NCBI GenBank assembly: GCA_017549805.1
Contig: JAFYNJ010000008.1
Coordinates: forward strand, 186,001 to 250,000
Direction of reading: 5' to 3'
Source: Bacteroidales bacterium
GTDB taxonomy: Bacteria > Bacteroidota > Bacteroidia > Bacteroidales > F082
DNA: 64,000 bases
The translations under genes were made by a program, and so were the position numbers. The first letter of the stretch is position 1. Each line of letters starts with the position of its first letter. The notes under the pieces are model-generated. The model was not told the DNA's origin and made no database searches. It saw nothing but the letters and a program-made list of their open reading frames with translations. Shown in pieces: positions 1 to 64,000 of the stretch.

Positions 1-431
1 TTGGCGGCGGCAATCTCGATGGCAGCCAAGAAGTTCTCACGACCGTCGGTGCGCACCACACCCATGGGCAGCTGCGATCCCGTCAGCACCACGGGCTTGT
101 TGAGGTTCTCGAGCATGAAGCTCAGTGCCGAGGCCGTGTAGGCCATCGTGTCGGAGCCATGCAGCACCACGAAGCCGTCGTATTGCTCATAGTTTTCCGT
201 GATCTTGGTGGCCAACTTTGCCCAGAAGTCGGGTGACATGTTCGACGAATCGATCAGCGGATCGAACGAGTAGAAGTCGATCTGGTAGCCGAAGTTCTGC
301 AACACGGGAAGGTGCTTATAAATGTTATCGAAGTCGAAAGGCACCAAGGCACCCGTCTTGGGGTCCTGCATCATGCCGATGGTGCCGCCGGTGTAAAGCA
401 CCAGGATGGAAGTCTCTTCTTTTTGGGTCAC
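1..431 (-). CDS. ansA: type I L-asparaginase (partial, C-terminus beyond the left edge)
   Basis: Hydrolyses L-asparagine to aspartate and ammonia; the type I enzymes are usually cytoplasmic. About 143 N-terminal residues are visible. The nucleophile threonine motif TGGTIGM lies near residue 14, and the second conserved block HGSDTMAYTASAL, with the catalytic Thr/Asp pair, is near residue 95. The segment PVVLTGSQLPMG is typical of bacterial asparaginases. The start is a GTG at 431: an in-frame TAA sits only a few codons upstream and no ATG occurs before the active-site motif. A 7-bp tandem repeat precedes it. Family is certain; the missing part is outside the window. Confidence 0.93.
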   Translation of the reverse strand, partial: MTQKEETSILVLYTGGTIGMMQDPKTGALVPFDFDNIYKHLPVLQNFGYQIDFYSFDPLIDSSNMSPDFWAKLATKITENYEQYDGFVVLHGSDTMAYTASALSFMLENLNKPVVLTGSQLPMGVVRTDGRENFLAAIEIAAA

Positions 432-473
432 TTTTTTTAGAATTTAGAAGTCAGAAGAAAGAAGTAAGAATTT
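432..473. repeat. 7-bp tandem repeat before the asparaginase start
   Basis: Degenerate heptamers AGAATTT/AGAAGTC/AGAAGAA/AGAAGTA/AGAATTT fill the 5' leader of the asparaginase gene. On the sense (minus) strand it reads as a pyrimidine-rich TTCTNAC array ending a few bases before the GTG start. Confidence 0.8.
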
Positions 474-494
474 GAGTTGCAAAGATAGGGTTTT

Positions 495-1262
495 TTAGAT
501 TTTAAAGAGTGTTTTGACGTTTCTTGTGGTGATTTCAGCGATTTCTTGCACTAACATTTCATAGATTTCAGCGATCTTTTTAGCCGTCTCCACCATGAAA
601 GCGGGTTCATTGCGCTTGCCGCGGTGTGGCACGGGCGACAGGTAAGGCGCGTCGGTCTCCAAAACGATGCGGTTCAAGGGAATATTGTGCAGATAATCTT
701 TCACACCGCAATTCTTGTGAGTGGTCACGCCGCCCAACCCCAGATGGAAACCCAGTTCGAGGTAAACCTTGGCCTCTTCCTCTGTACCTGTGAAGCAGTG
801 CATCACGCCTTTCAAGCTTCCATCCTGATGCTTTTCCAGTATCCTGGCCATGAAGCCGAAGGCGTTGCGGCAGTGGATGGAAAGCGGCAATCCGAGCTGT
901 TTGGCCCATCCCAGCTGGGTTTCGAAAGCGTCAAGCTGTTCCTTTTCGAAGGTGGTGTCCCAATAGAAGTCGAGGCCGATTTCCCCAACACCTATATAAA
1001 TATCGCGTTCGAGTTCCTTTTCCATGTTGGCGAGCACCTGCTTGTAGTCGCCTTTCACCTCTTCGGGTTGGAGGCCCATCATCATGCGGGTGCAATCGGG
1101 AAAACACTCATGCGTCGCCAACATGGGCGCGATGGTGGAAGCATCCACATTAGGCAAAAGCAACATGCCAACCCCCGCTTCGAGAGCCCTTTTTACGGCT
1201 TCTTCACGGTCGAGGTCGAACTCGGGACCATAGATATGGGTATGGGTGTCGATGAGGTGCAT
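495..1262 (-). CDS. TatD family metal-dependent hydrolase
   Basis: 255 residues, the full length for the TatD/YcfH family of metal-dependent DNases (TIM barrel). The metal ligands are visible in order: HTHIYG near residue 7, GVGEIGLDFYW near 93, SIHCRNA near 128, GVMHCFTG near 155 and LETDAPYLSP near 203. Members act as 3'-5' exonucleases or deoxyribonucleases in the cytoplasm; the physiological substrate of this copy is not shown by the sequence. It lies between the asparaginase and hflX on the same strand, with a 7-bp tandem repeat as its immediate leader, and may be co-transcribed with hflX. The MHLIDTH start is canonical. Confidence 0.93.
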   Translation of the reverse strand: MHLIDTHTHIYGPEFDLDREEAVKRALEAGVGMLLLPNVDASTIAPMLATHECFPDCTRMMMGLQPEEVKGDYKQVLANMEKELERDIYIGVGEIGLDFYWDTTFEKEQLDAFETQLGWAKQLGLPLSIHCRNAFGFMARILEKHQDGSLKGVMHCFTGTEEEAKVYLELGFHLGLGGVTTHKNCGVKDYLHNIPLNRIVLETDAPYLSPVPHRGKRNEPAFMVETAKKIAEIYEMLVQEIAEITTRNVKTLFKI

Positions 1263-1263
1263 G

Positions 1264-1303
1264 GGGAGGTGAGAGGTGAGAGGTGAGAGGTGAAAGGTGA
1301 AAG
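1264..1303. repeat. 7-bp tandem repeat (GAGAGGT) between hflX and tatD
   Basis: About five heptamer units (GAGAGGT, GAAAGGT) occupy the entire gap between the hflX stop and the tatD start, reading CACCTCT on the coding strand. Confidence 0.88.
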
Positions 1304-2497
1304 CTAATAAAGGAAGTTGTCGTAGGGGTAGCGAATAGCATGCATATCCTTGATTTCCTTATAAAGCAAATCACGGAACTCCTGGTAGTTGTCACGGTTC
1401 TTAGCGGAGATGAAGATGCAGTTGTCGTTCATCTTGGCCATCCAGGTTTGTTTAAGCTCTTCGTAAGAGACATTGCGCTTGGTGGCCGGGGTGAGGTCCG
1501 TGGGATCTTTCTCTTCCCAAGTGTAGGCATCGATCTTGTTGAAGACCATGATGGTCTTCTTGTCGGCACAGCCTAACTCAGAAAGCGTCTGGTTTACCAC
1601 CTCAATCTGCGACTCGAAGTCGGGATGCGAGATGTCAACCACATGCAGCAGAATATCCGACTCACGCACCTCGTCCAAAGTCGATTTGAACGATTCCACC
1701 AGATGGTGTGGCAACTTTCGGATGAACCCGACGGTATCGGACAGCAAGAAAGGCAGGTTCTCCACCACCACCTTGCGAACGGTGGTATCCAAGGTGGCGA
1801 AGAGCTTGTTCTCGGTATAGACCTCCGACTTGCTCAGCAGGTTCATGATGGTTGACTTGCCCACATTGGTGTAGCCCACGAGGGCCACTCTTACCAACTT
1901 GCCGCGGTTCTTGCGCTGCACCGTCTTCTGCATGTCGATCTCCTTGAGTTTCTCCTTCAAAGCGGAGATGCGATCCAAGATCAAACGGCGGTCGGTCTCG
2001 ATCTGTGTCTCACCAGGACCACGCATGCCGATACCGCCTCGTTGACGCTCCAAGTGGGTCCACATACGGGTCAAACGAGGCAAAAGATATTGATATTGAG
2101 CCAACTCCACCTGTGCCTTGGCGTGTGCCGTATGGGCATTGGAAGCGAAGATGTCGAGGATGAGGCTAGTGCGGTCGAGGACACGGCATTCCAGCGCTTG
2201 CTCCATGTTACGGGCTTGGGTGGCACTCAACTCGTCATCGATAACGGCGATCTCGATGTTCTCCGCTTTGATGTATTGGTGGATTTCCTCCAGCTTACCC
2301 GAGCCGAGATAGCTCACGCTGGATGGATGGTCCATGGCCTGCACGAAACGGGCCACAGGCACGCCGCCGGCCGTCTCCAACAGGAAGGCCAGTTCGTCCA
2401 AGTATTCGTCGGTACGCTCACGGCTCTGCTTCTTGCTGGCTACAGCGATCAGCACTGCCCTTTCGGGAATTTTTTCGTATGTGATGAAATCGCCCAT
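1304..2497 (-). CDS. hflX: ribosome-associated GTPase HflX
   Basis: GTPase of the OBG-HflX superfamily that binds 50S subunits and splits stalled ribosomes. 397 residues from the chosen ATG. The N-terminal HflX domain is followed by a helical linker containing GGIGMRGPGETQIETDRR, then the G domain: P-loop GYTNVGKST, the DTVGF G3 motif, and FNKID as G4. The frame stays open 41 codons further upstream, but that stretch translates a REP-like repeat (IASEAKQS) and reaches into trpS, so MGDFITYEKIPERA at 2497 is the real start. Same strand as trpS and tatD. Confidence 0.95.
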   Translation of the reverse strand: MGDFITYEKIPERAVLIAVASKKQSRERTDEYLDELAFLLETAGGVPVARFVQAMDHPSSVSYLGSGKLEEIHQYIKAENIEIAVIDDELSATQARNMEQALECRVLDRTSLILDIFASNAHTAHAKAQVELAQYQYLLPRLTRMWTHLERQRGGIGMRGPGETQIETDRRLILDRISALKEKLKEIDMQKTVQRKNRGKLVRVALVGYTNVGKSTIMNLLSKSEVYTENKLFATLDTTVRKVVVENLPFLLSDTVGFIRKLPHHLVESFKSTLDEVRESDILLHVVDISHPDFESQIEVVNQTLSELGCADKKTIMVFNKIDAYTWEEKDPTDLTPATKRNVSYEELKQTWMAKMNDNCIFISAKNRDNYQEFRDLLYKEIKDMHAIRYPYDNFLY

Positions 2498-2505
2498 TCT
2501 TGTCA

Positions 2506-2537
2506 GGTTGGATTGCTTCGCTTCGCTCGCAATGACG
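2506..2537. repeat. REP-like element (GGATTGCTTCG...CGCAATGACG), copy A
   Basis: GGTTGGATTGCTTCG followed by CTTCGCTCGCAATGACG lies between trpS and hflX. The same element occurs as an inverted pair at 28568-28654 and inside lptD at 53940-53972. Translated in one frame it gives the peptide IASEAKQS that often contaminates gene predictions. Confidence 0.85.
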
Positions 2538-2543
2538 CAAGCG

Positions 2544-3536
2544 TCAATATTTTCTAAAACCGATGATTTGACGGACTTCGTTAAGGGTCTTGGAGGCACT
2601 CTCGCGAGCCTTTTCGGCACCGAGTCGAGCGATACGGTCGAGGCGGTCGTTGTCGGACGAGAACTCCTGGATGCGTTCGCGGATGGGGTTCAAAGTCTTG
2701 ACCATGTCCTCGGCCAGCTGCTTCTTCATGTCGCCATAGCGCAAGGTGCAGTCGTTCCACTTCTCATCGAAATACTGTACCGTTTCAGGTTCCGAAACAA
2801 TCTTCATCATCGTGAAGAGGTTTTGGATGACCTCCGGCTTGGGGCTGTTGGGCTCCTGCGGACCGTTGTCGGTAACGGCGCGCATCACCTTTTTACGCAC
2901 CACTTTCTCGTCTTCGAAGAGATAGATACAATTGCCGTCGCTCTTGCCCATCTTGCCGCTTCCGTCGAGGCCCGGCACCTTGATGGCGTCGCCACCGAAG
3001 TAGTAGTTCTGCGGCTCGGGGAAGAACTCCACGCCATAGATGTTGTTGAAGCGACGGGCGCACTTACGGGCCATCTCCATGTTCTGCTCCTGATCCTTGC
3101 CCACGGGCACCCATTTGGCCTTGTGCTGCAGGATGTCGGCTGCCATCAAGGTTGGATAGGTGAACAGTCCAGCATTGACGTTGTCGGGTTGCTGGCGAGC
3201 CTTCTCCTTGAAGGTGGTCACGCGGCCCAGTTCACCGATGTAGGCGTTCATGTTGAAGTAGAGGTAGAGCTCGATGGTCTCTGGCACATCGCTCTGGATA
3301 TAGATGGTGGCTTTCTCGGGGTCGATGCCGCAGGCCAGGTATTCGGCCAAGATGGTCCTTGCGGAGCGCTGGATGTTCTCCGGCTTAGGGTGGGTGGTCA
3401 GCGAATGCCAGTCGGCGATGAAGAAGTAGCAGTTGTATTCCTCTTGCATCTTGACGAAGCTACGGACAGCGCCGTAGTAATTGCCGAGGTGGAGGTTGCC
3501 GGTGGGACGGATGCCGCTCAAAACTATATCTTTCAT
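2544..3536 (-). CDS. trpS: tryptophanyl-tRNA synthetase
   Basis: Class Ic aminoacyl-tRNA synthetase charging tRNA-Trp. 330 residues, the normal length. The HIGH-type motif is PTGNLHLGNYYGA near residue 11, and the KMSKS-type loop is KMGKSDG near 197, preceded by the family motif GLDGSGKMGKS. The substrate-pocket block FIADWHSLTT is near 40. The start MKDIVLSGIRPTG is canonical. The leader consists of a 7-bp tandem repeat; a REP-like element abuts the stop codon. Confidence 0.97.
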   Translation of the reverse strand: MKDIVLSGIRPTGNLHLGNYYGAVRSFVKMQEEYNCYFFIADWHSLTTHPKPENIQRSARTILAEYLACGIDPEKATIYIQSDVPETIELYLYFNMNAYIGELGRVTTFKEKARQQPDNVNAGLFTYPTLMAADILQHKAKWVPVGKDQEQNMEMARKCARRFNNIYGVEFFPEPQNYYFGGDAIKVPGLDGSGKMGKSDGNCIYLFEDEKVVRKKVMRAVTDNGPQEPNSPKPEVIQNLFTMMKIVSEPETVQYFDEKWNDCTLRYGDMKKQLAEDMVKTLNPIRERIQEFSSDNDRLDRIARLGAEKARESASKTLNEVRQIIGFRKY

Positions 3537-3539
3537 ATT

Positions 3540-3575
3540 CAGAAGTTAGAAGTTAGAAGAAAGAAGTAAGAAGTT
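3540..3575. repeat. 7-bp tandem repeat before trpS
   Basis: Heptamers AGAAGTT/AGAAGTT/AGAAGAA/AGAAGTA/AGAAGTT end 3 bases before the trpS start codon; the sense strand reads AACTTCT. Confidence 0.85.
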
Positions 3576-3600
3576 AATTGGGTGCAAAGATAATAAAAAA

Positions 3601-3628
3601 GTAGAGACGCGCCGTGGCACGTCTCTAC
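3601..3628. repeat. 28-bp palindrome, copy 1; probable rng terminator
   Basis: Arms GTAGAGACG and CGTCTCTAC flank a 10-bp core. On the minus strand the hairpin lies just past the rng stop and is followed by CTTTTTTATT, so it can act as an intrinsic terminator. Three further copies of the palindrome are at 20144, 58236 and 58452. Confidence 0.85.
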
Positions 3629-3651
3629 GATGTTTTGTTTTTTCCAGAATA

Positions 3652-5268
3652 TCAAATCTTGATATCGTCGCCGTGGGCGTTCCGGAAGTTGTACTGGAGC
3701 ATGTGGAAGTCTTCTACGGATTCGACTTTGAACGACTTGCCGTATTTCTTCATCCACTTGCGCCTGATCGAAAACCAGCCTTTGGTGAGGTAGGCCCCGA
3801 TGAACGGGTGGACCTGCAGGGTGATGTTGTTCTCGTTTTGGTCTTGGAACAGATACCTGAGGTTGTTTTCGATCTCGTCAATGTAAAGGATGGCAGGGCG
3901 GATCTTGCCTTCGCCGTCGCACACGGGGCATTTTTCCTGCACTTGTACTTCCGTGGCGGGGCGCACGCGCTGACGCGTGATTTGGATGAGGCCAAACTTG
4001 GTGGCGGGGAGGATGGTGTGCTTGGCACGGTCGAGTGACATCTCCTGACAAAGCACATCGTAGAGCTGTTTACGGTGCTCCGCTTCCCGCATGTCGATGA
4101 AATCGACAATGATGATGCCTCCCATATCGCGCAGACGCAATTGTCGCGCAATTTCCTTTGCTGCTTCTATGTTGACCAGAAGCGCGTTTTCTTCCTGCGT
4201 GTTTTCCTTATTGACGCGATGGCCGCTGTTGACGTCGATGACGTGCATGGCCTCGGTGTGTTCAATGATGAGGTAAACACCGTTTCTGATGGTGACCACT
4301 TTGCCGAAAAGACCCTTGATCTGTCGCGAGACGCCGAAGTTGTCGAAGATGGAATCCCTTCCCTTGTACAACTTGACGATGTCGGTCTTTTGCGGAGCGA
4401 TGGTCTGGATGTAACTCCGAATGTCTTCATAAAGCGTTTCGTCGTTCACATGGATGTTGTTGAACGACTCGTTCAATAAATCGCGCAGCATGACCATGGT
4501 TTGGTCTTGTTCGCTGACCATGCGGCCCGAGGTCGTCATCTTGGTCATCTCGCTGACGCAGCGTTCCCATTTCTCCACAAGGGTCTTGAGGTCAGCGTCG
4601 AGGTCGGCCACTTTTTTGTTTTCGGCCACGGTACGGATGATGACGCCATAGTTGGCGGGTCTGATGCTTTGGATCAGTCGTTTCAGTCGGCTTCTTTCTT
4701 CGCCGCTGCGGATTTTTTGGGATACCGAAATGCGGTTCGAGAACGGAACAAGAACGAGGTATCTTCCGGCGAATGAAATCTCGGCAGAGATGCGCGGACC
4801 CTTCGTGGAGATCGGCTCCTTGGCAATCTGCACGGGGATGAGGTCGCCTGCATTGAGCATATTGGCGATCTTGCCGCTTTTCTCGATGTCGGGTTCAAGC
4901 TTGAACTTCTCCATCGTCACCTCTCCCTCCTTGCCGGAGGTGAGCATGTTCTTGAACTTGAGCAGGGAACGGAACTGCGGACCGAGGTCCAGGTAATGCA
5001 GGAAGGCCTCCTTTTCGTAGCCCACGTCAACAAACGCGGCGTTCAGGCCAGGCAGGATCTTCTTGACCCGTCCCAGATACACGTCTCCAACCGCAAACTG
5101 GTTGTTGGTTTTCTCTTTGTGAAGTTCGACAAGGATCTTGTCCTCCAACAGAGCGATGTCAACCTCTGAAGCGCGGGCGTTGATGACCAGCTCCCGCTCC
5201 ACCGTCTTGACTTTGATTTCTTCTTGTTCTTCAGCCATTTTCAGTGCTTCTAAGGGGTTAACGTTCAT
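3652..5268 (-). CDS. rng: RNase E/G family endoribonuclease (RNase G)
   Basis: Endoribonuclease for rRNA maturation and mRNA decay. About 538 residues. An S1-like RNA-binding region (GDVYLGRVKKILPGLNAAFVDVG) lies near residues 55-80. The catalytic DNase I-like subdomain includes MHVIDVNSGHR and GGIIIVDFIDM, whose aspartates are the Mg ligands. The Zn-link CPVCDGEGK follows near 460. The reading frame opens at a TTG (5277); ATG 5268 is preferred, and ATG 5238 (MAEEQEEIKV) is a credible alternative because the S1 domain begins well after it. A 14-bp-stem hairpin lies directly upstream. No long C-terminal degradosome scaffold, as expected for RNase G. Confidence 0.93.
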   Translation of the reverse strand: MNVNPLEALKMAEEQEEIKVKTVERELVINARASEVDIALLEDKILVELHKEKTNNQFAVGDVYLGRVKKILPGLNAAFVDVGYEKEAFLHYLDLGPQFRSLLKFKNMLTSGKEGEVTMEKFKLEPDIEKSGKIANMLNAGDLIPVQIAKEPISTKGPRISAEISFAGRYLVLVPFSNRISVSQKIRSGEERSRLKRLIQSIRPANYGVIIRTVAENKKVADLDADLKTLVEKWERCVSEMTKMTTSGRMVSEQDQTMVMLRDLLNESFNNIHVNDETLYEDIRSYIQTIAPQKTDIVKLYKGRDSIFDNFGVSRQIKGLFGKVVTIRNGVYLIIEHTEAMHVIDVNSGHRVNKENTQEENALLVNIEAAKEIARQLRLRDMGGIIIVDFIDMREAEHRKQLYDVLCQEMSLDRAKHTILPATKFGLIQITRQRVRPATEVQVQEKCPVCDGEGKIRPAILYIDEIENNLRYLFQDQNENNITLQVHPFIGAYLTKGWFSIRRKWMKKYGKSFKVESVEDFHMLQYNFRNAHGDDIKI

Positions 5269-5284
5269 TTGCTTCAATAAAACA

Positions 5285-5329
5285 ATAACACAACATTGTC
5301 TGTTTTATCGGGATGCAATGCTGTGTTAT
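5285..5329. promoter_or_regulatory. inverted repeat in the rng leader
   Basis: ATAACACAACATTG (5285-5298) pairs with CAATGCTGTGTTAT (5316-5329), a 14-bp stem with one mismatch and a 17-nt loop. It lies between the 29-residue ribosomal-type gene and rng. On the minus strand it is not followed by a good U-run, so it looks more like an attenuation or mRNA-processing element than a terminator. Function is inferred. Confidence 0.6.
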
Positions 5330-5351
5330 CATCGTTTGACTTCAAAGAAGA

Positions 5352-5441
5352 TTATTTCTTCTTATGTCTGTCCTTTCTCAAGCGTTTTTTGCGCTTGTGC
5401 GTTGACATTTTATGTCTCTTGTGTTTTTTACCGTTTGGCAT
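5352..5441 (-). CDS. 29-residue basic ribosomal-type protein (AURKAIP1/COX24-like)
   Basis: A very short gene, reading MPNGKKHKRHKMSTHKRKK and ending RLRKDRHKKK. More than half the residues are Lys, Arg or His. It matches the pattern of the tiny Bacteroidetes proteins annotated as AURKAIP1/COX24 domain proteins, relatives of mitoribosomal mS38 and mycobacterial bS22, which insert in the small ribosomal subunit near the decoding region. It lies between hup and rng on the same strand, a sensible setting for a ribosomal component. Conserved start, stop and composition make it real despite its size; the exact ribosomal name is from memory of the family. Confidence 0.82.
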   Translation of the reverse strand: MPNGKKHKRHKMSTHKRKKRLRKDRHKKK

Positions 5442-5469
5442 AGTATGAAAAATTTACGTAAATTGTCTA

Positions 5470-5742
5470 TTATTTAACTGCGTTCATGAAAGTCTTAGCT
5501 GGCTTGAAAGCCGGAATGTTGTGGGCCGGGATGGTAATGGCAACATTCTTGGAGATATTTCTGCCGGTCTTCTCTGCACGGGTCTTGATGATGAAACTGC
5601 CAAAACCTCTCAGGTAAACATTGTCACCTTTTGCCATTGAAGCCTTAACAACTTCCATAAAGTTCTCAACAACACTCTGAACGGCGCCTTTTTCAATGCC
5701 GGTCTTGCTAGCAATTTCAGCTACGATTTCTGCTTTGGTCAT
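5470..5742 (-). CDS. HU family DNA-binding protein
   Basis: Nucleoid-associated protein that bends and compacts DNA as a dimer. 90 residues, the standard HU length, starting MTKAEIVAEIASKTG. The helical dimerisation region is followed by the HU signature GDNVYLRGFGSFIIKTRAEKT... with the DNA-binding arm NISKNVAITIPAHNIPAFKPAK. A Bacteroidetes -7 box is about 50 bp upstream, so it probably begins the transcript that includes the 29-residue ribosomal-type gene. Confidence 0.96.
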   Translation of the reverse strand: MTKAEIVAEIASKTGIEKGAVQSVVENFMEVVKASMAKGDNVYLRGFGSFIIKTRAEKTGRNISKNVAITIPAHNIPAFKPAKTFMNAVK

Positions 5743-5793
5743 TTCTTTACTATTTTTAAAGGGTTTATTATTGTGATTGTTTTAATTTTGCGG

Positions 5794-5801
5794 CAAAGGT
5801 A
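5794..5801 (-). promoter_or_regulatory. Bacteroidetes -7 box for the HU gene
   Basis: The minus strand reads TACCTTTG, matching TAnnTTTG, about 52 nt upstream of the HU start. Confidence 0.65.
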
Positions 5802-5878
5802 CGAACATTTTTTATTTCCACGAAAAAGTTTTTGAATTTTTTCTTCTAAAAGACTCTAAATAAACATCTTCGCACTCC

Positions 5879-6940
5879 ATGAACGAGATACAGACGGCGC
5901 TGGCACAATGGTACGAGACCCATAAAAGGGAGCTTCCCTGGCGAAGCAACCCCTCGCCCTATTATGTCTGGCTTTCCGAAGTGATATTGCAGCAAACGCG
6001 TGTAAACCAAGGACTTGACTATTTCATCCGCTTCGTTGAGAGATGGCCTTCCCTGGAAGATCTCTCCAAGGCATCGGAGGAAGAAGTACTGAAAATGTGG
6101 CAGGGCTTGGGCTACTATTCAAGGGCAAGGAACCTTCACCAATGCGCACGACAAATCGTTGAAAACCATGGAGGATCATTCCCTGCCGACTTCGAAAGTC
6201 TCCGCAAGCTCAAAGGCATCGGCGACTATACTGCCGCTGCCATCGCTTCCATTGCCTTCGATAAGCCCCATGCCGTCGTCGATGGCAACGTGTACCGCGT
6301 ACTGTCGAGGCTCTACGACATCGACACACCTATTAATACAAAGGAAGGAATCCGTCTTTTCGGCCAGCTTGCCGAGCAACTTCTCGACACCGAGCATCCC
6401 GGCCGACACAACCAGGCCATGATGGAACTCGGCGCCCTCCAGTGCGTCCCCAACAATCCCGACTGCCTCCAATGTCCGCTCCAAAGCCATTGTCTGGCAC
6501 TTGCGCACCACACCGTCGAAGAGAGGCCCAAAAAGGAGAAGAAGCTGAAAATCAAGACGAGATATTTCCATTACCTGGTGATTCGAACTCCAGAAAACGG
6601 CATCTATCTCCATAAAAGGGAGGGCAACGACATCTGGAAAAACCTCTACGATTTCCCCTGCATCGAAAGCGACCATCCCATGAAATCGGACGAGATTATC
6701 GGCTCCGAATATTTTGGCAGCCTGCTATCCGAATCAGGTTTTGTCATCAACCGGATCTCCCTTCCACACATGCATAAACTGACACATCAGACCATTATTG
6801 CCACTTTTGTTGAAATAAAAATTTCAGTTTTTTTACCGACAATTAAAACAAATAATATACTTTTGGCGTTTGAAAATGAATTAGGAACATTTCCGGTTCC
6901 GAAGCTCATAGACAACTATTTAACTAACAACAATCACTAA
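5879..6940 (+). CDS. mutY: A/G-specific adenine DNA glycosylase MutY
   Basis: Removes adenine mispaired with 8-oxoguanine. 353 residues. The HhH-GPD domain carries the catalytic glutamate in SEVILQQTRV (E34), the helix-hairpin-helix LKGIGDYTAAAIAS, and the catalytic aspartate in VVDGNVYRV (about 137). The [4Fe-4S] loop CVPNNPDCLQCPLQSHC is near 189-205. A C-terminal NUDIX-like 8-oxoG recognition domain follows (IYLHKREGNDIWKNLYDFPC). It is the first gene of mutY-ssb-gldE-gldD, an arrangement common in Bacteroidetes. Confidence 0.96.
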   Translation: MNEIQTALAQWYETHKRELPWRSNPSPYYVWLSEVILQQTRVNQGLDYFIRFVERWPSLEDLSKASEEEVLKMWQGLGYYSRARNLHQCARQIVENHGGSFPADFESLRKLKGIGDYTAAAIASIAFDKPHAVVDGNVYRVLSRLYDIDTPINTKEGIRLFGQLAEQLLDTEHPGRHNQAMMELGALQCVPNNPDCLQCPLQSHCLALAHHTVEERPKKEKKLKIKTRYFHYLVIRTPENGIYLHKREGNDIWKNLYDFPCIESDHPMKSDEIIGSEYFGSLLSESGFVINRISLPHMHKLTHQTIIATFVEIKISVFLPTIKTNNILLAFENELGTFPVPKLIDNYLTNNNH

Positions 6941-6952
6941 CAACAACAGAAA

Positions 6953-7423
6953 ATGGCAAGCTTAAACAAAGTCATCCTCATTGGTCGTCTCGGAAAGGAC
7001 CCGGAGATTACCACATTTGAAAGCGGAAACAGAAAAATGTCAGTGACACTGGCCACAACGGAACGTTACCGTGACCGCGACAACAACTGGGTCGATCAGA
7101 CCGAATGGCACAACCTCGTGGCATGGGGCAACCTCGCCAACGACATTGCTGACAAACGCCGCAACTATGCGAAAGGCGATATGATGTATGTGGAAGGTCG
7201 CCTGCGCACCCGCCAATACACCGACAACCAAGGAATCAACCGTTTCGTCACAGAAATCCAAGTCGATAAGCTGATGCAGCTGGTCTCTGCCAGACCGCCG
7301 CAACAGTCCTCATACAACCCAGGCCAACAACCCTATGTCCAGGAGCCTGTCACCCAAGCCCCTGCAGCCGCATCCGACCCCTTCGCCAACCAACCCATGC
7401 CGCAAGACGATCTCCCGTTTTGA
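6953..7423 (+). CDS. ssb: single-stranded DNA-binding protein
   Basis: Binds ssDNA during replication and repair. 156 residues: an N-terminal OB fold (MASLNKVILIGRLGKDPEI, then WHNLVAWGNLA), a Gln/Pro-rich flexible linker from about residue 115, and the acidic tip PQDDLPF that recruits partner proteins. It starts 12 bp after mutY on the same strand, so the two are probably co-transcribed. Confidence 0.97.
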   Translation: MASLNKVILIGRLGKDPEITTFESGNRKMSVTLATTERYRDRDNNWVDQTEWHNLVAWGNLANDIADKRRNYAKGDMMYVEGRLRTRQYTDNQGINRFVTEIQVDKLMQLVSARPPQQSSYNPGQQPYVQEPVTQAPAAASDPFANQPMPQDDLPF

Positions 7424-7426
7424 ATA

Positions 7427-7455
7427 ACTTTCAACTTTCAGCTTTCAACTTTCAC
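7427..7455. repeat. 7-bp tandem repeat (ACTTTCA) before gldE
   Basis: Four units ACTTTCA/ACTTTCA/GCTTTCA/ACTTTCA fill the ssb-gldE gap, ending 5 bp before the start codon. Confidence 0.88.
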
Positions 7456-7460
7456 CTCAA

Positions 7461-8795
7461 ATGGATCCCGACCCTGAACCTTATATAGAGCTCATCTCCG
7501 TCATACTTACCCCGTTTTTTACAGGATTCACCCTCAACGCCATCATCGGTTTGGTGGTCTTATGTCTGTTGTTCATAGCCTCCGCGTTGATTTCCAGCAG
7601 CGAGACTTCCTTTTTCTCGCTTAAGCCCGCCGACCTTGACGAACTGGAGTCGAGGAACGACGCCAAAAGCAAACTGGTGCTCAAATTGCGGGAGCAACCC
7701 AAGACGCTGTTGGCCACCATCCTGATCGGCAACAACTTCGTGAACGTCACCATCACCTTGTTGGCGACTTACATCGTCAGCGAGCTATTCGACATGGCCA
7801 ACCATCCCGTGGCGGCCTTCGTCATGGAATTGGTCGTCATCACCTCGTTGGTGCTCATCATCGGCGAAATCACCCCAAAGATCCTGGCGGCCAAGAAACC
7901 AGTGAAGTTCTCCCGTTTCATGGCACGGACGCTACAGGTGCTCATCGTCGTGTTCAAGCCCCTGAGCAAGCTGCTGGTCAACTCCACCTCGTTCATGGAC
8001 AAGCACTTGGAGAAAAAGAAAGCCGAGATCTCCATGGACGACCTATCCACTGCCGTTGACATTGCCACGGAATCATCCACTCCCTTGGAAGAGAAAAACA
8101 TGCTGAAAGGCATCGCCACCTTTACCGAGAAGGAGGTGAGCAGCGTGATGAAACCTCGCATCGACATTGTCGCCGTGGAGATAGGCATGCCGTTCCGCGA
8201 GATGCTCGACACCGTCATCAAGAGCGGCTTCTCGCGCATCCCCGTCTATGAGGAAACCCTCGACAAAGTCAGCGGCATCCTGTATGTGAAGGATCTCCTG
8301 CCCTATCTCGACGCGCAGGCCTTTGAATGGCGGATGCTGCTCCGTCCCGCCTTCTTCGTGCCGGAGAACCGCAAGATCAACGACCTGTTCCAGGATTTCC
8401 GCGAGAAGAAGATCCACATCGCCATCGTGGTGGACGAATACGGCGGCACCTCGGGATTGATCACCATGGAGGATGTCATCGAGGAGATTGTGGGCGACAT
8501 CAACGACGAGTTCGACAACGTGAAACAGGATCAGCATTATACTAAAATCGACGATTCGACGTATCTTTTCAAAGCCCAGACCAGCATTGTCGATTTCTGC
8601 AAGGTGTTCAACCTCGACGAAGATTACTTCGAGGAACAGCAAGGCGAAGCCGACACATTGGCCGGTTTGGTGTTGGAAATCGAGGGAAGGATTCCCGAAA
8701 TCGGGTTCAGTTTCAACGTCGAGAAGTTCAATTTCGAGATCACCGAAGCCGACCCGCGGAGGATTATTCAGATCAAAGTGAGAGTTGAGAGGTGA
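7461..8795 (+). CDS. gldE: gliding motility-associated protein GldE (CNNM/CBS/CorC-domain membrane protein)
   Basis: 444 residues. The N-terminal CNNM transmembrane domain includes LNAIIGLVVLCLLFIASALI and a second hydrophobic block near residues 85-145. A CBS pair occupies about 200-325 (VMKPRIDIVAVE, then IVVDEYGGTSGLITMEDVIEEIVGDI) and a CorC/HlyC C-terminal domain ends the protein. In gliding Flavobacteria, GldE overlaps functionally with GldD in building the T9SS/gliding machinery; the same adjacency holds here. The last codons and stop (RVER-stop) are supplied by the first unit of a 7-bp tandem repeat. Could be described more neutrally as a hemolysin-family CBS protein. Confidence 0.9.
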   Translation: MDPDPEPYIELISVILTPFFTGFTLNAIIGLVVLCLLFIASALISSSETSFFSLKPADLDELESRNDAKSKLVLKLREQPKTLLATILIGNNFVNVTITLLATYIVSELFDMANHPVAAFVMELVVITSLVLIIGEITPKILAAKKPVKFSRFMARTLQVLIVVFKPLSKLLVNSTSFMDKHLEKKKAEISMDDLSTAVDIATESSTPLEEKNMLKGIATFTEKEVSSVMKPRIDIVAVEIGMPFREMLDTVIKSGFSRIPVYEETLDKVSGILYVKDLLPYLDAQAFEWRMLLRPAFFVPENRKINDLFQDFREKKIHIAIVVDEYGGTSGLITMEDVIEEIVGDINDEFDNVKQDQHYTKIDDSTYLFKAQTSIVDFCKVFNLDEDYFEEQQGEADTLAGLVLEIEGRIPEIGFSFNVEKFNFEITEADPRRIIQIKVRVER

Positions 8796-8808
8796 GAATT
8801 GAGAGGTA
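8778..8808. repeat. 7-bp tandem repeat overlapping the gldE stop
   Basis: Units GAGAGTT/GAGAGGT/GAGAATT/GAGAGGT start inside the last codons of gldE, provide its TGA, and run to 5 bp before the gldD start. Confidence 0.85.
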
Positions 8809-8813
8809 TTAAC

Positions 8814-9398
8814 ATGAAGAGAACAGCAGTTATCATTATCATAGCTATTTTGGGAGGGTTATTGGCCTCCTGCGGTGAACCCGAGCATCCGTTGCCCAAG
8901 CCCAAAGGCTACTTCCGCATCGACCTGCCCGCTAAGAACTATGTTCGTGTTGACACTATCGAACGATATGCTTTTGAGGCACCTGACTATTCGACCATCT
9001 CCAACGACCCGTTCTCGCCACAGGAGAAGAATTGGATCAATGTGGAGATGCCCAGCTTCAAGGCCTCCATCCACCTTACGCACAAGGATGTGAAAGGCAA
9101 CTTGGGAGAGTATTTGGAAGACGTCCACACCATGATTACCAAGCACTTGCAGAAGGCCAACGGCATGAACGATAGCCTGATCGTCAATCCCGAACACAAG
9201 GTTTATGGCATGCTCATCGAGATGGATGGCAAAGGTGTAGCCACTCCGTTGCAGTTTTATCTCACGGACAGCACGAGGAACTTCGTCCGAGGCGCCCTCT
9301 ACTTCAACTTCGTGCCCAATAACGACTCGATGCAGCCGGTCATCGATTACCTGCGGCAAGATATCGACAGGATGATCAATACTTTTGAGTGGAAATGA
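8814..9398 (+). CDS. gldD: gliding motility lipoprotein GldD
   Basis: 194 residues starting MKRTAVIIII; an upstream in-frame ATG (8799) would add five codons before the signal peptide and lies in the repeat, so it was rejected. The lipobox is GGLLASC with the lipidated Cys near 20. The mature protein begins with the family's KPKGYFRIDLPAKNY motif. It is an outer-membrane or periplasmic lipoprotein needed for gliding/T9SS function in Flavobacteria; non-gliding Bacteroidales keep it, presumably for T9SS. Cotranscribed with gldE. Confidence 0.92.
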   Translation: MKRTAVIIIIAILGGLLASCGEPEHPLPKPKGYFRIDLPAKNYVRVDTIERYAFEAPDYSTISNDPFSPQEKNWINVEMPSFKASIHLTHKDVKGNLGEYLEDVHTMITKHLQKANGMNDSLIVNPEHKVYGMLIEMDGKGVATPLQFYLTDSTRNFVRGALYFNFVPNNDSMQPVIDYLRQDIDRMINTFEWK

Positions 9399-9403
9399 TT
9401 CTT

Positions 9404-9484
9404 CTTACTTTTGGCATTGCTCCAAAAGTAAGCAAAAGATCTAGGCCAAAAACGATGGCCTCCCCACAGCCTCTCTAAGTGGGG
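9404..9484. terminator. two hairpins between the convergent gldD and nitrilase-like genes
   Basis: CTTACTTTTGG (9404-9414) pairs with CCAAAAGTAAG (9422-9432). CCCCAC (9462-9467) pairs with GTGGGG (9479-9484). They lie between convergent genes and probably end transcription from both sides. The U-runs are poor, so this could also be a small repeat element. Confidence 0.5.
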
Positions 9485-9521
9485 ATCCTCAAGGCGGGAA
9501 AGGGCATTGAATTAAAGTATA

Positions 9522-10775
9522 CTATTTCTTTAACATTTCAACAAGAAACTCTATGTTTGGGGTCCATTGCTTATTTTCATGTAATCCAGTGTGTTTTGGA
9601 CCATGTGTTCGTTTCAATTCAAGACCAAAATACCCACCCTTTGGCTTTATTACCTGAGACTCTTTGTGATTGGTGCATTGATAGCATCTGCAGAGATCGT
9701 CTGATTCAAACACAACGGCACATAAGTTTTCCACCGCCCTGACTTTCAGAACGGTATCAAGTTGGGTTCCGAAATATTTATCAGAAATATGTTTATGCTG
9801 ATTAACTATCACAAAGCACTTGTTTTTGATCGTGTCAAGTTTTTTGTTGTAAAAGAAAGGCAATACCTTTTCTGGTTTCAAAATCTCGTTGCCTTTTACC
9901 AAGCAGAATATGACGTTTTGATGGTTGGTCTGATAACAATAGATGTTCTTATCAACACTATTTGACTTTTCAATTAACCTATTGACATTGCCAACGGGTA
10001 TTCTTAATTCCACATTCTCTTTCTTGTTAATGGATTCTTTTTGATTACAATACGGATCTTCTTCCGCAATTCCTTTGTCTTTTTCAATCTTATAAACAAT
10101 AACACCATCAACGCATTTTTCTATTTCGATTATTCCTCCTTTACTATTAAAACAGTATGTTGGCCAGTTGCTTTTGTCTGTGTTTTCGTCACACAACATT
10201 GTAACAACACTTATACAATGATTTTCGATGGACCTTACTTTGTGATACTTAAGCCACTTGCTCTTTTTCGCATTACTCCCTGTGCTATTGACAATCAAAT
10301 CGATTCCCTGTTTGCCATATATTCTGCTGAAGATTGGGAAATTAGAGTCATAACAAATAGTCATTCCTATTCGCCACCCTTGGAATAAAATAGGTTGAAA
10401 CATCCTTTCATAGAGTTCGTTGTAATTCTCCCATTCAAATGCGGAATGACCAGTCATGGTGTGTTTAATGTAAATGTGGCTTTTTGTTTCGCCTTTTTTG
10501 GCATAGGGGTTTACAAAGACATTAAAAACGTTATTTCTTCTGTCTTTCATACCAACAATCATAGCACAACCTATCTGTTTTGACCAATTTGTTTCATATT
10601 TGACAATATCGAGCTCTCCTTCGGGTAAACTTTTAAGTTTTAAATTTGCTGTGGAATCATGTCCCTCAGGAAAAACCAATAAATCAATCTTACAATCTTT
10701 TACGATTTGTTTAATTGATGCGGTATCTTTTTCAAACACCCTTCTGGTAATGCATCCTATTTTGATTTGATTCAT
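9522..10775 (-). CDS. nitrilase-superfamily (carbon-nitrogen hydrolase) protein with unknown C-terminal half
   Basis: 417 residues from MNQIKIGCITRRV (an in-frame ATG eight codons upstream is possible). The nitrilase Glu-Lys-Cys triad is readable: E37 in LLVFPEGHD, K104 in IYIKHTMTG, C141 in GMTICYDSNFP. So the N-terminal ~235 residues should form an active amidase/nitrilase fold. Residues about 240-417 are not nitrilase-like and contain a CRCYQCTNH cluster. The gene is clearly AT-rich against its neighbours and stands alone between gldD and a palindromic element, which suggests transfer. Nitrilase domains also occur in some defence-associated reverse transcriptases, but no RT is adjacent. 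Substrate unknown. Confidence 0.8.
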   Translation of the reverse strand: MNQIKIGCITRRVFEKDTASIKQIVKDCKIDLLVFPEGHDSTANLKLKSLPEGELDIVKYETNWSKQIGCAMIVGMKDRRNNVFNVFVNPYAKKGETKSHIYIKHTMTGHSAFEWENYNELYERMFQPILFQGWRIGMTICYDSNFPIFSRIYGKQGIDLIVNSTGSNAKKSKWLKYHKVRSIENHCISVVTMLCDENTDKSNWPTYCFNSKGGIIEIEKCVDGVIVYKIEKDKGIAEEDPYCNQKESINKKENVELRIPVGNVNRLIEKSNSVDKNIYCYQTNHQNVIFCLVKGNEILKPEKVLPFFYNKKLDTIKNKCFVIVNQHKHISDKYFGTQLDTVLKVRAVENLCAVVFESDDLCRCYQCTNHKESQVIKPKGGYFGLELKRTHGPKHTGLHENKQWTPNIEFLVEMLKK

Positions 10776-10881
10776 TTTGATAGAAGTTTTACAACACAAT
10801 ATTATGGAATATTTGATTCAAATCAAGTCATGAGTATTAATAAGCAGGAGTCACTTCACCGGGCTGGGCGCGCGGGCCACG

Positions 10882-11044
10882 GCCAAAAATCGGAGCAGCG
10901 CCGGCCTAAAGGACGGGCTAAAAGGCATGAGCCTCAGGGTGGGGCGCGGAGCTTTAGCGGAGCGTTTGCCTTCGGCACGAAGGCACTCCCCACCTTGAGG
11001 GTCAGCCTTTTAGAACGGCCGTGCGGTGGGCCGTTATTTTTGGC
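10882..11044. repeat. GC-rich nested palindromic element
   Basis: Three nested inverted repeats share a centre. The outer arms are GCCAAAAAT (10882) and ATTTTTGGC (11036). The middle imperfect arms, about 28 bp, run from 10918 (CTAAAAGGC...) to 11013 (...GCCTTTTAG). The inner hairpin is TGCCTTC/GAAGGCA (10967-10985). No plausible ORF is present. Base composition is far more GC-rich than the adjacent nitrilase-like gene. It may be a large REP/BIME-type or non-autonomous mobile element, or a structured RNA. With the hairpins at 11058-11116 it accounts for the 10.8-11.1 kb gap. Confidence 0.65.
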
Positions 11045-11057
11045 ATTGAACTTTTAC

Positions 11058-11085
11058 ACCGCTTTTCTTTCAAGAGAAAAGCGGT
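11058..11085. terminator. hairpin with A/U tracts
   Basis: ACCGCTTTTC (11058-11067) pairs with GAAAAGCGGT (11076-11085) and is flanked by A-rich sequence. It may back up the adjacent terminator. Confidence 0.5.
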
Positions 11086-11116
11086 AAAAAAGAAAGGCTG
11101 CCACTCGGCAGCCTTT
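11086..11116 (-). terminator. intrinsic terminator of the Cys/His-rich lipoprotein gene
   Basis: AAAGGCTGCC (11093-11102) pairs with GGCAGCCTTT (11107-11116); on the minus strand it is followed by CTTTTTT, 26 nt past the stop codon. Confidence 0.85.
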
Positions 11117-11141
11117 CCAATTCTTCAATAATCAAAAAAGA

Positions 11142-11732
11142 TCATTTGGCTTCGTGCTGGCACTGGTGACCTTCACCGTGTTGGCACTGATGGCCTTCTT
11201 CGCCTTCATGCTGGCACTGGTGAGCTTCGCCTTCAGCGTCATGTTTGCACTGGCCCATGCCCATGGCAGCAATGCGACCAAGGACGAGGTCTTTCTGCTC
11301 ATCAAGGGTCTTGGTTTCGAAAGCTTCCCAAGCGGCCTTCATGGCTTCGCATTCAGCTTTCATCTCTTCACATTTCTTCTGGCATTCAGCCTTGGCTTCT
11401 TCGGTCAGCTCTTCCATTTTCTTTTCGCAGCCTTCCTTGATTTCACCGGCTTTCTCGCAGCATTCCTTGCCTTCGGCTTTCATTTCTTCCATCTTGGCGT
11501 CCATTTCAGCGAAGAGGGCCTGGGCTTTCTTGTTCAGTTCAGCCTTGGCGGATTCTTCCATGGTCTCCCAGTTGGCATATTCAGCCTTCAGGGTGCAGAA
11601 GGGGCAGTGATGTTCTTCAGCGACAGCAGCTTCCTGCTGAGGTTCTTCTTTGGGTTGTTCCTGTTTGGGAGCATTGTTGCAGGCCACCATGAAGAGGCAA
11701 GCAAGACCCATCATTAAGAATAACTTTTTCAT
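11142..11732 (-). CDS. Cys/His-rich coiled-coil lipoprotein, putative metal binder
   Basis: 196 residues, no family recognised. A signal peptide with lipobox CLFMVAC is followed by a Glu/Gln/Pro-rich spacer, then HHCPFC near residue 41. A long charged Lys/Glu coiled coil (about 55-150) has regularly placed cysteines (ECCEK, EGCEKK, ECQKKCEE, ECEAM). The C-terminus repeats an H-x-C-x-H unit: QCKH, HQCQH, HQCQH, HQCQH. About a dozen cysteines plus clustered histidines in an exported protein argue for metal (Cu/Zn) or thiol chemistry. It has its own divergent promoter opposite nifJ and its own terminator. Function is inference. Confidence 0.75.
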   Translation of the reverse strand: MKKLFLMMGLACLFMVACNNAPKQEQPKEEPQQEAAVAEEHHCPFCTLKAEYANWETMEESAKAELNKKAQALFAEMDAKMEEMKAEGKECCEKAGEIKEGCEKKMEELTEEAKAECQKKCEEMKAECEAMKAAWEAFETKTLDEQKDLVLGRIAAMGMGQCKHDAEGEAHQCQHEGEEGHQCQHGEGHQCQHEAK

Positions 11733-11790
11733 TGTTGAGTTGTTTATTTGTTGAGTTGTTGAATTGTTTGTCTCACTTTTTTTGAGCGCG

Positions 11791-11798
11791 CAAAAATA
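11791..11798 (-). promoter_or_regulatory. -7 box for the Cys/His-rich lipoprotein gene
   Basis: TATTTTTG on the minus strand, about 58 nt upstream of the start. The leader between is an 8-bp tandem repeat (AACAACTC type, 11733-11772). Confidence 0.6.
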
Positions 11799-11832
11799 GT
11801 TATTTTTTTAATAGGTGATTCAGAAAAAATCA

Positions 11833-11840
11833 TATTTTTG
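11833..11840 (+). promoter_or_regulatory. -7 box for nifJ
   Basis: TATTTTTG followed by a roughly 60-nt leader to ATG 11901. Because the box overlaps any start upstream of that ATG, it supports the MAEKKF start. Confidence 0.65.
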
Positions 11841-11900
11841 CACTCGAATTCAGAAAACGAACATAATATCATAATTCACAATCAAACAAAACATTACAAA

Positions 11901-14900
11901 ATGGCAGAAAAGAAATTTTTGACATGCGATGGCAACCAGGCTGCCGCCCACGTTGCATACATGTTCAGTGAAGTGGCCGCCATTTATCCTATCACCCCGT
12001 CATCCCCGATGGCCGAGTATATCGATGAATGGGCCGCTAAAGGTCAGAAGAACATCTTTGGCGAGACCGTCAGAGTAGTTGAGATGCAATCCGAAGCCGG
12101 TGCCTCCGGTGCCGTCCACGGTTCTCTGCAGGCCGGTGCCCTGACCACCACGTACACCGCCTCACAGGGATTGCTGCTGATGATCCCCAACATGTACAAG
12201 ATCTCCGGTGAGTTGCTCCCGGGTGTCTTCCATGTCTCCGCCCGTGCCCTGGCCGCCCAGGCACTGTCAATCTTCGGTGACCACGCCGACGTGATGGCTT
12301 GCCGTCAGACCGGTTTCGCCATGCTGGCCACCAGCTCCGTCCAGGAAATCATGGACCTGGCTCCTGTCGCTCACCTCGCCGCTATCGAAGGCCGCGTGCC
12401 GTTCGTGCACTTCTTCGACGGCTTCCGTACCTCTCACGAGATCCAGAAGGTGGAGGCCGCCGATATGGAAAAACTCCGCAAGCTCGTCAACTACAAGGCT
12501 TTGCAAGCCTATCGCGACAGAGCCCTCAACCCCGAGCATCCCGTGACCCGCGGTACTGCCCAAAACCCCGACATCTACTTCCAGACCAGAGAACTGCAGA
12601 ACAAATACTACGACGCGCTGCCTGACATCGTGGCCAAGTACATGAAGCAGATGAGCCGCATCACCGGCCGTCAATATGCTCCGTTCGTTTACTACGGTGC
12701 CAAAGATGCTACCGACATCATCATCGCCATGGGTTCCGTCAACGACGTCATCAAGACCGTCATCGACAAGGAAAACAAGGCTGGCAAGAAGCTCGGTCTC
12801 ATCACCGTGCATCTCTACCGTCCCTTCAGCGTGAAGTACCTCATGGATGTCATGCCGAAGACCGTGAAGAAGATCTGCGTGCTCGACCGCACCAAGGAAC
12901 CCGGCGCCAACGGCGATCCGCTCTACCTCGATGTGGTGGAAGCTTTCAAGGATGTCAAGAAGGCTCCTATGATCATTGGTGGCCGTTACGGTCTGTCCTC
13001 CAAGGACACCACCCCCGCCCAGATCCTGGCCGTTTACAAGAACCTCGCTGCCGAGAAGCCTATGAACCAGTTCACCGTAGGTATCAAGGACGATGTCACC
13101 CGTCGTTCGCTCAAGGTCGGCAAGGAGATCTCCATCCTGCCGAAGGGTACCTTCGAAGCCAAGTTCTACGGCCTCGGTGCCGACGGTACGGTGGGCGCCA
13201 ACAAGAACTCCATCAAGATCATCGGCGACAACACCAACAAGTACAGCCAAGCCTACTTCGACTATGACTCGAAGAAGTCCGGCGGCTACACCTGCTCGCA
13301 CCTGCGTTTCGGTGACCAGCCCATCCTGGCTCCTTACCTCGTCGGTACGCCCGACTTCGTGGCCGTCCACGTTCCTTCCTACCTGAAGAAATACGACTGC
13401 CTCCGCGGCCTGAAGAAGAACGGTACGTTCCTCTACAACAGCCCATGGAGCGTTGCTGAGACCAAGAAGCATCTCCCCGATTTCGTGAAGAAGTATCTGG
13501 CCCTCAACAACATCAACATGTACATCATCGACGCTACCAAGATCGCCGCTGAGATTGGCTTGGGCAACCGCACCAACACCATCCTCCAAAGTGCCTTCTT
13601 CAAGATTTCGGGCGTCATTCCTTACGACCTGGCTGTCGAGCAGATGAAGAAGTTCATCGTGAAGAGCTACGGCAAGAAGGGCGAAGACATCGTCAACATG
13701 AACTACGCTGCCGTGGATCGCGGCGGTGAGATCACCAAGGTTGAGATTCCTGCCGAATGGGCCAAGCTCGACTGCACCACCGACTTCGTGTTCGAGCACA
13801 ACGATGCCGATCCCGAGTTCATCAACAAGGTGATGCGTCCGATGGTCGCCCAGTGCGGTAACGACCTGCCCGTGAGCGCTTTCAAGGACATCGTTGACGG
13901 CACCTTCCCGGCCGGCACCACCGCTTACGAGAAGCGTGGCGTCGCCACCGTCGTTCCCGAGTGGAACTCCAAGAACTGCATCCAGTGTAACCAGTGCTCG
14001 CTGGTGTGCCCGCACGCTGCCATCCGTCCTGTCGTCATGACCGACGCCGAACTGAAGAAGGCTCCTAAGGGCATGGACGCCATCGACATCAAGATGCCGA
14101 AGGAACTCGCTGGCATGCATTTCAGAATGCAAGTCTCCGTGATGGACTGCACCGGCTGCGGCAACTGCGCCGACGTGTGCCCCGCCAAGGAGAAGGCCCT
14201 CGTGATGAAACCGTTCGAAAGCCAACTCAACGAAGCCAAGAACTGGGAGTACGGTCAGAAGAAGGTCACCTACAAGGACAACCTCCTCGACAAGTACGCC
14301 AACGTGAAGAACAGCCAGTTTGCTCAGCCGCTGTTTGAGTTCTCGGGTGCCTGCGCCGGCTGCGGTGAGACGCCTTACATCAAGACCATCACCCAACTCT
14401 TCGGTGAAAGAATGTTGGTTGCCAACGCTACAGGTTGCTCCTCCATCTACGGCGGTTCAGCTCCTGCAACACCTTATTGCAAGAACAACCGTACCGGCAA
14501 GGGTGTGGCATGGGCCAACTCCCTGTTCGAGGACAACGCCGAGTTCGGTCTCGGTATGGCCACCGCTACCCGCAAGATGCGCGACCGCGTGGAACGCATC
14601 ATGAAGGAAGCCATCGCCAACTGCAAGTGCTGCGGTCCTAAGCTGAAAGCCATGTTCCAAGAGTGGATCGACAACCGTGAAGATGGTGTGAAGACCGCTG
14701 AACTGGCTCCTCAGATCCTTAAGGAATGCGAAAAGTGCGGCTGCGACTACTGCCAGCAGATCATTGACTTGAAGGACCATCTGGTCAAGAAGAGCCAGTG
14801 GATCTTCGGTGGTGACGGTTGGGCTTACGACATCGGCTTCGGCGGCCTCGACCACGTGCTCGCCAGCGGCGAAGACGTCAATGTCCTCGTCCTCGACACC

Positions 14901-15443
14901 GAGGTGTATTCCAACACCGGTGGCCAGTCATCCAAGGCTACCCCTGCCGGTGCTGTCGCCAAGTTCGCTGCCTCCGGCAAGAAGGTCCGCAAGAAGGATC
15001 TCGGCATGATAGCCAAGAGCTATGGCTACGTCTATGTCGCTCAAGTCGCCATGGGCGCCAGCCAGGCCCAGTACTTCAAGGCCATCAAGGAAGCTGAGGC
15101 TTATCCGGGACCATCACTGGTGATCTGCTACGCTCCGTGTATCAACCACGGCATCAAGATCGGCATGGGTCACTCCCAACTCGAGGAGAAGCTCGCCGTC
15201 GATTGCGGTTACTGGCACCTCTGGCGCTTCAATCCTGCTGAGGAAGAAGCCGGCCAGAACGGTTTCCACCTCGACTCGAAGGAGCCCGACTGGAGCAAGT
15301 TCCAAGGCTTCATCATGGGTGAAGTCCGTTACAACTCACTCGTGAAGACCTTCCCGGCAGAGGCCAAAGAATTGTTCGCCAAGACTGAGCAGTTCGCCAA
15401 GCTTCGCTACGAAGGCTACAAGAAGCTGAGCGAAGGGAAATAA
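11901..15443 (+). CDS. nifJ: pyruvate:ferredoxin (flavodoxin) oxidoreductase
   Basis: Oxidatively decarboxylates pyruvate to acetyl-CoA, CO2 and reduced ferredoxin, the central anaerobic pyruvate step. 1180 residues, the full length of the single-chain enzyme. Domain I starts MAEKKFLTCDGNQAAAHVAY with the substrate motif YPITPSSPMAE. The gamma-like and CoA regions follow. Two [4Fe-4S] motifs, CIQCNQCSLVCP (near 694) and CTGCGNCADVCP (near 750), precede the TPP domain with GDGWAYDIGFGGLDHV (near 972) and NTGGQSSKATPAGA. The proximal cluster cysteines are in GACAGCGETPY. The frame extends 21 codons upstream into the promoter and was trimmed. Base composition suggests high expression. Confidence 0.97.
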   Translation: MAEKKFLTCDGNQAAAHVAYMFSEVAAIYPITPSSPMAEYIDEWAAKGQKNIFGETVRVVEMQSEAGASGAVHGSLQAGALTTTYTASQGLLLMIPNMYKISGELLPGVFHVSARALAAQALSIFGDHADVMACRQTGFAMLATSSVQEIMDLAPVAHLAAIEGRVPFVHFFDGFRTSHEIQKVEAADMEKLRKLVNYKALQAYRDRALNPEHPVTRGTAQNPDIYFQTRELQNKYYDALPDIVAKYMKQMSRITGRQYAPFVYYGAKDATDIIIAMGSVNDVIKTVIDKENKAGKKLGLITVHLYRPFSVKYLMDVMPKTVKKICVLDRTKEPGANGDPLYLDVVEAFKDVKKAPMIIGGRYGLSSKDTTPAQILAVYKNLAAEKPMNQFTVGIKDDVTRRSLKVGKEISILPKGTFEAKFYGLGADGTVGANKNSIKIIGDNTNKYSQAYFDYDSKKSGGYTCSHLRFGDQPILAPYLVGTPDFVAVHVPSYLKKYDCLRGLKKNGTFLYNSPWSVAETKKHLPDFVKKYLALNNINMYIIDATKIAAEIGLGNRTNTILQSAFFKISGVIPYDLAVEQMKKFIVKSYGKKGEDIVNMNYAAVDRGGEITKVEIPAEWAKLDCTTDFVFEHNDADPEFINKVMRPMVAQCGNDLPVSAFKDIVDGTFPAGTTAYEKRGVATVVPEWNSKNCIQCNQCSLVCPHAAIRPVVMTDAELKKAPKGMDAIDIKMPKELAGMHFRMQVSVMDCTGCGNCADVCPAKEKALVMKPFESQLNEAKNWEYGQKKVTYKDNLLDKYANVKNSQFAQPLFEFSGACAGCGETPYIKTITQLFGERMLVANATGCSSIYGGSAPATPYCKNNRTGKGVAWANSLFEDNAEFGLGMATATRKMRDRVERIMKEAIANCKCCGPKLKAMFQEWIDNREDGVKTAELAPQILKECEKCGCDYCQQIIDLKDHLVKKSQWIFGGDGWAYDIGFGGLDHVLASGEDVNVLVLDTEVYSNTGGQSSKATPAGAVAKFAASGKKVRKKDLGMIAKSYGYVYVAQVAMGASQAQYFKAIKEAEAYPGPSLVICYAPCINHGIKIGMGHSQLEEKLAVDCGYWHLWRFNPAEEEAGQNGFHLDSKEPDWSKFQGFIMGEVRYNSLVKTFPAEAKELFAKTEQFAKLRYEGYKKLSEGK

Positions 15444-15450
15444 ATTCTTT

Positions 15451-15487
15451 CAGAAGTCAGAAGACAGAAGGAAGAAGTTAGAATTTC
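15451..15487. repeat. 7-bp tandem repeat after nifJ
   Basis: Units AGAAGTC/AGAAGAC/AGAAGGA/AGAAGTT/AGAATTT in the 3' untranslated region, just before the terminator. Confidence 0.8.
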
Positions 15488-15498
15488 CTTACTAAACC

Positions 15499-15530
15499 AA
15501 AACGGCGCATCGGATGATGCGCCGTTTTTT
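15499..15530 (+). terminator. nifJ intrinsic terminator
   Basis: AAAACGGCGCATC/GATGCGCCGTTTT, a perfect 13-bp stem with a GGAT loop region and a run of T. Confidence 0.92.
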
Positions 15531-15531
15531 G

Positions 15532-15539
15532 TATTTTTG
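15532..15539 (+). promoter_or_regulatory. -7 box for the LRR gene
   Basis: TATTTTTG directly after the nifJ terminator, about 70 nt before the start of the LRR protein. Confidence 0.5.
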
Positions 15540-15608
15540 CCGTGAATTAGGTTGGAAAGACTGCAAGGAGTGCCTCACAAATAATGTTATAAGTAATTTA
15601 ATTATACC

Positions 15609-17621
15609 ATGAGAGAGGAAAAAGAATCAATTACAATCTTTGAAGATTTGTACGACGGCTTTAGTCGCTATAGTAAAGATTTCAAGCATGCTTACTCAAT
15701 TCCTGAAGATTGTGGGTGTTATAGATTACAAGATGGATGTAAGACTCTAGAATTAAAAGGGGAAGAATCCATGTGTAGTGAGCTGATTTTACCTCAATCA
15801 TTTGCTGCTTTTTATGCAGATAGCATGTTATGTCTTCCCTATTTAAGGAAAATCACCGCATATTCTGAATTCCATTTTTGTGATGAAAATGGTCTTATAG
15901 GAGGTTTTGGAAAGTATGTGAATAATTCAAAAATAGAGGAGATTTGCGTATTACCATGGCTGGTTGACATGTACAAAAGACGGCTAGATACAAGAGCCAT
16001 CAAAGTCACTCCTATTCCTGACAATCTTGCCAATCAATTCACCATTTCAAACAGCATTGGTCTTACAACTAGCATGGATGGGAAGATTTTGGTTAAAGTA
16101 GATAGGAAAATCAAAGTCCTTGAAATACCTGTTGAAATTGAACGAATTGCTGCTACTGCATTTGACAATGGTAATTCAATTGAAAAAATTGTGATTTTGG
16201 GTGATTCCGAAGACTATCACAAAGATCGCAATGATAGAATTGATTTTGATAAAGAAACTATAAATGCCTTAAACAAGGTTGAGGCAATAGTCTTTCAAGG
16301 CCCACAGCATACGTCTTTCTATAATGAAATACCAAACCTAAAGACTGTCATTTTTCCACTATGGAATTACAGTCACTTTTGTTTTAGGGGTAGCGAAGCG
16401 GAGTGTGCTGGCATCCATCCATTTGAGATAAAAGCGCAAAACTTTTCTTCTGTAGAACTAGTTGAGGAAGATGGAATCATTTACAGCAAAGATGGTAAGT
16501 ATTTAGTATCAGGGGTTGATTGTAAGTCGAAATCCATCCGTATAAAAGATGGTGTTGAAGAAATCTTCCAATATGCATTTTGTTCCAATTTGGCAATAGA
16601 AGAAGTGTACATACCGCGCTCTGTTACTAAAGTTGGAACTTGTGTATTCAAATCATGTGTCAATATTAAAAAGATAGTTTTTAACTTTGATTCGGTTACA
16701 GAGGGTATAGAACATGCTTTTTTCACTTACTCCGATAATATCCATTTTTATCTTCCTAACTCTTTTTTATCTAATAGTATTACATATCAATACGAAAAAC
16801 TTCATAATCAATTTAGAAGTATGGTGTTGGGTGCCTTGACGGAAAAACATGTAAAAGACAATCCAAAGAATGTTGTTGTACATACCTTGCCAAATTATCC
16901 AGGAGAAGTCTCTATAGACGAGGAGACCGGTATGGTATATGATGAAAAGGGAGAAGTTTTCGTTGGAGTATTAAAAGAGAAAGCCAATAACATCATTAAT
17001 CTTTCGTTATCAAATTACATAAAAGATATTTATGAATCTGCTTTTTCTTATTTGTCAGCAGTTGAGGAAATCGTAGTCCCTCGCGGTTTCGATGTAGTAC
17101 GTTTATATGAGCTAGCCCAAAATTGTCCTAAATTGAAAACTATAGATTCAGGGGAAGAACAAATTATGATCGAAAATGGTGTTGTTTATTCCAAAGGATT
17201 CAAGGATGTCATAACAGTATCTAAAGGTATAAAGATAACAAGTTTTGTCTGTAAAGAAGGTGTAGAAGCAATCGGATCTTCGGCGTTTGAAGGTCATATA
17301 GAATTAGTAAAAATACAACTGCCACATACAATAAATACAATTGGCGATAATGCTTTTGCCAATACAGGATTAACGGATGTTTCCTTCCCAGAATCTCTGA
17401 AAAAGTTAGGGGAGGACGTGTTCTGTTCTTGTTCACTTTCTGCGGTTGTGTTTGAGGGTAAAGCACCAGATGGATTTAACGCTTTCGATGGGGCTAAATT
17501 TACGCCATCCGCATACATTTTAGTCCAAAAAGCATATAAAGATGCATTTGTCAATTCTTATCCGAAACTAAAGCGCTTAATTAAAACACCATTGCCGAAA
17601 TGGCTTAGTTGGTTGAATTGA
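15609..17621 (+). CDS. BspA-like leucine-rich repeat protein without signal peptide
   Basis: 670 residues, AT-rich. Several LRR_5/BspA-type units are visible, for example GVEAIGSSAFEGH, TINTIGDNAFANTGL and SLKKLGEDVFCSCS near the C-terminus, plus VEEIFQYAFCSNLAIEEV mid-protein, each an 'I..AF..c..L..v..P' repeat. Unlike surface BspA proteins there is no signal peptide, lipobox or T9SS tail, so it is probably cytoplasmic. The N-terminal ~180 residues are not recognised. A membrane-protein gene follows 30 bp later and may form a two-gene unit. LRR_5 proteins are usually protein-binding; a role cannot be assigned. Confidence 0.82.
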   Translation: MREEKESITIFEDLYDGFSRYSKDFKHAYSIPEDCGCYRLQDGCKTLELKGEESMCSELILPQSFAAFYADSMLCLPYLRKITAYSEFHFCDENGLIGGFGKYVNNSKIEEICVLPWLVDMYKRRLDTRAIKVTPIPDNLANQFTISNSIGLTTSMDGKILVKVDRKIKVLEIPVEIERIAATAFDNGNSIEKIVILGDSEDYHKDRNDRIDFDKETINALNKVEAIVFQGPQHTSFYNEIPNLKTVIFPLWNYSHFCFRGSEAECAGIHPFEIKAQNFSSVELVEEDGIIYSKDGKYLVSGVDCKSKSIRIKDGVEEIFQYAFCSNLAIEEVYIPRSVTKVGTCVFKSCVNIKKIVFNFDSVTEGIEHAFFTYSDNIHFYLPNSFLSNSITYQYEKLHNQFRSMVLGALTEKHVKDNPKNVVVHTLPNYPGEVSIDEETGMVYDEKGEVFVGVLKEKANNIINLSLSNYIKDIYESAFSYLSAVEEIVVPRGFDVVRLYELAQNCPKLKTIDSGEEQIMIENGVVYSKGFKDVITVSKGIKITSFVCKEGVEAIGSSAFEGHIELVKIQLPHTINTIGDNAFANTGLTDVSFPESLKKLGEDVFCSCSLSAVVFEGKAPDGFNAFDGAKFTPSAYILVQKAYKDAFVNSYPKLKRLIKTPLPKWLSWLN

Positions 17622-17650
17622 GAAAAACTATTGCCACAACACCATAAAAG

Positions 17651-18409
17651 ATGAAAGTAACTGTAGTAACTATAAAAGTATTATTGTGGGTAACAGTAAG
17701 TAGTTTCATATTTACTATTCCGCTAACATTTTACAATGATTATTGCGGAAGTTGGGCTGTTCAGTGGACCAATGCTATTTTAGTTGGCGTGTTTGCTAGT
17801 TCACTTGTTGTTTTAATAAATGAGTATGTTAGGTATAAACATTTGAAGGGTGGTGTTGAATCGGATTTGTACTACAATCTATCATTATTATATTTAAAGT
17901 TGAGAACAGCTATATCCGTCATTGACAAGTCTTATAAGGAGCCACAGCCGCAATTAACGAGAGCATTCTTACATCCTCAAACAGAAGAAATCAATAATTG
18001 TAACGAAAAGTTGAGACGTGATATAGGAGAATATTGCACTATACACAGGAACGAAGTATCAAGAGAAGCAGATGCTTTTTTCATACAAACCCTTCCTGGT
18101 TTAATAAATACTCTTTTTGCACTAAGAGAAATCGAAGTGGCAATAATAGAAGATACCTTTGATATCCAAAATAGTAATATTGAATCCTTTAGACAATATC
18201 GTTGTGGTCATACAGAAAAGTACATAGAACAACCGATTCATATAACAGCAACTTCATCTCACACCAATTTAGCATTACAAAAAGTTAAGAGCTTTATCAA
18301 CGATGAGTTGCTTGATTCATTAGAATCATTCCTAATCACTATCTCAAAAATTCCAAGCAATAATTTTGACTGGGAAAAAGATAAAGAACGGATAATGGCA
18401 CTCGTATAA
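17651..18409 (+). CDS. hypothetical membrane protein
   Basis: 252 residues, not recognised. Two N-terminal hydrophobic helices (about 5-28 and 38-60, the latter TNAILVGVFASSLVVLI) are followed by a soluble, helix-rich C-terminal domain of about 190 residues facing one side of the membrane. AT-rich like the preceding LRR gene and 30 bp downstream of it, so the two are likely co-transcribed; tandem hairpins end the unit. No catalytic motif is visible. Confidence 0.7.
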   Translation: MKVTVVTIKVLLWVTVSSFIFTIPLTFYNDYCGSWAVQWTNAILVGVFASSLVVLINEYVRYKHLKGGVESDLYYNLSLLYLKLRTAISVIDKSYKEPQPQLTRAFLHPQTEEINNCNEKLRRDIGEYCTIHRNEVSREADAFFIQTLPGLINTLFALREIEVAIIEDTFDIQNSNIESFRQYRCGHTEKYIEQPIHITATSSHTNLALQKVKSFINDELLDSLESFLITISKIPSNNFDWEKDKERIMALV

Positions 18410-18490
18410 ACAGGGGCATAAGACATACTAAAACAGAATTTGAGCGTGCTGTTTTTTTCGGCTTCCACGGTGTGATAGCCCTACATCGTC

Positions 18491-18517
18491 AAAACTGCTA
18501 CAGGCGGTAGCAGTTTT
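18491..18517 (+). terminator. hairpin AAAACTGCTAC/GTAGCAGTTTT
   Basis: An 11-bp perfect stem, the first of two look-alike hairpins 24 bp apart downstream of the LRR/membrane unit. Confidence 0.65.
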
Positions 18518-18541
18518 CAAATAACTCGAAAGACGGAAATG

Positions 18542-18571
18542 AAAACTGCAACGGCCGTTGCAGTTTTTAAA
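18542..18571 (+). terminator. hairpin AAAACTGCAAC/GTTGCAGTTTT
   Basis: A second 11-bp stem nearly identical to the one at 18491 but with compensated changes (TA to AA, TA to TT), ending in T-rich sequence. Probably the main terminator. The rest of the 18.4-18.7 kb gap is AT-rich with a promoter. Confidence 0.7.
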
Positions 18572-18683
18572 ATTCGACATAGAAAATCTCTCAAAAACAT
18601 ACTTAATTTTACTATTTCAACACAATTAGTATTAATAATTAATTTTTTTCATTGAAACTCTTGCGATAATGGTAAAATAATCC

Positions 18684-18691
18684 TATCTTTG
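18684..18691 (+). promoter_or_regulatory. promoter of the SDH-type protease gene
   Basis: -7 box TATCTTTG with an upstream TTG at 18661 at the expected -33 spacing. It overlaps a TTG (18689) that opens the frame, so translation must begin at ATG 18710. Confidence 0.7.
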
Positions 18692-18709
18692 CAGGAAAAC
18701 ATAACAATT

Positions 18710-19915
18710 ATGGCAAGCATATTAAACGAATACATCTCCAAGCAATGGGGTGTGTTAGAATATAAGAACGAACTTAGATCATTAATTCAGAAGTATAACA
18801 CATTAACGCATCGCAATCTGTTTATCTACGCAGCTGACTTTAACAAAGGAAGACGAGGGATTGACGTAAGCTTGATGCAAGATGATTTCTATACCATTCA
18901 AGATATCCTTCGGGAATCTGACAAAAAGCAGATCGATGTCTATCTTGAAACACCTGGAGGTAGTGGAGAAGCCGCCGAGGAAATCGCCAAATTTCTTCAT
19001 AAGAAATTCGATGAAGTCAACTTTATCATTGCAGGCGAAGCCAAAAGTGCAGGTACAATCCTAGCATTATCAGGAGATAACATCTACATGTGTGATACTG
19101 GTAGTCTAGGACCAATCGATGCCCAAATCAAAATCGGACGTTCTGTGGTTTCTGCATATGATTATAAAGAATGGATTGAAGAAAAAAGAAAAGAAGCCGC
19201 TACCACTGGGAGATTAAATCCTTTTGATGCCATTATGATAGCTCAGATTTCTCCTGGCGAGATCTATGGTGTGACTAATTCTCTGGACTTCGCAAAAATT
19301 CTTGTTCAAGACTGGTTGGTGAAATACAAGTTCAAGAGTTGGAAGATCACCCAATCTTCCCGAAAACCAGTCACCAAAGAGATGAAACAACAACGTGCCG
19401 CTGAGATAGCCGACTATTTGTGCAAACATACGGCATGGAAAACTCACGGCAGGTCATTAAAGATTGATGACCTTAAAGAATTGCTGCAAATCGAAAATAT
19501 TGATGACACCCCCGCCCTTGCAAACATAGTTTATAGAATAAAAACAATAATTCGATTGATTTTTGATTCATCAACCGATTATAAATTGTATTTTTGGGAC
19601 GATTTTCATTTAGCAAGAACCGCCTCTGTGGCCAATGCCAATATGCCAATAACATCCATCCCCAGTAAAAACCAACAAATTGAACAAGCTGTATTAACTA
19701 TCACCTGCCCAAAATGCGGAAAAAAACATGAGATTCAGGGTTATTTTGACATTACAAGCGATGCCATAAAAAGATTAAAACTACCGACCAACAATAAAGT
19801 TCAAGATAATGACGTTTTAATATGTGATGGTTTTGGTTGCGGTTTCCATATTGATCTAAAACCTATCAAGAATCAAATTGAAACCCAAGCAAAAAAGAAA
19901 GTGACATTCAAATAA
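18710..19915 (+). CDS. SDH-family (ClpP/S49-fold) serine protease with C-terminal zinc ribbon
   Basis: 401 residues from MASILNEYISKQWG. Residues about 30-260 match the serine dehydrogenase proteinase (SDH_sah) family of ClpP-fold enzymes: YLETPGGSGEAAEEIAKFL, then GEAKSAGTILALSGDNIYM, whose SAGT serine is the expected nucleophile, then GSLGPIDAQI. No signal peptide or TM segment, so cytoplasmic. The C-terminal ~70 residues carry CPKCGKKH and CDGFGCGFH, a likely zinc ribbon that may recruit substrate. AT-rich accessory block; own promoter. Similar stand-alone proteases occur in mobile and defence regions, but that role is inference here. Confidence 0.8.
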   Translation: MASILNEYISKQWGVLEYKNELRSLIQKYNTLTHRNLFIYAADFNKGRRGIDVSLMQDDFYTIQDILRESDKKQIDVYLETPGGSGEAAEEIAKFLHKKFDEVNFIIAGEAKSAGTILALSGDNIYMCDTGSLGPIDAQIKIGRSVVSAYDYKEWIEEKRKEAATTGRLNPFDAIMIAQISPGEIYGVTNSLDFAKILVQDWLVKYKFKSWKITQSSRKPVTKEMKQQRAAEIADYLCKHTAWKTHGRSLKIDDLKELLQIENIDDTPALANIVYRIKTIIRLIFDSSTDYKLYFWDDFHLARTASVANANMPITSIPSKNQQIEQAVLTITCPKCGKKHEIQGYFDITSDAIKRLKLPTNNKVQDNDVLICDGFGCGFHIDLKPIKNQIETQAKKKVTFK

Positions 19916-19925
19916 TAATAAGCAA

Positions 19926-20117
19926 GTGAAGACAGGCAATAACAGTTCAAATGTAATCATGCAGTTTATTTGCGACACCAAGGACGGCAAATACACCTCA
20001 GAAAAACCCGACCTGACGCAAATCACATACGCAAGACTAGACATCCAAGAAAGCAGCGCACCAACTGTTTTCGACGATTGCTTTGATGAAGTTGTGCTGT
20101 ATGGGGTTTCGCAATGA
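19926..20117 (+). CDS. small hypothetical protein downstream of the protease
   Basis: 63 residues from a GTG start (an internal ATG at 19959 is an alternative), beginning 10 bp after the protease stop on the same strand. Acidic, no TM segment, no known domain. It may be a translationally linked partner, or a chance ORF; it is followed directly by the 28-bp palindrome terminator, which fits a two-gene transcript. Confidence 0.4.
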   Translation: MKTGNNSSNVIMQFICDTKDGKYTSEKPDLTQITYARLDIQESSAPTVFDDCFDEVVLYGVSQ

Positions 20118-20143
20118 ATCTAAGAAATCCTTATTATCCTATT

Positions 20144-20178
20144 GTAGAGACGTGCCTCGGCGCGTCTCTACTTTTTTA
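20144..20178 (+). terminator. 28-bp palindrome, copy 2, acting as terminator
   Basis: Arms GTAGAGACG and CGTCTCTAC (20144-20171) followed by TTTTTT on the plus strand. Confidence 0.82.
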
Positions 20179-20251
20179 TGGTCAGCCGTTTTTGTTCATA
20201 AATAAATTTGCCTTTATCCAACGAAAAGCAATGTATTTCCGAAGAATGCGT

Positions 20252-20259
20252 TATTTTTG
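20252..20259 (+). promoter_or_regulatory. -7 box for the vWA lipoprotein gene
   Basis: TATTTTTG, 28 nt before ATG 20288. It rules out the upstream in-frame start at 20114, which would also translate the palindrome. Confidence 0.65.
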
Positions 20260-20287
20260 CATAAGAAACCATCATATCCGCAATATC

Positions 20288-21379
20288 ATGAAAAGAAATC
20301 TGATGCTTATAGCAGCCCTGCTGCTGACCACCTTGATGACAAGTTGTTTCAAGGACAAGCCCGACACCAGCAAACAAGGCCTCTACATCGGTATCATCGG
20401 CTTCAATGATGAAGTCCATTCCAAGAAGCTTACATTGCTCAACAACAACTCCAAGGAGGAGATGAAAGATTTCATCAACGAACTCACCATGGAGAACGGC
20501 ACCATCCTGTATCATGCCGTCAACACGGCACTCGACAAGATTGATGCCATCACCCCACCGGAGGATCTCATCAATGTCTCCATCATCACCTTTACCGACG
20601 GTCTCGACCAAGGCTCCTACAAGTTGAACGACCATTATAGCAATGGTGAGGACTATCTGATTGGGGTCAGCAACCGCATCAGAAACGGCTCCATTGGCGA
20701 CAACCACGTTCCGATTTCAGCCTATTCCATCGGAGTCAAAGGCGCTGACGTGAGCAACGAGGCCACTTTTACGCAGAGTCTGGAAAAGCTTTCAAGCGAC
20801 CCGCGCCATAATGTATTTCTGGTTGACAACATGGTTCAAGTCGGTGAGATCTTCTCTAACATCGCCCAAGATCTTTATCATCAGAGTTCCACATGGGATG
20901 TCACACTGAAGACTCCCGCCCCCGAACCGGGCACCAGAATCCGCTTTACCTTCGACAATGTCAACAATGCCGAAGATTCGCAGAAATATATTGAAGGTGT
21001 CTTCTCGACCGAAAACAACATCGACATCTTCACCAACATTGTCTATATGGGACTTCAGGATTGCGGAACGGTCATCTATCCCGACTCGGAGGGCATCTTC
21101 ACGGTGTTCACTTTCAACAATCTGCTGACTGAGGACGGTGCACAGGTCTATACCACTAACACGAAGCAATGGATGTGGGACGAGAGCATTCAAAAATGGA
21201 CCAACAACAGCGAATTCACCCCATCAGGCAATACCAACGTACAAGAGGAATTCAAGAGCGCCTTGGTCATGCTGGTTCTCGACTGCTCCAGCTCACTGGG
21301 CAGCGACTTCCAAAACGTGAAGAGCGCCGCCTGCCAGTTCATCGAAACGCTTAATGGCAATACTCACCAAGGGAATTAA
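20288..21379 (+). CDS. lipoprotein with an apparently circularly permuted von Willebrand A domain
   Basis: 363 residues; signal peptide and lipobox TLMTSC (Cys20). Residues 32-200 read as a vWA domain that starts at strand 2: GLYIGIIGFNDEV, the MIDAS threonine in NGTILYHAV (T72), the MIDAS aspartate in IITFTDGLDQG (D104), then YSIGVKG and a last helix. The missing first strand and helix with the DxSxS metal motif appear at the very C-terminus as LVMLVLDCSSSLGSDF (D332/S334/S336). Residues about 205-320 form a beta-rich insert. The last 29 nt overlap the convergent dehydrogenase gene. Probably periplasmic or surface adhesion/scaffold; partner unknown. Confidence 0.78.
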   Translation: MKRNLMLIAALLLTTLMTSCFKDKPDTSKQGLYIGIIGFNDEVHSKKLTLLNNNSKEEMKDFINELTMENGTILYHAVNTALDKIDAITPPEDLINVSIITFTDGLDQGSYKLNDHYSNGEDYLIGVSNRIRNGSIGDNHVPISAYSIGVKGADVSNEATFTQSLEKLSSDPRHNVFLVDNMVQVGEIFSNIAQDLYHQSSTWDVTLKTPAPEPGTRIRFTFDNVNNAEDSQKYIEGVFSTENNIDIFTNIVYMGLQDCGTVIYPDSEGIFTVFTFNNLLTEDGAQVYTTNTKQWMWDESIQKWTNNSEFTPSGNTNVQEEFKSALVMLVLDCSSSLGSDFQNVKSAACQFIETLNGNTHQGN

Positions 21380-22271
21380 TAACGATGCCCAGCCTGAGCT
21401 CAAACGCTTCCTCGGTGGCGAAACCGATGTGGGGCAACATGACCAGGTTGGGAGCGTCAAACAGTGGATGATCCTTTTTCAACGGCGGCTCGGTGCCATA
21501 CACATCGGTGGCGGCACCGGCAATGATCCCCGACTTCAAAGCAACAGCGAGGGCTTGTTCATTGACGACAGGTCCTCGCGCTGTATTAATAAGGATGGCT
21601 GAAGGCTTCATCAACTTCAGTTCCTTTTCGTTAATGAAGTCGCGGGTCTCATTGTTCAACGCAATATGCAGGGTAACGATATCGGATTCCTTCAAAAGGG
21701 TCTCCTTATCCACGAAGGTCACGCCCTCAACGGTCTTAGGCGTGCGGTTCCAAGCTAACACCTTACAGCCAAAGGCATTGGCCAGTTTAGCCACGCGTTG
21801 GCCGATGTTGCCCATACCGATGATGCCAACGGTCTTGCCGCCAATCTCACGGCCCGGCATGATGCCCTTACGCTGGCACTCACGGGTGATGCGGTCGTTC
21901 TCCACCACCTTGCGGTACACATCCACCATCATGGCGATGGCAAGTTCCGCAACAGCTTCAGTAGAATAGCCAGCAGCGTTCTTCACAATAATGCCGCGGC
22001 GCTGACATTCCTCCATGTCGATATGATCCAAACCCGTAAAAGCGATGGAAAGCATCTTCAAGTTAGGACAGGCGTCCAGGAAGTCCTTCCTCAAAGGAAT
22101 ATTGCTCTCGACGATGGCCTCGGCACCTTCGGCGCGACGCTTCAGTTCATCGATGTTTTCGTTACGATCAGGATAAACGACCACTTCATGGCCTTGTGCC
22201 TTCAATCCGGCGCAAGCCTCTTCAATCAGGCTGACCTTCAGCCCAAGGGGTTCAAGGAATACGATTTTCAT
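21351..22271 (-). CDS. D-2-hydroxyacid dehydrogenase (NAD-dependent)
   Basis: 306 residues. The Rossmann motif GIIGMGNIGQRV is near 145. The catalytic triad of the D-isomer dehydrogenase family is visible: Arg in NTARGPVV, Glu in YGTEPPL, His in MLPHIGFAT. The N-terminal substrate domain resembles SerA/phosphoglycerate dehydrogenase-like enzymes, but the ACT/regulatory C-terminus is absent, so this is a short-form reductase of uncertain substrate. It has its own -7 box. The 3' end overlaps the vWA gene by 29 nt. Confidence 0.9.
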   Translation of the reverse strand: MKIVFLEPLGLKVSLIEEACAGLKAQGHEVVVYPDRNENIDELKRRAEGAEAIVESNIPLRKDFLDACPNLKMLSIAFTGLDHIDMEECQRRGIIVKNAAGYSTEAVAELAIAMMVDVYRKVVENDRITRECQRKGIMPGREIGGKTVGIIGMGNIGQRVAKLANAFGCKVLAWNRTPKTVEGVTFVDKETLLKESDIVTLHIALNNETRDFINEKELKLMKPSAILINTARGPVVNEQALAVALKSGIIAGAATDVYGTEPPLKKDHPLFDAPNLVMLPHIGFATEEAFELRLGIVINSLGEYCH

Positions 22272-22288
22272 ATTTCAAAAAGTTTTCG

Positions 22289-22296
22289 CAAAGATA
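22289..22296 (-). promoter_or_regulatory. -7 box for the D-2-hydroxyacid dehydrogenase
   Basis: Minus strand TATCTTTG, 18 nt before the start codon and just past the LytTR regulator stop. Confidence 0.65.
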
Positions 22297-22300
22297 AGAT

Positions 22301-23059
22301 TTATTCCGCAAACCAAGTCTTGAATTCCCCAACGCGAGCCTTGCTGACGATGATCTTCTCGGGCACGGGAACGGTGAGATTGACTGCAAGCTTGTTGCCG
22401 AACCAGATCGACATGTCTTTAACAGCGTTACGCGAGATGATGAACTGCCGGTTGGCACGGAAAAACAGCTCCGGATCCAACTGCGCCATGATGTCGTCCA
22501 AGGTCTGGTTGAGATAATAGGTGTGTCCATCCATGGCTATCGCCTTCACCGTCTTGGTGTCGATATAGATGTAGGCGATATTGCTGACCGCCAACGGAAT
22601 CAACTTGTCGCGCTCTGGCAGCAGGAAACAAGTTTTGTATTTCTTCTTGAGGCTCCCCATCTGTGCCAAAAGACCTTCCAAAGAGGCTTTGTTAGGACCG
22701 GAGGTAAGGCTTTTGAACTTGTTCAAAGCCCGCTCCAAATCAGCCTTGTTAATGGGTTTCAGAAGGTAGTCGATGCTATTGACCTCAAAAGCCTTCAAGG
22801 CATATTCATCGTAGGCTGTGGTGAAGATGATCGGACAGGTGATTTCCACCTTCTCGAAGATGGCAAAAGAAGATCCGTCGGCCAGATGAATGTCCATGAA
22901 GACCAAGTCGGGCATGCCATTCTCTTCGAACCATTCCACGCTCTCCTCGATGGTTTGCAGGACGGTCACGATTTCCATTTCGGGGTTGAGTTCCTGGACC
23001 AACGACTGCAAGGCCTGTGCGGCTACACTCTCGTCTTCGATAATGATCGCTTTCATCAT
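22301..23059 (-). CDS. LytTR-family response regulator
   Basis: 252 residues. The receiver domain (1-120) has the acidic pair in IIIEDES and the phospho-acceptor D56 in LVFMDIHLADG. A LytTR DNA-binding domain occupies about 150-250 (PLAVSNIAYIYIDTKTVKAI, FFRANRQFIISRNAVKDM). It is 3 bp downstream of its cognate LytS-type kinase, so the pair is a two-gene operon. Target genes are not evident. Confidence 0.94.
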   Translation of the reverse strand: MMKAIIIEDESVAAQALQSLVQELNPEMEIVTVLQTIEESVEWFEENGMPDLVFMDIHLADGSSFAIFEKVEITCPIIFTTAYDEYALKAFEVNSIDYLLKPINKADLERALNKFKSLTSGPNKASLEGLLAQMGSLKKKYKTCFLLPERDKLIPLAVSNIAYIYIDTKTVKAIAMDGHTYYLNQTLDDIMAQLDPELFFRANRQFIISRNAVKDMSIWFGNKLAVNLTVPVPEKIIVSKARVGEFKTWFAE

Positions 23060-23062
23060 GCT

Positions 23063-24139
23063 TCACGATTGAGGTTCAACAAGGGGCAAAGTTACCATAA
23101 ATACACGACCGTCGTTGACAATCTCCACGTTTTTGTCCCACTTCAGCCGATAACGCTCCGTGAGATTGGCCAAGCCTATGCCATTGCCCGGTTCCTCCAT
23201 AATCTTGGGTTGGACGGGATTCGACACCTTTAAGAGGCCTTCTTCCGTGGTCATGATGCTAACCTCCAATGGCTGCTTACCACTGATCACATTATGTTTG
23301 ATGGCGTTTTCCACCAGACCTTGGACAGACAATGGAAGCATTTGATAATCATTGTATTTTGGATTAATCCGAAAATCGAAATGAAGGTTCTCACCGTATC
23401 GGATCTGCATCAGATTGCAATAAGCCTGAACGCCTTGCAATTCCTGCTCCAAGGTGACCACCTCCTTGTTCTGCAAGGTGGAACGCAACACTTGGGAGAG
23501 TTCCTGCACATAACCCTTGGCTTTTTCGGCATCGACATTGATGAGCGATTGCAAAGTGTTCAAAGAGTTGAACATGAAGTGCGGATCCATCTGGCTCTTG
23601 AGCGCCTCATAATGTGTAGTGATGTTCTCAGCCCTCAACGATTCGTTCTCCACGGCGATCTGGTTGCGCTCATGCAAGGTCTTCAACAGCTGCACGATCA
23701 AGATCACGATAGCAGTCAACAGGAAGTCTTTCACCAAGCCATCCCGAATCATTCTCGGCATGAAACCCGGTTTCGGCTCAACATAATCCAACCAAATGGG
23801 AATAAACGTGATCAACAGACTAAACGCCCCGGTAATCAACAGCGACCCCAAAATAATCCAAATCAGCCGTATATAGTTTTTCTTGAAATTCACCTGAAGC
23901 AGTCTCCTATTGTAAAGGAAGACACAAAAAACCATAAAAAAGCTGTACGCCGTGAAAGTCAAAACCCTAAGGAAATTGAACTTTCCGGCCGGCATGGGCT
24001 TAGGCTCGGAGTAGAACAATGTGTTGCCAAAGAAAGCCGACAGCGAGAAGAGCAGATGGAAGCCCACGCTGATGGCCAAAGACAACAGCAGGATGTTCTT
24101 CATGGAGAGAAAAGGAAGGGTGTTATTACGCTTGATCAT
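23063..24139 (-). CDS. LytS-type sensor histidine kinase
   Basis: 358 residues. Four hydrophobic segments in residues ~10-160 form the membrane sensor. A coiled linker leads to the His_kinase (PF06580) motif SQMDPHFMFNSLNTLQSL with the phospho-accepting His near 212, and a HATPase with the N-box LVENAIKHN and the G-box GNGIGLANLTERY. It phosphorylates the adjacent LytTR regulator. A -7 box lies 4 nt before the ATG, so the mRNA may be nearly leaderless. Confidence 0.94.
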   Translation of the reverse strand: MIKRNNTLPFLSMKNILLLSLAISVGFHLLFSLSAFFGNTLFYSEPKPMPAGKFNFLRVLTFTAYSFFMVFCVFLYNRRLLQVNFKKNYIRLIWIILGSLLITGAFSLLITFIPIWLDYVEPKPGFMPRMIRDGLVKDFLLTAIVILIVQLLKTLHERNQIAVENESLRAENITTHYEALKSQMDPHFMFNSLNTLQSLINVDAEKAKGYVQELSQVLRSTLQNKEVVTLEQELQGVQAYCNLMQIRYGENLHFDFRINPKYNDYQMLPLSVQGLVENAIKHNVISGKQPLEVSIMTTEEGLLKVSNPVQPKIMEEPGNGIGLANLTERYRLKWDKNVEIVNDGRVFMVTLPLVEPQS

Positions 24140-24143
24140 AGCG

Positions 24144-24151
24144 CAAAGATA
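24144..24151 (-). promoter_or_regulatory. -7 box of the LytS/LytTR operon
   Basis: Minus strand TATCTTTG ending 4 nt before ATG 24139. Confidence 0.65.
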
Positions 24152-24216
24152 CGCAATCCTAAAACCTTTTTATGTAACAAATGGACGAAATGGGGAAAAA
24201 CGCCGTTGAAACGCAC

Positions 24217-25515
24217 TTATTCCACCACCACCAAGTAATAGTTCTTCTTGCCCTTCTGCACCAAAATGTACTTGCCGTCAATCAGGTCATCAACATTCAT
24301 TACCTTTTCGAGAGTGACTTTGTCCTTGTTGACGCTCACGCCGTTGCCTTGCACCATCTTGCGAGCCTCACCCTTGGAGGGGAAGATCTGGGTGTTGACA
24401 GCCATGAAATCGACAATCGGAATGCCAGCTTGCAGGTCATTCATGCTGACATGCTCTTGTGGAACACCGTCAAACACATCAAGGAAGGTCTGCTCATCAA
24501 GCTTCACGAGAGCGTCCTTGGTAGCTTTTCCAAAGAGGATGTTGGAGGCTTCGATGGCAGCATCCAAGGCTTCCTGTGAGTGGACCATCACGGTGACTTC
24601 CTCGGCCAAGCGCTTTTGCAATACACGACGACCAGGATCCTGCTTGTGCTCTTCAATCAAGGCATCAATAACGTCTTTCTCCAACGAGGTGAAGATCTTG
24701 ATGTATTTCTCGGCATCCTCGTCGCTAACGTTGAGCCAGAACTGGTAGAACTTGTAAGGCGTGGTACGCTTCGGATCGAGCCAGATGTTGCCGCTTTCGG
24801 TCTTTCCGAACTTCTTGCCGTCGGCCTTGGTGATCAAGGGGCAAGTCAGGGCAAAGGCTTCGTTTTCGAAACCCAAGGTACGGCGGATCAACTCGGTGCC
24901 CGTGGTGATGTTGCCCCACTGGTCATTGCCGCCCAATTGCAATTTGCAGTTTTTGTGCTGGTAGAGCCAGAGGAAGTCGTAGCCTTGCAGGAGCTGATAG
25001 GTGAACTCGGTGAAGCTGAGGCCATCGCGAGCGGTGCCGTTGAGGCGCTGCTGTACGCTGTCCTTGGCCATCATGTAGTTGACGGTGATATGCTTGCCCA
25101 CTTCACGTGCGAAGTCGAGGAAGGTAAAGTCCTTCATCCAGTCGTAGTTGTTCACCATCTCGGCAGCATTGGGTTCCTTCGACTCAAAGTCGAGGAACTT
25201 GGAAACTTGTTGCTTGATGCACTCCTGATTGTGCCGTAAGGTCTCTTCGTTCAGCAAATTACGTTCTTGGCTCTTGCCCGAAGGGTCGCCGATCATGCCG
25301 GTGGCACCACCTACTAGGATGATGGGTTTGTGGCCGCAGCGTTGCAGGTGACGAAGCATCATGATACCGCAGAGGTGTCCGATATGAAGTGAGTCGGCCG
25401 TCGGGTCGGTGCCGAGGTAGGCCGTTACCATTTCTTTCTGAAGGAGTTCTTCCGTGCCTGGCATCATCTGAGCCAGCATTCCGCGCCAGCGGAGTTCTTC
25501 AACAAAATTCTTCAT
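24217..25515 (-). CDS. tyrS: tyrosyl-tRNA synthetase
   Basis: Charges tRNA-Tyr. 432 residues. Class I signature [18 protein letters not shown] near 33-50, [12 protein letters not shown] for ATP, and the KMSKS-equivalent [12 protein letters not shown] near 232. The RNA-binding S4 domain forms the C-terminus ([19 protein letters not shown]). The start [20 protein letters not shown] is canonical for Bacteroidetes TyrS. Confidence 0.97.
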
Positions 25516-25533
25516 TGATTTTCAATTTGAAGT

Positions 25534-25541
25534 GCAAAAAT
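25534..25541 (-). promoter_or_regulatory. -7 box for tyrS
   Basis: Minus strand TATTTTTG, 19 nt before the tyrS ATG. Confidence 0.65.
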
Positions 25542-25543
25542 AG

Positions 25544-26539
25544 TCAATTTTTGTAATGCCTCAACCGGCAATCCATATTTTGAATCACATTGCCACCATA
25601 GAGCCATGAGTCGGCGAAGTGGAGGTTGCCTTTGGGGAACATATCTTCATAAGCAGGAATGAAGACCATCTCAGGATCAAGGTCGGGACAGACCGTGGTG
25701 TGATTAAACAAATATGTTCTAGTCGGACAAGGAACGATCAGCACGCTGTCGCGATTGTCGTTGTATTTGGCAATGCCTAAATGATACTCAGCGGGAACGG
25801 TGTCGGTGGACATACACCAAGTGGTGGGATTGACTCCTGCCACATCGCCGTACGAGACCATGCCAATGGCTGTAGTGTCAGTCACCGAATTGAAAATGAT
25901 CAAGCCTTGCATGAGGGAATCCGTGGCAGGTTTCAAGGCTTCGGGATAGGCTTCTAACTCTTCTGCGGTGACATGATAGCCAATGCAATAAGCAGCCACC
26001 ATCTGGCTGCGCTGCTCCTCAGTCATGCCGTGCTTCAACAGTTCAATCAGCATCTGGGAACCTTGGCTGTGCCCCATCAGGAAGAATGGACGGCCATGGT
26101 TGAAATGGGCCATGTAGTATTGGAAAGCATCGTTGACGTCAGCGGCGGCAAACGCAGCGAGTTTGGCAAGCGTATCAGCTGTTTGCGAATAAGCTTCAAA
26201 GATCATCTGACGGTAATAAGGCGCATAGAAATTGTAATCTCCATACAGCATCTTGTTGAACCGCTGGTTGCCGTTGGCCTCTTCCCTTACTTCTGGTAAA
26301 GTAATGTCGGAAAACCAAGAGGAATCGTTGTCCTGATAGGAAATCGTGGAGACCGTCGGATAAACATAGAAGACATCCGCCGCATGGCTTTCATCGACGC
26401 AAGAATACCAGTAAATAGTATCGGCATAGTCGATTTGGGAAGGCTCACTGGGTTGAGGTTGAGGGTGACGACAAGCTGAAAACAACATCGAACCCAAAAG
26501 CAAAACAAAAAGTGTCAAACCTGTTTTTCCCATATCCAT
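25544..26539 (-). CDS. DUF3089 alpha/beta-hydrolase lipoprotein
   Basis: 331 residues. Signal peptide with lipobox SMLFSAC. The mature part matches DUF3089: DVFYVYPTVS, then the nucleophile elbow LMGHSQGSQML, a serine hydrolase G-x-S-x-G. Probably an exported esterase or lipase-like enzyme anchored in the outer membrane; substrate unknown. Start ATG 26539 (MDMGKTGL); ATG 26533 is equally possible. A -7 box TACTTTTG lies 14 nt upstream. It is just upstream of tyrS on the same strand, which has its own promoter. Confidence 0.85.
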   Translation of the reverse strand: MDMGKTGLTLFVLLLGSMLFSACRHPQPQPSEPSQIDYADTIYWYSCVDESHAADVFYVYPTVSTISYQDNDSSWFSDITLPEVREEANGNQRFNKMLYGDYNFYAPYYRQMIFEAYSQTADTLAKLAAFAAADVNDAFQYYMAHFNHGRPFFLMGHSQGSQMLIELLKHGMTEEQRSQMVAAYCIGYHVTAEELEAYPEALKPATDSLMQGLIIFNSVTDTTAIGMVSYGDVAGVNPTTWCMSTDTVPAEYHLGIAKYNDNRDSVLIVPCPTRTYLFNHTTVCPDLDPEMVFIPAYEDMFPKGNLHFADSWLYGGNVIQNMDCRLRHYKN

Positions 26540-26552
26540 CTTTTTGAACGGA

Positions 26553-26560
26553 CAAAAGTA
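26553..26560 (-). promoter_or_regulatory. -7 box for the DUF3089 lipoprotein
   Basis: Minus strand TACTTTTG. Confidence 0.6.
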
Positions 26561-26629
26561 GTAAAAATCAGATTTTTTATTGAAATCTCAATAAAATTTC
26601 TCAACTTTGCATCAATTATGCACTTTCGT

Positions 26630-27217
26630 ATGAAACACCTCTTAACCATCCTCACGGTTTCCCTATTACTGCTGGCTTCCTGCGGTGAAAAGCCTACAAA
26701 GAAGACCCTCCCGCAGCGTGAAGGCATCCAATGGGGGGAAATCCATTTCATACCATCGGATGAATATGACTATACGGAAGAAGCCACCCTGATCTATACC
26801 ACAGCCGACGGAACGGTCGATTCAGTGGACTTTTTCCTTTCCTATCCCACAAATCCGGAGGAGTTTTCGGAAAACGGCGGAGGCAGGATCGAAGAAGAAG
26901 ACATCAACTTCGACGGAATACCTGATCTGCAGATCTGTTTAGGACGCTGGGACGGCAATTGGAACATGACTTACGAGGGCTTTGTGTGGGATAAGGAGAA
27001 GGGCGTTTTTGTCAACGTCCCCAATTACTACGAGATCTTCAACCCATGGATCATGGAAACCGAACAAAGCATCATCAGCAACTATCGTGAGTGGATGGAT
27101 GGTGTGCAATACCGAACCTATGAGAGGTACGAGTGGGTTGACGGGGAGTTGGAAAAGACTGATGAATGGGCGGACGAATTTAACCTCGACGAGGAGGAAG
27201 ATGCCGAAGACGAATGA
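26630..27217 (+). CDS. hypothetical acidic lipoprotein
   Basis: 195 residues from MKHLLTILTV (ATG 26618 would add four residues). Lipobox LLLLASC, Cys near 18. The mature protein is strongly acidic, with DINFDGIPDLQICLG resembling an FG-GAP/EF-hand-like calcium loop (D-N-D-D spacing), and ends in a Glu/Asp tail (EEEDAEDE). Probably surface or periplasmic; function unknown. Upstream of glyA on the same strand with an 8-bp-period AT-rich spacer. Confidence 0.75.
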   Translation: MKHLLTILTVSLLLLASCGEKPTKKTLPQREGIQWGEIHFIPSDEYDYTEEATLIYTTADGTVDSVDFFLSYPTNPEEFSENGGGRIEEEDINFDGIPDLQICLGRWDGNWNMTYEGFVWDKEKGVFVNVPNYYEIFNPWIMETEQSIISNYREWMDGVQYRTYERYEWVDGELEKTDEWADEFNLDEEEDAEDE

Positions 27218-27263
27218 CGAAACAACAAATAAACAATTCAATAACTAAACAAATCAACCATAA

Positions 27264-28562
27264 ATGAAAAGAGACGAAAAAATCTTTGATCTGATACGCC
27301 AAGAGAAAGAGCGTCAGATGCATGGTATCGAGCTGATTGCTTCGGAGAACTTCGTGAGCGAACAAGTGCTGGAAGCCATGGGTTCCGTAATGACCAACAA
27401 ATACGCCGAGGGTTATCCTGGAAAGCGTTACTACGGCGGTTGCCAAATCGTTGACCAAAGCGAGCAGCTGGCCATCGACCGTGCTTGCGAGCTGTTCGAC
27501 GCCAACTTCGCCAACGTGCAGCCTCACTCCGGCGCCCAAGCCAACATGGCTGTGATGCAGGCCATCCTGCAACCTGGCGACACCTTCATGGGTCTCGACC
27601 TATCGCACGGCGGCCACCTCTCACACGGCAGCCCGGTGAATGCCTCCGGTATGCTCTACAAGCCCGTGGCCTACCATGTCAGCAAGGAGACTGGCCGTGT
27701 CGATTATGACGAGATGGAGAAGATCGCCCTTGAGTGCAAGCCGAAACTCATCGTGGCCGGCGCTTCCGCCTACAGCCGCGACTGGGACTACGCCCGCATG
27801 CGTGACATCGCCGATCAAGTCGGTGCCATCTTGATGGCAGACATCAGCCACCCCGCCGGTCTGATTGCCAGAGGCATCCTCAATGATCCTCTGGACTACT
27901 GCCACATCGTCACCACCACCACCCACAAGACCCTCCGCGGTCCCCGTGGCGGTATGATCCTCATGGGCGAAGACTTCCCGGATCCTCAAGGCCGCACCAC
28001 CCCGAAGGGTGAAGTGAAGATGATGAGCGCCCTGCTCAACAGCGCCGTATTCCCGGGCATCCAAGGCGGACCGCTCGAGCACGTCATCGCCGCCAAGGCA
28101 GTGGCCTTCGGCGAAGCCCTCTCCGACGAGTACTTCGAGTACATCCTTCAGGTGAAGAAGAACGCTGCCGTCATGGCTCAGGCCTTCATCGACAAGGGTT
28201 ACCAAGTCATCAGCGGCGGTACCGACAACCACTCCATGCTGATCGACCTCCGTGGCAAGTTCCCGGAGATCACCGGTAAGATGGTGGAGAATACCCTCGT
28301 GCTGGCTGACATTACCGTGAACAAGAACATGGTGCCGTTCGACAGCCGTTCACCGTTCCTCACCTCTGGTCTGCGTGTCGGCACGCCTGCTATCACCACT
28401 CGTGGCTTGAAGGAAGACAAGATGCCGTTCATCGTGGAGATGATCGACGACGTCATCAGCGCCATCGACCCGGTCGCCAAGACCGCTCCCGATGCCAAGA
28501 TCAACGCCGTCAAGGCAGAGGTCAATAAGTTGATGAGCGACTATCCGCTCTTCGCTTGGTAA
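27264..28562 (+). CDS. glyA: serine hydroxymethyltransferase
   Basis: PLP enzyme interconverting serine plus THF with glycine plus methylene-THF, a main one-carbon source. 432 residues. The active-site lysine is in [15 protein letters not shown]; the substrate region [18 protein letters not shown] is near 22 and the [10 protein letters not shown] block is near 50. Full length and normal start. Next to upp; a serine dehydratase is also close by, linking the locus to serine use. Confidence 0.98.
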
Positions 28563-28567
28563 TCTTC

Positions 28568-28654
28568 GTCATTGCGAGCGTAGCGAAGCAATCCAACCAG
28601 CACCATTTCGATTCGGGTTGGATTGCTTCGTCGCATACGCTCCTCGCAATGACG
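28568..28654. repeat. REP-like element, inverted pair (copies B1/B2)
   Basis: CGTCATTGCGAG...AAGCAATCCAACC and GGTTGGATTGCTTCG...CTCGCAATGACG form a long imperfect hairpin with a 17-nt loop in the glyA-upp gap. It can act as a transcription or processing barrier. Confidence 0.88.
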
Positions 28655-28706
28655 TATTTGACACTTCCTCCAAAAATAACAATCGAGAACAAACAACCAT
28701 GAACCA

Positions 28707-29369
28707 ATGAAAATAATCAACTTCGCTGAAACCAACAGCATTCTCAACCAGTATGTGGCCGAACTGAGAGACGTGAACATCCAAAACGATCGCAACACTT
28801 TCCGCCATAACCTCCAACGCATTGGCCAACTGATGGCCTACGAAGTAAGCAAGACCCTCTCCTATTCCGAGAAGAAGATCCAAACCCCACTCGCCACAGC
28901 TACAGCATGCACTCACGACGATGAAATCGTGTTGGCCACCGTGTTTCGCGCCGGTCTGCCCTTTCACCAAGGATTCCTCGATGTGTTCGACCACGCCGGC
29001 AACGCCTTCGTCTCGGCCTATCGTTATTACATGGACGAGAAGCATGAGGAGGTGGGTATCAAGGTGGAATACCTTGCCGCACCGGATTTAACAAACAAGA
29101 CGTTGATCATCGCAGACCCGATGCTCGCCACGGGAGGCAGCCTCCAGCTGGCCTACGAGGCCCTTTGCACCAAAGGCATCCCCAAGCATCTTCACCTCTG
29201 CTGCGTCATCGCTGCACAGGCTGGCGTCGAAAACATCATGAAACTGTTCAAGCCGTTGGACAACGTCACATTGTGGTGCGCTGCCATCGACCCCGTTTTG
29301 AACGAGCATAAATACATCGTCCCGGGCTTAGGTGACGCCGGGGATCTCGCTTACGGCGATAAGATCTAA
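28707..29369 (+). CDS. upp: uracil phosphoribosyltransferase
   Basis: Salvages uracil to UMP using PRPP. 220 residues. The PRPP loop is LIIADPMLATGGSLQLAYEAL; the uracil-binding C-terminus ends PGLGDAGDLAYGDKI. The N-terminus is slightly diverged, as is usual in Bacteroidetes. It ends 3 bp from the convergent elbB stop. Confidence 0.95.
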   Translation: MKIINFAETNSILNQYVAELRDVNIQNDRNTFRHNLQRIGQLMAYEVSKTLSYSEKKIQTPLATATACTHDDEIVLATVFRAGLPFHQGFLDVFDHAGNAFVSAYRYYMDEKHEEVGIKVEYLAAPDLTNKTLIIADPMLATGGSLQLAYEALCTKGIPKHLHLCCVIAAQAGVENIMKLFKPLDNVTLWCAAIDPVLNEHKYIVPGLGDAGDLAYGDKI

Positions 29370-29372
29370 CCC

Positions 29373-30041
29373 CTATCGGGTTTCACCTTTCAACTCTTCC
29401 ACCACCGCTTCAACCAAGTTAAAAGCGCCGTCATAGACGTCTTTCAGGGTGGCATCAAGCATGAAAGCCGGGGTTGTAAACACCAGCTCCTCGTTATCAG
29501 CACAAACATCGCCATGTTCGGTCTGAACATGTTCGGCGCCCCATGCCCTGATGTGATCGGCAACATCTGAACCTTCAGCGCCCAAAGTGACACATACACC
29601 CGGAATCAGTCGAGCCAGCATCACAGGAGCGATGCACTGGGCCCCAATCGGCTTCTTTGCTTCGTGCATCTCTAGGATGGCACGAGCCACATCGGGCTGC
29701 ACTTCCATGGCTTCGCCTTTGAAGGCATAGTCACAGAGGTTCTTGGCAGCACCGAAACCACCTGGGAAGAACAAAGCATCATAGTCATCAGCCTTGAATG
29801 ATTCCAGAGGAAGGATGTTGCCACGGGCAATGCGAGCCGCCTCCGTCATGATGTTACGTTTGGCATTGGCCACCTTATTCCCTGTGACATGGTCAATCAC
29901 TTCTTCCTGGGGACGGTCCGGAGCAAAGCACTGGTATTCACACTGATGTTGACTGATAGCAAGCAACAACGAGACGGCCTCGTTGATCTCGGCACCGTCT
30001 TTATGGCCGCAACCGGCCAAAACAACTGCAAATTTCTTCAT
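29373..30041 (-). CDS. elbB: ElbB (GATase1/DJ-1-like glyoxalase, isoprenoid biosynthesis locus protein)
   Basis: 222 residues of the DJ-1/PfpI superfamily: start KKFAVVLAGCGHKDGAEINEAV, the central FFPGGFGAAKNLCDYAFKG, and the nucleophile elbow in IGAQCIAPVMLARL. ElbB (formerly SCRP-27A/YhbL) has glyoxalase activity in E. coli; its physiological role is not settled. Lies 9 bp downstream of the serine dehydratase gene on the same strand, likely co-transcribed. Confidence 0.93.
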   Translation of the reverse strand: MKKFAVVLAGCGHKDGAEINEAVSLLLAISQHQCEYQCFAPDRPQEEVIDHVTGNKVANAKRNIMTEAARIARGNILPLESFKADDYDALFFPGGFGAAKNLCDYAFKGEAMEVQPDVARAILEMHEAKKPIGAQCIAPVMLARLIPGVCVTLGAEGSDVADHIRAWGAEHVQTEHGDVCADNEELVFTTPAFMLDATLKDVYDGAFNLVEAVVEELKGETR

Positions 30042-30049
30042 AGTATGTT

Positions 30050-31252
30050 CTATTTCATTTGTTCATAATCACGGGCAAGTCCTCCTTGGGAGGTCTCTTT
30101 ATATAAGGAAGGAAGATCCTTGCCGGTCTCCTTCATGGTCTCCACCACCTTGTCGAACGACACGCGATGGTGTCCGTCAGTGAAAGTGGAATAGATGTTG
30201 GCATCGAGGGCACGGGCAGCAGCGTAGGCGTTACGTTCGATGCAGGGAATCTGCACCAGTCCGCACACGGGGTCGCAGGTCATGCCAAGATGGTGTTCGA
30301 GGGCCATCTCAGCGGCATATTCGATCTGGGCGGGACTGCCGCCAAAGAGCTGGTTGGCAGCGGCTGCAGCCATGGCACAAGCCACACCCACCTCGCCTTG
30401 ACAGCCCACTTCGGCACCCGAGATGGAGGCGTTGGTGCGGACGATGTTACCCACCAAACCCGCCGTAGCCAGAGCTCGTATGATGCGGGTATCGCTGAAG
30501 TCATAGTTCTTGGAGAGATGATACAGCACCGCCGGCATCACGCCGCTGGAGCCACAGGTAGGTGCTGTGACGATGCGTCCGCCCGAGGCGTTCTCTTCGG
30601 AGACTGCCAGGGCGTAGGAATAGACCAGTCCGCGGCTCTGCAAGGTGTGCGAAAACCCTTTGGCCTTGACGTGGTACATGGCTGCCTTGCGCGCCAGATG
30701 CAACGGCCCGGGCAACACCCCTTCCTGTTGAAGTCCCCGCTCCACAGCGGCTTTCATCACCTGCCATACCTCCATCAAGTAGTCCTCCACCTCTTTCTGA
30801 TTCTCGTACTCATAGACATATTCCCAATAGGTACGCCCTGTGCGCTCACACCAGTCGAGGATGTCCGTCATCTTGTTCATGGGATAGACGTCGGCAGACA
30901 CGTATCGCTTGCCCTCTTCGGCAAGGTCCCCGCCGCCAATGCTGAATACCGTCCACTCATCGGTGATGCGCCCATCTTGGTCCATGGATCTGAAGAGCAT
31001 GCCGTTCGGGTGGAACGGAAGAATGATGTCGGGACACCACAGAATACGGGTAGGGCGATTTAAGGTGTTGAGGATGGCCACGTCGGTCATGTGGCCTTTG
31101 CCCGTGGCAGCCAAACTCCCATACAATGTCACATCGAAAGCATGGGCTTCGGGATGGCGCTCGTTAAAAATCTGCGCGGCTTTCTGCGGTCCCATGGTAT
31201 GGCTACTGGAAGGGCCAATACCAATCTTATAAATGTCTTTGATGGTCTTCAT
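30050..31252 (-). CDS. sdaA: L-serine ammonia-lyase (single-chain, iron-sulfur)
   Basis: Deaminates L-serine to pyruvate, feeding the pyruvate oxidoreductase route. 400 residues from [21 protein letters not shown]; the open frame upstream is non-coding. The beta-like domain is N-terminal. The alpha-like catalytic domain has [18 protein letters not shown] and the cluster cysteines in [19 protein letters not shown] classic oxygen-sensitive anaerobe enzyme. Followed by elbB. Confidence 0.96.
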
Positions 31253-31296
31253 AGAGAATTTTTTTGTTTTTTTTCTTGTATGTCCAAAAAAAGTTC

Positions 31297-31304
31297 TATT
31301 TTTG
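31297..31304 (+). promoter_or_regulatory. promoter of tRNA-Ala
   Basis: -7 box TATTTTTG with TTG about 22 nt upstream (near 31275), 18 nt before the mature tRNA. Confidence 0.7.
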
Positions 31305-31322
31305 CAGCGCAAAACAAGCAAG

Positions 31323-31396
<74 letters not shown>

Positions 31397-31398
31397 CA

Positions 31399-31435
31399 AA
31401 AATCACCGCCGAAGATTTCGGCGGTGATTTTTTTT
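31399..31435 (+). terminator. terminator after tRNA-Ala
   Basis: AAATCACCGCCGAA pairs with TTCGGCGGTGATTT, followed by a run of T. Confidence 0.92.
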
Positions 31436-31450
31436 GCTCAAGCCAATCCT

Positions 31451-32038
31451 TTACACATACTTATAAATCGCAATGACATAGAATCCATCCATAAGCTCGG
31501 GGGGATCCACCGAGAATATGTCGCCACTGTCATCCGTCGCTTCCAAAAGAAGGTATTGTCCTCCTAAGTTGTTTTCCTTTGGGGTCACGGAGAACTCCCT
31601 CTCCCCTTTGACCACTTCTTGTTGCGACAGCTTTTCATAGAAGGCGTTTGCATCCTTTTGATTGACGAAACACAGGTCCTGGTTGATGGAAGTGGCTACG
31701 GACACCTCGTAAAAATAGGCGTGGTCTGAAGTGCCCTGATAATCCCATTCTTGTTCCCCTTTCTTCATATCTTTCCCAAACGCCACTACATAGAAACCGG
31801 CATCGTCGATGTCTCCCTCCACACCTTCCTCGCCCTCCATGTCATCTACAATCTCACCTTCGTAAAGAAAGGTCATGCCACACTTTGCAGCGGTGGCCTC
31901 GTCGTCATGGTTGATCAAATCCACGAAGTCTTCGAGAGAAAACAGGTCAAAGTCCTTGTCTTGTGCCGTCTTGTTGGACTGATTGCAGCCCACAGCAAAG
32001 AGCAAACACAACCCGAATATCAAGATACTCTTTTTCAT
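31451..32038 (-). CDS. hypothetical lipoprotein
   Basis: 195 residues, not recognised. Signal peptide MKKSILIFGLCLLFAVGC with the lipidated Cys18. The mature part is acidic with an EGEEGVEGDIDDAG stretch and two beta-rich segments ending in similar strands (DDAGFYVVAFGK near 78 and MDGFYVIAIYK at the C-terminus), hinting at an internal repeat. Same strand as yqeY, 14 bp after it. Confidence 0.75.
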   Translation of the reverse strand: MKKSILIFGLCLLFAVGCNQSNKTAQDKDFDLFSLEDFVDLINHDDEATAAKCGMTFLYEGEIVDDMEGEEGVEGDIDDAGFYVVAFGKDMKKGEQEWDYQGTSDHAYFYEVSVATSINQDLCFVNQKDANAFYEKLSQQEVVKGEREFSVTPKENNLGGQYLLLEATDDSGDIFSVDPPELMDGFYVIAIYKYV

Positions 32039-32052
32039 TTTCTATTGTCGTT

Positions 32053-32499
32053 TTAATTCAACATTTCCTTTACCAGCTGCGAGACTTTGGCGTTGTCGGC
32101 CTTGCCTGCTACTTGCTTGGTGGCCATGCCCATCACCCGGCCCATGTCCTTGATGGACGAAGCACCCGTCTGGGCAATGATATCCTTGATGATGGCGCGC
32201 AACTCGTCTTCACTCAACGGCTGGGGAAGATAAGCCTCGATGACGGAGGCTTGGAACTTCTCTTCGTCGGCGAGTTCTTGACGGCCGTTCTGTTCATAGA
32301 TGGCAGCAGATTCCTTGCGTTGTTTCACCAGCTTTTGGAGCAGACTCAACTCGGTGGCTTCGGTGAGTTCGGTATTGCCTCCTTTGGTCTTTTCCAAGAG
32401 GATCTGCGCTTTAATCGCCCTGAGGGCTTCAAGTTTCTTTTGGTCGCGGGCCAGCATGGCGGCCTTGATGTCGGCCATTAAAGTGGTTTCAAGTGACAT
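32053..32499 (-). CDS. GatB/YqeY domain protein
   Basis: 148 residues, matching the stand-alone YqeY family (helical domain related to the tRNA-binding tail of GatB): MLARDQKKLEALRAIKAQIL, then AYLPQPLSEDELRAIIKDII and GRVMGMATKQVAGKAD. Suspected tRNA-linked role; no enzymatic motif. Lies 8 bp from the membrane gene upstream on the same strand. Confidence 0.93.
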   Translation of the reverse strand: MSLETTLMADIKAAMLARDQKKLEALRAIKAQILLEKTKGGNTELTEATELSLLQKLVKQRKESAAIYEQNGRQELADEEKFQASVIEAYLPQPLSEDELRAIIKDIIAQTGASSIKDMGRVMGMATKQVAGKADNAKVSQLVKEMLN

Positions 32500-32507
32500 G
32501 ACTTATC

Positions 32508-33611
32508 TTAATTAACATCGGCGCGAGCCATTGAATCTTTGTAGTATTTCTGATTGATGAACACATCCTCCTTGTAGGGATTGATATGACGCTTCTTGGA
32601 TACTGCAATGATATAGCCAAGAGCGACAACGTTCACTACCAGCGCAAGTGCGCTGATCACCATCATCATGGTGGGATTGGCTGCCACGATGGAAGGATCT
32701 ACTGTAGTTCCCACAATGCCGTCAACCGCAGCCTGTCCGCCTGCAGCATACAGTTTCTCAACGGTAGCGACACCTTCGGGATAGAGGACGGGAAGCGTAG
32801 CCCAGCTGTACCACTGGCGACCGTCTTTGAAGGTCTCCTGGAAGAGCGGGAACACCTGAGCGAACATGCACCAGATGGCCAGGGTATTGGCACGGTTCTG
32901 AATCCAGCCACCACGATTCCACAGCAAAGCAGCAATGGTCGGGGCCAGCAGCAGAGCGACACCACAGTACCAGCTGTGCGTAGGCAGGCAGTTGTAGGTG
33001 TAAGCGAAGTTCCAGATGTCGTAAATGACGATATAAACCCAGGTCATGTCGGCCCAGATCATATCTTTCTTGTCCTTGGAAGCATACACATTCCACCAGG
33101 CAGTCATACAGAAGATGTTGAGCAAACCAGCCACGCCATTGAAGACATTGTGCCAGCCACCATATTGCCAGACACCTTCAGAGGTGAGCCACCACTTGTT
33201 CCATCCCATCGCGGCGCTCTCAAAGTCGGAGGCGCATGCAATCAGAATGTTAATGGCCACGATGACAAACGGGAAAGGCTTGAACCAGTGCTTGGCACCG
33301 ATGCCCCACTTGTACTTGATCATCATAAAGCCGATACATCCGGCTGTGGCCGCATAGAGCTTGGCATAATGGAACCAGCCTTGCATATAGACATGGGTCT
33401 GGTTTTCCAATGCCCACTGGGCACCACTCCTGACACCGAAAAAGATGGCGAGGAAGTAAACGGTGAGAGCCAGCGGAACGACCAAGAAGGTAAAGATACC
33501 GCCGAACTTGGTGCGACGGGCAAACTCGTTAAGTAAGATCAGGCCTGCGAGGACAACGAGCATCATTCCCCACTGAGGCAGCGCATGAGCGCCATAGACT
33601 TGGAAAAACAT
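32508..33611 (-). CDS. DUF5692-type integral membrane protein
   Basis: 367 residues, about nine to ten hydrophobic helices with many Trp and aromatic residues (for example GWNKWWLTSEGVWQYGGWHN), ending in a short cytoplasmic tail. I recognise it as resembling DUF5692 family proteins; no function is known for these. It is the last membrane gene of the run hypB - Fe-S flavoprotein - hypA - small membrane protein - this gene, all on the minus strand with short gaps, which suggests a joint role. No signature of a transporter family is visible. Confidence 0.75.
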   Translation of the reverse strand: MFFQVYGAHALPQWGMMLVVLAGLILLNEFARRTKFGGIFTFLVVPLALTVYFLAIFFGVRSGAQWALENQTHVYMQGWFHYAKLYAATAGCIGFMMIKYKWGIGAKHWFKPFPFVIVAINILIACASDFESAAMGWNKWWLTSEGVWQYGGWHNVFNGVAGLLNIFCMTAWWNVYASKDKKDMIWADMTWVYIVIYDIWNFAYTYNCLPTHSWYCGVALLLAPTIAALLWNRGGWIQNRANTLAIWCMFAQVFPLFQETFKDGRQWYSWATLPVLYPEGVATVEKLYAAGGQAAVDGIVGTTVDPSIVAANPTMMMVISALALVVNVVALGYIIAVSKKRHINPYKEDVFINQKYYKDSMARADVN

Positions 33612-33612
33612 A

Positions 33613-33652
33613 TTGTTTAGAATTTAGAAGTAAGAATTCAGAAGTAAGAAGA
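33613..33652. repeat. 7-bp tandem repeat before the DUF5692 gene
   Basis: AGAATTT/AGAAGTA/AGAATTC/AGAAGTA/AGAAGAT fill the gap between the two membrane genes; the sense strand reads ACTTCTN. Confidence 0.85.
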
Positions 33653-33997
33653 TTATTGGGCGACTGGTGCTTTTTTACGTTCTTTTAATAAAGCATAAAC
33701 CACCCATACTGCAGTAATCACCAACGACATGGGCACGCCAACGGTAAGCATCTCACGAAGCATGACAGCACCGCCGCCAGCCTCTTCAAGGGCAGTAAAG
33801 AACGGGAAACGCCAGGTGAGTTCCCCATTGATGATATGGTCCACAACCAACATCACCGAACCACCCCAGAGCATCTTCTCCAAGACCGGGATGTGACGTT
33901 TGAGCGCCGAGTGGCTGTTTTCTATGGATTTTTCATTGACTTTGCGATACGTGCTGGTGACCATCGCCTGTGCCAGTGGAACGATAAAGCATGACAT
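33653..33997 (-). CDS. small membrane protein of the hypA/hypB cluster
   Basis: 114 residues, not recognised. Three hydrophobic stretches: the N-terminus (SCFIVPLAQAMVT), the middle (LEKMLWGGSVMLVVDHIING) and the C-terminus (VPMSLVITAVWVVYALL), with a basic tail. Flanked by hypA and the DUF5692 gene, with 7-bp repeats on both sides. Could be a small subunit partnering the DUF5692 protein (inference from position only). Confidence 0.7.
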   Translation of the reverse strand: MSCFIVPLAQAMVTSTYRKVNEKSIENSHSALKRHIPVLEKMLWGGSVMLVVDHIINGELTWRFPFFTALEEAGGGAVMLREMLTVGVPMSLVITAVWVVYALLKERKKAPVAQ

Positions 33998-34004
33998 TTT
34001 TTTT

Positions 34005-34036
34005 AGAATTTAGAATTCAGAAGTAAGAATTAAGAA
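34005..34036. repeat. 7-bp tandem repeat before the small membrane gene
   Basis: AGAATTT/AGAATTC/AGAAGTA/AGAATTA/AGAATTA between hypA and the 114-residue membrane protein. Confidence 0.82.
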
Positions 34037-34378
34037 TTATACTATTATACTGTTGATTTCGACCTCGTTGCCGCGAAGCAGCCATGTGTTGTTACTGTTA
34101 CAATGCGGACAGGTTTTGCCGAACTTCACCGTCTCGTATTCCTGCTTGCAGCTGTCGCACCAAGTCACCGCAGGAAAGACGTTGACCTTCAACTCACATC
34201 CTTTGAGCAAGGCTTCCTTGTCGGCCGCCCAACGCCAGCAGTCGGTGAGCAGATGCGGGACCACCGTCGATACTTCGCCGATGTCCATCACCACGCTGGA
34301 GACATGCTCCACATGGTGCTCCTCCGCCACTGCTTTGACATCTTTGATGATATAGAATACGATACCGAGTTCGTGCAT
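34037..34378 (-). CDS. hypA: nickel metallochaperone HypA
   Basis: 113 residues. The N-terminal MHELGIV supplies the His2 nickel ligand. The zinc site is CDSC...CPHC (near 74-96), and VVMDIGEVSTVVP is the family beta strand. HypA hands nickel, with HypB, to NiFe-hydrogenase large subunits or, in some bacteria, urease. Its ATG overlaps the stop of the upstream flavoprotein (TAATG), indicating translational coupling. No hydrogenase or urease gene is in the window. An in-frame extension upstream lies in the flavoprotein gene and was rejected. Confidence 0.93.
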   Translation of the reverse strand: MHELGIVFYIIKDVKAVAEEHHVEHVSSVVMDIGEVSTVVPHLLTDCWRWAADKEALLKGCELKVNVFPAVTWCDSCKQEYETVKFGKTCPHCNSNNTWLLRGNEVEINSIIV

Positions 34379-37236
34379 TACTTTTTCTTTCCAAAGATTA
34401 TTTTTCCAGTGCGTTTGAACATATAAGGCAAGATGGATCCGAACTTGTCCTCGGAGACCACCATGTTGCTGGCCTCGGGATGTTCGCGATAGAGATGAAT
34501 GGCATCGAAGCCGCACTTGGTAGTGCAGATGCCACAACCGATGCATCGGTTCTCATCGACGATGGAGGCACCGCATGAGAGGCAACGGGCGGTTTCCTTG
34601 CGCACCTGTTCCTCTGATAGCGTCACCATGTATTCGCTGAACGGGTTTTCCTTTTCAGCAACACCTTCCACCTGACGGGAGCCGTTATCGTACGATTCAA
34701 CCAGGATGTCATCCTTGTCAAGTTCGATGAAGTCACGGCGGTTGCGGCCTATGGTCATGTGGCCGTGCTGCACATAGCGGTGCAACGATTCGGCAGCTTC
34801 CTTGCCAGCAGCTATGGCATCGATGGCAAACTTGGGACCCGTAAACACGTCACCACCCACAAAGATGTCCTCTTCTGCCGTCTGGTAAGTCAGCTTGTCG
34901 GCCACGGGATACACACCCCTAATGAATTCCACCTTGGTGTCCTTCAGCAAGTCCTTCAAGACCACAGTCTGTCCAATGGCGAAAATGACCATGTCCGCAT
35001 CAAGCGTAATCAGCTCGTTCTCGTCATATTGAGGAGCAAAGCGGTGTTCTTCATCATACACCGAAGTGCATTTCTTGAAAACAATACCTTTTACCTTTCC
35101 ACTTTCACCTATCACCTCCTTCGGTCCCCATCCTGGATTGATCACCACGCCGTCCTCGCGGGCTTCGCGGCGCTCTTCAAGGGAGGCAGGCATGATGTCT
35201 TCCGTCTCCAGCGAAAGCATGGTAACCGAAGCAGCGCCGCTCCGCTTCGCTACGCGGGCCGCATCGATGGCCACATTGCCGCCACCTACTACAACCACTT
35301 TTTTAGGTGAGAGTTGAGAGGTGAGAGTTGAGAGGTGGCCATTCGGACCACAATTGTTTTCACGCAGGAAGTCGATGGCCGTGACGGTGCCTTCCAGTGT
35401 CTCGCCGGGGATGCCAGGCAGCTTGCCTCCTTGACAGCCGATGGCCACGTAGAAGCCCTTGTAGCCTTGCTCACGAAGCTGTTGGATGGTGACATCCTTG
35501 CCCACTTCCACGCCTGTCCTTATCTCTACGCCAATCTCACGCATGATGTCAATCTCGGCCTTGATGACATCTTTATCCAGCTTATAGGATGGGATGCCGT
35601 AACGCAACATGCCGCCAGGCTCGTCATTCTTTTCGAATACCGTAGGTTTGTAGCCCATCGTGGCGAGGTAATAGGCACAGCTCAATCCCGCAGGACCACC
35701 GCCGATGATGGCAATCTTCTCTTCCCAGCGCTCCTGCACATTGGAACAGATATTCACCTCCGGCACGAAACGGGTTTCAGCCTTCAGGTCTTGTTCCGCA
35801 ATAAATTTCTTGACAGCATCGATGGCGATGGGCTGGTCGATGGTGCCACGAGTGCAGGCATCCTCACAACGGCGGTTGCACACGCGACCGCACACTGCCG
35901 GGAAGGGATTCTCCCGCTTGATGAGTTCCAACGCCTCGGTATATTTGCCTTCGGCAGCTTTCTTCAAATAGCCTTGAACGGCGATATGGGCAGGACAGGC
36001 GGTCTTGCAAGGGGCCGTACCCGTCGGGTAGCAGTTGATACGGTTCTTGTCACGATAATCCTCGTCCCATTTGTGCTTGCCCCACTTTCTGGCATCGGGC
36101 AACTCTTGCTTGGGATAGGTCTGCTCGCCATGTTTGGTACATAGTTTCTGACCCAACCTAACGGCACCGGCGGGACAATACTCCACGCAACGGCCGCAAG
36201 CCACACAATTCTTGGGATCCACTTTTGCCACGTAGGCACTACGAGACAAATTCGGCGTATTAAACAACTGCGATGTTCTTAAAGCATTGCAGATCTTTAC
36301 ATTGCAATTACAAATAGCGAAAATCTTGCCTTCTCCGTCGATGTTGGTGACTTGATGCACAAAGCCGTGGTCCTCGGCCTTTTTCAAGATGGCCATGGCT
36401 TCGTCGTATGTGATGTAATGTCCACGGCCAGTCTCAGCGCAATAGTCGGCCATATCGCCGACCCCGATGCACCAGTCACGGTAATCGTCGGCGCAGCCTT
36501 CGTCCATCTTCTTGCGACCATACCGGCACGAGCAGATACCTACGCCAATATGTCCCTCATAACGCTTGAGCCAATAGGAGATGTGTTCGATGTCCATCGT
36601 CTGGTTCTCCATCGAAATGGCTTTCTCCACGGGAATCACGTGCATGCCGATGCCTGCGCCGCCCATGGGAATCATCGGGGTAATCTTCTCCAGCGGAAGG
36701 AAGGTCATCCTTTCAAAGAACATGGCCAGCTCGGGATGGCGGTCCATCAGGTCGGTGTTCATGTTGGTGTATTCCGCTGAACCAGGCACGAAGAGCGGCA
36801 CCCAGTATTCGCGATCCTTGCGTTCGTAGGTGGTTCCCGGAACCGGTCCATCCTTGGTGTACTTGTCGCCGTAGTCGTATTCAAGCATCCCGAAATAGGC
36901 GAGTTTGTCCAGCAGTTCGTCAAACTCCTCGTCGGTTTCCGTATAGTGCTTCTTGTGGTTCCATTCCACCAGCAGCGAATAGGGCCGATGTTCGCGCACG
37001 GTCAGGAACTTCTTGGAGATCACGTCAAGCAACAAGTCAAGCGAAGCCTCACGCGTCTTGGCATCCATCTCGTCCTCGAAGATGCAAGCCAAGCCCCAGT
37101 ATTCGGGAGCATCGGTGGTCATTTTCAGTTTGCCTGGAACACGGTCGGTGATTTTGCGGACCAGCTTCAGCAGTTTCGGGTTCGGGTTTTTGTCGCCTTT
37201 ATGCTTGGGGACAAACTTGGTGGACATTTCGGGCAT
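34378..37236 (-). CDS. large Fe-S flavoprotein: winged-helix-like/4Fe-4S N-terminus fused to a GltD-like NAD(P)H oxidoreductase
   Basis: 952 residues from MPEMSTKFVPKH. Residues 1-~300 form a helical domain with the cysteine cluster ICSCRYGRKK and a CNCNVKIC motif. A ferredoxin site CVACGRCVEYCPAGA is near 345. The GltD Fe-S domain (CKTACPAH, CGRVCNRRCEDAC) leads to the FAD motif AIIGGGPAGLSCAYYL near 505, NAD(P) motif VVVVGGGNVAIDAARVA near 645, and a C-terminal CLSCGAS / CIGCGICTTKC site. This is an electron-transfer enzyme related to the small subunit of glutamate synthase but with no large subunit nearby. Between the two nucleotide-binding domains, nine residues (LSTLTSQLS) are encoded by a 7-bp tandem repeat. 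Sits between hypB and hypA. Confidence 0.88.
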   Translation of the reverse strand: MPEMSTKFVPKHKGDKNPNPKLLKLVRKITDRVPGKLKMTTDAPEYWGLACIFEDEMDAKTREASLDLLLDVISKKFLTVREHRPYSLLVEWNHKKHYTETDEEFDELLDKLAYFGMLEYDYGDKYTKDGPVPGTTYERKDREYWVPLFVPGSAEYTNMNTDLMDRHPELAMFFERMTFLPLEKITPMIPMGGAGIGMHVIPVEKAISMENQTMDIEHISYWLKRYEGHIGVGICSCRYGRKKMDEGCADDYRDWCIGVGDMADYCAETGRGHYITYDEAMAILKKAEDHGFVHQVTNIDGEGKIFAICNCNVKICNALRTSQLFNTPNLSRSAYVAKVDPKNCVACGRCVEYCPAGAVRLGQKLCTKHGEQTYPKQELPDARKWGKHKWDEDYRDKNRINCYPTGTAPCKTACPAHIAVQGYLKKAAEGKYTEALELIKRENPFPAVCGRVCNRRCEDACTRGTIDQPIAIDAVKKFIAEQDLKAETRFVPEVNICSNVQERWEEKIAIIGGGPAGLSCAYYLATMGYKPTVFEKNDEPGGMLRYGIPSYKLDKDVIKAEIDIMREIGVEIRTGVEVGKDVTIQQLREQGYKGFYVAIGCQGGKLPGIPGETLEGTVTAIDFLRENNCGPNGHLSTLTSQLSPKKVVVVGGGNVAIDAARVAKRSGAASVTMLSLETEDIMPASLEERREAREDGVVINPGWGPKEVIGESGKVKGIVFKKCTSVYDEEHRFAPQYDENELITLDADMVIFAIGQTVVLKDLLKDTKVEFIRGVYPVADKLTYQTAEEDIFVGGDVFTGPKFAIDAIAAGKEAAESLHRYVQHGHMTIGRNRRDFIELDKDDILVESYDNGSRQVEGVAEKENPFSEYMVTLSEEQVRKETARCLSCGASIVDENRCIGCGICTTKCGFDAIHLYREHPEASNMVVSEDKFGSILPYMFKRTGKIIFGKKK
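35307..35338. repeat. 7-bp tandem repeat inside the flavoprotein CDS
   Basis: GAGAGTT/GAGAGGT/GAGAGTT/GAGAGGT in frame, encoding LSTLTSQLS just before the VVVVGGGNVA strand. The same units as the intergenic repeats. Confidence 0.85.
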
Positions 37237-37239
37237 CGT

Positions 37240-37261
37240 ATGGTAATTTAGAATTATGAAT
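37240..37261. repeat. short 7-bp repeat between hypB and the flavoprotein gene
   Basis: Units AGAATTA/TGAATTT/AGAATTT, overlapping the 3' end of hypB (its last codons, NSKF, come from it). Confidence 0.65.
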
Positions 37262-37945
37262 TTAGAATTTAGAGTTTTTCCACAAAGTGATTTCATTGAC
37301 AAGCCATTCGGCAAAGGCATCAATGCCCTCACCGGTCTTGGCGGAGATAGGAATGACTTGAGCCTTGGGATTGCGCTGGTGGATGTATTCCTTGCAACGT
37401 TCCAAGTCAAAGTCGAAATAGGGCATCACATCGATCTTGTTAACGATTACCAAATCGCACACAGTAAACATCAATGGATATTTCAACGGTTTGTCATCAC
37501 CCTCAGGTACGGAGAGGATCATGGTGTTGCGTACGGCACCGGTATCAAATTCGGCAGGACAAACCAGATTGCCAACGTTTTCAAGGATGACAAGGTCCAA
37601 ATTGTCAAGATCCAGATGGTCGAGCCCTTGGCGGGTCATCTCTGCATCGAGATGGCACATGCCGCCCGTATGCAGTTGGATGGCAGGCACGCCGGTGACC
37701 ACGTTGATCCTGACGGCATCCACAGCACCGTCAATATCCGCTTCCATCACAGCGACACGAACCTTGTCCTTGATACGGTTAATAGTCTGTATCAAAGTGG
37801 TGGTCTTGCCGCTCCCAGGAGCCGACATGAGGTTAAGGAGATATACTCCTTTGTTTTTCAATTCCTTACGTAAAGAATCAGCATCCTTCTCGTTTTCGGC
37901 AAAGACACTCTTCTTGATTTCTATGATTTTAACTTCATCCATCAT
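37262..37945 (-). CDS. hypB: nickel-insertion GTPase HypB
   Basis: 227 residues. SIMIBI-class GTPase: P-loop LMSAPGSGKTTT near 40, the GGMCHLDA nickel/zinc site near 95, ENVGNLVCPAEFD (switch/metal Cys), and the guanine-specificity motif VNKIDVMP. It lacks the His-rich N-terminus of some HypB proteins. Delivers Ni with HypA. Starts MMDEVK (37945 or 37942); a -7 box lies 4 nt upstream, so the transcript would be almost leaderless. First gene of the minus-strand run to the DUF5692 gene. Confidence 0.94.
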   Translation of the reverse strand: MMDEVKIIEIKKSVFAENEKDADSLRKELKNKGVYLLNLMSAPGSGKTTTLIQTINRIKDKVRVAVMEADIDGAVDAVRINVVTGVPAIQLHTGGMCHLDAEMTRQGLDHLDLDNLDLVILENVGNLVCPAEFDTGAVRNTMILSVPEGDDKPLKYPLMFTVCDLVIVNKIDVMPYFDFDLERCKEYIHQRNPKAQVIPISAKTGEGIDAFAEWLVNEITLWKNSKF

Positions 37946-37949
37946 GGGA

Positions 37950-37957
37950 CAAAGATA
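37950..37957 (-). promoter_or_regulatory. -7 box of the hypB operon
   Basis: Minus strand TATCTTTG, ending 4 nt before the first ATG. Confidence 0.6.
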
Positions 37958-37989
37958 GGTGTTTTTCCCTTAAAAACCTAATTATTTCC

Positions 37990-37997
37990 TAATTTTG
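37990..37997 (+). promoter_or_regulatory. -7 box of the first MATE gene
   Basis: TAATTTTG ending 4 nt before ATG 38002; divergent from the hypB promoter. Confidence 0.6.
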
Positions 37998-38001
37998 CAC
38001 C

Positions 38002-39330
38002 ATGATCAAGACGAGCATCACCAACCGTGAGATTTGGCGCATCGCCACCCCCATCATGCTGGGCAACCTGGCGCAGACTGTCATCACCTTCACCGACACG
38101 GCTTTCCTGGGGCACCTGGGCACCAACGAACTCAGCGCCTCCATGATGGCTGGCCTTTTCTATTTTGTTTTCACCACATTGGCATGGGGATTTGCCGTCG
38201 GTGTCCAAATCTTCATTGCCCGTCGTTTCGGCGAGGGCAACCTGAAGAAGATCGGCGAGGTGTTCCAACACGGTGCTTTGTTCGTCCTCCTGCTCGGCAT
38301 CCTGCTGTTTAACATCCTGCATTGGTTCAGCGCTAGCCTGATGCGCATCATCATCGAGTCGGAAAACATCTATGTCGCCTCCATGGAATACCTGAAATAC
38401 AGGCACTTCGGTATCATTGTCGTGGTCTTCAACTTCCTGTTCCGCTCGTTCTATGTAGGCATCAGCAACACCAAGGTGATCACCTACTCCACGCTGCTCA
38501 TGGCGGTGGTCAACATCTTTTTCGACTGGGCGTTGATCTTCGGCCACTGCGGCCTACCTGAGATGGGCATCGGAGGCGCGGCCTTGGCTTCTCTCCTCGC
38601 CGAGATTGCCGCCTTCTGTTTCTTCTGGATCTACACTTTCTTCACCATCCCCCACGAGGAATACGGCATGTTCCGCTGGCACCCATGGCAATCCAAGCTG
38701 ATGGGCAACCTCTTGAAAGTGGCCTTCCCCTGCATGATGCAGAAGCTCTTTTCTTTTGGAGCCTGGTTTGCCTTCTTCATCCTCATCGAGAAGATGGGCG
38801 AGACTGCCATCGGCATTTCCTCGGTGGTCCGAAGCACCTATATGATCATGATCATTCCGTGTTTCGCCTTTGCGGCGACGGCCAACACCTTAACGAGTCG
38901 CATCATCGGCGAAGGCAAAAGCGATGAGGTGATGGCCATGCTTTGGAAGGTCGTCAAGAACGGGGCACTCTGTTCGCTGGTGCTGGCTGTCGTTACATCC
39001 ATCATACCAAAACTGATCTTGCAGATCTACACCGACGACCTCAGTTTGGCTGCCGCCGCCGTACCATCCGTATATGTCATCGCCGTGGCTACCGTTTTGG
39101 GCGCCGTCGGCATGGTCTATTTCGAGGCCGTCTCGGGCACGGGCAACACCTCTGCGGCCATGGCCCTGGAGTTCGGGGTACTCATCGCCTACATGTTCTA
39201 CATCTTCGTGATGACCAAGACCTCTACCATCGCCGGGGTATGGACTGCGGAATGGTTCTACAACATTGTCATGGGACTCATCGCCTTCTTTTATATTTGG
39301 AAAGCCAATTGGCGCAAGAAAGTGATTTGA
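38002..39330 (+). CDS. MATE family efflux transporter
   Basis: 442 residues, about 12 transmembrane helices in two six-helix halves. MATE-type N-terminus NREIWRIATPIMLGNLAQTV...TAFLGHLG. DinF/NorM-like; ion-coupled export of cationic compounds is the family function, substrate unknown. The next gene, 18 bp downstream, is a second MATE member of a different subfamily, so the two form an operon. The ATG is right after the -7 box. Confidence 0.93.
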   Translation: MIKTSITNREIWRIATPIMLGNLAQTVITFTDTAFLGHLGTNELSASMMAGLFYFVFTTLAWGFAVGVQIFIARRFGEGNLKKIGEVFQHGALFVLLLGILLFNILHWFSASLMRIIIESENIYVASMEYLKYRHFGIIVVVFNFLFRSFYVGISNTKVITYSTLLMAVVNIFFDWALIFGHCGLPEMGIGGAALASLLAEIAAFCFFWIYTFFTIPHEEYGMFRWHPWQSKLMGNLLKVAFPCMMQKLFSFGAWFAFFILIEKMGETAIGISSVVRSTYMIMIIPCFAFAATANTLTSRIIGEGKSDEVMAMLWKVVKNGALCSLVLAVVTSIIPKLILQIYTDDLSLAAAAVPSVYVIAVATVLGAVGMVYFEAVSGTGNTSAAMALEFGVLIAYMFYIFVMTKTSTIAGVWTAEWFYNIVMGLIAFFYIWKANWRKKVI

Positions 39331-39348
39331 TCCCGAAATAGCACCGGC

Positions 39349-40779
39349 ATGATGAATCCCAGCGACGACCAACGGAAACTCGACGAACGTTATCAAATGA
39401 TGACGCAAGCGCCCGTCAAGAGGTTGATCCTCAAGATGGCGGTGCCGACCATCATCAGTATGCTGGTGACGAGCATCTACAATATGGTGGATTCGTTTTT
39501 CGTGGGGCATCTGAGCACCGAAGCGGTCGCTGGTGTGGGCGTTGCTTTCGCCTACATGGCCTTCATCAATGCTTGTGGTTTCTTCTTCGGTCACGGCTCG
39601 GGCAACTACATCTCTCGGGCATTGGGAGCCCGTAAAACCGACAATGCCGGAAAGATGGCCGCCACTGGATTCGTGAGCCCTCTGATTCTGGGTGCCATAG
39701 CTGGTGTGCTTGCCCTTATCTTCTCCAGTCCTCTGTCACGTGCCATGGGCGCCACCGAACAGATCCTGCCGTCTGCCAATGCCTACCTGCGTTATATCTT
39801 CCTCGCCACACCTTTCATGATGTCGTCGTTGACCTTGAACAACCAGCTAAGACTTCAGGGCAACGCCCGTTTCGGCATGATAGGCATCGCCTCGGGTGCC
39901 ATCCTCAACATCATACTAGATCCTATCTTCATCTTTGTGTTGGACATGGGTGTGAGCGGCGCTTCGTTGGCCACCGCCATCAGCCAGTGTTTCGGCTGGT
40001 GTGTGCTGCTTTGGGGCACTTCACGAAAAGGCAATGTACACATCCGGCTCCGCAACTTCACACCCACCTGGGAGTATTACAAACAAATCATCCAAGGTGG
40101 ACTTCCCTCGCTGGCGCGACAAGCCTTGGCGGTGATCGCCACCATCTGCCTCAACCGGATGGCGGTGCATTATGCCGATCCAGGCAACGAAGCCTCCGTT
40201 GTGGCCGCTTTCTCCATTGTGACGCGCATCATGATGATGGCCTATTCCCTCATCATCGGCCTTGGTCAAGGATTCCAGCCTGTTTGCGGCTACAACTACG
40301 GCGCAAAACTCTATGGCAGGGTGAAAGAGAGCTATCTTTTCTGCCTTAAACTATCCATTGCGGTACTGATTGTCCTAGGATCCTTGGGCTTTGTCTTTTC
40401 TCCGAATATCATCGCCCTCTTCCGCAGCGAAGATCCCGAACTGATCCGTGTGGGCAGCCACGTGATGCGGTGGCAATGCATCGCTTTTCCGCTGTCGGGC
40501 CTGTGCACCACTACCAACATGCTACTGCAAAACATCAACTACACTTGGCAGGCCACTTTCCTTTCTATGTGCCGACAAGGCATCTGCTTCCTGCCTGCGG
40601 TCTTCATCGCACCCTGGCTTTGGGGACTCACCGGCCTCGAAGCCGCCCAAGCCATCGCCGACGTGATGACCTTTGTCATCGCGCTGCCGTTTGCCATCAA
40701 GATTATCAAGGAATTGTCCGCAAAAGAAAAGAATCACCAAAACAGTTCCTCTGCGATGCCGTCGGCAAACAGCATCTGA
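39349..40779 (+). CDS. MATE family efflux transporter (second copy)
   Basis: 476 residues, 12 TM helices. MAVPTIISMLVTSIYNMVDSFFVGHL and LRLQGNARFGMIGIASGAILNIILDPIFIF are the MepA-like subfamily pattern, distinct from the DinF/NorM-like gene before it. The C-terminal hydrophilic tail (HQNSSSAMPSANSI) is encoded in the 46-nt overlap with the convergent hemW gene and may be a read-through extension. Confidence 0.93.
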   Translation: MMNPSDDQRKLDERYQMMTQAPVKRLILKMAVPTIISMLVTSIYNMVDSFFVGHLSTEAVAGVGVAFAYMAFINACGFFFGHGSGNYISRALGARKTDNAGKMAATGFVSPLILGAIAGVLALIFSSPLSRAMGATEQILPSANAYLRYIFLATPFMMSSLTLNNQLRLQGNARFGMIGIASGAILNIILDPIFIFVLDMGVSGASLATAISQCFGWCVLLWGTSRKGNVHIRLRNFTPTWEYYKQIIQGGLPSLARQALAVIATICLNRMAVHYADPGNEASVVAAFSIVTRIMMMAYSLIIGLGQGFQPVCGYNYGAKLYGRVKESYLFCLKLSIAVLIVLGSLGFVFSPNIIALFRSEDPELIRVGSHVMRWQCIAFPLSGLCTTTNMLLQNINYTWQATFLSMCRQGICFLPAVFIAPWLWGLTGLEAAQAIADVMTFVIALPFAIKIIKELSAKEKNHQNSSSAMPSANSI

Positions 40780-41843
40780 CTGTCATTGAGATAAAGGAAC
40801 TCCCTGGTCTGCGAGAGCCGGCCTTGGACGATCAGCGGTTGTGCCTTCTTTTCACAATACGAGGAGAGACGCTCTCCCATCTCGCGTTTCAGGTATTTTA
40901 GGTCGATGCCCCATATCGTGCGGAGACGGAGCATGACGTATTCGTCGTATCGTTGTTCGGTACATAGCGACTCCATTTCAAAAGGAAAGTCACAAAGGTA
41001 GTTTTCCAGATGGGAGTCGTTCCACTGTCGTGAAACGCGGTCGTAGGAATGGGCAGAAGGACCCAATCCAAGATAAGGAATCCCGAACCAATAGTTGGAG
41101 TTGTGTCGGGAATGCATGCCCGGCTTGCAGAAGTTGGAGATTTCGTAATGTAGGAAACCGTTCTCTGAAGCTCGGCGACAAAGCAGCTCGTAATCGCGTA
41201 CGGCATCATCCTCGTTGACGGGAAGTGCCTTCCCCATTTCGATCTGCTTGGTCAAGATGCTGTTGGGCTCCAAAGTCAAGGCGTAGGCGGAAAGATGTGG
41301 CACCTCCATCGCAAAAAAGCAATCCAGATTGCGGTTCCATTGGTCGGCATCAGAAGTGGGAAGCCCATAGATCAAGTCGAGACTAATGTTCTCGAAACCC
41401 GCCGCTTTGGCCCAACTCACACATTGTCGGGCATGTTGCGAATTGTGACGACGACTCAGATATTGCAGGTCATTGTCGAAAAAGCTCTGGATGCCGATAC
41501 TCAGCCGATTCACTCCAATTTCCCGAAGTCCCGAGAGATACTCTGGCGATAGCGTGTCGGGATTGGCCTCCAGCGTTATTTCAGGGTCGACCTCCACATC
41601 AAAATGCTCCTTGATCAAATGAAGCAACGTGCCAATCTCCTCCACTTTTAATATGGAAGGGGTGCCGCCTCCGAAATAGATGGTGCCGACGGGCCAGCCA
41701 TGAAGATAGTCTTTCCGTAAAACAATCTCCTGTTTCAAGGCCTCCAAAAACTCATTCTTGCGCTTTAACGAAGGGATGGAATAAAACCCGCAATAAGCGC
41801 ATTTGGAGAGGCAAAAGGGAATATGGATGTAGATTCCTGACAT
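40734..41843 (-). CDS. hemW: HemW, radical SAM heme chaperone
   Basis: 369 residues. The radical SAM CxxxCxxC is CLSKCAYCGFYS near residue 11; GTIYFGGGTPSIL and the RLSIGIQSFFDNDL block follow, then a HemN-type C-terminus. It lacks the extra cysteine arrangement of true HemN coproporphyrinogen oxidases, matching HemW, which binds and delivers heme. The start lies 4 nt from the T-run of the aquaporin terminator. Overlaps the MATE gene at its 3' end. Confidence 0.93.
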   Translation of the reverse strand: MSGIYIHIPFCLSKCAYCGFYSIPSLKRKNEFLEALKQEIVLRKDYLHGWPVGTIYFGGGTPSILKVEEIGTLLHLIKEHFDVEVDPEITLEANPDTLSPEYLSGLREIGVNRLSIGIQSFFDNDLQYLSRRHNSQHARQCVSWAKAAGFENISLDLIYGLPTSDADQWNRNLDCFFAMEVPHLSAYALTLEPNSILTKQIEMGKALPVNEDDAVRDYELLCRRASENGFLHYEISNFCKPGMHSRHNSNYWFGIPYLGLGPSAHSYDRVSRQWNDSHLENYLCDFPFEMESLCTEQRYDEYVMLRLRTIWGIDLKYLKREMGERLSSYCEKKAQPLIVQGRLSQTREFLYLNDSQMLFADGIAEELFW

Positions 41844-41846
41844 AAC

Positions 41847-41876
41847 AAAAAAAGCCCCGCGGCTGCGGGGCTTTTT
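41847..41876 (-). terminator. aquaporin terminator
   Basis: AAAGCCCCGC/GCGGGGCTTT hairpin with A and T runs on both sides, so it can work in either direction. Confidence 0.9.
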
Positions 41877-41888
41877 CCTTAAACGAAA

Positions 41889-42614
41889 TTACTTCTCTTC
41901 TTTCTTGCATTTGCAGCAGCAGCCGCCGAGGCACTTGTAGCAAAGGCCAGCGATGCAGGCGCCAACAAGAGGAGCCACGATGAACAGCCAGAGCTGAGGC
42001 ATGGCCAGCGGGTTCTCTGAGAAGATGGCAACGCCGAGTGAACGGGCAGGGTTGACGGAAGTGTTCGTCAACGGGATGCTGATGAGGTGGATGAGCACCA
42101 GGGTGAGACCGATGGCGAGGCCACCGAACTTACCATTCTCGTGACGGCTGTCGGTGATGCCGAGGATGACCATCAAGAACACGAAGGTCAGCAGGGCTTC
42201 AACGAGGAAGGCACCCCACATGGAGGTCTGGAGATAACCACCAGCCACATCGGAAGCGCTGAAGAAGTCGCCATAACCGTTGGCGGCAAAGGTGCCGAGG
42301 GTCATGTTGGCTGATTTGGCAATCACCATCAACAGGCAACCGGCAATGATACCGCCGATAATCTGAGCCAGCCAGTAAACCAGCATCTCTTTCAAGGTCA
42401 TGCGGCCATTCACCCAAACACCAAAGCTGACAGCAGGATTCAGGTGGGCGCCGGAGATGTGACCAATGCCGTAAGCCATGGCAATCACGGTAAGACCGAA
42501 GGCAATGGCTACACCAAGGAATCCGACATGTCCGAAGATTGCAGTACCGCAACCACCGAAAACAAGAACGAATGTGCCGAACAATTCAGCAAAAAACTTG
42601 TTACCAATTTTCAT
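41889..42614 (-). CDS. aqpZ: MIP-family aquaporin
   Basis: 241 residues, six TM helices and two half-helices with the NPA motifs SGAHLNPAVS (near 58) and NTSVNPARS (near 193). The arginine after the second NPA and the small pore residues fit a water-selective AqpZ-type channel. Unusual C-terminus: CYKCLGGCCCKCKKEEK, five Cys in twelve residues on the cytoplasmic side. Single gene with own promoter region and terminator. Confidence 0.93.
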   Translation of the reverse strand: MKIGNKFFAELFGTFVLVFGGCGTAIFGHVGFLGVAIAFGLTVIAMAYGIGHISGAHLNPAVSFGVWVNGRMTLKEMLVYWLAQIIGGIIAGCLLMVIAKSANMTLGTFAANGYGDFFSASDVAGGYLQTSMWGAFLVEALLTFVFLMVILGITDSRHENGKFGGLAIGLTLVLIHLISIPLTNTSVNPARSLGVAIFSENPLAMPQLWLFIVAPLVGACIAGLCYKCLGGCCCKCKKEEK

Positions 42615-42697
42615 AGTAATTTGATTTTTAAGAGTTTATAAAAAATTACGAGTTGTCTATTCAATTCTATAAAAGATTCTCTCTCTCAATTATTCTG

Positions 42698-42705
42698 CAA
42701 ACCTA
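42698..42705 (-). promoter_or_regulatory. -7 box for the aquaporin gene
   Basis: Minus strand TAGGTTTG, about 84 nt before the start. Confidence 0.5.
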
Positions 42706-42717
42706 CGAAACAAATTC

Positions 42718-42725
42718 TATATTTG
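42718..42725 (+). promoter_or_regulatory. -7 box for the small Cys-rich membrane protein
   Basis: TATATTTG, 17 nt before ATG 42743. Confidence 0.65.
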
Positions 42726-42742
42726 CAAAAAAAATATCTTCC

Positions 42743-42934
42743 ATGTTTTTGACGGTGCTTCTTATTGCTCTCATCCTCATTGCCATGGCTTTTATGGCCA
42801 TCGGCATCAAGATGTTCGTCAAGAAAGGTGGGCAATTCGAGCGCCGTTGCGAAAACGAAGGCAGTGCCAACTGCCTCTGCGGCGGCAAGGGCGGTGACGC
42901 TTGCAAACGCTGCCCGAATAGGTCTGCAGACTGA
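42743..42934 (+). CDS. small membrane protein with a Cys-rich tail
   Basis: 63 residues from MFLTVLLIALILIAMAFMAI, one TM helix followed by KMFVKKGGQFERRC and a cysteine cluster (CLCGGKGGDACKRC). I recognise this pattern (IKMFVKKGG plus C-rich tail) from small conserved Bacteroidetes membrane proteins of unknown function; the tail may bind metal. The frame continues 30 codons upstream but past the -7 box, which fixes the start at 42743. Confidence 0.75.
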   Translation: MFLTVLLIALILIAMAFMAIGIKMFVKKGGQFERRCENEGSANCLCGGKGGDACKRCPNRSAD

Positions 42935-43005
42935 TTCAATGCCGTTTTTTGCCACTTCAAACAAAGAACCTTTTCTGAAAGCGTTTTTTTTAGTTTCTTT
43001 GCATT

Positions 43006-44301
43006 ATGAAACGATCCATCCTATTCACCATCATTTTATTGGCCTCCTGTTCCATCATGGCACAGGAAAGCGCCTCCTACCGCTTCACATTGGAGGACTG
43101 CATCCGTTTCGCATTTGCCAACAGCTACGAGCGCAAATCCATGGAGCTTTCGGGCAAGTCGTTGGAAGCCTCTTACGAACAATCCAAGATGCAGCGCCTG
43201 CCAAGCTTGAATGCCTCAGCCGGACAGAACATCAGCAACAATGCCAACGGTTGGTCTTCGTCGGGCAACCTCAGCCTGGGTTCTTCCGTGACCATCTATC
43301 AAGGCGGGCAAATCAACAATACCATCGAGCAAAGCCGCCTCAACCTGGAACGCAACGCAGTACAGATGGAGCGTTACGACAACCAGACCACCACGCAGAT
43401 CCTGCAGAGTTTCCTCACCATCCTCGGCAACCAAGAACTGCTGAAATACCAACTCGAGGTGCTGAAAACCAGTAGCGAGCAACTGCATCAAGGTCGCGCC
43501 AAATACAAGGCCGGAACCATCTTGGAAAGCGACCTCCTGTTGCTGGAAGCGCAATACTATAGCGATTCGAACAACATGGTTGACACGCGCATCAACATTG
43601 AGAACAACTTACTTGACCTGAAGGTGTTGCTTTCCATGAACCCCTCCGACAACTTGGAAATAGTCACCCCCAACACCGAGAACCTCGACGGACTTAAGGA
43701 AAGTCTCCCCTCAGAAGAAGAAGCCATCAGCCTCGCCCTGGAAACCATGCCCGACTTGAGGATGAGCGACTATGACATCAAGATTGCCGAGAAGAGCCTC
43801 GACATGGCCAAAGGCAATTTCCTGCCGTCAGTTTCAGCCAACGCCAGCGTGGGCATGGGAGTCCTCTCGTTCGATGGCAGCGGGATGAGACAATGGTACA
43901 GCACCCCAACGGAATCCGCCGGCATCTCGGTAAATATCCCGATCTTTAGCCGCGGCTCCAACAAGACCAACCTCAAGAAGAGCCAGATCTCACTGCAACA
44001 GGCGCAACTCGACTATGAGCAGACTCAGCTAAGCGTCCGCCAAACCGTTGTACAGGCTTATCGTAACGTGATTTCCGCCTACAATGCCTACAAGGTGTCG
44101 GAAGTCAGAGAAAACGCCTACAGCAAGAGCTTCGATGCCTACAACATGCAATACCGCTATGGCAAGATCACCACGGTCGAACTCCTGCAACAGCAAAACA
44201 ATTACCTCAACGTCCTGAACTCCTATATTCAAAACAAATACAGCTTGCTGATGAAACGCAAGATCCTTGATGTTTATATGGGAAAGAACGTGACTTTATG
44301 A
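43006..44301 (+). CDS. TolC family outer membrane efflux protein
   Basis: 431 residues. Signal peptide MKRSILFTIILLASCSIMAQ, then two OEP repeats of long amphipathic helices. The barrel strands include SSVTIYQGGQINN and SVNIPIFSRGSNKTN. The outer membrane channel of the tripartite exporter encoded by the next three genes. The ATG lies a few bases after a -7-like TTTCTTTG (42994-43001). Confidence 0.95.
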   Translation: MKRSILFTIILLASCSIMAQESASYRFTLEDCIRFAFANSYERKSMELSGKSLEASYEQSKMQRLPSLNASAGQNISNNANGWSSSGNLSLGSSVTIYQGGQINNTIEQSRLNLERNAVQMERYDNQTTTQILQSFLTILGNQELLKYQLEVLKTSSEQLHQGRAKYKAGTILESDLLLLEAQYYSDSNNMVDTRINIENNLLDLKVLLSMNPSDNLEIVTPNTENLDGLKESLPSEEEAISLALETMPDLRMSDYDIKIAEKSLDMAKGNFLPSVSANASVGMGVLSFDGSGMRQWYSTPTESAGISVNIPIFSRGSNKTNLKKSQISLQQAQLDYEQTQLSVRQTVVQAYRNVISAYNAYKVSEVRENAYSKSFDAYNMQYRYGKITTVELLQQQNNYLNVLNSYIQNKYSLLMKRKILDVYMGKNVTL

Positions 44302-44325
44302 GATAAAAGATAAGAGATAAGAGAT
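44302..44325. repeat. 7-bp tandem repeat before macA-like gene
   Basis: AGATAAA/AGATAAG/AGATAAG/AGATATG, the last unit containing the start codon's ATG. Confidence 0.85.
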
Positions 44326-45609
44326 ATGAAAAAGAAAAAGAAAACCTGGTTGATCATTTTGGGCATCATTGTGTTGGCCCTCATCGTCTTCTGGATTGTG
44401 AAATCGTCCAAGTCATCCAAGAAGGAACTCGTGATCCGCACCCACGTGGTGGGTGAATACACCGTGGAAAACACCGTCACGGCGACGGGTACCATCGAGC
44501 CGGTGGAGACCGTGGAGGTCGGCACCCAGGTATCAGGCAAGGTGGAAAAGATCTATGTCGATTTCAACGACGTGGTAAAGAAAGGCCAGTTGCTGGCTGA
44601 ACTGGACAAGTTGACGCTCAACCAAAGCGTCAGCCGGGCCAAGGCAAGTCTCACTTCGGCTGAAAGCCAGCTCAATTATGCCAAGCTCACCTACGAGCGC
44701 ACCAAACAGCTCTATGAGTCCAATGCAGCCACGCTTGCCTCGTACCAAGAAGCCCAGAACACCTACACCCAGGCGCAGATGAGCAAGAAGAACGCACAGG
44801 CCTCATACGACCAGGCCTTGGTGGATTTGAGCTACGCCGAAATCTATTCACCCATCGACGGCGTGGTGCTCGACCGTGCCGTGGAAGTGGGCCAGACCGT
44901 GGCTGCCTCGTTCAGCACGCCTACCCTCTTCACCCTGGCCAACGACCTCACCAAAATGCAGGTGGAAGCCGCCGTTGATGAGGCCGACATCGGACAGGTG
45001 CAGATCGGACAAAGGGTTGACTTCACCGTCGATGCCTACACCTATGAAACCTTTGAAGGCACCGTGAACCAGATTCGCATGAAGGCAACCACCACCAGCA
45101 ACGTGGTGAAATATACCGTCATCATCAGCGCCCCGAACCCGGATCTGAAGCTCTTCCCGGGCATGACCGCCAATGTGACCATCATCACCGAAGAGGAAAC
45201 CGGACTTGCGGTACCCGCCGAGGCATTCAACTTCACCCCCGATGAACAGGTGCTGAAAGCCATGCGCAAGAATGGTGAAGAACCTGGTCCCGGAGGCAAG
45301 GGCATGCCGCAAGGCGAGCGCCCACAGATGGGCGAGCAAGGTCCACAGGCTTCCAATATGTCAATGGTTTGGCTGAAAAAAGGCAATGAAATCATGCCTC
45401 GTCCCGTCAAGACCGGCATGAGCGACGTTGCCTACAAAATCGTGGAAGAAGGTCTGCAAGCCGGTGACTCTGTCGTGCTCTCGGCACAATATGTCGCCAA
45501 GGAAAAACAGGTGAAGAAGGGTGACAACCCCTTCATGCCAGGCCCTCCCGGAAGAAACAAGAACAACAGTAACAACAAAAGCGGCGGTGCCCCCGCAGGA
45601 CCGAGATAA
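44326..45609 (+). CDS. MacA-like periplasmic adaptor subunit
   Basis: 427 residues. One N-terminal TM helix (TWLIILGIIVLALIVFWIV), a lipoyl/barrel-sandwich domain (VEVGTQVSGKVEKIYVDFND), an alpha hairpin (NQSVSRAKASLTSAESQLNY), and beta-barrel/membrane-proximal domains (VVAEAFNFTP-like region). A low-complexity Gly/Pro/Gln insert (GPGGKGMPQGERPQMGEQG) near 325 is common in Bacteroidetes MacA. Bridges the TolC-like protein and the MacB-type permease. Confidence 0.94.
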   Translation: MKKKKKTWLIILGIIVLALIVFWIVKSSKSSKKELVIRTHVVGEYTVENTVTATGTIEPVETVEVGTQVSGKVEKIYVDFNDVVKKGQLLAELDKLTLNQSVSRAKASLTSAESQLNYAKLTYERTKQLYESNAATLASYQEAQNTYTQAQMSKKNAQASYDQALVDLSYAEIYSPIDGVVLDRAVEVGQTVAASFSTPTLFTLANDLTKMQVEAAVDEADIGQVQIGQRVDFTVDAYTYETFEGTVNQIRMKATTTSNVVKYTVIISAPNPDLKLFPGMTANVTIITEEETGLAVPAEAFNFTPDEQVLKAMRKNGEEPGPGGKGMPQGERPQMGEQGPQASNMSMVWLKKGNEIMPRPVKTGMSDVAYKIVEEGLQAGDSVVLSAQYVAKEKQVKKGDNPFMPGPPGRNKNNSNNKSGGAPAGPR

Positions 45610-45612
45610 GCC

Positions 45613-46362
45613 ATGAGCGAACCTACATCCATCATCAGGGTCGAAGGCTTGAAGCGCACCTTCGTTGTGGGCAGCGAGGAAGTGCATGCCCTCAAGGGCG
45701 TGTCGTTCGAGATCTGCCAAGGTGAGTTCGTAAGCATCATGGGCTCTTCGGGCAGTGGCAAGTCCACTTTGCTCAACATCCTTGGTTGCTTGGACCAGCC
45801 TACGGCTGGCGAGTATTTCATCGACGGCATCTCTGTCAGGGAACGCAGCAAAAACGAGCTGTCAGAAATCCGCAACCGCAAAATCGGCTTCGTGTTTCAG
45901 TCTTACAATTTGCTGCCTCGCACTTCCGCCTTAGAAAATGTGGAGCTGCCGTTGGTCTATAACCCCGACATTTCGCACCGTGAACGCCATGAGAGAGCCC
46001 GTCACGCCTTGGAATTGGTAGGTTTGAAGGACCGCATGGACCACATGCCCAACCAACTCTCCGGCGGCCAGCAGCAGCGTGTGGCCATCGCCCGCGCCTT
46101 GGTCAACGACCCCGTCATCGTGCTCGCCGACGAAGCCACCGGTAACCTCGACACCCGTACCTCCTACGAGATCATGAGCCTGTTCCAAAGCCTTCACGAA
46201 CAGGGCAAGACCATCGCCTTCGTCACCCACGAATCGGACATCGCCGTATTCACCGAACGCACTATCTTCCTGCGCGACGGCCACATCCTCCGCGACGAGC
46301 CCGTGGCCTCCAAGTCGGCCACCGAAGCCCTGAAAGCCCTCCCCGTCGAAAACGATTACTAA
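45613..46362 (+). CDS. MacB-type ABC transporter ATP-binding protein
   Basis: 249 residues. Walker [15 protein letters not shown]-loop [14 protein letters not shown], signature [15 protein letters not shown], Walker [14 protein letters not shown] and the H-loop FVTHESD. Belongs to the LolD/MacB family; starts 3 bp after the adaptor gene. Separate ATPase and permease genes instead of the fused E. coli MacB. Confidence 0.96.
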
Positions 46363-46378
46363 CTTCTGACTTCTCAAA

Positions 46379-47599
46379 ATGGACATCTTAAACCTCATAC
46401 GAATATCGGTCAAAGCCCTGCTGCGCAACAAGACACGCACCGCCCTCTCCATGCTGGGCATCGTGATCGGCATCGCTGCCGTCATCGCGGTGGTCAATCT
46501 CGGCGAGGGACTGAAGGAAAGCACCGCCAACCAGCTGTCGGACATGGGTACCAACCTCATCATGGTAATGCGTGCCAACCAGCGTCGTGGCGGCATCAGC
46601 ATGGGCTCCTCCAATGTGGAGTCACTCACTGTGAACGACTGCGAACTGATTGCCAAGAATGCCAAGAACATCACCATGGTCAGCCCCGTGGTCAACAGTG
46701 CCGGACAAATCGTGAACGGCTCCAAGAACTGGTCGGGCACGGTGTATGGCGGCTCACCCGATTACCTTGAGATCAGGAAATACAGCATCGCCACTGGCGT
46801 CAACTTTACTGACGACGACATCAAGAAATACTCCAAGGTGGGCTTGATCGGCCAAACCATCGTGGAAGAGCTTTTCGACGACGGCGAGGATCCCATCGGT
46901 AAGACCATCCGTATCGGCAGCATGCCCTTCAAAGTCATCGGCACATTGAAGGAGAAAGGCGAGAACGGCATGGGCATGGACCAAGACGATATCGTCATCA
47001 TGCCCTATTCCACCGTGCAGAAGCGCATGTTGGGCATCAACCACATCCAGCAGATCGTTTGCTCCGCTGCTTCCGAAGATGTAGCCGAGGCCGCCGTGGA
47101 AGAAATCGAAAACATCCTTCGCGCCTCGCACAAGATCCCCACGGGAGGCAACGACGACTTTGAGGTCCGCACCCAACAGGAGATGCTGGAGATGATGACC
47201 TCCATGACCAGCATGATCACCACCGTGCTCATCGCCATCGCGTTGATATCGTTGTTGGTCGGCTGTATCGGCATCATGAACATCATGTATGTCACCGTCA
47301 CCGAGCGCACCAAGGAGATCGGCCTCCGCATGTCGATTGGCGCCAAGAACTCAGCCATCCTGATGCAGTTCCTCACCGAGAGTATCATCTTGAGCTTGAT
47401 CGGCGGCGTGTTGGGATTGTTGCTGGGAATCGGCTTGTCCTACGTGGTAGCCCTGTTCATGTCATTGCCTTTCGTGATCAACTATTTATGGATGGTCATC
47501 GCCTTTGTTTCTTGTGCCATCTTGGGTTTAATCGCCGGTTTCTTCCCTGCCTTGAAGGCTTCGAGGACCGACCCGATCAACGCTTTGAGGTATGAGTGA
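46379..47599 (+). CDS. MacB/FtsX-type ABC transporter permease
   Basis: 406 residues: N-terminal TM (ALSMLGIVIGIAAVIAVVNLG), a periplasmic MacB_PCD domain of about 220 residues, then three C-terminal TM helices of the FtsX fold (TTVLIAIALISLLVGCIGIMN). The family hallmark is IMNIMYVTVTERTKEIGLRMSIGAK. Final gene of the export operon; a short ACTTCTN repeat lies just before it. Confidence 0.95.
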   Translation: MDILNLIRISVKALLRNKTRTALSMLGIVIGIAAVIAVVNLGEGLKESTANQLSDMGTNLIMVMRANQRRGGISMGSSNVESLTVNDCELIAKNAKNITMVSPVVNSAGQIVNGSKNWSGTVYGGSPDYLEIRKYSIATGVNFTDDDIKKYSKVGLIGQTIVEELFDDGEDPIGKTIRIGSMPFKVIGTLKEKGENGMGMDQDDIVIMPYSTVQKRMLGINHIQQIVCSAASEDVAEAAVEEIENILRASHKIPTGGNDDFEVRTQQEMLEMMTSMTSMITTVLIAIALISLLVGCIGIMNIMYVTVTERTKEIGLRMSIGAKNSAILMQFLTESIILSLIGGVLGLLLGIGLSYVVALFMSLPFVINYLWMVIAFVSCAILGLIAGFFPALKASRTDPINALRYE

Positions 47600-47682
47600 G
47601 TGTAATAAATTGATTGTCAATTTGTTAATTCTTTCAAAAGAAAAAACTTCAGAAAAAACATTGCCATAATCAAAAAAGGTTG

Positions 47683-47690
47683 TATTTTTG
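47683..47690 (+). promoter_or_regulatory. promoter of tRNA-Lys
   Basis: -7 box TATTTTTG with TTG at 47661, the expected -33 spacing. Confidence 0.7.
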
Positions 47691-47704
47691 CAGCCGCAAA
47701 TGAT

Positions 47705-47777
47705 GCTTCCGTAGCTCAGTTGGTAGAGCACCTGACTCTTAATCAGGGTGTCCAGGGTTCGACCCCCTGCGGGAGTA
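47705..47777 (+). tRNA. tRNA-Lys (anticodon CTT)
   Basis: Acceptor GCTTCCG/CGGGAGT (with G-T pairs) plus A73, D-arm GCTC/GAGC, anticodon stem CCTGA/TCAGG with loop CTCTTAA (anticodon CTT), T-arm CAGGG/CCCTG with loop TTCGACC. No encoded CCA. Confidence 0.93.
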
Positions 47778-47784
47778 CATCCAG

Positions 47785-47814
47785 AAAGCCGTTGAGAAAT
47801 CGACGGCTTTTTTT
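47785..47814 (+). terminator. terminator after tRNA-Lys
   Basis: AAAGCCGT pairs with ACGGCTTT, followed by TTTT. Confidence 0.88.
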
Positions 47815-47824
47815 GTTGTCAAAA

Positions 47825-48370
47825 CTATAGCACCCGCTCGGTAATGACTCGCCACTCCCCTGGCTTCAAGTCGCCGAGTGAAATGTTGCCGATTTGCACA
47901 CGGATGAGACGCAATGTAGGGAAACCCACCGCCGCCGTCATGTGGCGCACCTGTCGGTTTTTCCCTTCAATAAGGGTAATTTTGATCCAGCTGGTGGGGA
48001 TGTTGGCACGGTAACGGATGGGCGGCACCCGCTCCCACAGATCCTCTGGCGGGACAGCCATCTCGGCCTTACATGGCTTGGAGCGATACCCCTTGATGAC
48101 CACACCTTTCGACAACTGCTGCAACGCCTCCGGGGTGATCTGCCCATCCACTTGGACCAAGTAGGTGCGAGGATGTTCAAACTTGGGATCCAACAACTTC
48201 TTGACCAGTTTCCCGTTGTCGGTCAGCAGCAAGGCGCCTTCGCTGTCATGGTCCAACCGCCCCGCGGCATACACGCCAGCAGGAAATCCGAACTCATTCA
48301 AGGCACGATGCCCTGCCTCGGGAGTAAACTGGCTTAACACGCCGTATGGTTTATTGAACAAAATCACCAT
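47825..48370 (-). CDS. rRNA pseudouridine synthase (RluE/RsuA family)
   Basis: 181 residues from ATG 48370 (a GTG two codons upstream overlaps the apbE stop). Catalytic aspartate in GRLDHDSEGALLLTDNG; the family end motif GKNRQVRHMTAAVGFPTLRL is present. No N-terminal S4 domain, which points to RluE (23S rRNA U2457). Last gene of the ftsB-like to apbE chain. Confidence 0.92.
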   Translation of the reverse strand: MVILFNKPYGVLSQFTPEAGHRALNEFGFPAGVYAAGRLDHDSEGALLLTDNGKLVKKLLDPKFEHPRTYLVQVDGQITPEALQQLSKGVVIKGYRSKPCKAEMAVPPEDLWERVPPIRYRANIPTSWIKITLIEGKNRQVRHMTAAVGFPTLRLIRVQIGNISLGDLKPGEWRVITERVL

Positions 48371-48372
48371 AA

Positions 48373-49368
48373 TCACTGATCCAATAAGACAAAGCCATCC
48401 GTGGCGAAAGTCTCCAACTCGTTATTCTCATTGACGAAGATGTAATAAGCCTCCACTCCGTCCATGCCGTTGATGAGCTCCAACGATCGCTCCATGCCCA
48501 TCACCATGCAGATGGAGGCCAGTGCATCAGCCCAAGTGGCATTTTCGGCAATCACCGTGGCGCTCAACAAGTTGTGCTCCACAGGATAGCCTGTACTAGG
48601 ATCGATGCAATGAGAATAGCGCTTGCCGTCGCGCTCCACATACTTACGGTAGCTACCCGAAGTGACGATGCCCTTGTCCTGCAACTCCACACGCTGCTGG
48701 ACCACACGCTCCGAATCCCAATCGGCAGCCGGTTTCTCAATACCTACCACCCATCGTTTCCCGCCGGGCTTGGTTCCACGTGCAAAGACCTCGCCCCCGA
48801 TGTCAACAATATAGCTATCAACGCTTTTGGAATCCAACAAGGCACTGACGAGATCGGTGGTATAGCCTTGGGCAATGGCATTGAAATCCAACATTATGGC
48901 AGGGTTTTCCTTGACCACTTTGCCTTCTTCAATACGAACCTTCCTATAATCCACCAATTGCAGTAAACTGTCAATCAGTTCTCCGTTTTCCGTTATCCGT
49001 TCTCCGTTCTTTGCTCCAAAGCCCCATGCCGCCACCAAAGGCGAGATGGTCGGGTCGAAACTGCCATCGGAAAGACGCGCTGCCTCTTGGGCGATATTGA
49101 AATTGTCGATAAAGATCTCATCCAACTCCACTTCTTCGTTGCGGTTCACCTTGGAAATCACCGAACTGTCCACCCAGAGGTTCACCGAAAGGTCCACGGC
49201 ATGAAAGATCGAGTCGATCTCCTTTTGGAAATTCCTTCCTTGCTCATCGTAATAGGTTATGGAGTATGTCGATCCTTGCACGAAGCCTTGCAACATCATC
49301 TTCTTGGGTTGACTGCCGCACGAAGCCAACAACACAAGCAGTGTGAGTATCGTTCCGATTTTTCTCAT
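48373..49368 (-). CDS. apbE: ApbE, FAD:protein FMN transferase lipoprotein
   Basis: 331 residues; lipobox LLVLLASC. Attaches FMN to threonine of exported Nqr/Rnf-type redox subunits. Signature regions: DPTISPLVAAWGFG, MLDFNAIAQGYTTDLV, VDIGGEVFARGTKPGGK and the Mg-site TVIAENATWADALASI. A 7-bp tandem repeat (AACGGAG units) is embedded in frame near residue 122, encoding NGERITENGEL. The start overlaps the stop of the DUF5686 gene by 4 nt (ATGA). Confidence 0.95.
   Translation of the reverse strand: MRKIGTILTLLVLLASCGSQPKKMMLQGFVQGSTYSITYYDEQGRNFQKEIDSIFHAVDLSVNLWVDSSVISKVNRNEEVELDEIFIDNFNIAQEAARLSDGSFDPTISPLVAAWGFGAKNGERITENGELIDSLLQLVDYRKVRIEEGKVVKENPAIMLDFNAIAQGYTTDLVSALLDSKSVDSYIVDIGGEVFARGTKPGGKRWVVGIEKPAADWDSERVVQQRVELQDKGIVTSGSYRKYVERDGKRYSHCIDPSTGYPVEHNLLSATVIAENATWADALASICMVMGMERSLELINGMDGVEAYYIFVNENNELETFATDGFVLLDQ
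48978..49012. repeat. 7-bp tandem repeat inside apbE
   Basis: Coding-strand units AACGGAG/AACGGAT/AACGGAA/AACGGAG, read in frame as NGERITENGEL. Confidence 0.85.
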
Positions 49369-51737
49369 AATTCAAATGTCATGCTATATTTGAACGCAAA
49401 GTTATCAAAAACAGACGGATAAGCGTATGCACCATAACGATAAAACACGCCAGCTCCAATGTTTACCAACGGCAAGCTCAGCAAACCCTTGACCACAAAA
49501 CCGCTTTCAAAATAGCCCTGTTCCAGAGTCGGGACACCCCAGCCCATATCCGTCACCAAACTCAGCTGAGGCTTGAACCACTGCGAGTTGGGACTCCAAA
49601 GGGAGCCTTGAAAGTCATGGCATAGGAACAGCGACACAAAACGGTCGCAGAAGAACTCATTCTCACGCATGGTGGCGAAACTGCCTGGCGAATAGAGTCC
49701 AAACGGCTCGTATGACCCCAACAAGTTGAAGGTCTCCATTATCGGACAACTTTCAGAGGCATATCCTGCCTGCAACAGCACCGACGACTTGCCCCAATAG
49801 TGGGTTTGGAAGTCTTTTTCCACCTGCAGTTTGAATCGATCATAATTGTATTCACCGCCTAAGACATCCTTGAAGGAACGTTGATAGGAGAGCCATACCA
49901 CGGGATAATCGGTTCCCATGGATCGAATCCCTTTCGTGGTGCCGACGAACTTCTCCTTGTAGGCAAACCGCACTTTGACCTCTGCATTGGTGAAATGCAC
50001 TGAAGGCATGGTATCGAAAGGCTGGAGATAATAATGCCGATCACCGAAACCGAACGACAGGAAAGCCTTGAAATGACGGGCGAAACGACTGGTATAAAAC
50101 CACTCCGTCCAGTCACCGCGAGCCATAACATTTTCATAAAAAGTATATCGGTAGGCGCTCTCCGAGAACAAACTCTCACCTTCGTCAAACCCGCCAAACT
50201 CGCCCATCGCCGATGACTGATGCGCATGGCGCCAACCCAGTTCCATCTGCCGTTCCGGATCGATGAGCCATTTCCCCTCAAAACCATAATCGAAATCCTT
50301 CAACCTTGTCCAATAGCCGCCAAAACCACTGAGGCGAAAATGTCTTGAAAAACGATCGTTCGTGGCAAGATGCAAGCCAGCATAAAAGCCTCTCAGCGCC
50401 GACAAGCGGAACATGTCGCCAAAAACCAGATCCACGGGTCCCATACTTACCGCCGACTCGTCAATCAGCTTGGTGGTGGCGTTCAGTACCTGATCGAAGA
50501 TATCGTTGCCTTCGGTCAACGAGTCCATGAGATGATAGGTGTTCAGCACCCGTTCGGTCAACGAATCGATGCGGTGTTGGGTCCAAAAGGCATCGTCGCG
50601 GTAGGCAGCTTCCTTGGGCACCAACAGCTCGACTTCAGAGAACGCCCTGTTGGGGAGGTCGGGATGCAGTTCGACATCGGTGACATAGCTTTTTCCGACA
50701 GCCATCATGGGAAAGCTGTACTCATCCACAGCCGCCACCATTTGTGGAAACACCAAATTGGTGTTCAGCTGTTTCGGAAACCATTGCCCTTTGACTTTTT
50801 GGTACAGTTGCTGGACACTGACATTGAACATTCCCCCTTGTTGGTCGGGAGCCGCCTTCACATTTTGCACCGCCCAACCGTCAGAATGGATGGTCATGGT
50901 GCCTCGAAGGCTATTGAAGGTGCTCCCCCTCAAGGGATGAAACGAAATCACATAGAGGGAGTCTGCACCTCCTGCAGGCAACACCGATTCCAAGGTAAAG
51001 AAATAATGGCTTTTGCTATTCCGACTAATGGGGTTGACATAGTCGGTGCCGACAATGCTCACGGTTTCGTCATAGAAGCTGGTGCTCTGCATCTTGCTGG
51101 CAAGATACACTACCTGGGCATCCTTTGCCCCCGACATCTTGGTACCCAGCACGTTCTGTCGAAACTGGTCGGGAGAGCGGAACAGCACTTCCGAAAACGT
51201 CTCCATGATCATGAGATCGCTTTTCTTCAGGAGGCTATCAAACCTGGAGACGCTCTTGGTTTCCCTTAATGTATCGAGCAAAGCGCCAACCTGACTGCTG
51301 TCAACGGTGAAAACCATCTGGTCGTAGATATGGTAGCGGTACGAGTCGATGGAGTTAGGGTTGTTTTCCTTTCGATGCGCCATCACGCTGTCGATGATAC
51401 GGTGGGCAGGATTCTCTCCCGCCTCCACAGTGACCTCACCCAGCTGAAATGCCTTGGGAATGAGAGCAACATCCAAACGGCTAGATTCCATCGGTTTTTC
51501 GAGTGTCTCATAACCCAAACACGAGAACTTCAAGGTACGGATGGGCTCTTGGACATTGATTTCGTATTTCCCGTCGATATCGCTCATCCCGCCAAACTGA
51601 CCATCGTTCACAACGATGTTGACAAATGCCAAAGGCTGTCGGTTTTGGGCATCGGTGACCTTCCCGGCAACAGTATGGTGCTGGGAAAAAAGGCAAAATG
51701 GCAGTAAACAAAGCAGGATCGACAACAGCGGCTTCAT
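49365..51737 (-). CDS. DUF5686 outer membrane protein with carboxypeptidase-like regulatory domain
   Basis: 790 residues. Signal peptide (MKPLLSILLCLLPFCLFSQ), then an N-terminal CarboxypepD_reg-like beta domain (AGKVTDAQNRQPLAFVNIVVND) as in TonB-dependent receptors, but no plug domain. The C-terminal half is rich in aromatic-ended beta strands (GFGDRHYYLQPF, TFEL terminus), so probably an outer membrane barrel. DUF5686 proteins are common in Bacteroidetes; function unknown. Overlaps the DivIC-like gene and apbE by 4 nt each. Confidence 0.88.
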   Translation of the reverse strand: MKPLLSILLCLLPFCLFSQHHTVAGKVTDAQNRQPLAFVNIVVNDGQFGGMSDIDGKYEINVQEPIRTLKFSCLGYETLEKPMESSRLDVALIPKAFQLGEVTVEAGENPAHRIIDSVMAHRKENNPNSIDSYRYHIYDQMVFTVDSSQVGALLDTLRETKSVSRFDSLLKKSDLMIMETFSEVLFRSPDQFRQNVLGTKMSGAKDAQVVYLASKMQSTSFYDETVSIVGTDYVNPISRNSKSHYFFTLESVLPAGGADSLYVISFHPLRGSTFNSLRGTMTIHSDGWAVQNVKAAPDQQGGMFNVSVQQLYQKVKGQWFPKQLNTNLVFPQMVAAVDEYSFPMMAVGKSYVTDVELHPDLPNRAFSEVELLVPKEAAYRDDAFWTQHRIDSLTERVLNTYHLMDSLTEGNDIFDQVLNATTKLIDESAVSMGPVDLVFGDMFRLSALRGFYAGLHLATNDRFSRHFRLSGFGGYWTRLKDFDYGFEGKWLIDPERQMELGWRHAHQSSAMGEFGGFDEGESLFSESAYRYTFYENVMARGDWTEWFYTSRFARHFKAFLSFGFGDRHYYLQPFDTMPSVHFTNAEVKVRFAYKEKFVGTTKGIRSMGTDYPVVWLSYQRSFKDVLGGEYNYDRFKLQVEKDFQTHYWGKSSVLLQAGYASESCPIMETFNLLGSYEPFGLYSPGSFATMRENEFFCDRFVSLFLCHDFQGSLWSPNSQWFKPQLSLVTDMGWGVPTLEQGYFESGFVVKGLLSLPLVNIGAGVFYRYGAYAYPSVFDNFAFKYSMTFEL

Positions 51738-52030
51738 TCCTTGTCCTCGATTTTATAGACCACCTCGTTGTCGCGTTTCATGTAATACTTCTCACGGGCA
51801 ATCTGCTCCATGCCCACGGGGTCTTCCGTCACCATCCGCAGAGAATCGCGATACAAGGCGATATGGGATTGCAGATGCTCGATTTCCTCTTCCTGTTCCT
51901 TCAGCTCACGGTGCAAGTTGACCTGCTTCCGCAAGTTGAATTGGTCAAAGAAGAGGATTACCAGCACAAACACCAAAGTGGCAATCACATAGCGGTTCGA
52001 CAGTTTGTTCAAGATTCTTCTGAAAGTCAT
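51734..52030 (-). CDS. FtsB/DivIC-family septum formation protein
   Basis: 98 residues: a cytoplasmic N-terminus, one TM helix (YVIATLVFVLVILFFDQF, about 14-31), then a periplasmic coiled coil (LREQ-type heptads ending in EEIEHLQSHIALYRDSL) and the family's REKYYMKRDNEVVYKI. Part of the divisome FtsQBL-like complex. First gene of a four-gene envelope operon. Confidence 0.92.
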   Translation of the reverse strand: MTFRRILNKLSNRYVIATLVFVLVILFFDQFNLRKQVNLHRELKEQEEEIEHLQSHIALYRDSLRMVTEDPVGMEQIAREKYYMKRDNEVVYKIEDKE

Positions 52031-52048
52031 GGCGCATTAAATGATTTG

Positions 52049-52056
52049 CAAAAGTA
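52049..52056 (-). promoter_or_regulatory. -7 box of the DivIC-DUF5686-apbE-rluE operon
   Basis: Minus strand TACTTTTG, 18 nt before the ftsB/divIC-like start. Confidence 0.65.
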
Positions 52057-52077
52057 CAAATTTTGAAAGATAAAATG

Positions 52078-52085
52078 TATTTTTG
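52078..52085 (+). promoter_or_regulatory. -7 box for ridA
   Basis: TATTTTTG, 30 nt before ATG 52116; excludes the upstream in-frame start at 52083. Confidence 0.65.
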
Positions 52086-52115
52086 CGGACAGAAAACAAT
52101 CAACAAAAACACATC

Positions 52116-52490
52116 ATGAAAAAAGCCATCGCCACCACAAAGGCACCGGGTGCCATCGGACCTTACAGCCAAGCCATTGCAGCCAACGGAATGCTATTCA
52201 TCTCCGGACAACTTCCCATCGATCCCGCAACGGGCGTCATGCCTGAAGGTATCACGGCCCAAGCCGAACAATGCATGAAAAACCTGGAAGCCATCCTCAA
52301 CGAGGCCGGATGCACTTTCGACAACGTGGTAAAATCGACTTGCCTGCTGGCCGACATGAGCTATTTCGGCGACATGAACGCCGTTTATGGCAAGTATTTC
52401 AAGGGCGACTGCCCTGCCCGTGCCGCTTTCGCCGTCAAAGAGCTTCCCAAGAAGGCTTTGGTGGAGATTGAGATGATCGCTGCGCTCTAA
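52116..52490 (+). CDS. ridA: RidA family enamine/imine deaminase
   Basis: 124 residues from MKKAIATTKAPGAIGPYSQAI. Clears reactive 2-aminoacrylate released by PLP enzymes such as serine dehydratase. Key features: GAIGPYSQA near 12-20, MLFISGQLPIDPATG, and the arginine in DCPARAAFAVKELPKKALVEIE (R105-type carboxylate binder). Full length. Confidence 0.97.
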   Translation: MKKAIATTKAPGAIGPYSQAIAANGMLFISGQLPIDPATGVMPEGITAQAEQCMKNLEAILNEAGCTFDNVVKSTCLLADMSYFGDMNAVYGKYFKGDCPARAAFAVKELPKKALVEIEMIAAL

Positions 52491-52491
52491 A

Positions 52492-53694
52492 TCAATTCTT
52501 TAGCGCTTCTTCCGCTTCCTTGATAGTGGCTCTCTCACCGTTGATGAAAGCCACCACAAAGGCATCGCTATAGCCCAGTTTCCGTATTGCCTCCAGGCGG
52601 TTCATAGCCTCCTGCTTCGTCGTAAAATCACCTGAGACGTACCGGTAGGCGCCGTTATAAAAGTATTCGCCTACCTCGGGGACCTTTTCAAACGCCTTGT
52701 CGGTCACCGGCACCTTGGTGTCACGAGAAGCGAACTGCACCTTGAAGGAAACCTTGGTTTTGAGGATCGACTTCTCCTCGGGTTTCACTTCGGGCTTCTC
52801 CTCCACTTTAACCTCAGGCTTTTCCACTGGAGTCACCGCCGGAGTCTCCTCTACCTTTGGTTGTTCCACAGGAGTCGCCGCGACCGTTGCAGGCTTGGTG
52901 CTCGCGTTCTCACCTTCGTAGCTTTCCTTGAAATCGCGGAAAGCCCTGTAGATGGCCGATGCCATATAGGTTTGACCGGTTTCAGAAGCCAGGAAACGTT
53001 CCTCTGCGGCATTGCTGATGAAGCCCAACTCTATGAGGATACTCGGCATGGCCGTCTTCCACAGCACCAGGAATCCAGCTTGCTGCACACCACGGTCCTT
53101 GCGTCCCACACGCTTCGTGAACTGATCCTGCACATTGGCTGCCAACTGAAGGCTTTGATTCAAGTATTCCTGCTGGAAGAGCGACAACGCAATATAGGCC
53201 TCGGGGCTGTTCAAGTTGAAGTCGCCGTACTGCTCTTTGGCATCTTCCTCGTAAAGGATGGCGGAGTTCTCGTTCTTTGCCACTTCAAGATTGGCCGCGT
53301 TTTTGTGCTCACCCAACACGAAGGTCTCGGCACCTGAAGCGGAAGCGTTTTTCTTGCTCGTCGAATTGCAGTGGATGGAGATGAAGACATCGGCATTGTT
53401 GCGGTTGGCGATTTGGGCTCGTTCGTTCAACCCAACGAAAACGTCGCGTTCACGGGTATAGATCACCCTTACGTCTGGCAAGTTTTTCTTGATATAGTCG
53501 CCAACCAACAAAGACACCGTCAAGTTCAAATCCTTTTCTTTGCTGATAGAGCCTATGGCACCGGAATCCTTGCCGCCATGGCCTGGGTCGATCACCACGG
53601 TACGAATCTTCTCGCCGCGTTGCGCCGTCATGACCATTGGACAAAGAAAAGCCATCAAAAGAATACCAAATTTCAAATAGTTTCGTTGAGACAT
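52492..53694 (-). CDS. N-acetylmuramoyl-L-alanine amidase with C-terminal SPOR domain
   Basis: 400 residues from MSQRNYLKFGILLMAFLC (signal peptide ending VMTAQ). Amidase_3 zinc enzyme: IDPGHGGKDSGAIGS (His ligand), later glutamate ligand, ISIHCNST, and PSILIELGFISNAAEE (catalytic Glu). A Pro/Glu/Lys linker (repeats of VEKPEVK type) leads to a SPOR-like domain near 325-400 for peptidoglycan and division-site targeting. Divergent from lptD, as often seen in Bacteroidetes. Confidence 0.95.
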   Translation of the reverse strand: MSQRNYLKFGILLMAFLCPMVMTAQRGEKIRTVVIDPGHGGKDSGAIGSISKEKDLNLTVSLLVGDYIKKNLPDVRVIYTRERDVFVGLNERAQIANRNNADVFISIHCNSTSKKNASASGAETFVLGEHKNAANLEVAKNENSAILYEEDAKEQYGDFNLNSPEAYIALSLFQQEYLNQSLQLAANVQDQFTKRVGRKDRGVQQAGFLVLWKTAMPSILIELGFISNAAEERFLASETGQTYMASAIYRAFRDFKESYEGENASTKPATVAATPVEQPKVEETPAVTPVEKPEVKVEEKPEVKPEEKSILKTKVSFKVQFASRDTKVPVTDKAFEKVPEVGEYFYNGAYRYVSGDFTTKQEAMNRLEAIRKLGYSDAFVVAFINGERATIKEAEEALKN

Positions 53695-53717
53695 AGTCAA
53701 AATTCTTAATTTTGGCA

Positions 53718-53725
53718 CAAAAATA
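53718..53725 (-). promoter_or_regulatory. -7 box for the amidase gene
   Basis: Minus strand TATTTTTG, 23 nt before ATG 53694. Confidence 0.65.
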
Positions 53726-53738
53726 ACGATTTTCGTAG

Positions 53739-56567
53739 TTGAAACGGGATGTACGACATATTTATTTGAATCTGGCGACATTATTTTTGTCGTTATTGTT
53801 GGTTTTCATGGCAAACTCATGCAAAACACCCGCTTCAGTTGCCCATAATGAAAAACATCAATCTACTGAACCTCAAATCGATACCATACGGCTTGAACCA
53901 GTAGTGAATGACTCGGAACCATCCGAAACCACCCACAATGGATTGCTTCGTCACGATGTTCCTCGCAATGATGCGACGGATTCCATTCGCACATCGACAG
54001 ATTCCATTCATCCTATCAATGATACCGTTAGCAAACCTGTCAGGACTGTCAGGTCACTGAAGAAAAAAGACAGTCCCTTTGAAGTCAAGGTAATACGCAC
54101 TGCTGTCGATTCGGTCATCCAGGACGTGAAAGGAAAAACGATTTACTATTATGGCAGTGCTGTGGTGAAATATGACGACATCACCTTGGAAGCCAATTAT
54201 CTGAAATTCGACCTGAACACCAACATCGTCACCGCGGCAGGTCTTCCCGATTCCACGGGAAAGATGCAAGGCACCCCGCATTTCACGCAGGGCGAAACCA
54301 AATTCGAAGCCTTGGAGATGTCGTACAACTTCCAAAGCAAGAAAGGCATCATCCACAAGGTTTGGACCGAAGAGAGTGGCGGATACATACACGGAGAGAA
54401 GATCAAGCGGATGGAAGACAACACCATCAACATACGATCGGGAGGCTTCACCACTTGCAACCTAAAGGACCATCCGCATTACCAGTTCCGCTTCAACAAG
54501 GCAAAGATCATCCCCAACGACATGATTGTCACTGGTCCCGTTTATGTCACCATCATGGACGTGCCTTTGCCCATCGGCTTGCCTTTTGCGATGTTTCCGA
54601 ACACAAAGGGACAGAAATCGGGACTCATCATCCCCACCTACGGTGAGTCGGCCAACCGAGGCTTCTACCTTGAAAACGGGGGCTATTACTGGGCCCTCAA
54701 CGAGCATTACGACTTGCAGTTGCTTGGCGACATCTACACCCGAGGCAGCTGGGCCGTCAAGCCCACCTTCCGATACAACCAGCGCTATAAGCACAACGGC
54801 TCCCTTGCCTTGGGCTTTGCCGTCAACAAGATAGGCGACGAAGGTGCCGCCGATTACAACAAGAGCACCGACTTCAAGGTGAAATGGACCCACAAACAGG
54901 ATCCCAAGGCTCATCCGCGGCATAGTTTCTCCGCCGATGTCAACATCATCAGTTCCAACTTCAACAAATACAACGCCACCACTTCCAACGAATATCTGAG
55001 CAATACCTTCAAGAGTAGTATCGCCTATCAAACCAACTTTGGAGGCAAGGTTTATCTCACCCTCAATGCCAGCCATAGCCAAAACACCCTAACCAAGCAA
55101 GTCACCGTCTCCTTGCCTGAAATGACTTTGACCGTCAACCGCTTCTACCCGTTCCAAAAGCTCGTCAAACCGGGCAAGAAACGCTGGTACAAGGACCTCA
55201 ACATCAACTACACGATGAATGCTAAGAACTACATCTCCGGCATCGATACCCTGCTCTTTCCCAGCCAATGGTACGAAGATCTGTCGGGATGGTTCAACAA
55301 TCTGCAGAACTACACCCAAAACGGCATCAAGCATACCATCCCGATCAACTTGCCCGTCAAGTTGTTCAAGCACTTCACTTGGACCACCTCGGCCACCTTC
55401 AACGACTACATGTATTTCAACCGCACGGAGCGCCAATGGCTGCAAGCCGACAGCTGTCTGAAGATCGATACCATCAGGGGTTTCCGCAACCTTGTGGATT
55501 TCAACCTGTCGAGCAACATCACCACCAAGGTCTATGGCATGGTCAACTTCAGAAAAGGCCCGATCCGCGCCATCAGACACGTGTTTACTCCAACCATCGG
55601 ATTCAGCTATCGACCCGATTTCAGCGACCCGAAATGGAACGTCTATAACACCTACGTGGATGCCAACGGCGCAACCCAAACCTACAACATGTTCTTGAAC
55701 GCCCTATATGGAACCCCTTCGCAATACCGCTCCGGGCAACTCACCTATAGCTTCAACAACACGTTGGACATGAAGGTTCCCTCGAAGTCCGACACCATCA
55801 CAGGCATGAAGAAGGTGGTGCTGCTCGAATCGTTGGGCTTTTCAGGCAACTATGACCTTACACAAGACTCGCTCAACTTCTCCTACATGTCGGTGAACGC
55901 CCGCACCACGCTGTTCAAGAGGCTGAAGGTAACCTATTCCAGCGTTTGGGACCCCTATGTCATGGACTCGCTGGGGCATCGCGTCAACCGTTTTGAAATC
56001 ATCGAAAACAGAAGACTATTCCACAAGAACAACTCTGCCTGGAACTTCAGCCTCAGCTGGTCGCTCAACCAAAACGACCTAAAAAAGCTTAAAAACAAGG
56101 ATCATCAGCCCGCGACTTTCCAAGAAAAAATCACGCAACGTGCCACGGGAAGCGAATTCGTCACCGAAGGCGAGCTCGACGACATCTTAGGCAACCCCAA
56201 GGCTTATATCGACTGGACCACCCCCTGGTCGCTGACATTGAGTTACAACCTTCGCCATTCTTCCAACCTGACCTACGCTGCTTTCATGGGCATCGCCACC
56301 AACCAAGTGGTGCAAACCCTTACCGTAAACGGCGACGTCAGTCTCACCCCAAAGTGGAAAGTGAGTTTCTCCACAGGATGGGACTTCACTAACCACGGCC
56401 TATCCTATACCTCGTTGAATGTCTATCGCGACCTCCACTGCTGGGAGATGCGCTTCAACTGGATCCCCATCGGCAACTACAAGAGCTGGAACTTCACCAT
56501 CAACGTGAAGGCACAGGCCTTGCAAGACCTCAAATTAACCAAGAAAAAAGACTACAGAGACAATTAA
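53739..56567 (+). CDS. lptD: LPS-assembly protein LptD (Bacteroidetes type)
   Basis: 942 residues. Outer membrane barrel that inserts lipopolysaccharide. N-terminal signal segment (LATLFLSLLLVFMANSC, Cys-containing), a low-complexity linker to about residue 110, an OstA/LptA-like beta-jellyroll (YYYGSAVVKYDDITLEANY), then a long LptD barrel domain (PHYQFRFNKAKIIPNDMIV, IPTYGESANRGFYLENGGYY). No ATG precedes the signal peptide; a stop sits immediately before the TTG at 53739, so translation starts at this or a nearby TTG. A REP-like element is translated inside the linker. Confidence 0.92.
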   Translation: MKRDVRHIYLNLATLFLSLLLVFMANSCKTPASVAHNEKHQSTEPQIDTIRLEPVVNDSEPSETTHNGLLRHDVPRNDATDSIRTSTDSIHPINDTVSKPVRTVRSLKKKDSPFEVKVIRTAVDSVIQDVKGKTIYYYGSAVVKYDDITLEANYLKFDLNTNIVTAAGLPDSTGKMQGTPHFTQGETKFEALEMSYNFQSKKGIIHKVWTEESGGYIHGEKIKRMEDNTINIRSGGFTTCNLKDHPHYQFRFNKAKIIPNDMIVTGPVYVTIMDVPLPIGLPFAMFPNTKGQKSGLIIPTYGESANRGFYLENGGYYWALNEHYDLQLLGDIYTRGSWAVKPTFRYNQRYKHNGSLALGFAVNKIGDEGAADYNKSTDFKVKWTHKQDPKAHPRHSFSADVNIISSNFNKYNATTSNEYLSNTFKSSIAYQTNFGGKVYLTLNASHSQNTLTKQVTVSLPEMTLTVNRFYPFQKLVKPGKKRWYKDLNINYTMNAKNYISGIDTLLFPSQWYEDLSGWFNNLQNYTQNGIKHTIPINLPVKLFKHFTWTTSATFNDYMYFNRTERQWLQADSCLKIDTIRGFRNLVDFNLSSNITTKVYGMVNFRKGPIRAIRHVFTPTIGFSYRPDFSDPKWNVYNTYVDANGATQTYNMFLNALYGTPSQYRSGQLTYSFNNTLDMKVPSKSDTITGMKKVVLLESLGFSGNYDLTQDSLNFSYMSVNARTTLFKRLKVTYSSVWDPYVMDSLGHRVNRFEIIENRRLFHKNNSAWNFSLSWSLNQNDLKKLKNKDHQPATFQEKITQRATGSEFVTEGELDDILGNPKAYIDWTTPWSLTLSYNLRHSSNLTYAAFMGIATNQVVQTLTVNGDVSLTPKWKVSFSTGWDFTNHGLSYTSLNVYRDLHCWEMRFNWIPIGNYKSWNFTINVKAQALQDLKLTKKKDYRDN
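53940..53972. repeat. REP-like element inside lptD, copy C
   Basis: GGATTGCTTCG...TTCCTCGCAATGATG, in frame as GLLRHDVPRNDA within the flexible linker. Confidence 0.82.
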
Positions 56568-56569
56568 AC

Positions 56570-58072
56570 ATGAAAAAAGCTTTATTCTTATTGATTGCAA
56601 TCACCCTAGGAATGGGAGTAAAGGCGCAGTGTCCTCTCTCGACAGCCGTTGACTTCACTGCCACCGACATACATGGCACGGAAGTCCATCTGTTCGACAT
56701 CCTTGACAATGGCCAATACGTACTCATCGACTTCTTCTACACCACTTGCAGCTATTGCATTCAATCTGTTCCACACATAGTACAATCCTATTCCAACTTC
56801 GGTTGCAACATGCATGACGTGTATTTCATGGAAGTTGACTTGGGCGACAGTCAAGCTGCCTGCCTCAATTGGGCGAACAACTACGGCGTGGAATATCCCA
56901 CAATTGCCGGAGCGAATGGCGGCAACGCCATTGTCAGCCAATACCACATCGAAGCCTTCCCCACCGTCATCCTTATCGCTCCTGACCACTCCATTGTTAT
57001 ACAAGACCTTTATCCAATCCCAAATCCCCAAGCCGTTACCACCGCCCTTGAAAACCAAGGTGTGACACAACAATCATGCGAACCGCAAGATATCATGCCC
57101 GACTTCACCGCCACTGACATCGAAGGCAACGAAATCCACCTCTACGACATCCTTGATGGAGGCCAGGCCGTACTAATCAATTTCTTCCTCAGCGATGACA
57201 ATGGTTCTCTCTTCGTACCATTTATCACGGAATCCTACACCTTGTTCGGCTGCAACGATCACGATGTTTTCTTTATGGAAATCTGTCCCGACAAGGGCAA
57301 TGCCGTCTGCCAAAACTGGGTTGAGACTTATAACGTGCCCTACCCCACCATTAGCCGTGAAGGCGGAGGCAATTCCATCGTACAAAGCATTCCCGTTGGC
57401 TTCTATCCCACAGTGATGATCATCCGTCCGGACCATTCCATAGCCTATCGCGATCTCTATCCGCTACAGAGCACCCAGACCATCGTCAATGCCTTGGAAA
57501 GTGAAGGCTATGGACAAAATTCTTGCCAAGAGGAAACCTTGACTTTCAGCACAGATACTGTTTATGTGGAAGCGATGGAATTAGTTTGGGTTACTGTTTT
57601 TAACAACACCACGGAAGATGCCATCGTTACCGACACACGGGACCAATGGGGCCTTAGATTTACCTTGGATGGAATTGAAATGTTTTGGGGAGAGAAAGAA
57701 TACACCATTCCGCATGGCAATTCTATTGAGTTAGGCATCTTTCTTGATTGTATTGCAAAAGAAATAATAAACGACACCGTCACCCTATCGAGCAACCTGC
57801 CTGATGCCAGTTTCGTCGCCGTGGTGAATTTTCCTGAGACTGTTGATGAAAACGAGGCTGCGGTCACCCTCTTCCCCAGTCCTGCCAAAGACTTTGTGAC
57901 CTTGAAGGGAGAAAACCTCGGCACTGTTCGTATCTATAACGCCCTCGGACAGAAGATGGATGAATTCAAGGCCGACGGCAACGAGTTACGCATCAACACA
58001 ACCCGTTACGAAAACGGCGTGTATTTCATTAAAACCAGCGAAACCTCACTTCGTTTTTTAATATCTCACTAA
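56570..58072 (+). CDS. secreted tandem redoxin protein with T9SS sorting domain
   Basis: 500 residues; signal peptide MKKALFLLIAITLGMGVKA. Two consecutive AhpC/TSA-type redoxin domains (about 27-155 and 178-310) share ATDI.G.E.HL.DILD.GQ. The first has the CxxC pair C60/C63 (FYTTCSYCIQS); the second lost both cysteines (FFLSDDNGSLF). A beta-sandwich follows (about 325-415). The C-terminal ~75 residues form a type A T9SS sorting domain (LFPSPAKDFVTL, IYNALGQKMDEF, YENGVYFIKT). Exported by T9SS to the surface or medium. Starts 3 bp after lptD, so probably co-transcribed. Confidence 0.88.
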   Translation: MKKALFLLIAITLGMGVKAQCPLSTAVDFTATDIHGTEVHLFDILDNGQYVLIDFFYTTCSYCIQSVPHIVQSYSNFGCNMHDVYFMEVDLGDSQAACLNWANNYGVEYPTIAGANGGNAIVSQYHIEAFPTVILIAPDHSIVIQDLYPIPNPQAVTTALENQGVTQQSCEPQDIMPDFTATDIEGNEIHLYDILDGGQAVLINFFLSDDNGSLFVPFITESYTLFGCNDHDVFFMEICPDKGNAVCQNWVETYNVPYPTISREGGGNSIVQSIPVGFYPTVMIIRPDHSIAYRDLYPLQSTQTIVNALESEGYGQNSCQEETLTFSTDTVYVEAMELVWVTVFNNTTEDAIVTDTRDQWGLRFTLDGIEMFWGEKEYTIPHGNSIELGIFLDCIAKEIINDTVTLSSNLPDASFVAVVNFPETVDENEAAVTLFPSPAKDFVTLKGENLGTVRIYNALGQKMDEFKADGNELRINTTRYENGVYFIKTSETSLRFLISH

Positions 58073-58104
58073 CTGAACAACTGAACAACTGAATAACTAA
58101 TCAC
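58073..58104. repeat. 8-bp tandem repeat (AACTGAAC) before the fucose-isomerase-like gene
   Basis: Units AACTGAAC/AACTGAAC/AACTGAAT/AACTAATC end a few bases before the next start codon. Confidence 0.85.
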
Positions 58105-58109
58105 CTCCC

Positions 58110-59324
58110 ATGAACATCCTCGTCCTCCGCTCCTCCTTTCAAACCGACGAGTTCGTCGAAAAGGAATATGCCGAACTGCTTCGGCGGCTAAGAAATGAAT
58201 GTCACGCCGAGATTACCATTGTCGGCGATGAGCAAGTAGAGACGGTGTGCACACCGTCTCTACCACAACCCGATTACGTGATGATCGCCACGGGCGGTGT
58301 GGAAAACCTGTTCAAACGCATCATGCCACCGACGGGTAAACTGATCGCCGACGGGCGCAACAATTCACTGGCCGCCGCCTTGGAAATCCTCACCTATCTG
58401 GAGAGACAAGGCAAGGAAGGACAAATCATTCATGGGACGAATGACGAAATCATAGAGACGGTGGGCACACCGTCTCTACTGGCAGGTCTGCGGATCGGCC
58501 TCTTCGGCCAGCCATCCGATTGGCTCATTGCCAGCGGCGTGGACCGCGATTACCTCTTGGATCGCTATGGTGTGGAGACCATCGACATCGACCTGCTGCG
58601 CCTGATTGACGGCATCAAGGCAATCCCGCAAACCGATGCTGTGAAGGTGGCGCAAACCATTGTGAAACGAAGCCTGGACACCATCGAGCCCTCCTGCGCC
58701 GACATGGTGGAAGCCGCCAAAGCCTATCTTGCCATCAAAAAGATCTGTCAGGAAGAAAGATTGGATGCCATGACCATCCGCTGCTTCGACATCGTGAAGA
58801 CCTGCAGCACCACCAGTTGTTTGGCTTTGGCCTTGCTCAACGACGAAGACATCGTGGCGGGCTGCGAAGGCGATATGCAAACCCTGATGAGCATGTTGCT
58901 GGCCAAGCGTCTCTGTGGCGAGGAAGCCTTCATGGCCAACCCTTCCAACCTCACCGACCACAGCGCCATGTTGGCCCATTGCACCATCCCGCTCAATTTA
59001 TGCGACGACATGACCATCCGCTCCCATTTCGAGTCAGGCATTGGCGTCGCCATCCAAGGGATGCTGCCATTGACCGATTATACCATCTTCAAATGGGGCG
59101 GACCGAAACTGGATCGTTATTTCGTGACAGAAGCCAAGGCTGTCGAAACACCTTACAGCGACCATTTCTGCCGCACACAGATTACTTTGGATGTGGACTT
59201 GAGGCCTTATTTGCTAAAGCATTCCATTGGCAACCACCATGTGATCATCCAAGGACGGCATGCTAAGACCATCAAAGAGTTCATGGACGAATACGTCAAG
59301 CCTATTTCCTTAGCTGAATCCTGA
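58110..59324 (+). CDS. L-fucose isomerase-like (COG2407) protein with two embedded palindromes
   Basis: 404 residues. Similar to the FucI/AraA superfamily: the N-terminal flavodoxin-like region (YVMIATGGVENLFKRIMP) and a C-terminal isomerase-like domain (MTIRCFDIVKTCSTTSCLALALLND, AGCEGDMQTLMSML, MANPSNL, QGRHA). The metal-ligand Glu of true FucI is in GCEGD. Substrate unknown. Two 28-bp palindromes are read in frame as VETVCTPSL (residues ~43-51) and IETVGTPSL (~115-123), in loops between secondary elements. The 3' end overlaps the histidine kinase gene by 23 nt. Confidence 0.82.
   Translation: MNILVLRSSFQTDEFVEKEYAELLRRLRNECHAEITIVGDEQVETVCTPSLPQPDYVMIATGGVENLFKRIMPPTGKLIADGRNNSLAAALEILTYLERQGKEGQIIHGTNDEIIETVGTPSLLAGLRIGLFGQPSDWLIASGVDRDYLLDRYGVETIDIDLLRLIDGIKAIPQTDAVKVAQTIVKRSLDTIEPSCADMVEAAKAYLAIKKICQEERLDAMTIRCFDIVKTCSTTSCLALALLNDEDIVAGCEGDMQTLMSMLLAKRLCGEEAFMANPSNLTDHSAMLAHCTIPLNLCDDMTIRSHFESGIGVAIQGMLPLTDYTIFKWGGPKLDRYFVTEAKAVETPYSDHFCRTQITLDVDLRPYLLKHSIGNHHVIIQGRHAKTIKEFMDEYVKPISLAES
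58236..58263. repeat. 28-bp palindrome, copy 3 (inside CDS)
   Basis: Perfect palindrome: GTAGAGACGGTGTG followed by its reverse complement, encoding VETVCTPSL. Confidence 0.92.
58452..58479. repeat. 28-bp palindrome, copy 4 (inside CDS)
   Basis: ATAGAGACGGTGGG then CACACCGTCTCTAC, one mismatch in each arm relative to copy 3, same reading frame (IETVGTPSL). Confidence 0.9.
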
Positions 59325-60804
59325 ACATTGTCCCCTGTCCAATCACCGACGACTTCACGAAGATCTTGCCTTTGTGATACTCCTCGATGATGCGCTTGGC
59401 CAATGAGAGGCCCAATCCCCAGCCTCGTTTTTTGCTGGTATAGCCCGGATTGAACACCTGCTTGAACTTCGATTTCGGAATACCCTTACCCGTATCTGAC
59501 AAGTCGATTATCACCTCATCATTTCCTTCAAACAGCTCCAATGTGATCTTTCCTTTGTCACCCATAGCATCAACGGCGTTCTTCGTCAAGTTTTCCAACA
59601 CCCAACGGAAGAGTGAAGGCACCAAAGGCAAGACCAACGAAGAAGTCGGTAGCAGGATTTCAAACTCGAACTTCTTCGAGAAACGATGCTGGAGGTAATC
59701 CATGGTATCCTTGATGACGGGTATGATGTCGGTAGGTTCCAGCACAGGCACCGATCCAATCTTGGAGAAACGATCCGTCACCACCTGAAGCCGCTCCAAG
59801 TCTTTCTCCATTTCCTCAGTGCCAGCAAAAGGTTCTTCTTGCATCTTCAACAGCTCAATCCATCCCATCAGCGATGAAATCGGGGTACCCAACTGGTGTG
59901 CCGTCTCCTTGGCCATACCCGCCCATACCTGGTTCTGTTCCGAACGGCGCGCCCAACTGAAGAGCAGATAGGCAATCAGCAAATAGAGTCCGACCACGAT
60001 GAACTGGATGATGGGGAAATATTTCATCTGCTCTACCAAATCGGTCGTACGATAGTAAATGTATGCCTTCCCCTTGTTCATGAATTCTATCTCCAGCGGT
60101 TCATTCTCCGACCGCATCACTTCCAGCTGATGCGCGACATAGTCGTCGTGCTGCATCTGCAACGAATCCAAGTTGCCATAGCTGAGAATCTTGGTGCCGT
60201 CGGCATTGGTGATGATCACCGGTGCACCCACGGCATTCAAGGTGATCTCCTCCATGAAATGGTCTATCATGTCCTCCAACACTGCCTTGAGTTCCGTATA
60301 GATCAACGATTCATTGTAATAAAGCCATTGCACCTGGCCAAAACCAGGGTTGATCTTGATGGGAGAAAACTTCGAATAGGCTTTGCGCAAATCCTCATCA
60401 AAAACCTTCTTGTCTTTTTGGTCTTCAGGAAGATTGTTGGTAAACATGATGTTTCCATCGTCGTCCGTGATGATCAAGGGAATGCTGATATTGCTCTTGA
60501 TGATCTCCAGGTAGATTCCTGTGTTTTCATTGCTCGAGAAGTCGAGCACCTGCCGATAGGCATGGGCAAGCAGATCGACGCGCAACTGTTCCTGCTCGCT
60601 GACCTTGCCGAAGAACTCTTCCGTTGACTTCATCATGCCGGCATGCTGTTCCATGGCAGCAGCCCACATCCTCACCTGGTTGGTTTCCTGCTCAGCAATC
60701 GACTTCACGAGGAAGTTGGTGTACCACAACGAGGCGCCCACAATGAGCAGCGCCACGATGGCGAGTGCCCATTTCCAGCGTTTCTTGTTCGTGTAGAGGT
60801 TCAT
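59302..60804 (-). CDS. membrane sensor histidine kinase
   Basis: 500 residues from [19 protein letters not shown]. One N-terminal TM helix, a periplasmic sensor of about 210 residues (residues ~33-240), a second TM helix ([17 protein letters not shown], near 265), and a kinase core with H-box [23 protein letters not shown]-box [15 protein letters not shown]1 [10 protein letters not shown] and G2 [19 protein letters not shown]. No receiver or response-regulator gene is adjacent: an orphan kinase. Frame extension to 60873 crosses the promoter and was trimmed. Confidence 0.94.
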
Positions 60805-60822
60805 TTGCGGTTTTTTATAGTG

Positions 60823-60830
60823 CAAAGTTA
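60823..60830 (-). promoter_or_regulatory. -7 box for the histidine kinase gene
   Basis: Minus strand TAACTTTG, 18 nt before ATG 60804. Confidence 0.65.
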
Positions 60831-60840
60831 CTAAAATTAT

Positions 60841-60848
60841 TATTTTTG
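60841..60848 (+). promoter_or_regulatory. -7 box for leuS
   Basis: TATTTTTG, 30 nt before ATG 60879; divergent with the histidine kinase promoter. Confidence 0.65.
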
Positions 60849-60878
60849 CAGTTTGTTTTCGACAAAAACACACTTTCT

Positions 60879-63800
60879 ATGGATTACAACTTTACCGAAA
60901 TCGAAAAAAAGTGGCAGCAATACTGGCGCGACAAGCAAATCTATAAGGTTGACATCGACCACAGCAAGCCAAAGTTCTATGTCTTGGACATGTTCCCTTA
61001 TCCTTCGGGAGCCGGGTTGCATGTGGGTCACCCGCTGGGATACATTGCCTCTGATATCTACGCAAGATACAAACGCCTGAAAGGCTTCAACGTACTGCAC
61101 CCCATGGGCTACGACGCCTACGGTTTGCCCGCCGAGCAATACGCCATCCAAACGGGAACCCACCCTGCTGTGACAACCGAGAAAAACATCAACCGCTACC
61201 GCGAGCAGATGGACAAAATCGGCTTCTGCTACGATTGGGACCGTGAGGTGCGTACCTGCGAGCCGGGTTACTATAAGTGGACGCAATGGACTTTCCTCCA
61301 GTTGTTCAATTCCTATTATTGCAATGGCTGCCAAAAGGCCCAGCCTATCAGCAAGCTGATTGCCCGTTTCGAAGAAAAAGGCACTGAAGGCCTCAACGTG
61401 GCCGAAAGCAAGCCCTTGAGCTTCACTGCCGCCGAATGGAAGGCGATGAGCGAGAAGGAACAGCAGGAAGTGTTGATGAACTACCGTCTGGCCTATCAAG
61501 CCGAAGCTCTGGTAAACTGGTGTCCTGAGCTGGGCACGGTGCTCGCCAATGACGAGGTGGCCGACGGCCTCTCGGTGCGCGGCGGCTATCCAGTTGTGCG
61601 CAAATCGATGAAGCAATGGTTGCTCCGCATCACGGCCTACGCCGATAGACTGCTCACTGGACTGGAAACCGTCGATTGGAGCGAGTCGGTGAAAGACGTC
61701 CAACGCAACTGGATCGGTAAGTCAATGGGGGCTTCTGTCATCTTCAAGATTGATGGAAAAGATATTGATCTCGAGGTGTTTACCACCCGTGCTGACACCC
61801 TGTTCGGCACCACCTTCATGGTGCTGGCACCTGAACACGAGTTGGTTTCAGAGATCACTACCCCCGAGCAACGCGCCGAGGTAGAGGAATATATCACCCG
61901 TACCAAGAACCGCAGCGAACGTGAGCGTATGGCCGAGGTCCGCAAGGTGAGCGGTGCCTTCACGGGTGCCTATGGCATCAACCCCATCACGGGCGCCAAG
62001 CTGCCCATCTGGATTGCGGACTATGTGCTGATGGGCTACGGCACCGGTGCCATCATGGCCGTGCCTGCCCACGACAGCCGCGACTTCGCTTTTGCACGCC
62101 ATTTCAATCTTCCAATCATACAAGTAGTCAAGAAACCCGGCACCGAGGCCACCGACCCTGCTACTTGGGACGAGAGCTTCGATGCCAAAGACGGCGAACT
62201 CGTCAACTCGGGCTTCCTCAACGGCCTGACGGTCAAGAAAGCCATCGAACGTATGATTGAAGAGTTGGAGAAACTCGGCGTAGGTACCGGCAAGACCAAC
62301 TACCGCTTGCGCGACGCCATCTTCAGCCGCCAGCGTTACTGGGGCGAGCCTTTCCCGATCTACTACAAGGACGGCATGCCTTACGCCATGGACGAGTCGA
62401 AGTTGCCCTTGGAATTGCCTGCCATCAGTGAATACAAGCCCACCGAGACGGGTGAGCCGCCGTTGGCCCGCGCCAAGAACTGGGTCACCGAAGAGGGTTA
62501 TCCTATCGAGACCAACACCATGCCGGGCTTTGCCGGTTCCAGCGGCTACTACTTCCGCTACGAAGACCCGCATAACGATCAAGCCTATTTCAGCCGCGAA
62601 GCCAACGACTATTGGCAAAACGTGGACCTCTATATCGGCGGCGCCGAGCACGCCACCGGCCACCTCATCTACAGCCGCTTCTGGTGCAAGTTCCTGTATG
62701 ACGTTGGTTTGTCGTGCAAAGAAGAGCCCTTCCAACGCATGATCAACCAAGGCATGATCCAAGGCCGTTCCAGCTTTGCCTATCGCGCCAACATGGAGAA
62801 ACTCTGCGAATACGGCGTTTGGCGACATATCAAAGACAACAAGCTGGGCGCGAAGTTCGAAAAAGACTTCAAGGATGGTCGCCGTCGCTTCGACTTCTTC
62901 TGTCCTGAAAAAGGCATCCTCATCGAGATTAACCGCATGGGGGCCCTCGAGAAGGTGGCCGAACCTTGGGAAGAATATGCTGCTTCGAAAGGATACAAGC
63001 TGTTGTTGGTCCCGATCGTCGATGTGGTGAATGACTACCTGAACGGCACCAACAAGGTCGAGCAGAAGATCAAGGACCTCATCGCCGGCAAGGACGTCCC
63101 GACCTTTGTGGAAGGCGAAGCATACCACGGCGGTCCGCTCTTCATCTCCAAGAATATCGAAGGTCGCGAGGAATTCAGCGATCCCATCCATGTCGATATC
63201 AACATGGTCCGCAACGACGTGTTGGATGTGGAAGCCTTCCGCCAATGGCGCGATGACTTGCATGAAGCTCAGTTCCTCTTCGAAAAGGACAAGGACGGCA
63301 ACGACATTTTTGTCTGCGGCTCGGAAGTCGAAAAGATGTCGAAGTCGAAATACAACGTGCAGAACCCCGACGACCTAGTGGAGAAATACGGCGCCGACAC
63401 GCTCCGTCTCTATGAGATGTTCCTCGGACCGCTCGAACAGTCCAAGCCATGGGACACCCAAGGCATCGAAGGCACCTTCCGTTTCGTGCGTAAGTTCTGG
63501 AGGTTGTTCCACAACGAGAACAACGAGTTCAATGTCAGCGACGAGCCTGCCACCGCCCCTGAGCTGAAGAGCCTTCACACCCTCATCAAGAAAGAGGAAG
63601 AAGGCATCGAGAGCATCTCGTTCAACACGGTGGTCTCAGCCTTCATGATCTGCGTCAACGAGCTCAACGACCTCAAGTGCAACAAGCGCGAAATCCTTGA
63701 ACCGTTATGCGTGATGATCTCGCCATACGCACCGCACATTGCCGAAGAGCTGTGGCATCTGTTGGGTCACGACACCTCGGTGGTGAATGCCAGCTTCCCT

Positions 63801-64000
63801 GTCTATGACGAAAGCAAGACTGTGGAGAACAGCTTCAACTACCCGATTAGTTTCAACGGCAAGATGCGTTTCAACCTGGAGCTGCCCGTCACCATGACCG
63901 CCGACGAGGTGCAAGCCGCCGTCTTGGCCGCTCCCGAGTCCGCCAAATGGATTGAGGGCAAGCAGATCCGCAAGGTCATCTACGTGCCGAAGAAGATTGT
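60879..64000 (+). CDS. leuS: leucyl-tRNA synthetase (partial, right edge) with an extra internal domain
   Basis: Charges tRNA-Leu. 1040 codons visible and still open; the C-terminal fold is nearly complete ([10 protein letters not shown]), so the full protein should be about 1045 residues against roughly 920-945 for the family in this phylum. HIGH motif [14 protein letters not shown] near 43-56; CP1 editing domain with [24 protein letters not shown] as EKMSKSKYN near 819. Between FAYRAN (near 637) and GGPLFISKN (near 750) there is an extra segment of about 110 residues with RRRFDFF (D672) and GILIEINR (E683), then [16 protein letters not shown]. This looks like a PD-(D/E)XK/Vsr-type nuclease fold, though degenerate. 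The remaining synthetase motifs are intact. Confidence 0.95.

Follow-up and report, generated by a model that had tools for sequence, protein, structure and literature searches.

Why would a Bacteroidales genome carry genes for the nickel chaperones HypA and HypB beside a large Fe-S flavoprotein and two membrane-type proteins? The usual clients of HypA and HypB are [NiFe]-hydrogenase or urease, and neither is encoded nearby. The locus lies in a 64,000-nucleotide stretch of contig JAFYNJ010000008.1, hereafter called the window, whose open reading frames include a cluster of five minus-strand genes: hypB, the gene for a 952-aa Fe-S flavoprotein, hypA, a 114-aa gene, and a DUF5692 gene (Table 1). 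The coordinates and Pfam matches bear out the initial annotation, which had described five genes with short gaps (25, -1, 39, and 41 bases from hypB to DUF5692) and a hypA start codon (ATG) overlapping the TAA stop of the flavoprotein gene by one base. A separate ferredoxin gene is not among the five. AATTCT/ACTTCT-type repeats are matched 12 times in the window against 0.18 expected; seven of these lie inside or overlap the cluster gaps, and an eighth lies in the last codons of hypB. For the comparisons below, the hypA translation was started at position 34381, which adds a leading valine and shifts its residue numbers by one.

Table 1. Positions of the cluster genes and associated features in the window
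Feature	Position	Strand	Remarks
hypB	37945-37262	-	227 aa
Putative IsrA-type Fe-S flavoprotein gene	37236-34378	-	952 aa
hypA	34378-34037	-	113 aa
114-aa gene	33997-33653	-	no Pfam family
DUF5692 gene	33611-32508	-	367 aa
AATTCT/ACTTCT-type repeats, gaps 33612-33652, 33998-34036, 37237-37261	within 33612..37276	-	motif search
Seven-Cys module C235, C237, C248, C256, C309, C311, C316	36289..36534	-	kept in 53 aligned rows

The flavoprotein matches Pyr_redox_2 (E = 1.3e-29) and Fer4_20. From its N terminus, it consists of a domain without a Pfam name, a seven-cysteine module, a ferredoxin part, Fer4_20, the FAD/NAD(P) domain, and C-terminal ferredoxin cysteines. The core of Fer4_20 and Pyr_redox_2 (residues about 400 to 820) is common to the NfnB/GltD family, whereas approximately 400 additional N-terminal residues and the C-terminal ferredoxin cysteines set the protein apart, and all GltD-type models among the best 25 of 78 matches score under their cut-offs. 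A closer likeness is found in IsrA, a nickel-chaperone-linked isoprene reductase proposed by Kronen et al. 2023 (PMC10134865). The IsrA-like architecture, with about 900 aa, an N-terminal domain, Fer4_20, Pyr_redox_2, and extra 4Fe-4S clusters, is present in the 53 aligned rows. The two CxC motifs of the proposed IsrA cluster V are also found (C235/C237 and C309/C311), together with C248, C256, and C316, although PMC10134865 counts six cysteines for this cluster versus the seven here. Placed by architecture and neighboring genes and not by a tree, the protein thus looks like an IsrA-type, "clade 9" flavoprotein. Its seven-cysteine module is a proposed special Fe-S or nickel site. The module also occurs in 10 of 10 small ferredoxin-like proteins compared, which lack two of its conserved histidines. 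Such small proteins are also encoded in genome G138, which has no HypA, so the module alone is no sign of nickel.

HypB matches CobW/HypB in Pfam (E = 1e-20) and scores 246 bits against TIGR00073, above the cut-off of 121.2. Its G-domain residues C97-H98 and C129 are invariant in 50 aligned rows, and no N-terminal metal motif was seen in its 227 aa. HypA matches its Pfam family over the cut-off (E = 1.4e-30) and keeps the MHE start and two CxxC motifs in the alignment. PMC10134865 describes nickel- or zinc-binding roles for the MHE start, the CxxC pairs, and the HypB Cys-His and Cys residues. Their retention argues against a reading in which the two chaperones deliver another metal (zinc, cobalt, or iron) or assemble an Fe-S site, with no nickel involved. 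We regard that reading as unlikely, although HypA stays under the cut-off of the hydrogenase equivalog TIGR00100 (74.4 versus 88.1 bits) and both chaperones sit on long, separate branches.

In phylogenetic trees, the cluster sequences are split from the others by a single branch, both for HypB (support 100/100) and for HypA (100/99); this branch is long in both trees and, for HypB, comes with a long-branch warning. The cluster side includes a Bacillota copy, and hydrogenase-linked HypA and HypB are on the other side. The trees were rooted at the midpoint and comprised the window, the Subdoligranulum copy described below, and every fourth other cluster row (14 HypB and 18 HypA), compared with HypA and HypB from 20 fetched stretches (14 HypB and 19 HypA).

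The separate grouping bears on the textbook role of HypA and HypB, in which their client would be a [NiFe]-hydrogenase or urease with genes at another site of the genome. This role accords with a sample of 198 Bacteroidales genomes, where 61 of the 67 genomes with HypA also have a NiFe hydrogenase and four genomes have a NiFe hydrogenase without HypA (Fisher values for this association ignore kinship and linkage). However, carriers of the cluster do not follow it. Whole-genome profile searches of the window's own genome, which has one HypA only, returned no NiFe large subunit, no HypD, and no urease alpha subunit. The same holds for all 42 genomes sampled, namely the window's own and those of 41 of the 80 related loci introduced below, including 13 of the 19 loci with DUF5692 only: the [NiFe]-hydrogenase large subunit (PF00374), urease alpha (PF00449, N-terminal domain), and HypD, the marker standing for HypC, HypE, and HypF, were each found in 0 of 42, with single absences being weak since most of these genomes are metagenome-assembled genomes (MAGs) and completeness is not given for the locus-derived ones. 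The cluster thus shares HypA and HypB with [NiFe]-hydrogenase maturation (HypABCDEF) but neither HypD nor the large subunit. The absence of hydrogenase and urease that the initial annotation had reported for the window therefore extends to the whole genome and its relatives, and the alternative it had offered, simple nickel chaperones for a hydrogenase encoded elsewhere, is contradicted. Supply of a distant hydrogenase or urease is, in our judgment, extremely improbable.

HypA follows the flavoprotein instead. Across 50 genomes, 36 have both and 12 have neither, a co-occurrence that is partly linkage, because hypA adjoins the flavoprotein gene, and that comes from related genomes which are not independent. 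The remaining two (G051 and G042) have HypA only; they match the NiFe large-subunit family and are the 2 of 47 genomes in the same search with HypD. NiFe matches are partial in many genomes (G051, model positions 1-69, E = 7.8e-13; G042, E = 3.2e-15), so that the label "hydrogenase-type" for these two leans on HypD too. The sole genome with two flavoproteins also has two HypA. With the two hydrogenase-type genomes aside, HypA is missing exactly where the flavoprotein is missing, gene order is kept, and copy number agrees in the one genome with two copies. These observations make it quite unlikely that the chaperones serve another nickel enzyme, such as lactate racemase, CO dehydrogenase, or glyoxalase I, with an accidental position in the operon. 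That possibility draws on genome searches whose nickel-enzyme targets were [NiFe]-hydrogenase and urease, and on a relative of the 114-aa protein whose gene immediately follows cooS on a plasmid of Ruminococcus albus. HypA and HypB look dedicated to the flavoprotein.

The initial annotation had suggested looking for the five-gene order in related genomes. Related loci were found via DUF5692, and in the best 80 of at least 581 relatives, all five genes are present in 41 loci, flavoprotein, hypA, and DUF5692 occur in the same order in 61, and DUF5692 stands alone in 19. The 61 shared orders place the arrangement beyond chance. Nine loci without hypB and three with just flavoprotein, hypA, and DUF5692 start inside the flavoprotein gene or no more than approximately 110 bases from it, so hypB may merely be cut off in these 12. 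On a Subdoligranulum plasmid, the genes run hypB, flavoprotein, hypA, DUF5692 as they do in the window, with 67, 64, 48, and 61% identity, respectively; the 114-aa gene was not found in that cluster. The source names of 68 of the best 80 loci (of at least 581) refer to RUG, which we take to mean rumen uncultured genome, RGIG, deer, or reindeer, and those of 12 do not.

The 114-aa protein is of membrane type as judged by its sequence, and plasmids of Lachnospira and Ruminococcus encode distant relatives. Its cooS-adjacent relative was considered as a second nickel link for this family and set aside, as no nickel enzyme is annotated within 7 kb of the copy in Lachnospira eligens. The DUF5692 protein matches PF18948 (E = 4.9e-129; 430 bits against a cut-off of 27), and its predicted structure, a model of middling quality, suggests nine long helices. 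Both proteins have invariant histidine and acidic residues in alignments. This feature and the linkage of all five genes in 41 of the best 80 loci (of at least 581) would suit a scheme in which the two membrane proteins are themselves a nickel redox enzyme, to which the flavoprotein feeds electrons. However, 12 of 50 genomes contain a DUF5692-type gene but lack both HypA and the flavoprotein (six locus carriers and six from another sample, one of the latter with a match under the cut-off), and DUF5692 stands alone on a Latilactobacillus plasmid stretch. Moreover, among 13 genomes examined that have an unlinked DUF5692, seven encode hypB, flavoprotein, and hypA together at another site; the sequence retrieved around that trio contains no neighboring DUF5692 gene, although in two of the seven the contig ends within 0.6 kb and linkage is possible. 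The Subdoligranulum cluster, in which no 114-aa gene was found, also counts against this scheme. With DUF5692 separable and the flavoprotein tracking HypA, the membrane pair as the nickel enzyme is not supported, and we consider this scheme quite unlikely.

The initial annotation had proposed a nickel-dependent membrane redox enzyme other than a conventional hydrogenase. A non-hydrogenase nickel enzyme is still the best reading, but not the membrane pair in that role or the flavoprotein as a mere feeder. It had also expected the idea of a new nickel enzyme to fail if carriers had a hydrogenase with HypCDEF and the membrane genes occurred apart from hypA and hypB; DUF5692 does occur apart, and the carriers lack hydrogenase and HypD.

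Taken as a whole, the five genes probably specify a "clade 9" oxidoreductase of the IsrA type together with nickel chaperones of its own, as far as can be told from sequence comparison. A 2025 note calls the Acetobacterium operon a "putative diene reductase cluster" (PMC12509576), and since the flavoprotein resembles this proposed diene reductase, the chaperones probably serve the flavoprotein and not a hydrogenase. The isr operon of Acetobacterium wieringae (PMC10134865, PMC9765523, and PMC12509576) has in common with the cluster a roughly 900-aa flavoprotein whose unnamed N-terminal domain contains two CxC motifs and which also has Fer4_20, an FAD/NAD(P) domain, and additional ferredoxin clusters, as well as adjoining hypA and hypB and a genome without [NiFe]-hydrogenase. 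It differs by a second hypA and a gene for a 4Fe-4S ferredoxin, where the cluster has a single hypA and no ferredoxin gene; the operon as published lists neither DUF5692 nor the 114-aa gene, both of which are present in this Bacteroidales host. According to PMC10134865, isr is induced by isoprene and its proposed nickel target is the flavoprotein. Among 988 IsrA homologues, the neighbor fractions are 0.73 for HypA, 0.56 for HypB, and 0.40 for DUF5692, and the clade 9 homologues with a DUF5692 neighbor have HypA, HypB, and DUF5692 beside the flavoprotein, as here. Bacteroidetes are named among the carriers of clade 9. Isoprene was not reduced by Acetobacterium species whose homologues are 47-49% identical, so substrates vary within the family.

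We infer nickel content, reaction, substrate, and direction of electron flow as follows. HypB, a GTPase, and HypA would load nickel into the flavoprotein, with the seven-cysteine site in its N-terminal half as the most likely destination. NAD(P)H would reduce FAD, and electrons would pass through the ferredoxin clusters to the seven-cysteine site, where, by analogy with the Acetobacterium relative, one C=C bond of a conjugated, hydrophobic substrate may be reduced. The 114-aa and DUF5692 proteins would be accessory and probably handle the same membrane-soluble substrate, through delivery, anchoring, or a preceding isomerization. If nickel is confirmed, this would be a nickel enzyme family beyond the known short list, spread over several anaerobe phyla and reducing plain C=C bonds. 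In ruminant guts, such an enzyme might influence what becomes of unsaturated compounds from the diet. Since dedicated HypA/HypB are tied to the flavoprotein, whether nickel is involved can be tested directly.

Much of this is already published, namely IsrA and its HypA, HypB, and DUF5692 neighbors (PMC10134865). In its available part, that paper contains no account of the 114-aa protein, of DUF5692 genes separate from the flavoprotein, or of chaperone trees. New here are the hydrogenase-free co-occurrence over many genomes, the chaperone trees, the separable DUF5692, the five-gene Bacteroidales arrangement, mostly in ruminant MAGs, and the seven-cysteine module common to small ferredoxin-like proteins.

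A more specific and speculative extension, to which we give little credence, is a two-step biohydrogenation in uncultured rumen Bacteroidales, in which DUF5692 would be a membrane isomerase converting the methylene-interrupted double bonds of linoleic and linolenic acid to conjugated ones and the nickel flavoprotein would reduce the conjugated diene. This would explain the lone DUF5692 genes (isomerization only), isr without DUF5692 (the Acetobacterium substrate being already conjugated), and the dominance of ruminant genomes among the matches. Its odds are lowered by the conjugated-linoleate reductase of Butyrivibrio, for which purification and gene sequencing were reported in 2007. The likeness to the Butyrivibrio linoleate isomerase and conjugated linoleic acid reductase, compared as activities and not as sequences, is in logic only: a rumen setting, dienes processed in two steps, and a membrane-bound isomerase. 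Review passages present the rumen isomerase as a membrane protein that has been purified and the reductase as an activity, and according to the available part of one Butyrivibrio genome paper, a gene for linoleate isomerase was not found in the strain described. The words linoleic, rumen, and Butyrivibrio are absent from the main text of PMC10134865. No literature link between the cluster and fatty-acid biohydrogenation was found, a weak result with most subscription journals and all bioRxiv preprints outside the search. In the literature covered, DUF5692 is mentioned in a single paper. Also against the extension, clustering of open reading frames from 90 loci and stretches showed no lipid genes recurring beside the cluster. 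If true, this extension would supply a gene for the membrane isomerase as well as a new class of nickel enzyme.

The same clustering (81 loci and nine extra stretches) gave no sign of a wider metabolic island, with no further family in more than 6 of the 90, one antisense frame aside. The commonest extra neighbor is a GlpC-like Fe-S protein, present in six loci, and GlpA-, GlpB-, and GlpT-like families, all putative names, occur in four to five.

Gene coordinates and genome searches for hydrogenase markers bear out the initial annotation, which described a minus-strand set of five genes without a hydrogenase. The last base of the flavoprotein stop codon is also the first base of the hypA start. 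The operon is flanked upstream by a divergent gene, read as a MATE-type transporter, and downstream by a YqeY-like gene. AATTCT/ACTTCT-type repeats fill the operon gaps at window positions 33612-33652, 33998-34036, and 37237-37276. This repeat has 12 matches across the window versus 0.18 expected; seven lie in or overlap the three gaps, and an eighth lies in the last codons of hypB.

Genes of the hypB-flavoprotein-hypA operon in the window
Gene	Coordinates	Strand
hypB	37945-37262	minus
Fe-S flavoprotein gene, 952 aa	37236-34378	minus
hypA	34378-34037	minus
114-aa gene	33997-33653	minus
DUF5692 gene	33611-32508	minus

The window's genome (2.73 Mb in 33 contigs; listed as 100% complete, with 7.58% contamination) contains one HypA copy, and no NiFe large subunit was found in it. 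Together with the genomes of 41 of 80 DUF5692 loci (the best 80 of at least 581 relatives), it forms a set of 42 in which searches for the [NiFe]-hydrogenase large subunit (PF00374), urease alpha, and HypD each returned 0/42. The HypD search was positive in two hydrogenase-type genomes searched alongside (2/47 in all). The zero counts for PF00374 and HypD exclude a hydrogenase encoded elsewhere as the chaperone client, as far as the assemblies go.

When eight other Bacteroidales with a DUF5692 match are added to the 42, HypA is present in 38 of 50 genomes and the flavoprotein N-terminal domain in 36, all of which have HypA (36/36); 12 have neither. The two genomes with HypA and no flavoprotein, G051 and G042, carry partial matches to the NiFe family, plus HypD. 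One genome (G202) has two HypA and two flavoproteins, in cluster copies L120 and L121, of which one is complete and the other runs to the contig end. Linkage and kinship weaken these co-occurrence statistics. In the order sample of 198 Bacteroidales genomes, 61 of the 67 with HypA match the NiFe family (E <1e-10), the other six being G000, with the window's cluster, and G011, G035, G156, G173, and G180; HypA was not found in four NiFe genomes of this sample (G026, G033, G069, and G150). In trees of 28 HypB and 37 HypA rows, the cluster copies, including that of a Bacillota plasmid, lie on one side of a single branch each (100/100 and 100/99, respectively), and hydrogenase-linked HypB and HypA fall apart from them in both. 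The branch to the cluster copies is long, and the HypB tree drew a tool warning of long branches meeting. This two-phylum grouping fits inheritance of the chaperones together with the operon.

A full-length flavoprotein occurs in one of the 198 order-sample genomes, the window's own; weak matches in nine others are small proteins. Within the window's family it is found in 26 of 173 genomes (E <1e-100), all of one genus. Scored by matches >30 bits, the five genes are complete at 41 of the 80 loci (again the best 80 of at least 581); hypB alone is missing at nine and the 114-aa gene alone at eight, three hold only the flavoprotein, hypA, and DUF5692, and 19 hold DUF5692 alone. The 12 flavoprotein loci without hypB begin inside the flavoprotein gene or a short way ahead of it. 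Titles name a ruminant-type source for 68 of these best 80. Of 90 loci and stretches, six at most share any further gene family. A Subdoligranulum variabile plasmid carries hypB, flavoprotein, hypA, and DUF5692 in the window's order; the 114-aa gene was not found in that cluster. Genes read as anaerobic glycerol-3-phosphate dehydrogenase-like and GlpT-like flank four to six of the loci L031-L121.

The flavoprotein starts with an unnamed domain of ~340 residues, followed by a ferredoxin cluster, Fer4_20, a FAD/NAD(P) domain, and C-terminal ferredoxin cysteines; among the models listed for it, those of GltD type stay below their cut-offs. By this predicted architecture and its neighbours, the window's cluster is of the IsrA kind. 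Kronen et al. 2023 (PMC10134865) propose Acetobacterium wieringae IsrA as a putative isoprene reductase that is co-induced with HypB and with one of the two HypA; the host genome lacks a [NiFe]-hydrogenase. They also present IsrA cluster V as a possible nickel site and, in a set of 988 homologues, count HypA, HypB, and DUF5692 among the neighbouring genes. In a 2025 announcement (PMC12509576), these genes go under the label 'putative diene reductase cluster'.

Cys 235, 237, 248, 256, 309, 311, and 316 of the flavoprotein are kept in 53 aligned rows. This seven-Cys module, likely the metal site, recurs in 10/10 small proteins of 352-436 aa from nine other Bacteroidales genomes (L021-L030). Their last Cys motif has additional Cys residues (mostly CNCCxCxC, versus CNCNxxxC in the flavoprotein), and in the one scanned with Pfam the ferredoxin part alone receives a family name. 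At least one of the nine genomes, G138 (listed as 99% complete), yielded no HypA, so the module extends beyond the nickel link. In the comparison of the 53 flavoprotein rows with the 10 small proteins, H199 and H218 are candidate nickel ligands: both are conserved in the 53 rows, whereas the small proteins have Arg at the position of H199 and Asn, Lys, or Arg at that of H218, in a part where the alignment is thin.

Of the 19 DUF5692-alone loci, 13 had their genomes searched. In seven, the trio hypB-flavoprotein-hypA lies elsewhere with no DUF5692 adjoining within the stretch fetched; three of these keep the 114-aa gene beside it, and in two the contig ends ~0.3-0.6 kb from the trio, so DUF5692 linkage is possible there. 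Neither HypA nor the flavoprotein was found in the other six. In the eight additional Bacteroidales carrying a DUF5692-type match (one of them below cut-off), the flavoprotein was found in 0/8, and none of the other four cluster genes lay near DUF5692 within the stretches examined, some of them short. Because DUF5692 is found away from the trio, or in genomes without HypA and the flavoprotein, it is a partner and not the sole chaperone client. The same separability makes the original proposal, with the membrane pair as the nickel enzyme, unlikely; the broader idea of a non-hydrogenase nickel enzyme is supported and already in print for the IsrA family.

On a Latilactobacillus curvatus plasmid, DUF5692 follows a frame read as TetR-like. 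Stand-alone DUF5692-type genes adjoin TetR-like regulator genes at L017:10399-10974, L018:10645-11220, and L112:7309-7770, the Pfam check covering L017 alone. DUF5692 is split into two frames at L059:1193-2290. On Ruminococcus albus plasmid pRUMAL02 (L143:4849-7683), cooS, which encodes the nickel enzyme CO dehydrogenase, is directly followed by a relative of the 114-aa protein with 37% identity and then by another small protein. A similar pair, with no cooS nearby, is present on a Lachnospira eligens plasmid.

In A. woodii and A. fimetarium, an oleate hydratase gene is situated close to the homologue (PMC10134865). Rumen linoleic acid is hydrogenated via conjugated intermediates, with an isomerase described as membrane-bound in reviews. 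These neighbours, the ruminant-dominated best matches, and this hydrogenation suggest that the substrate could be a fatty acid and that DUF5692 may be an isomerase. Counting against this, the 90 loci and stretches show no recurrent lipid gene next to the cluster, and a Butyrivibrio reductase gene may already be known. Terpenes are the alternative substrates named by Kronen et al. (PMC10134865).
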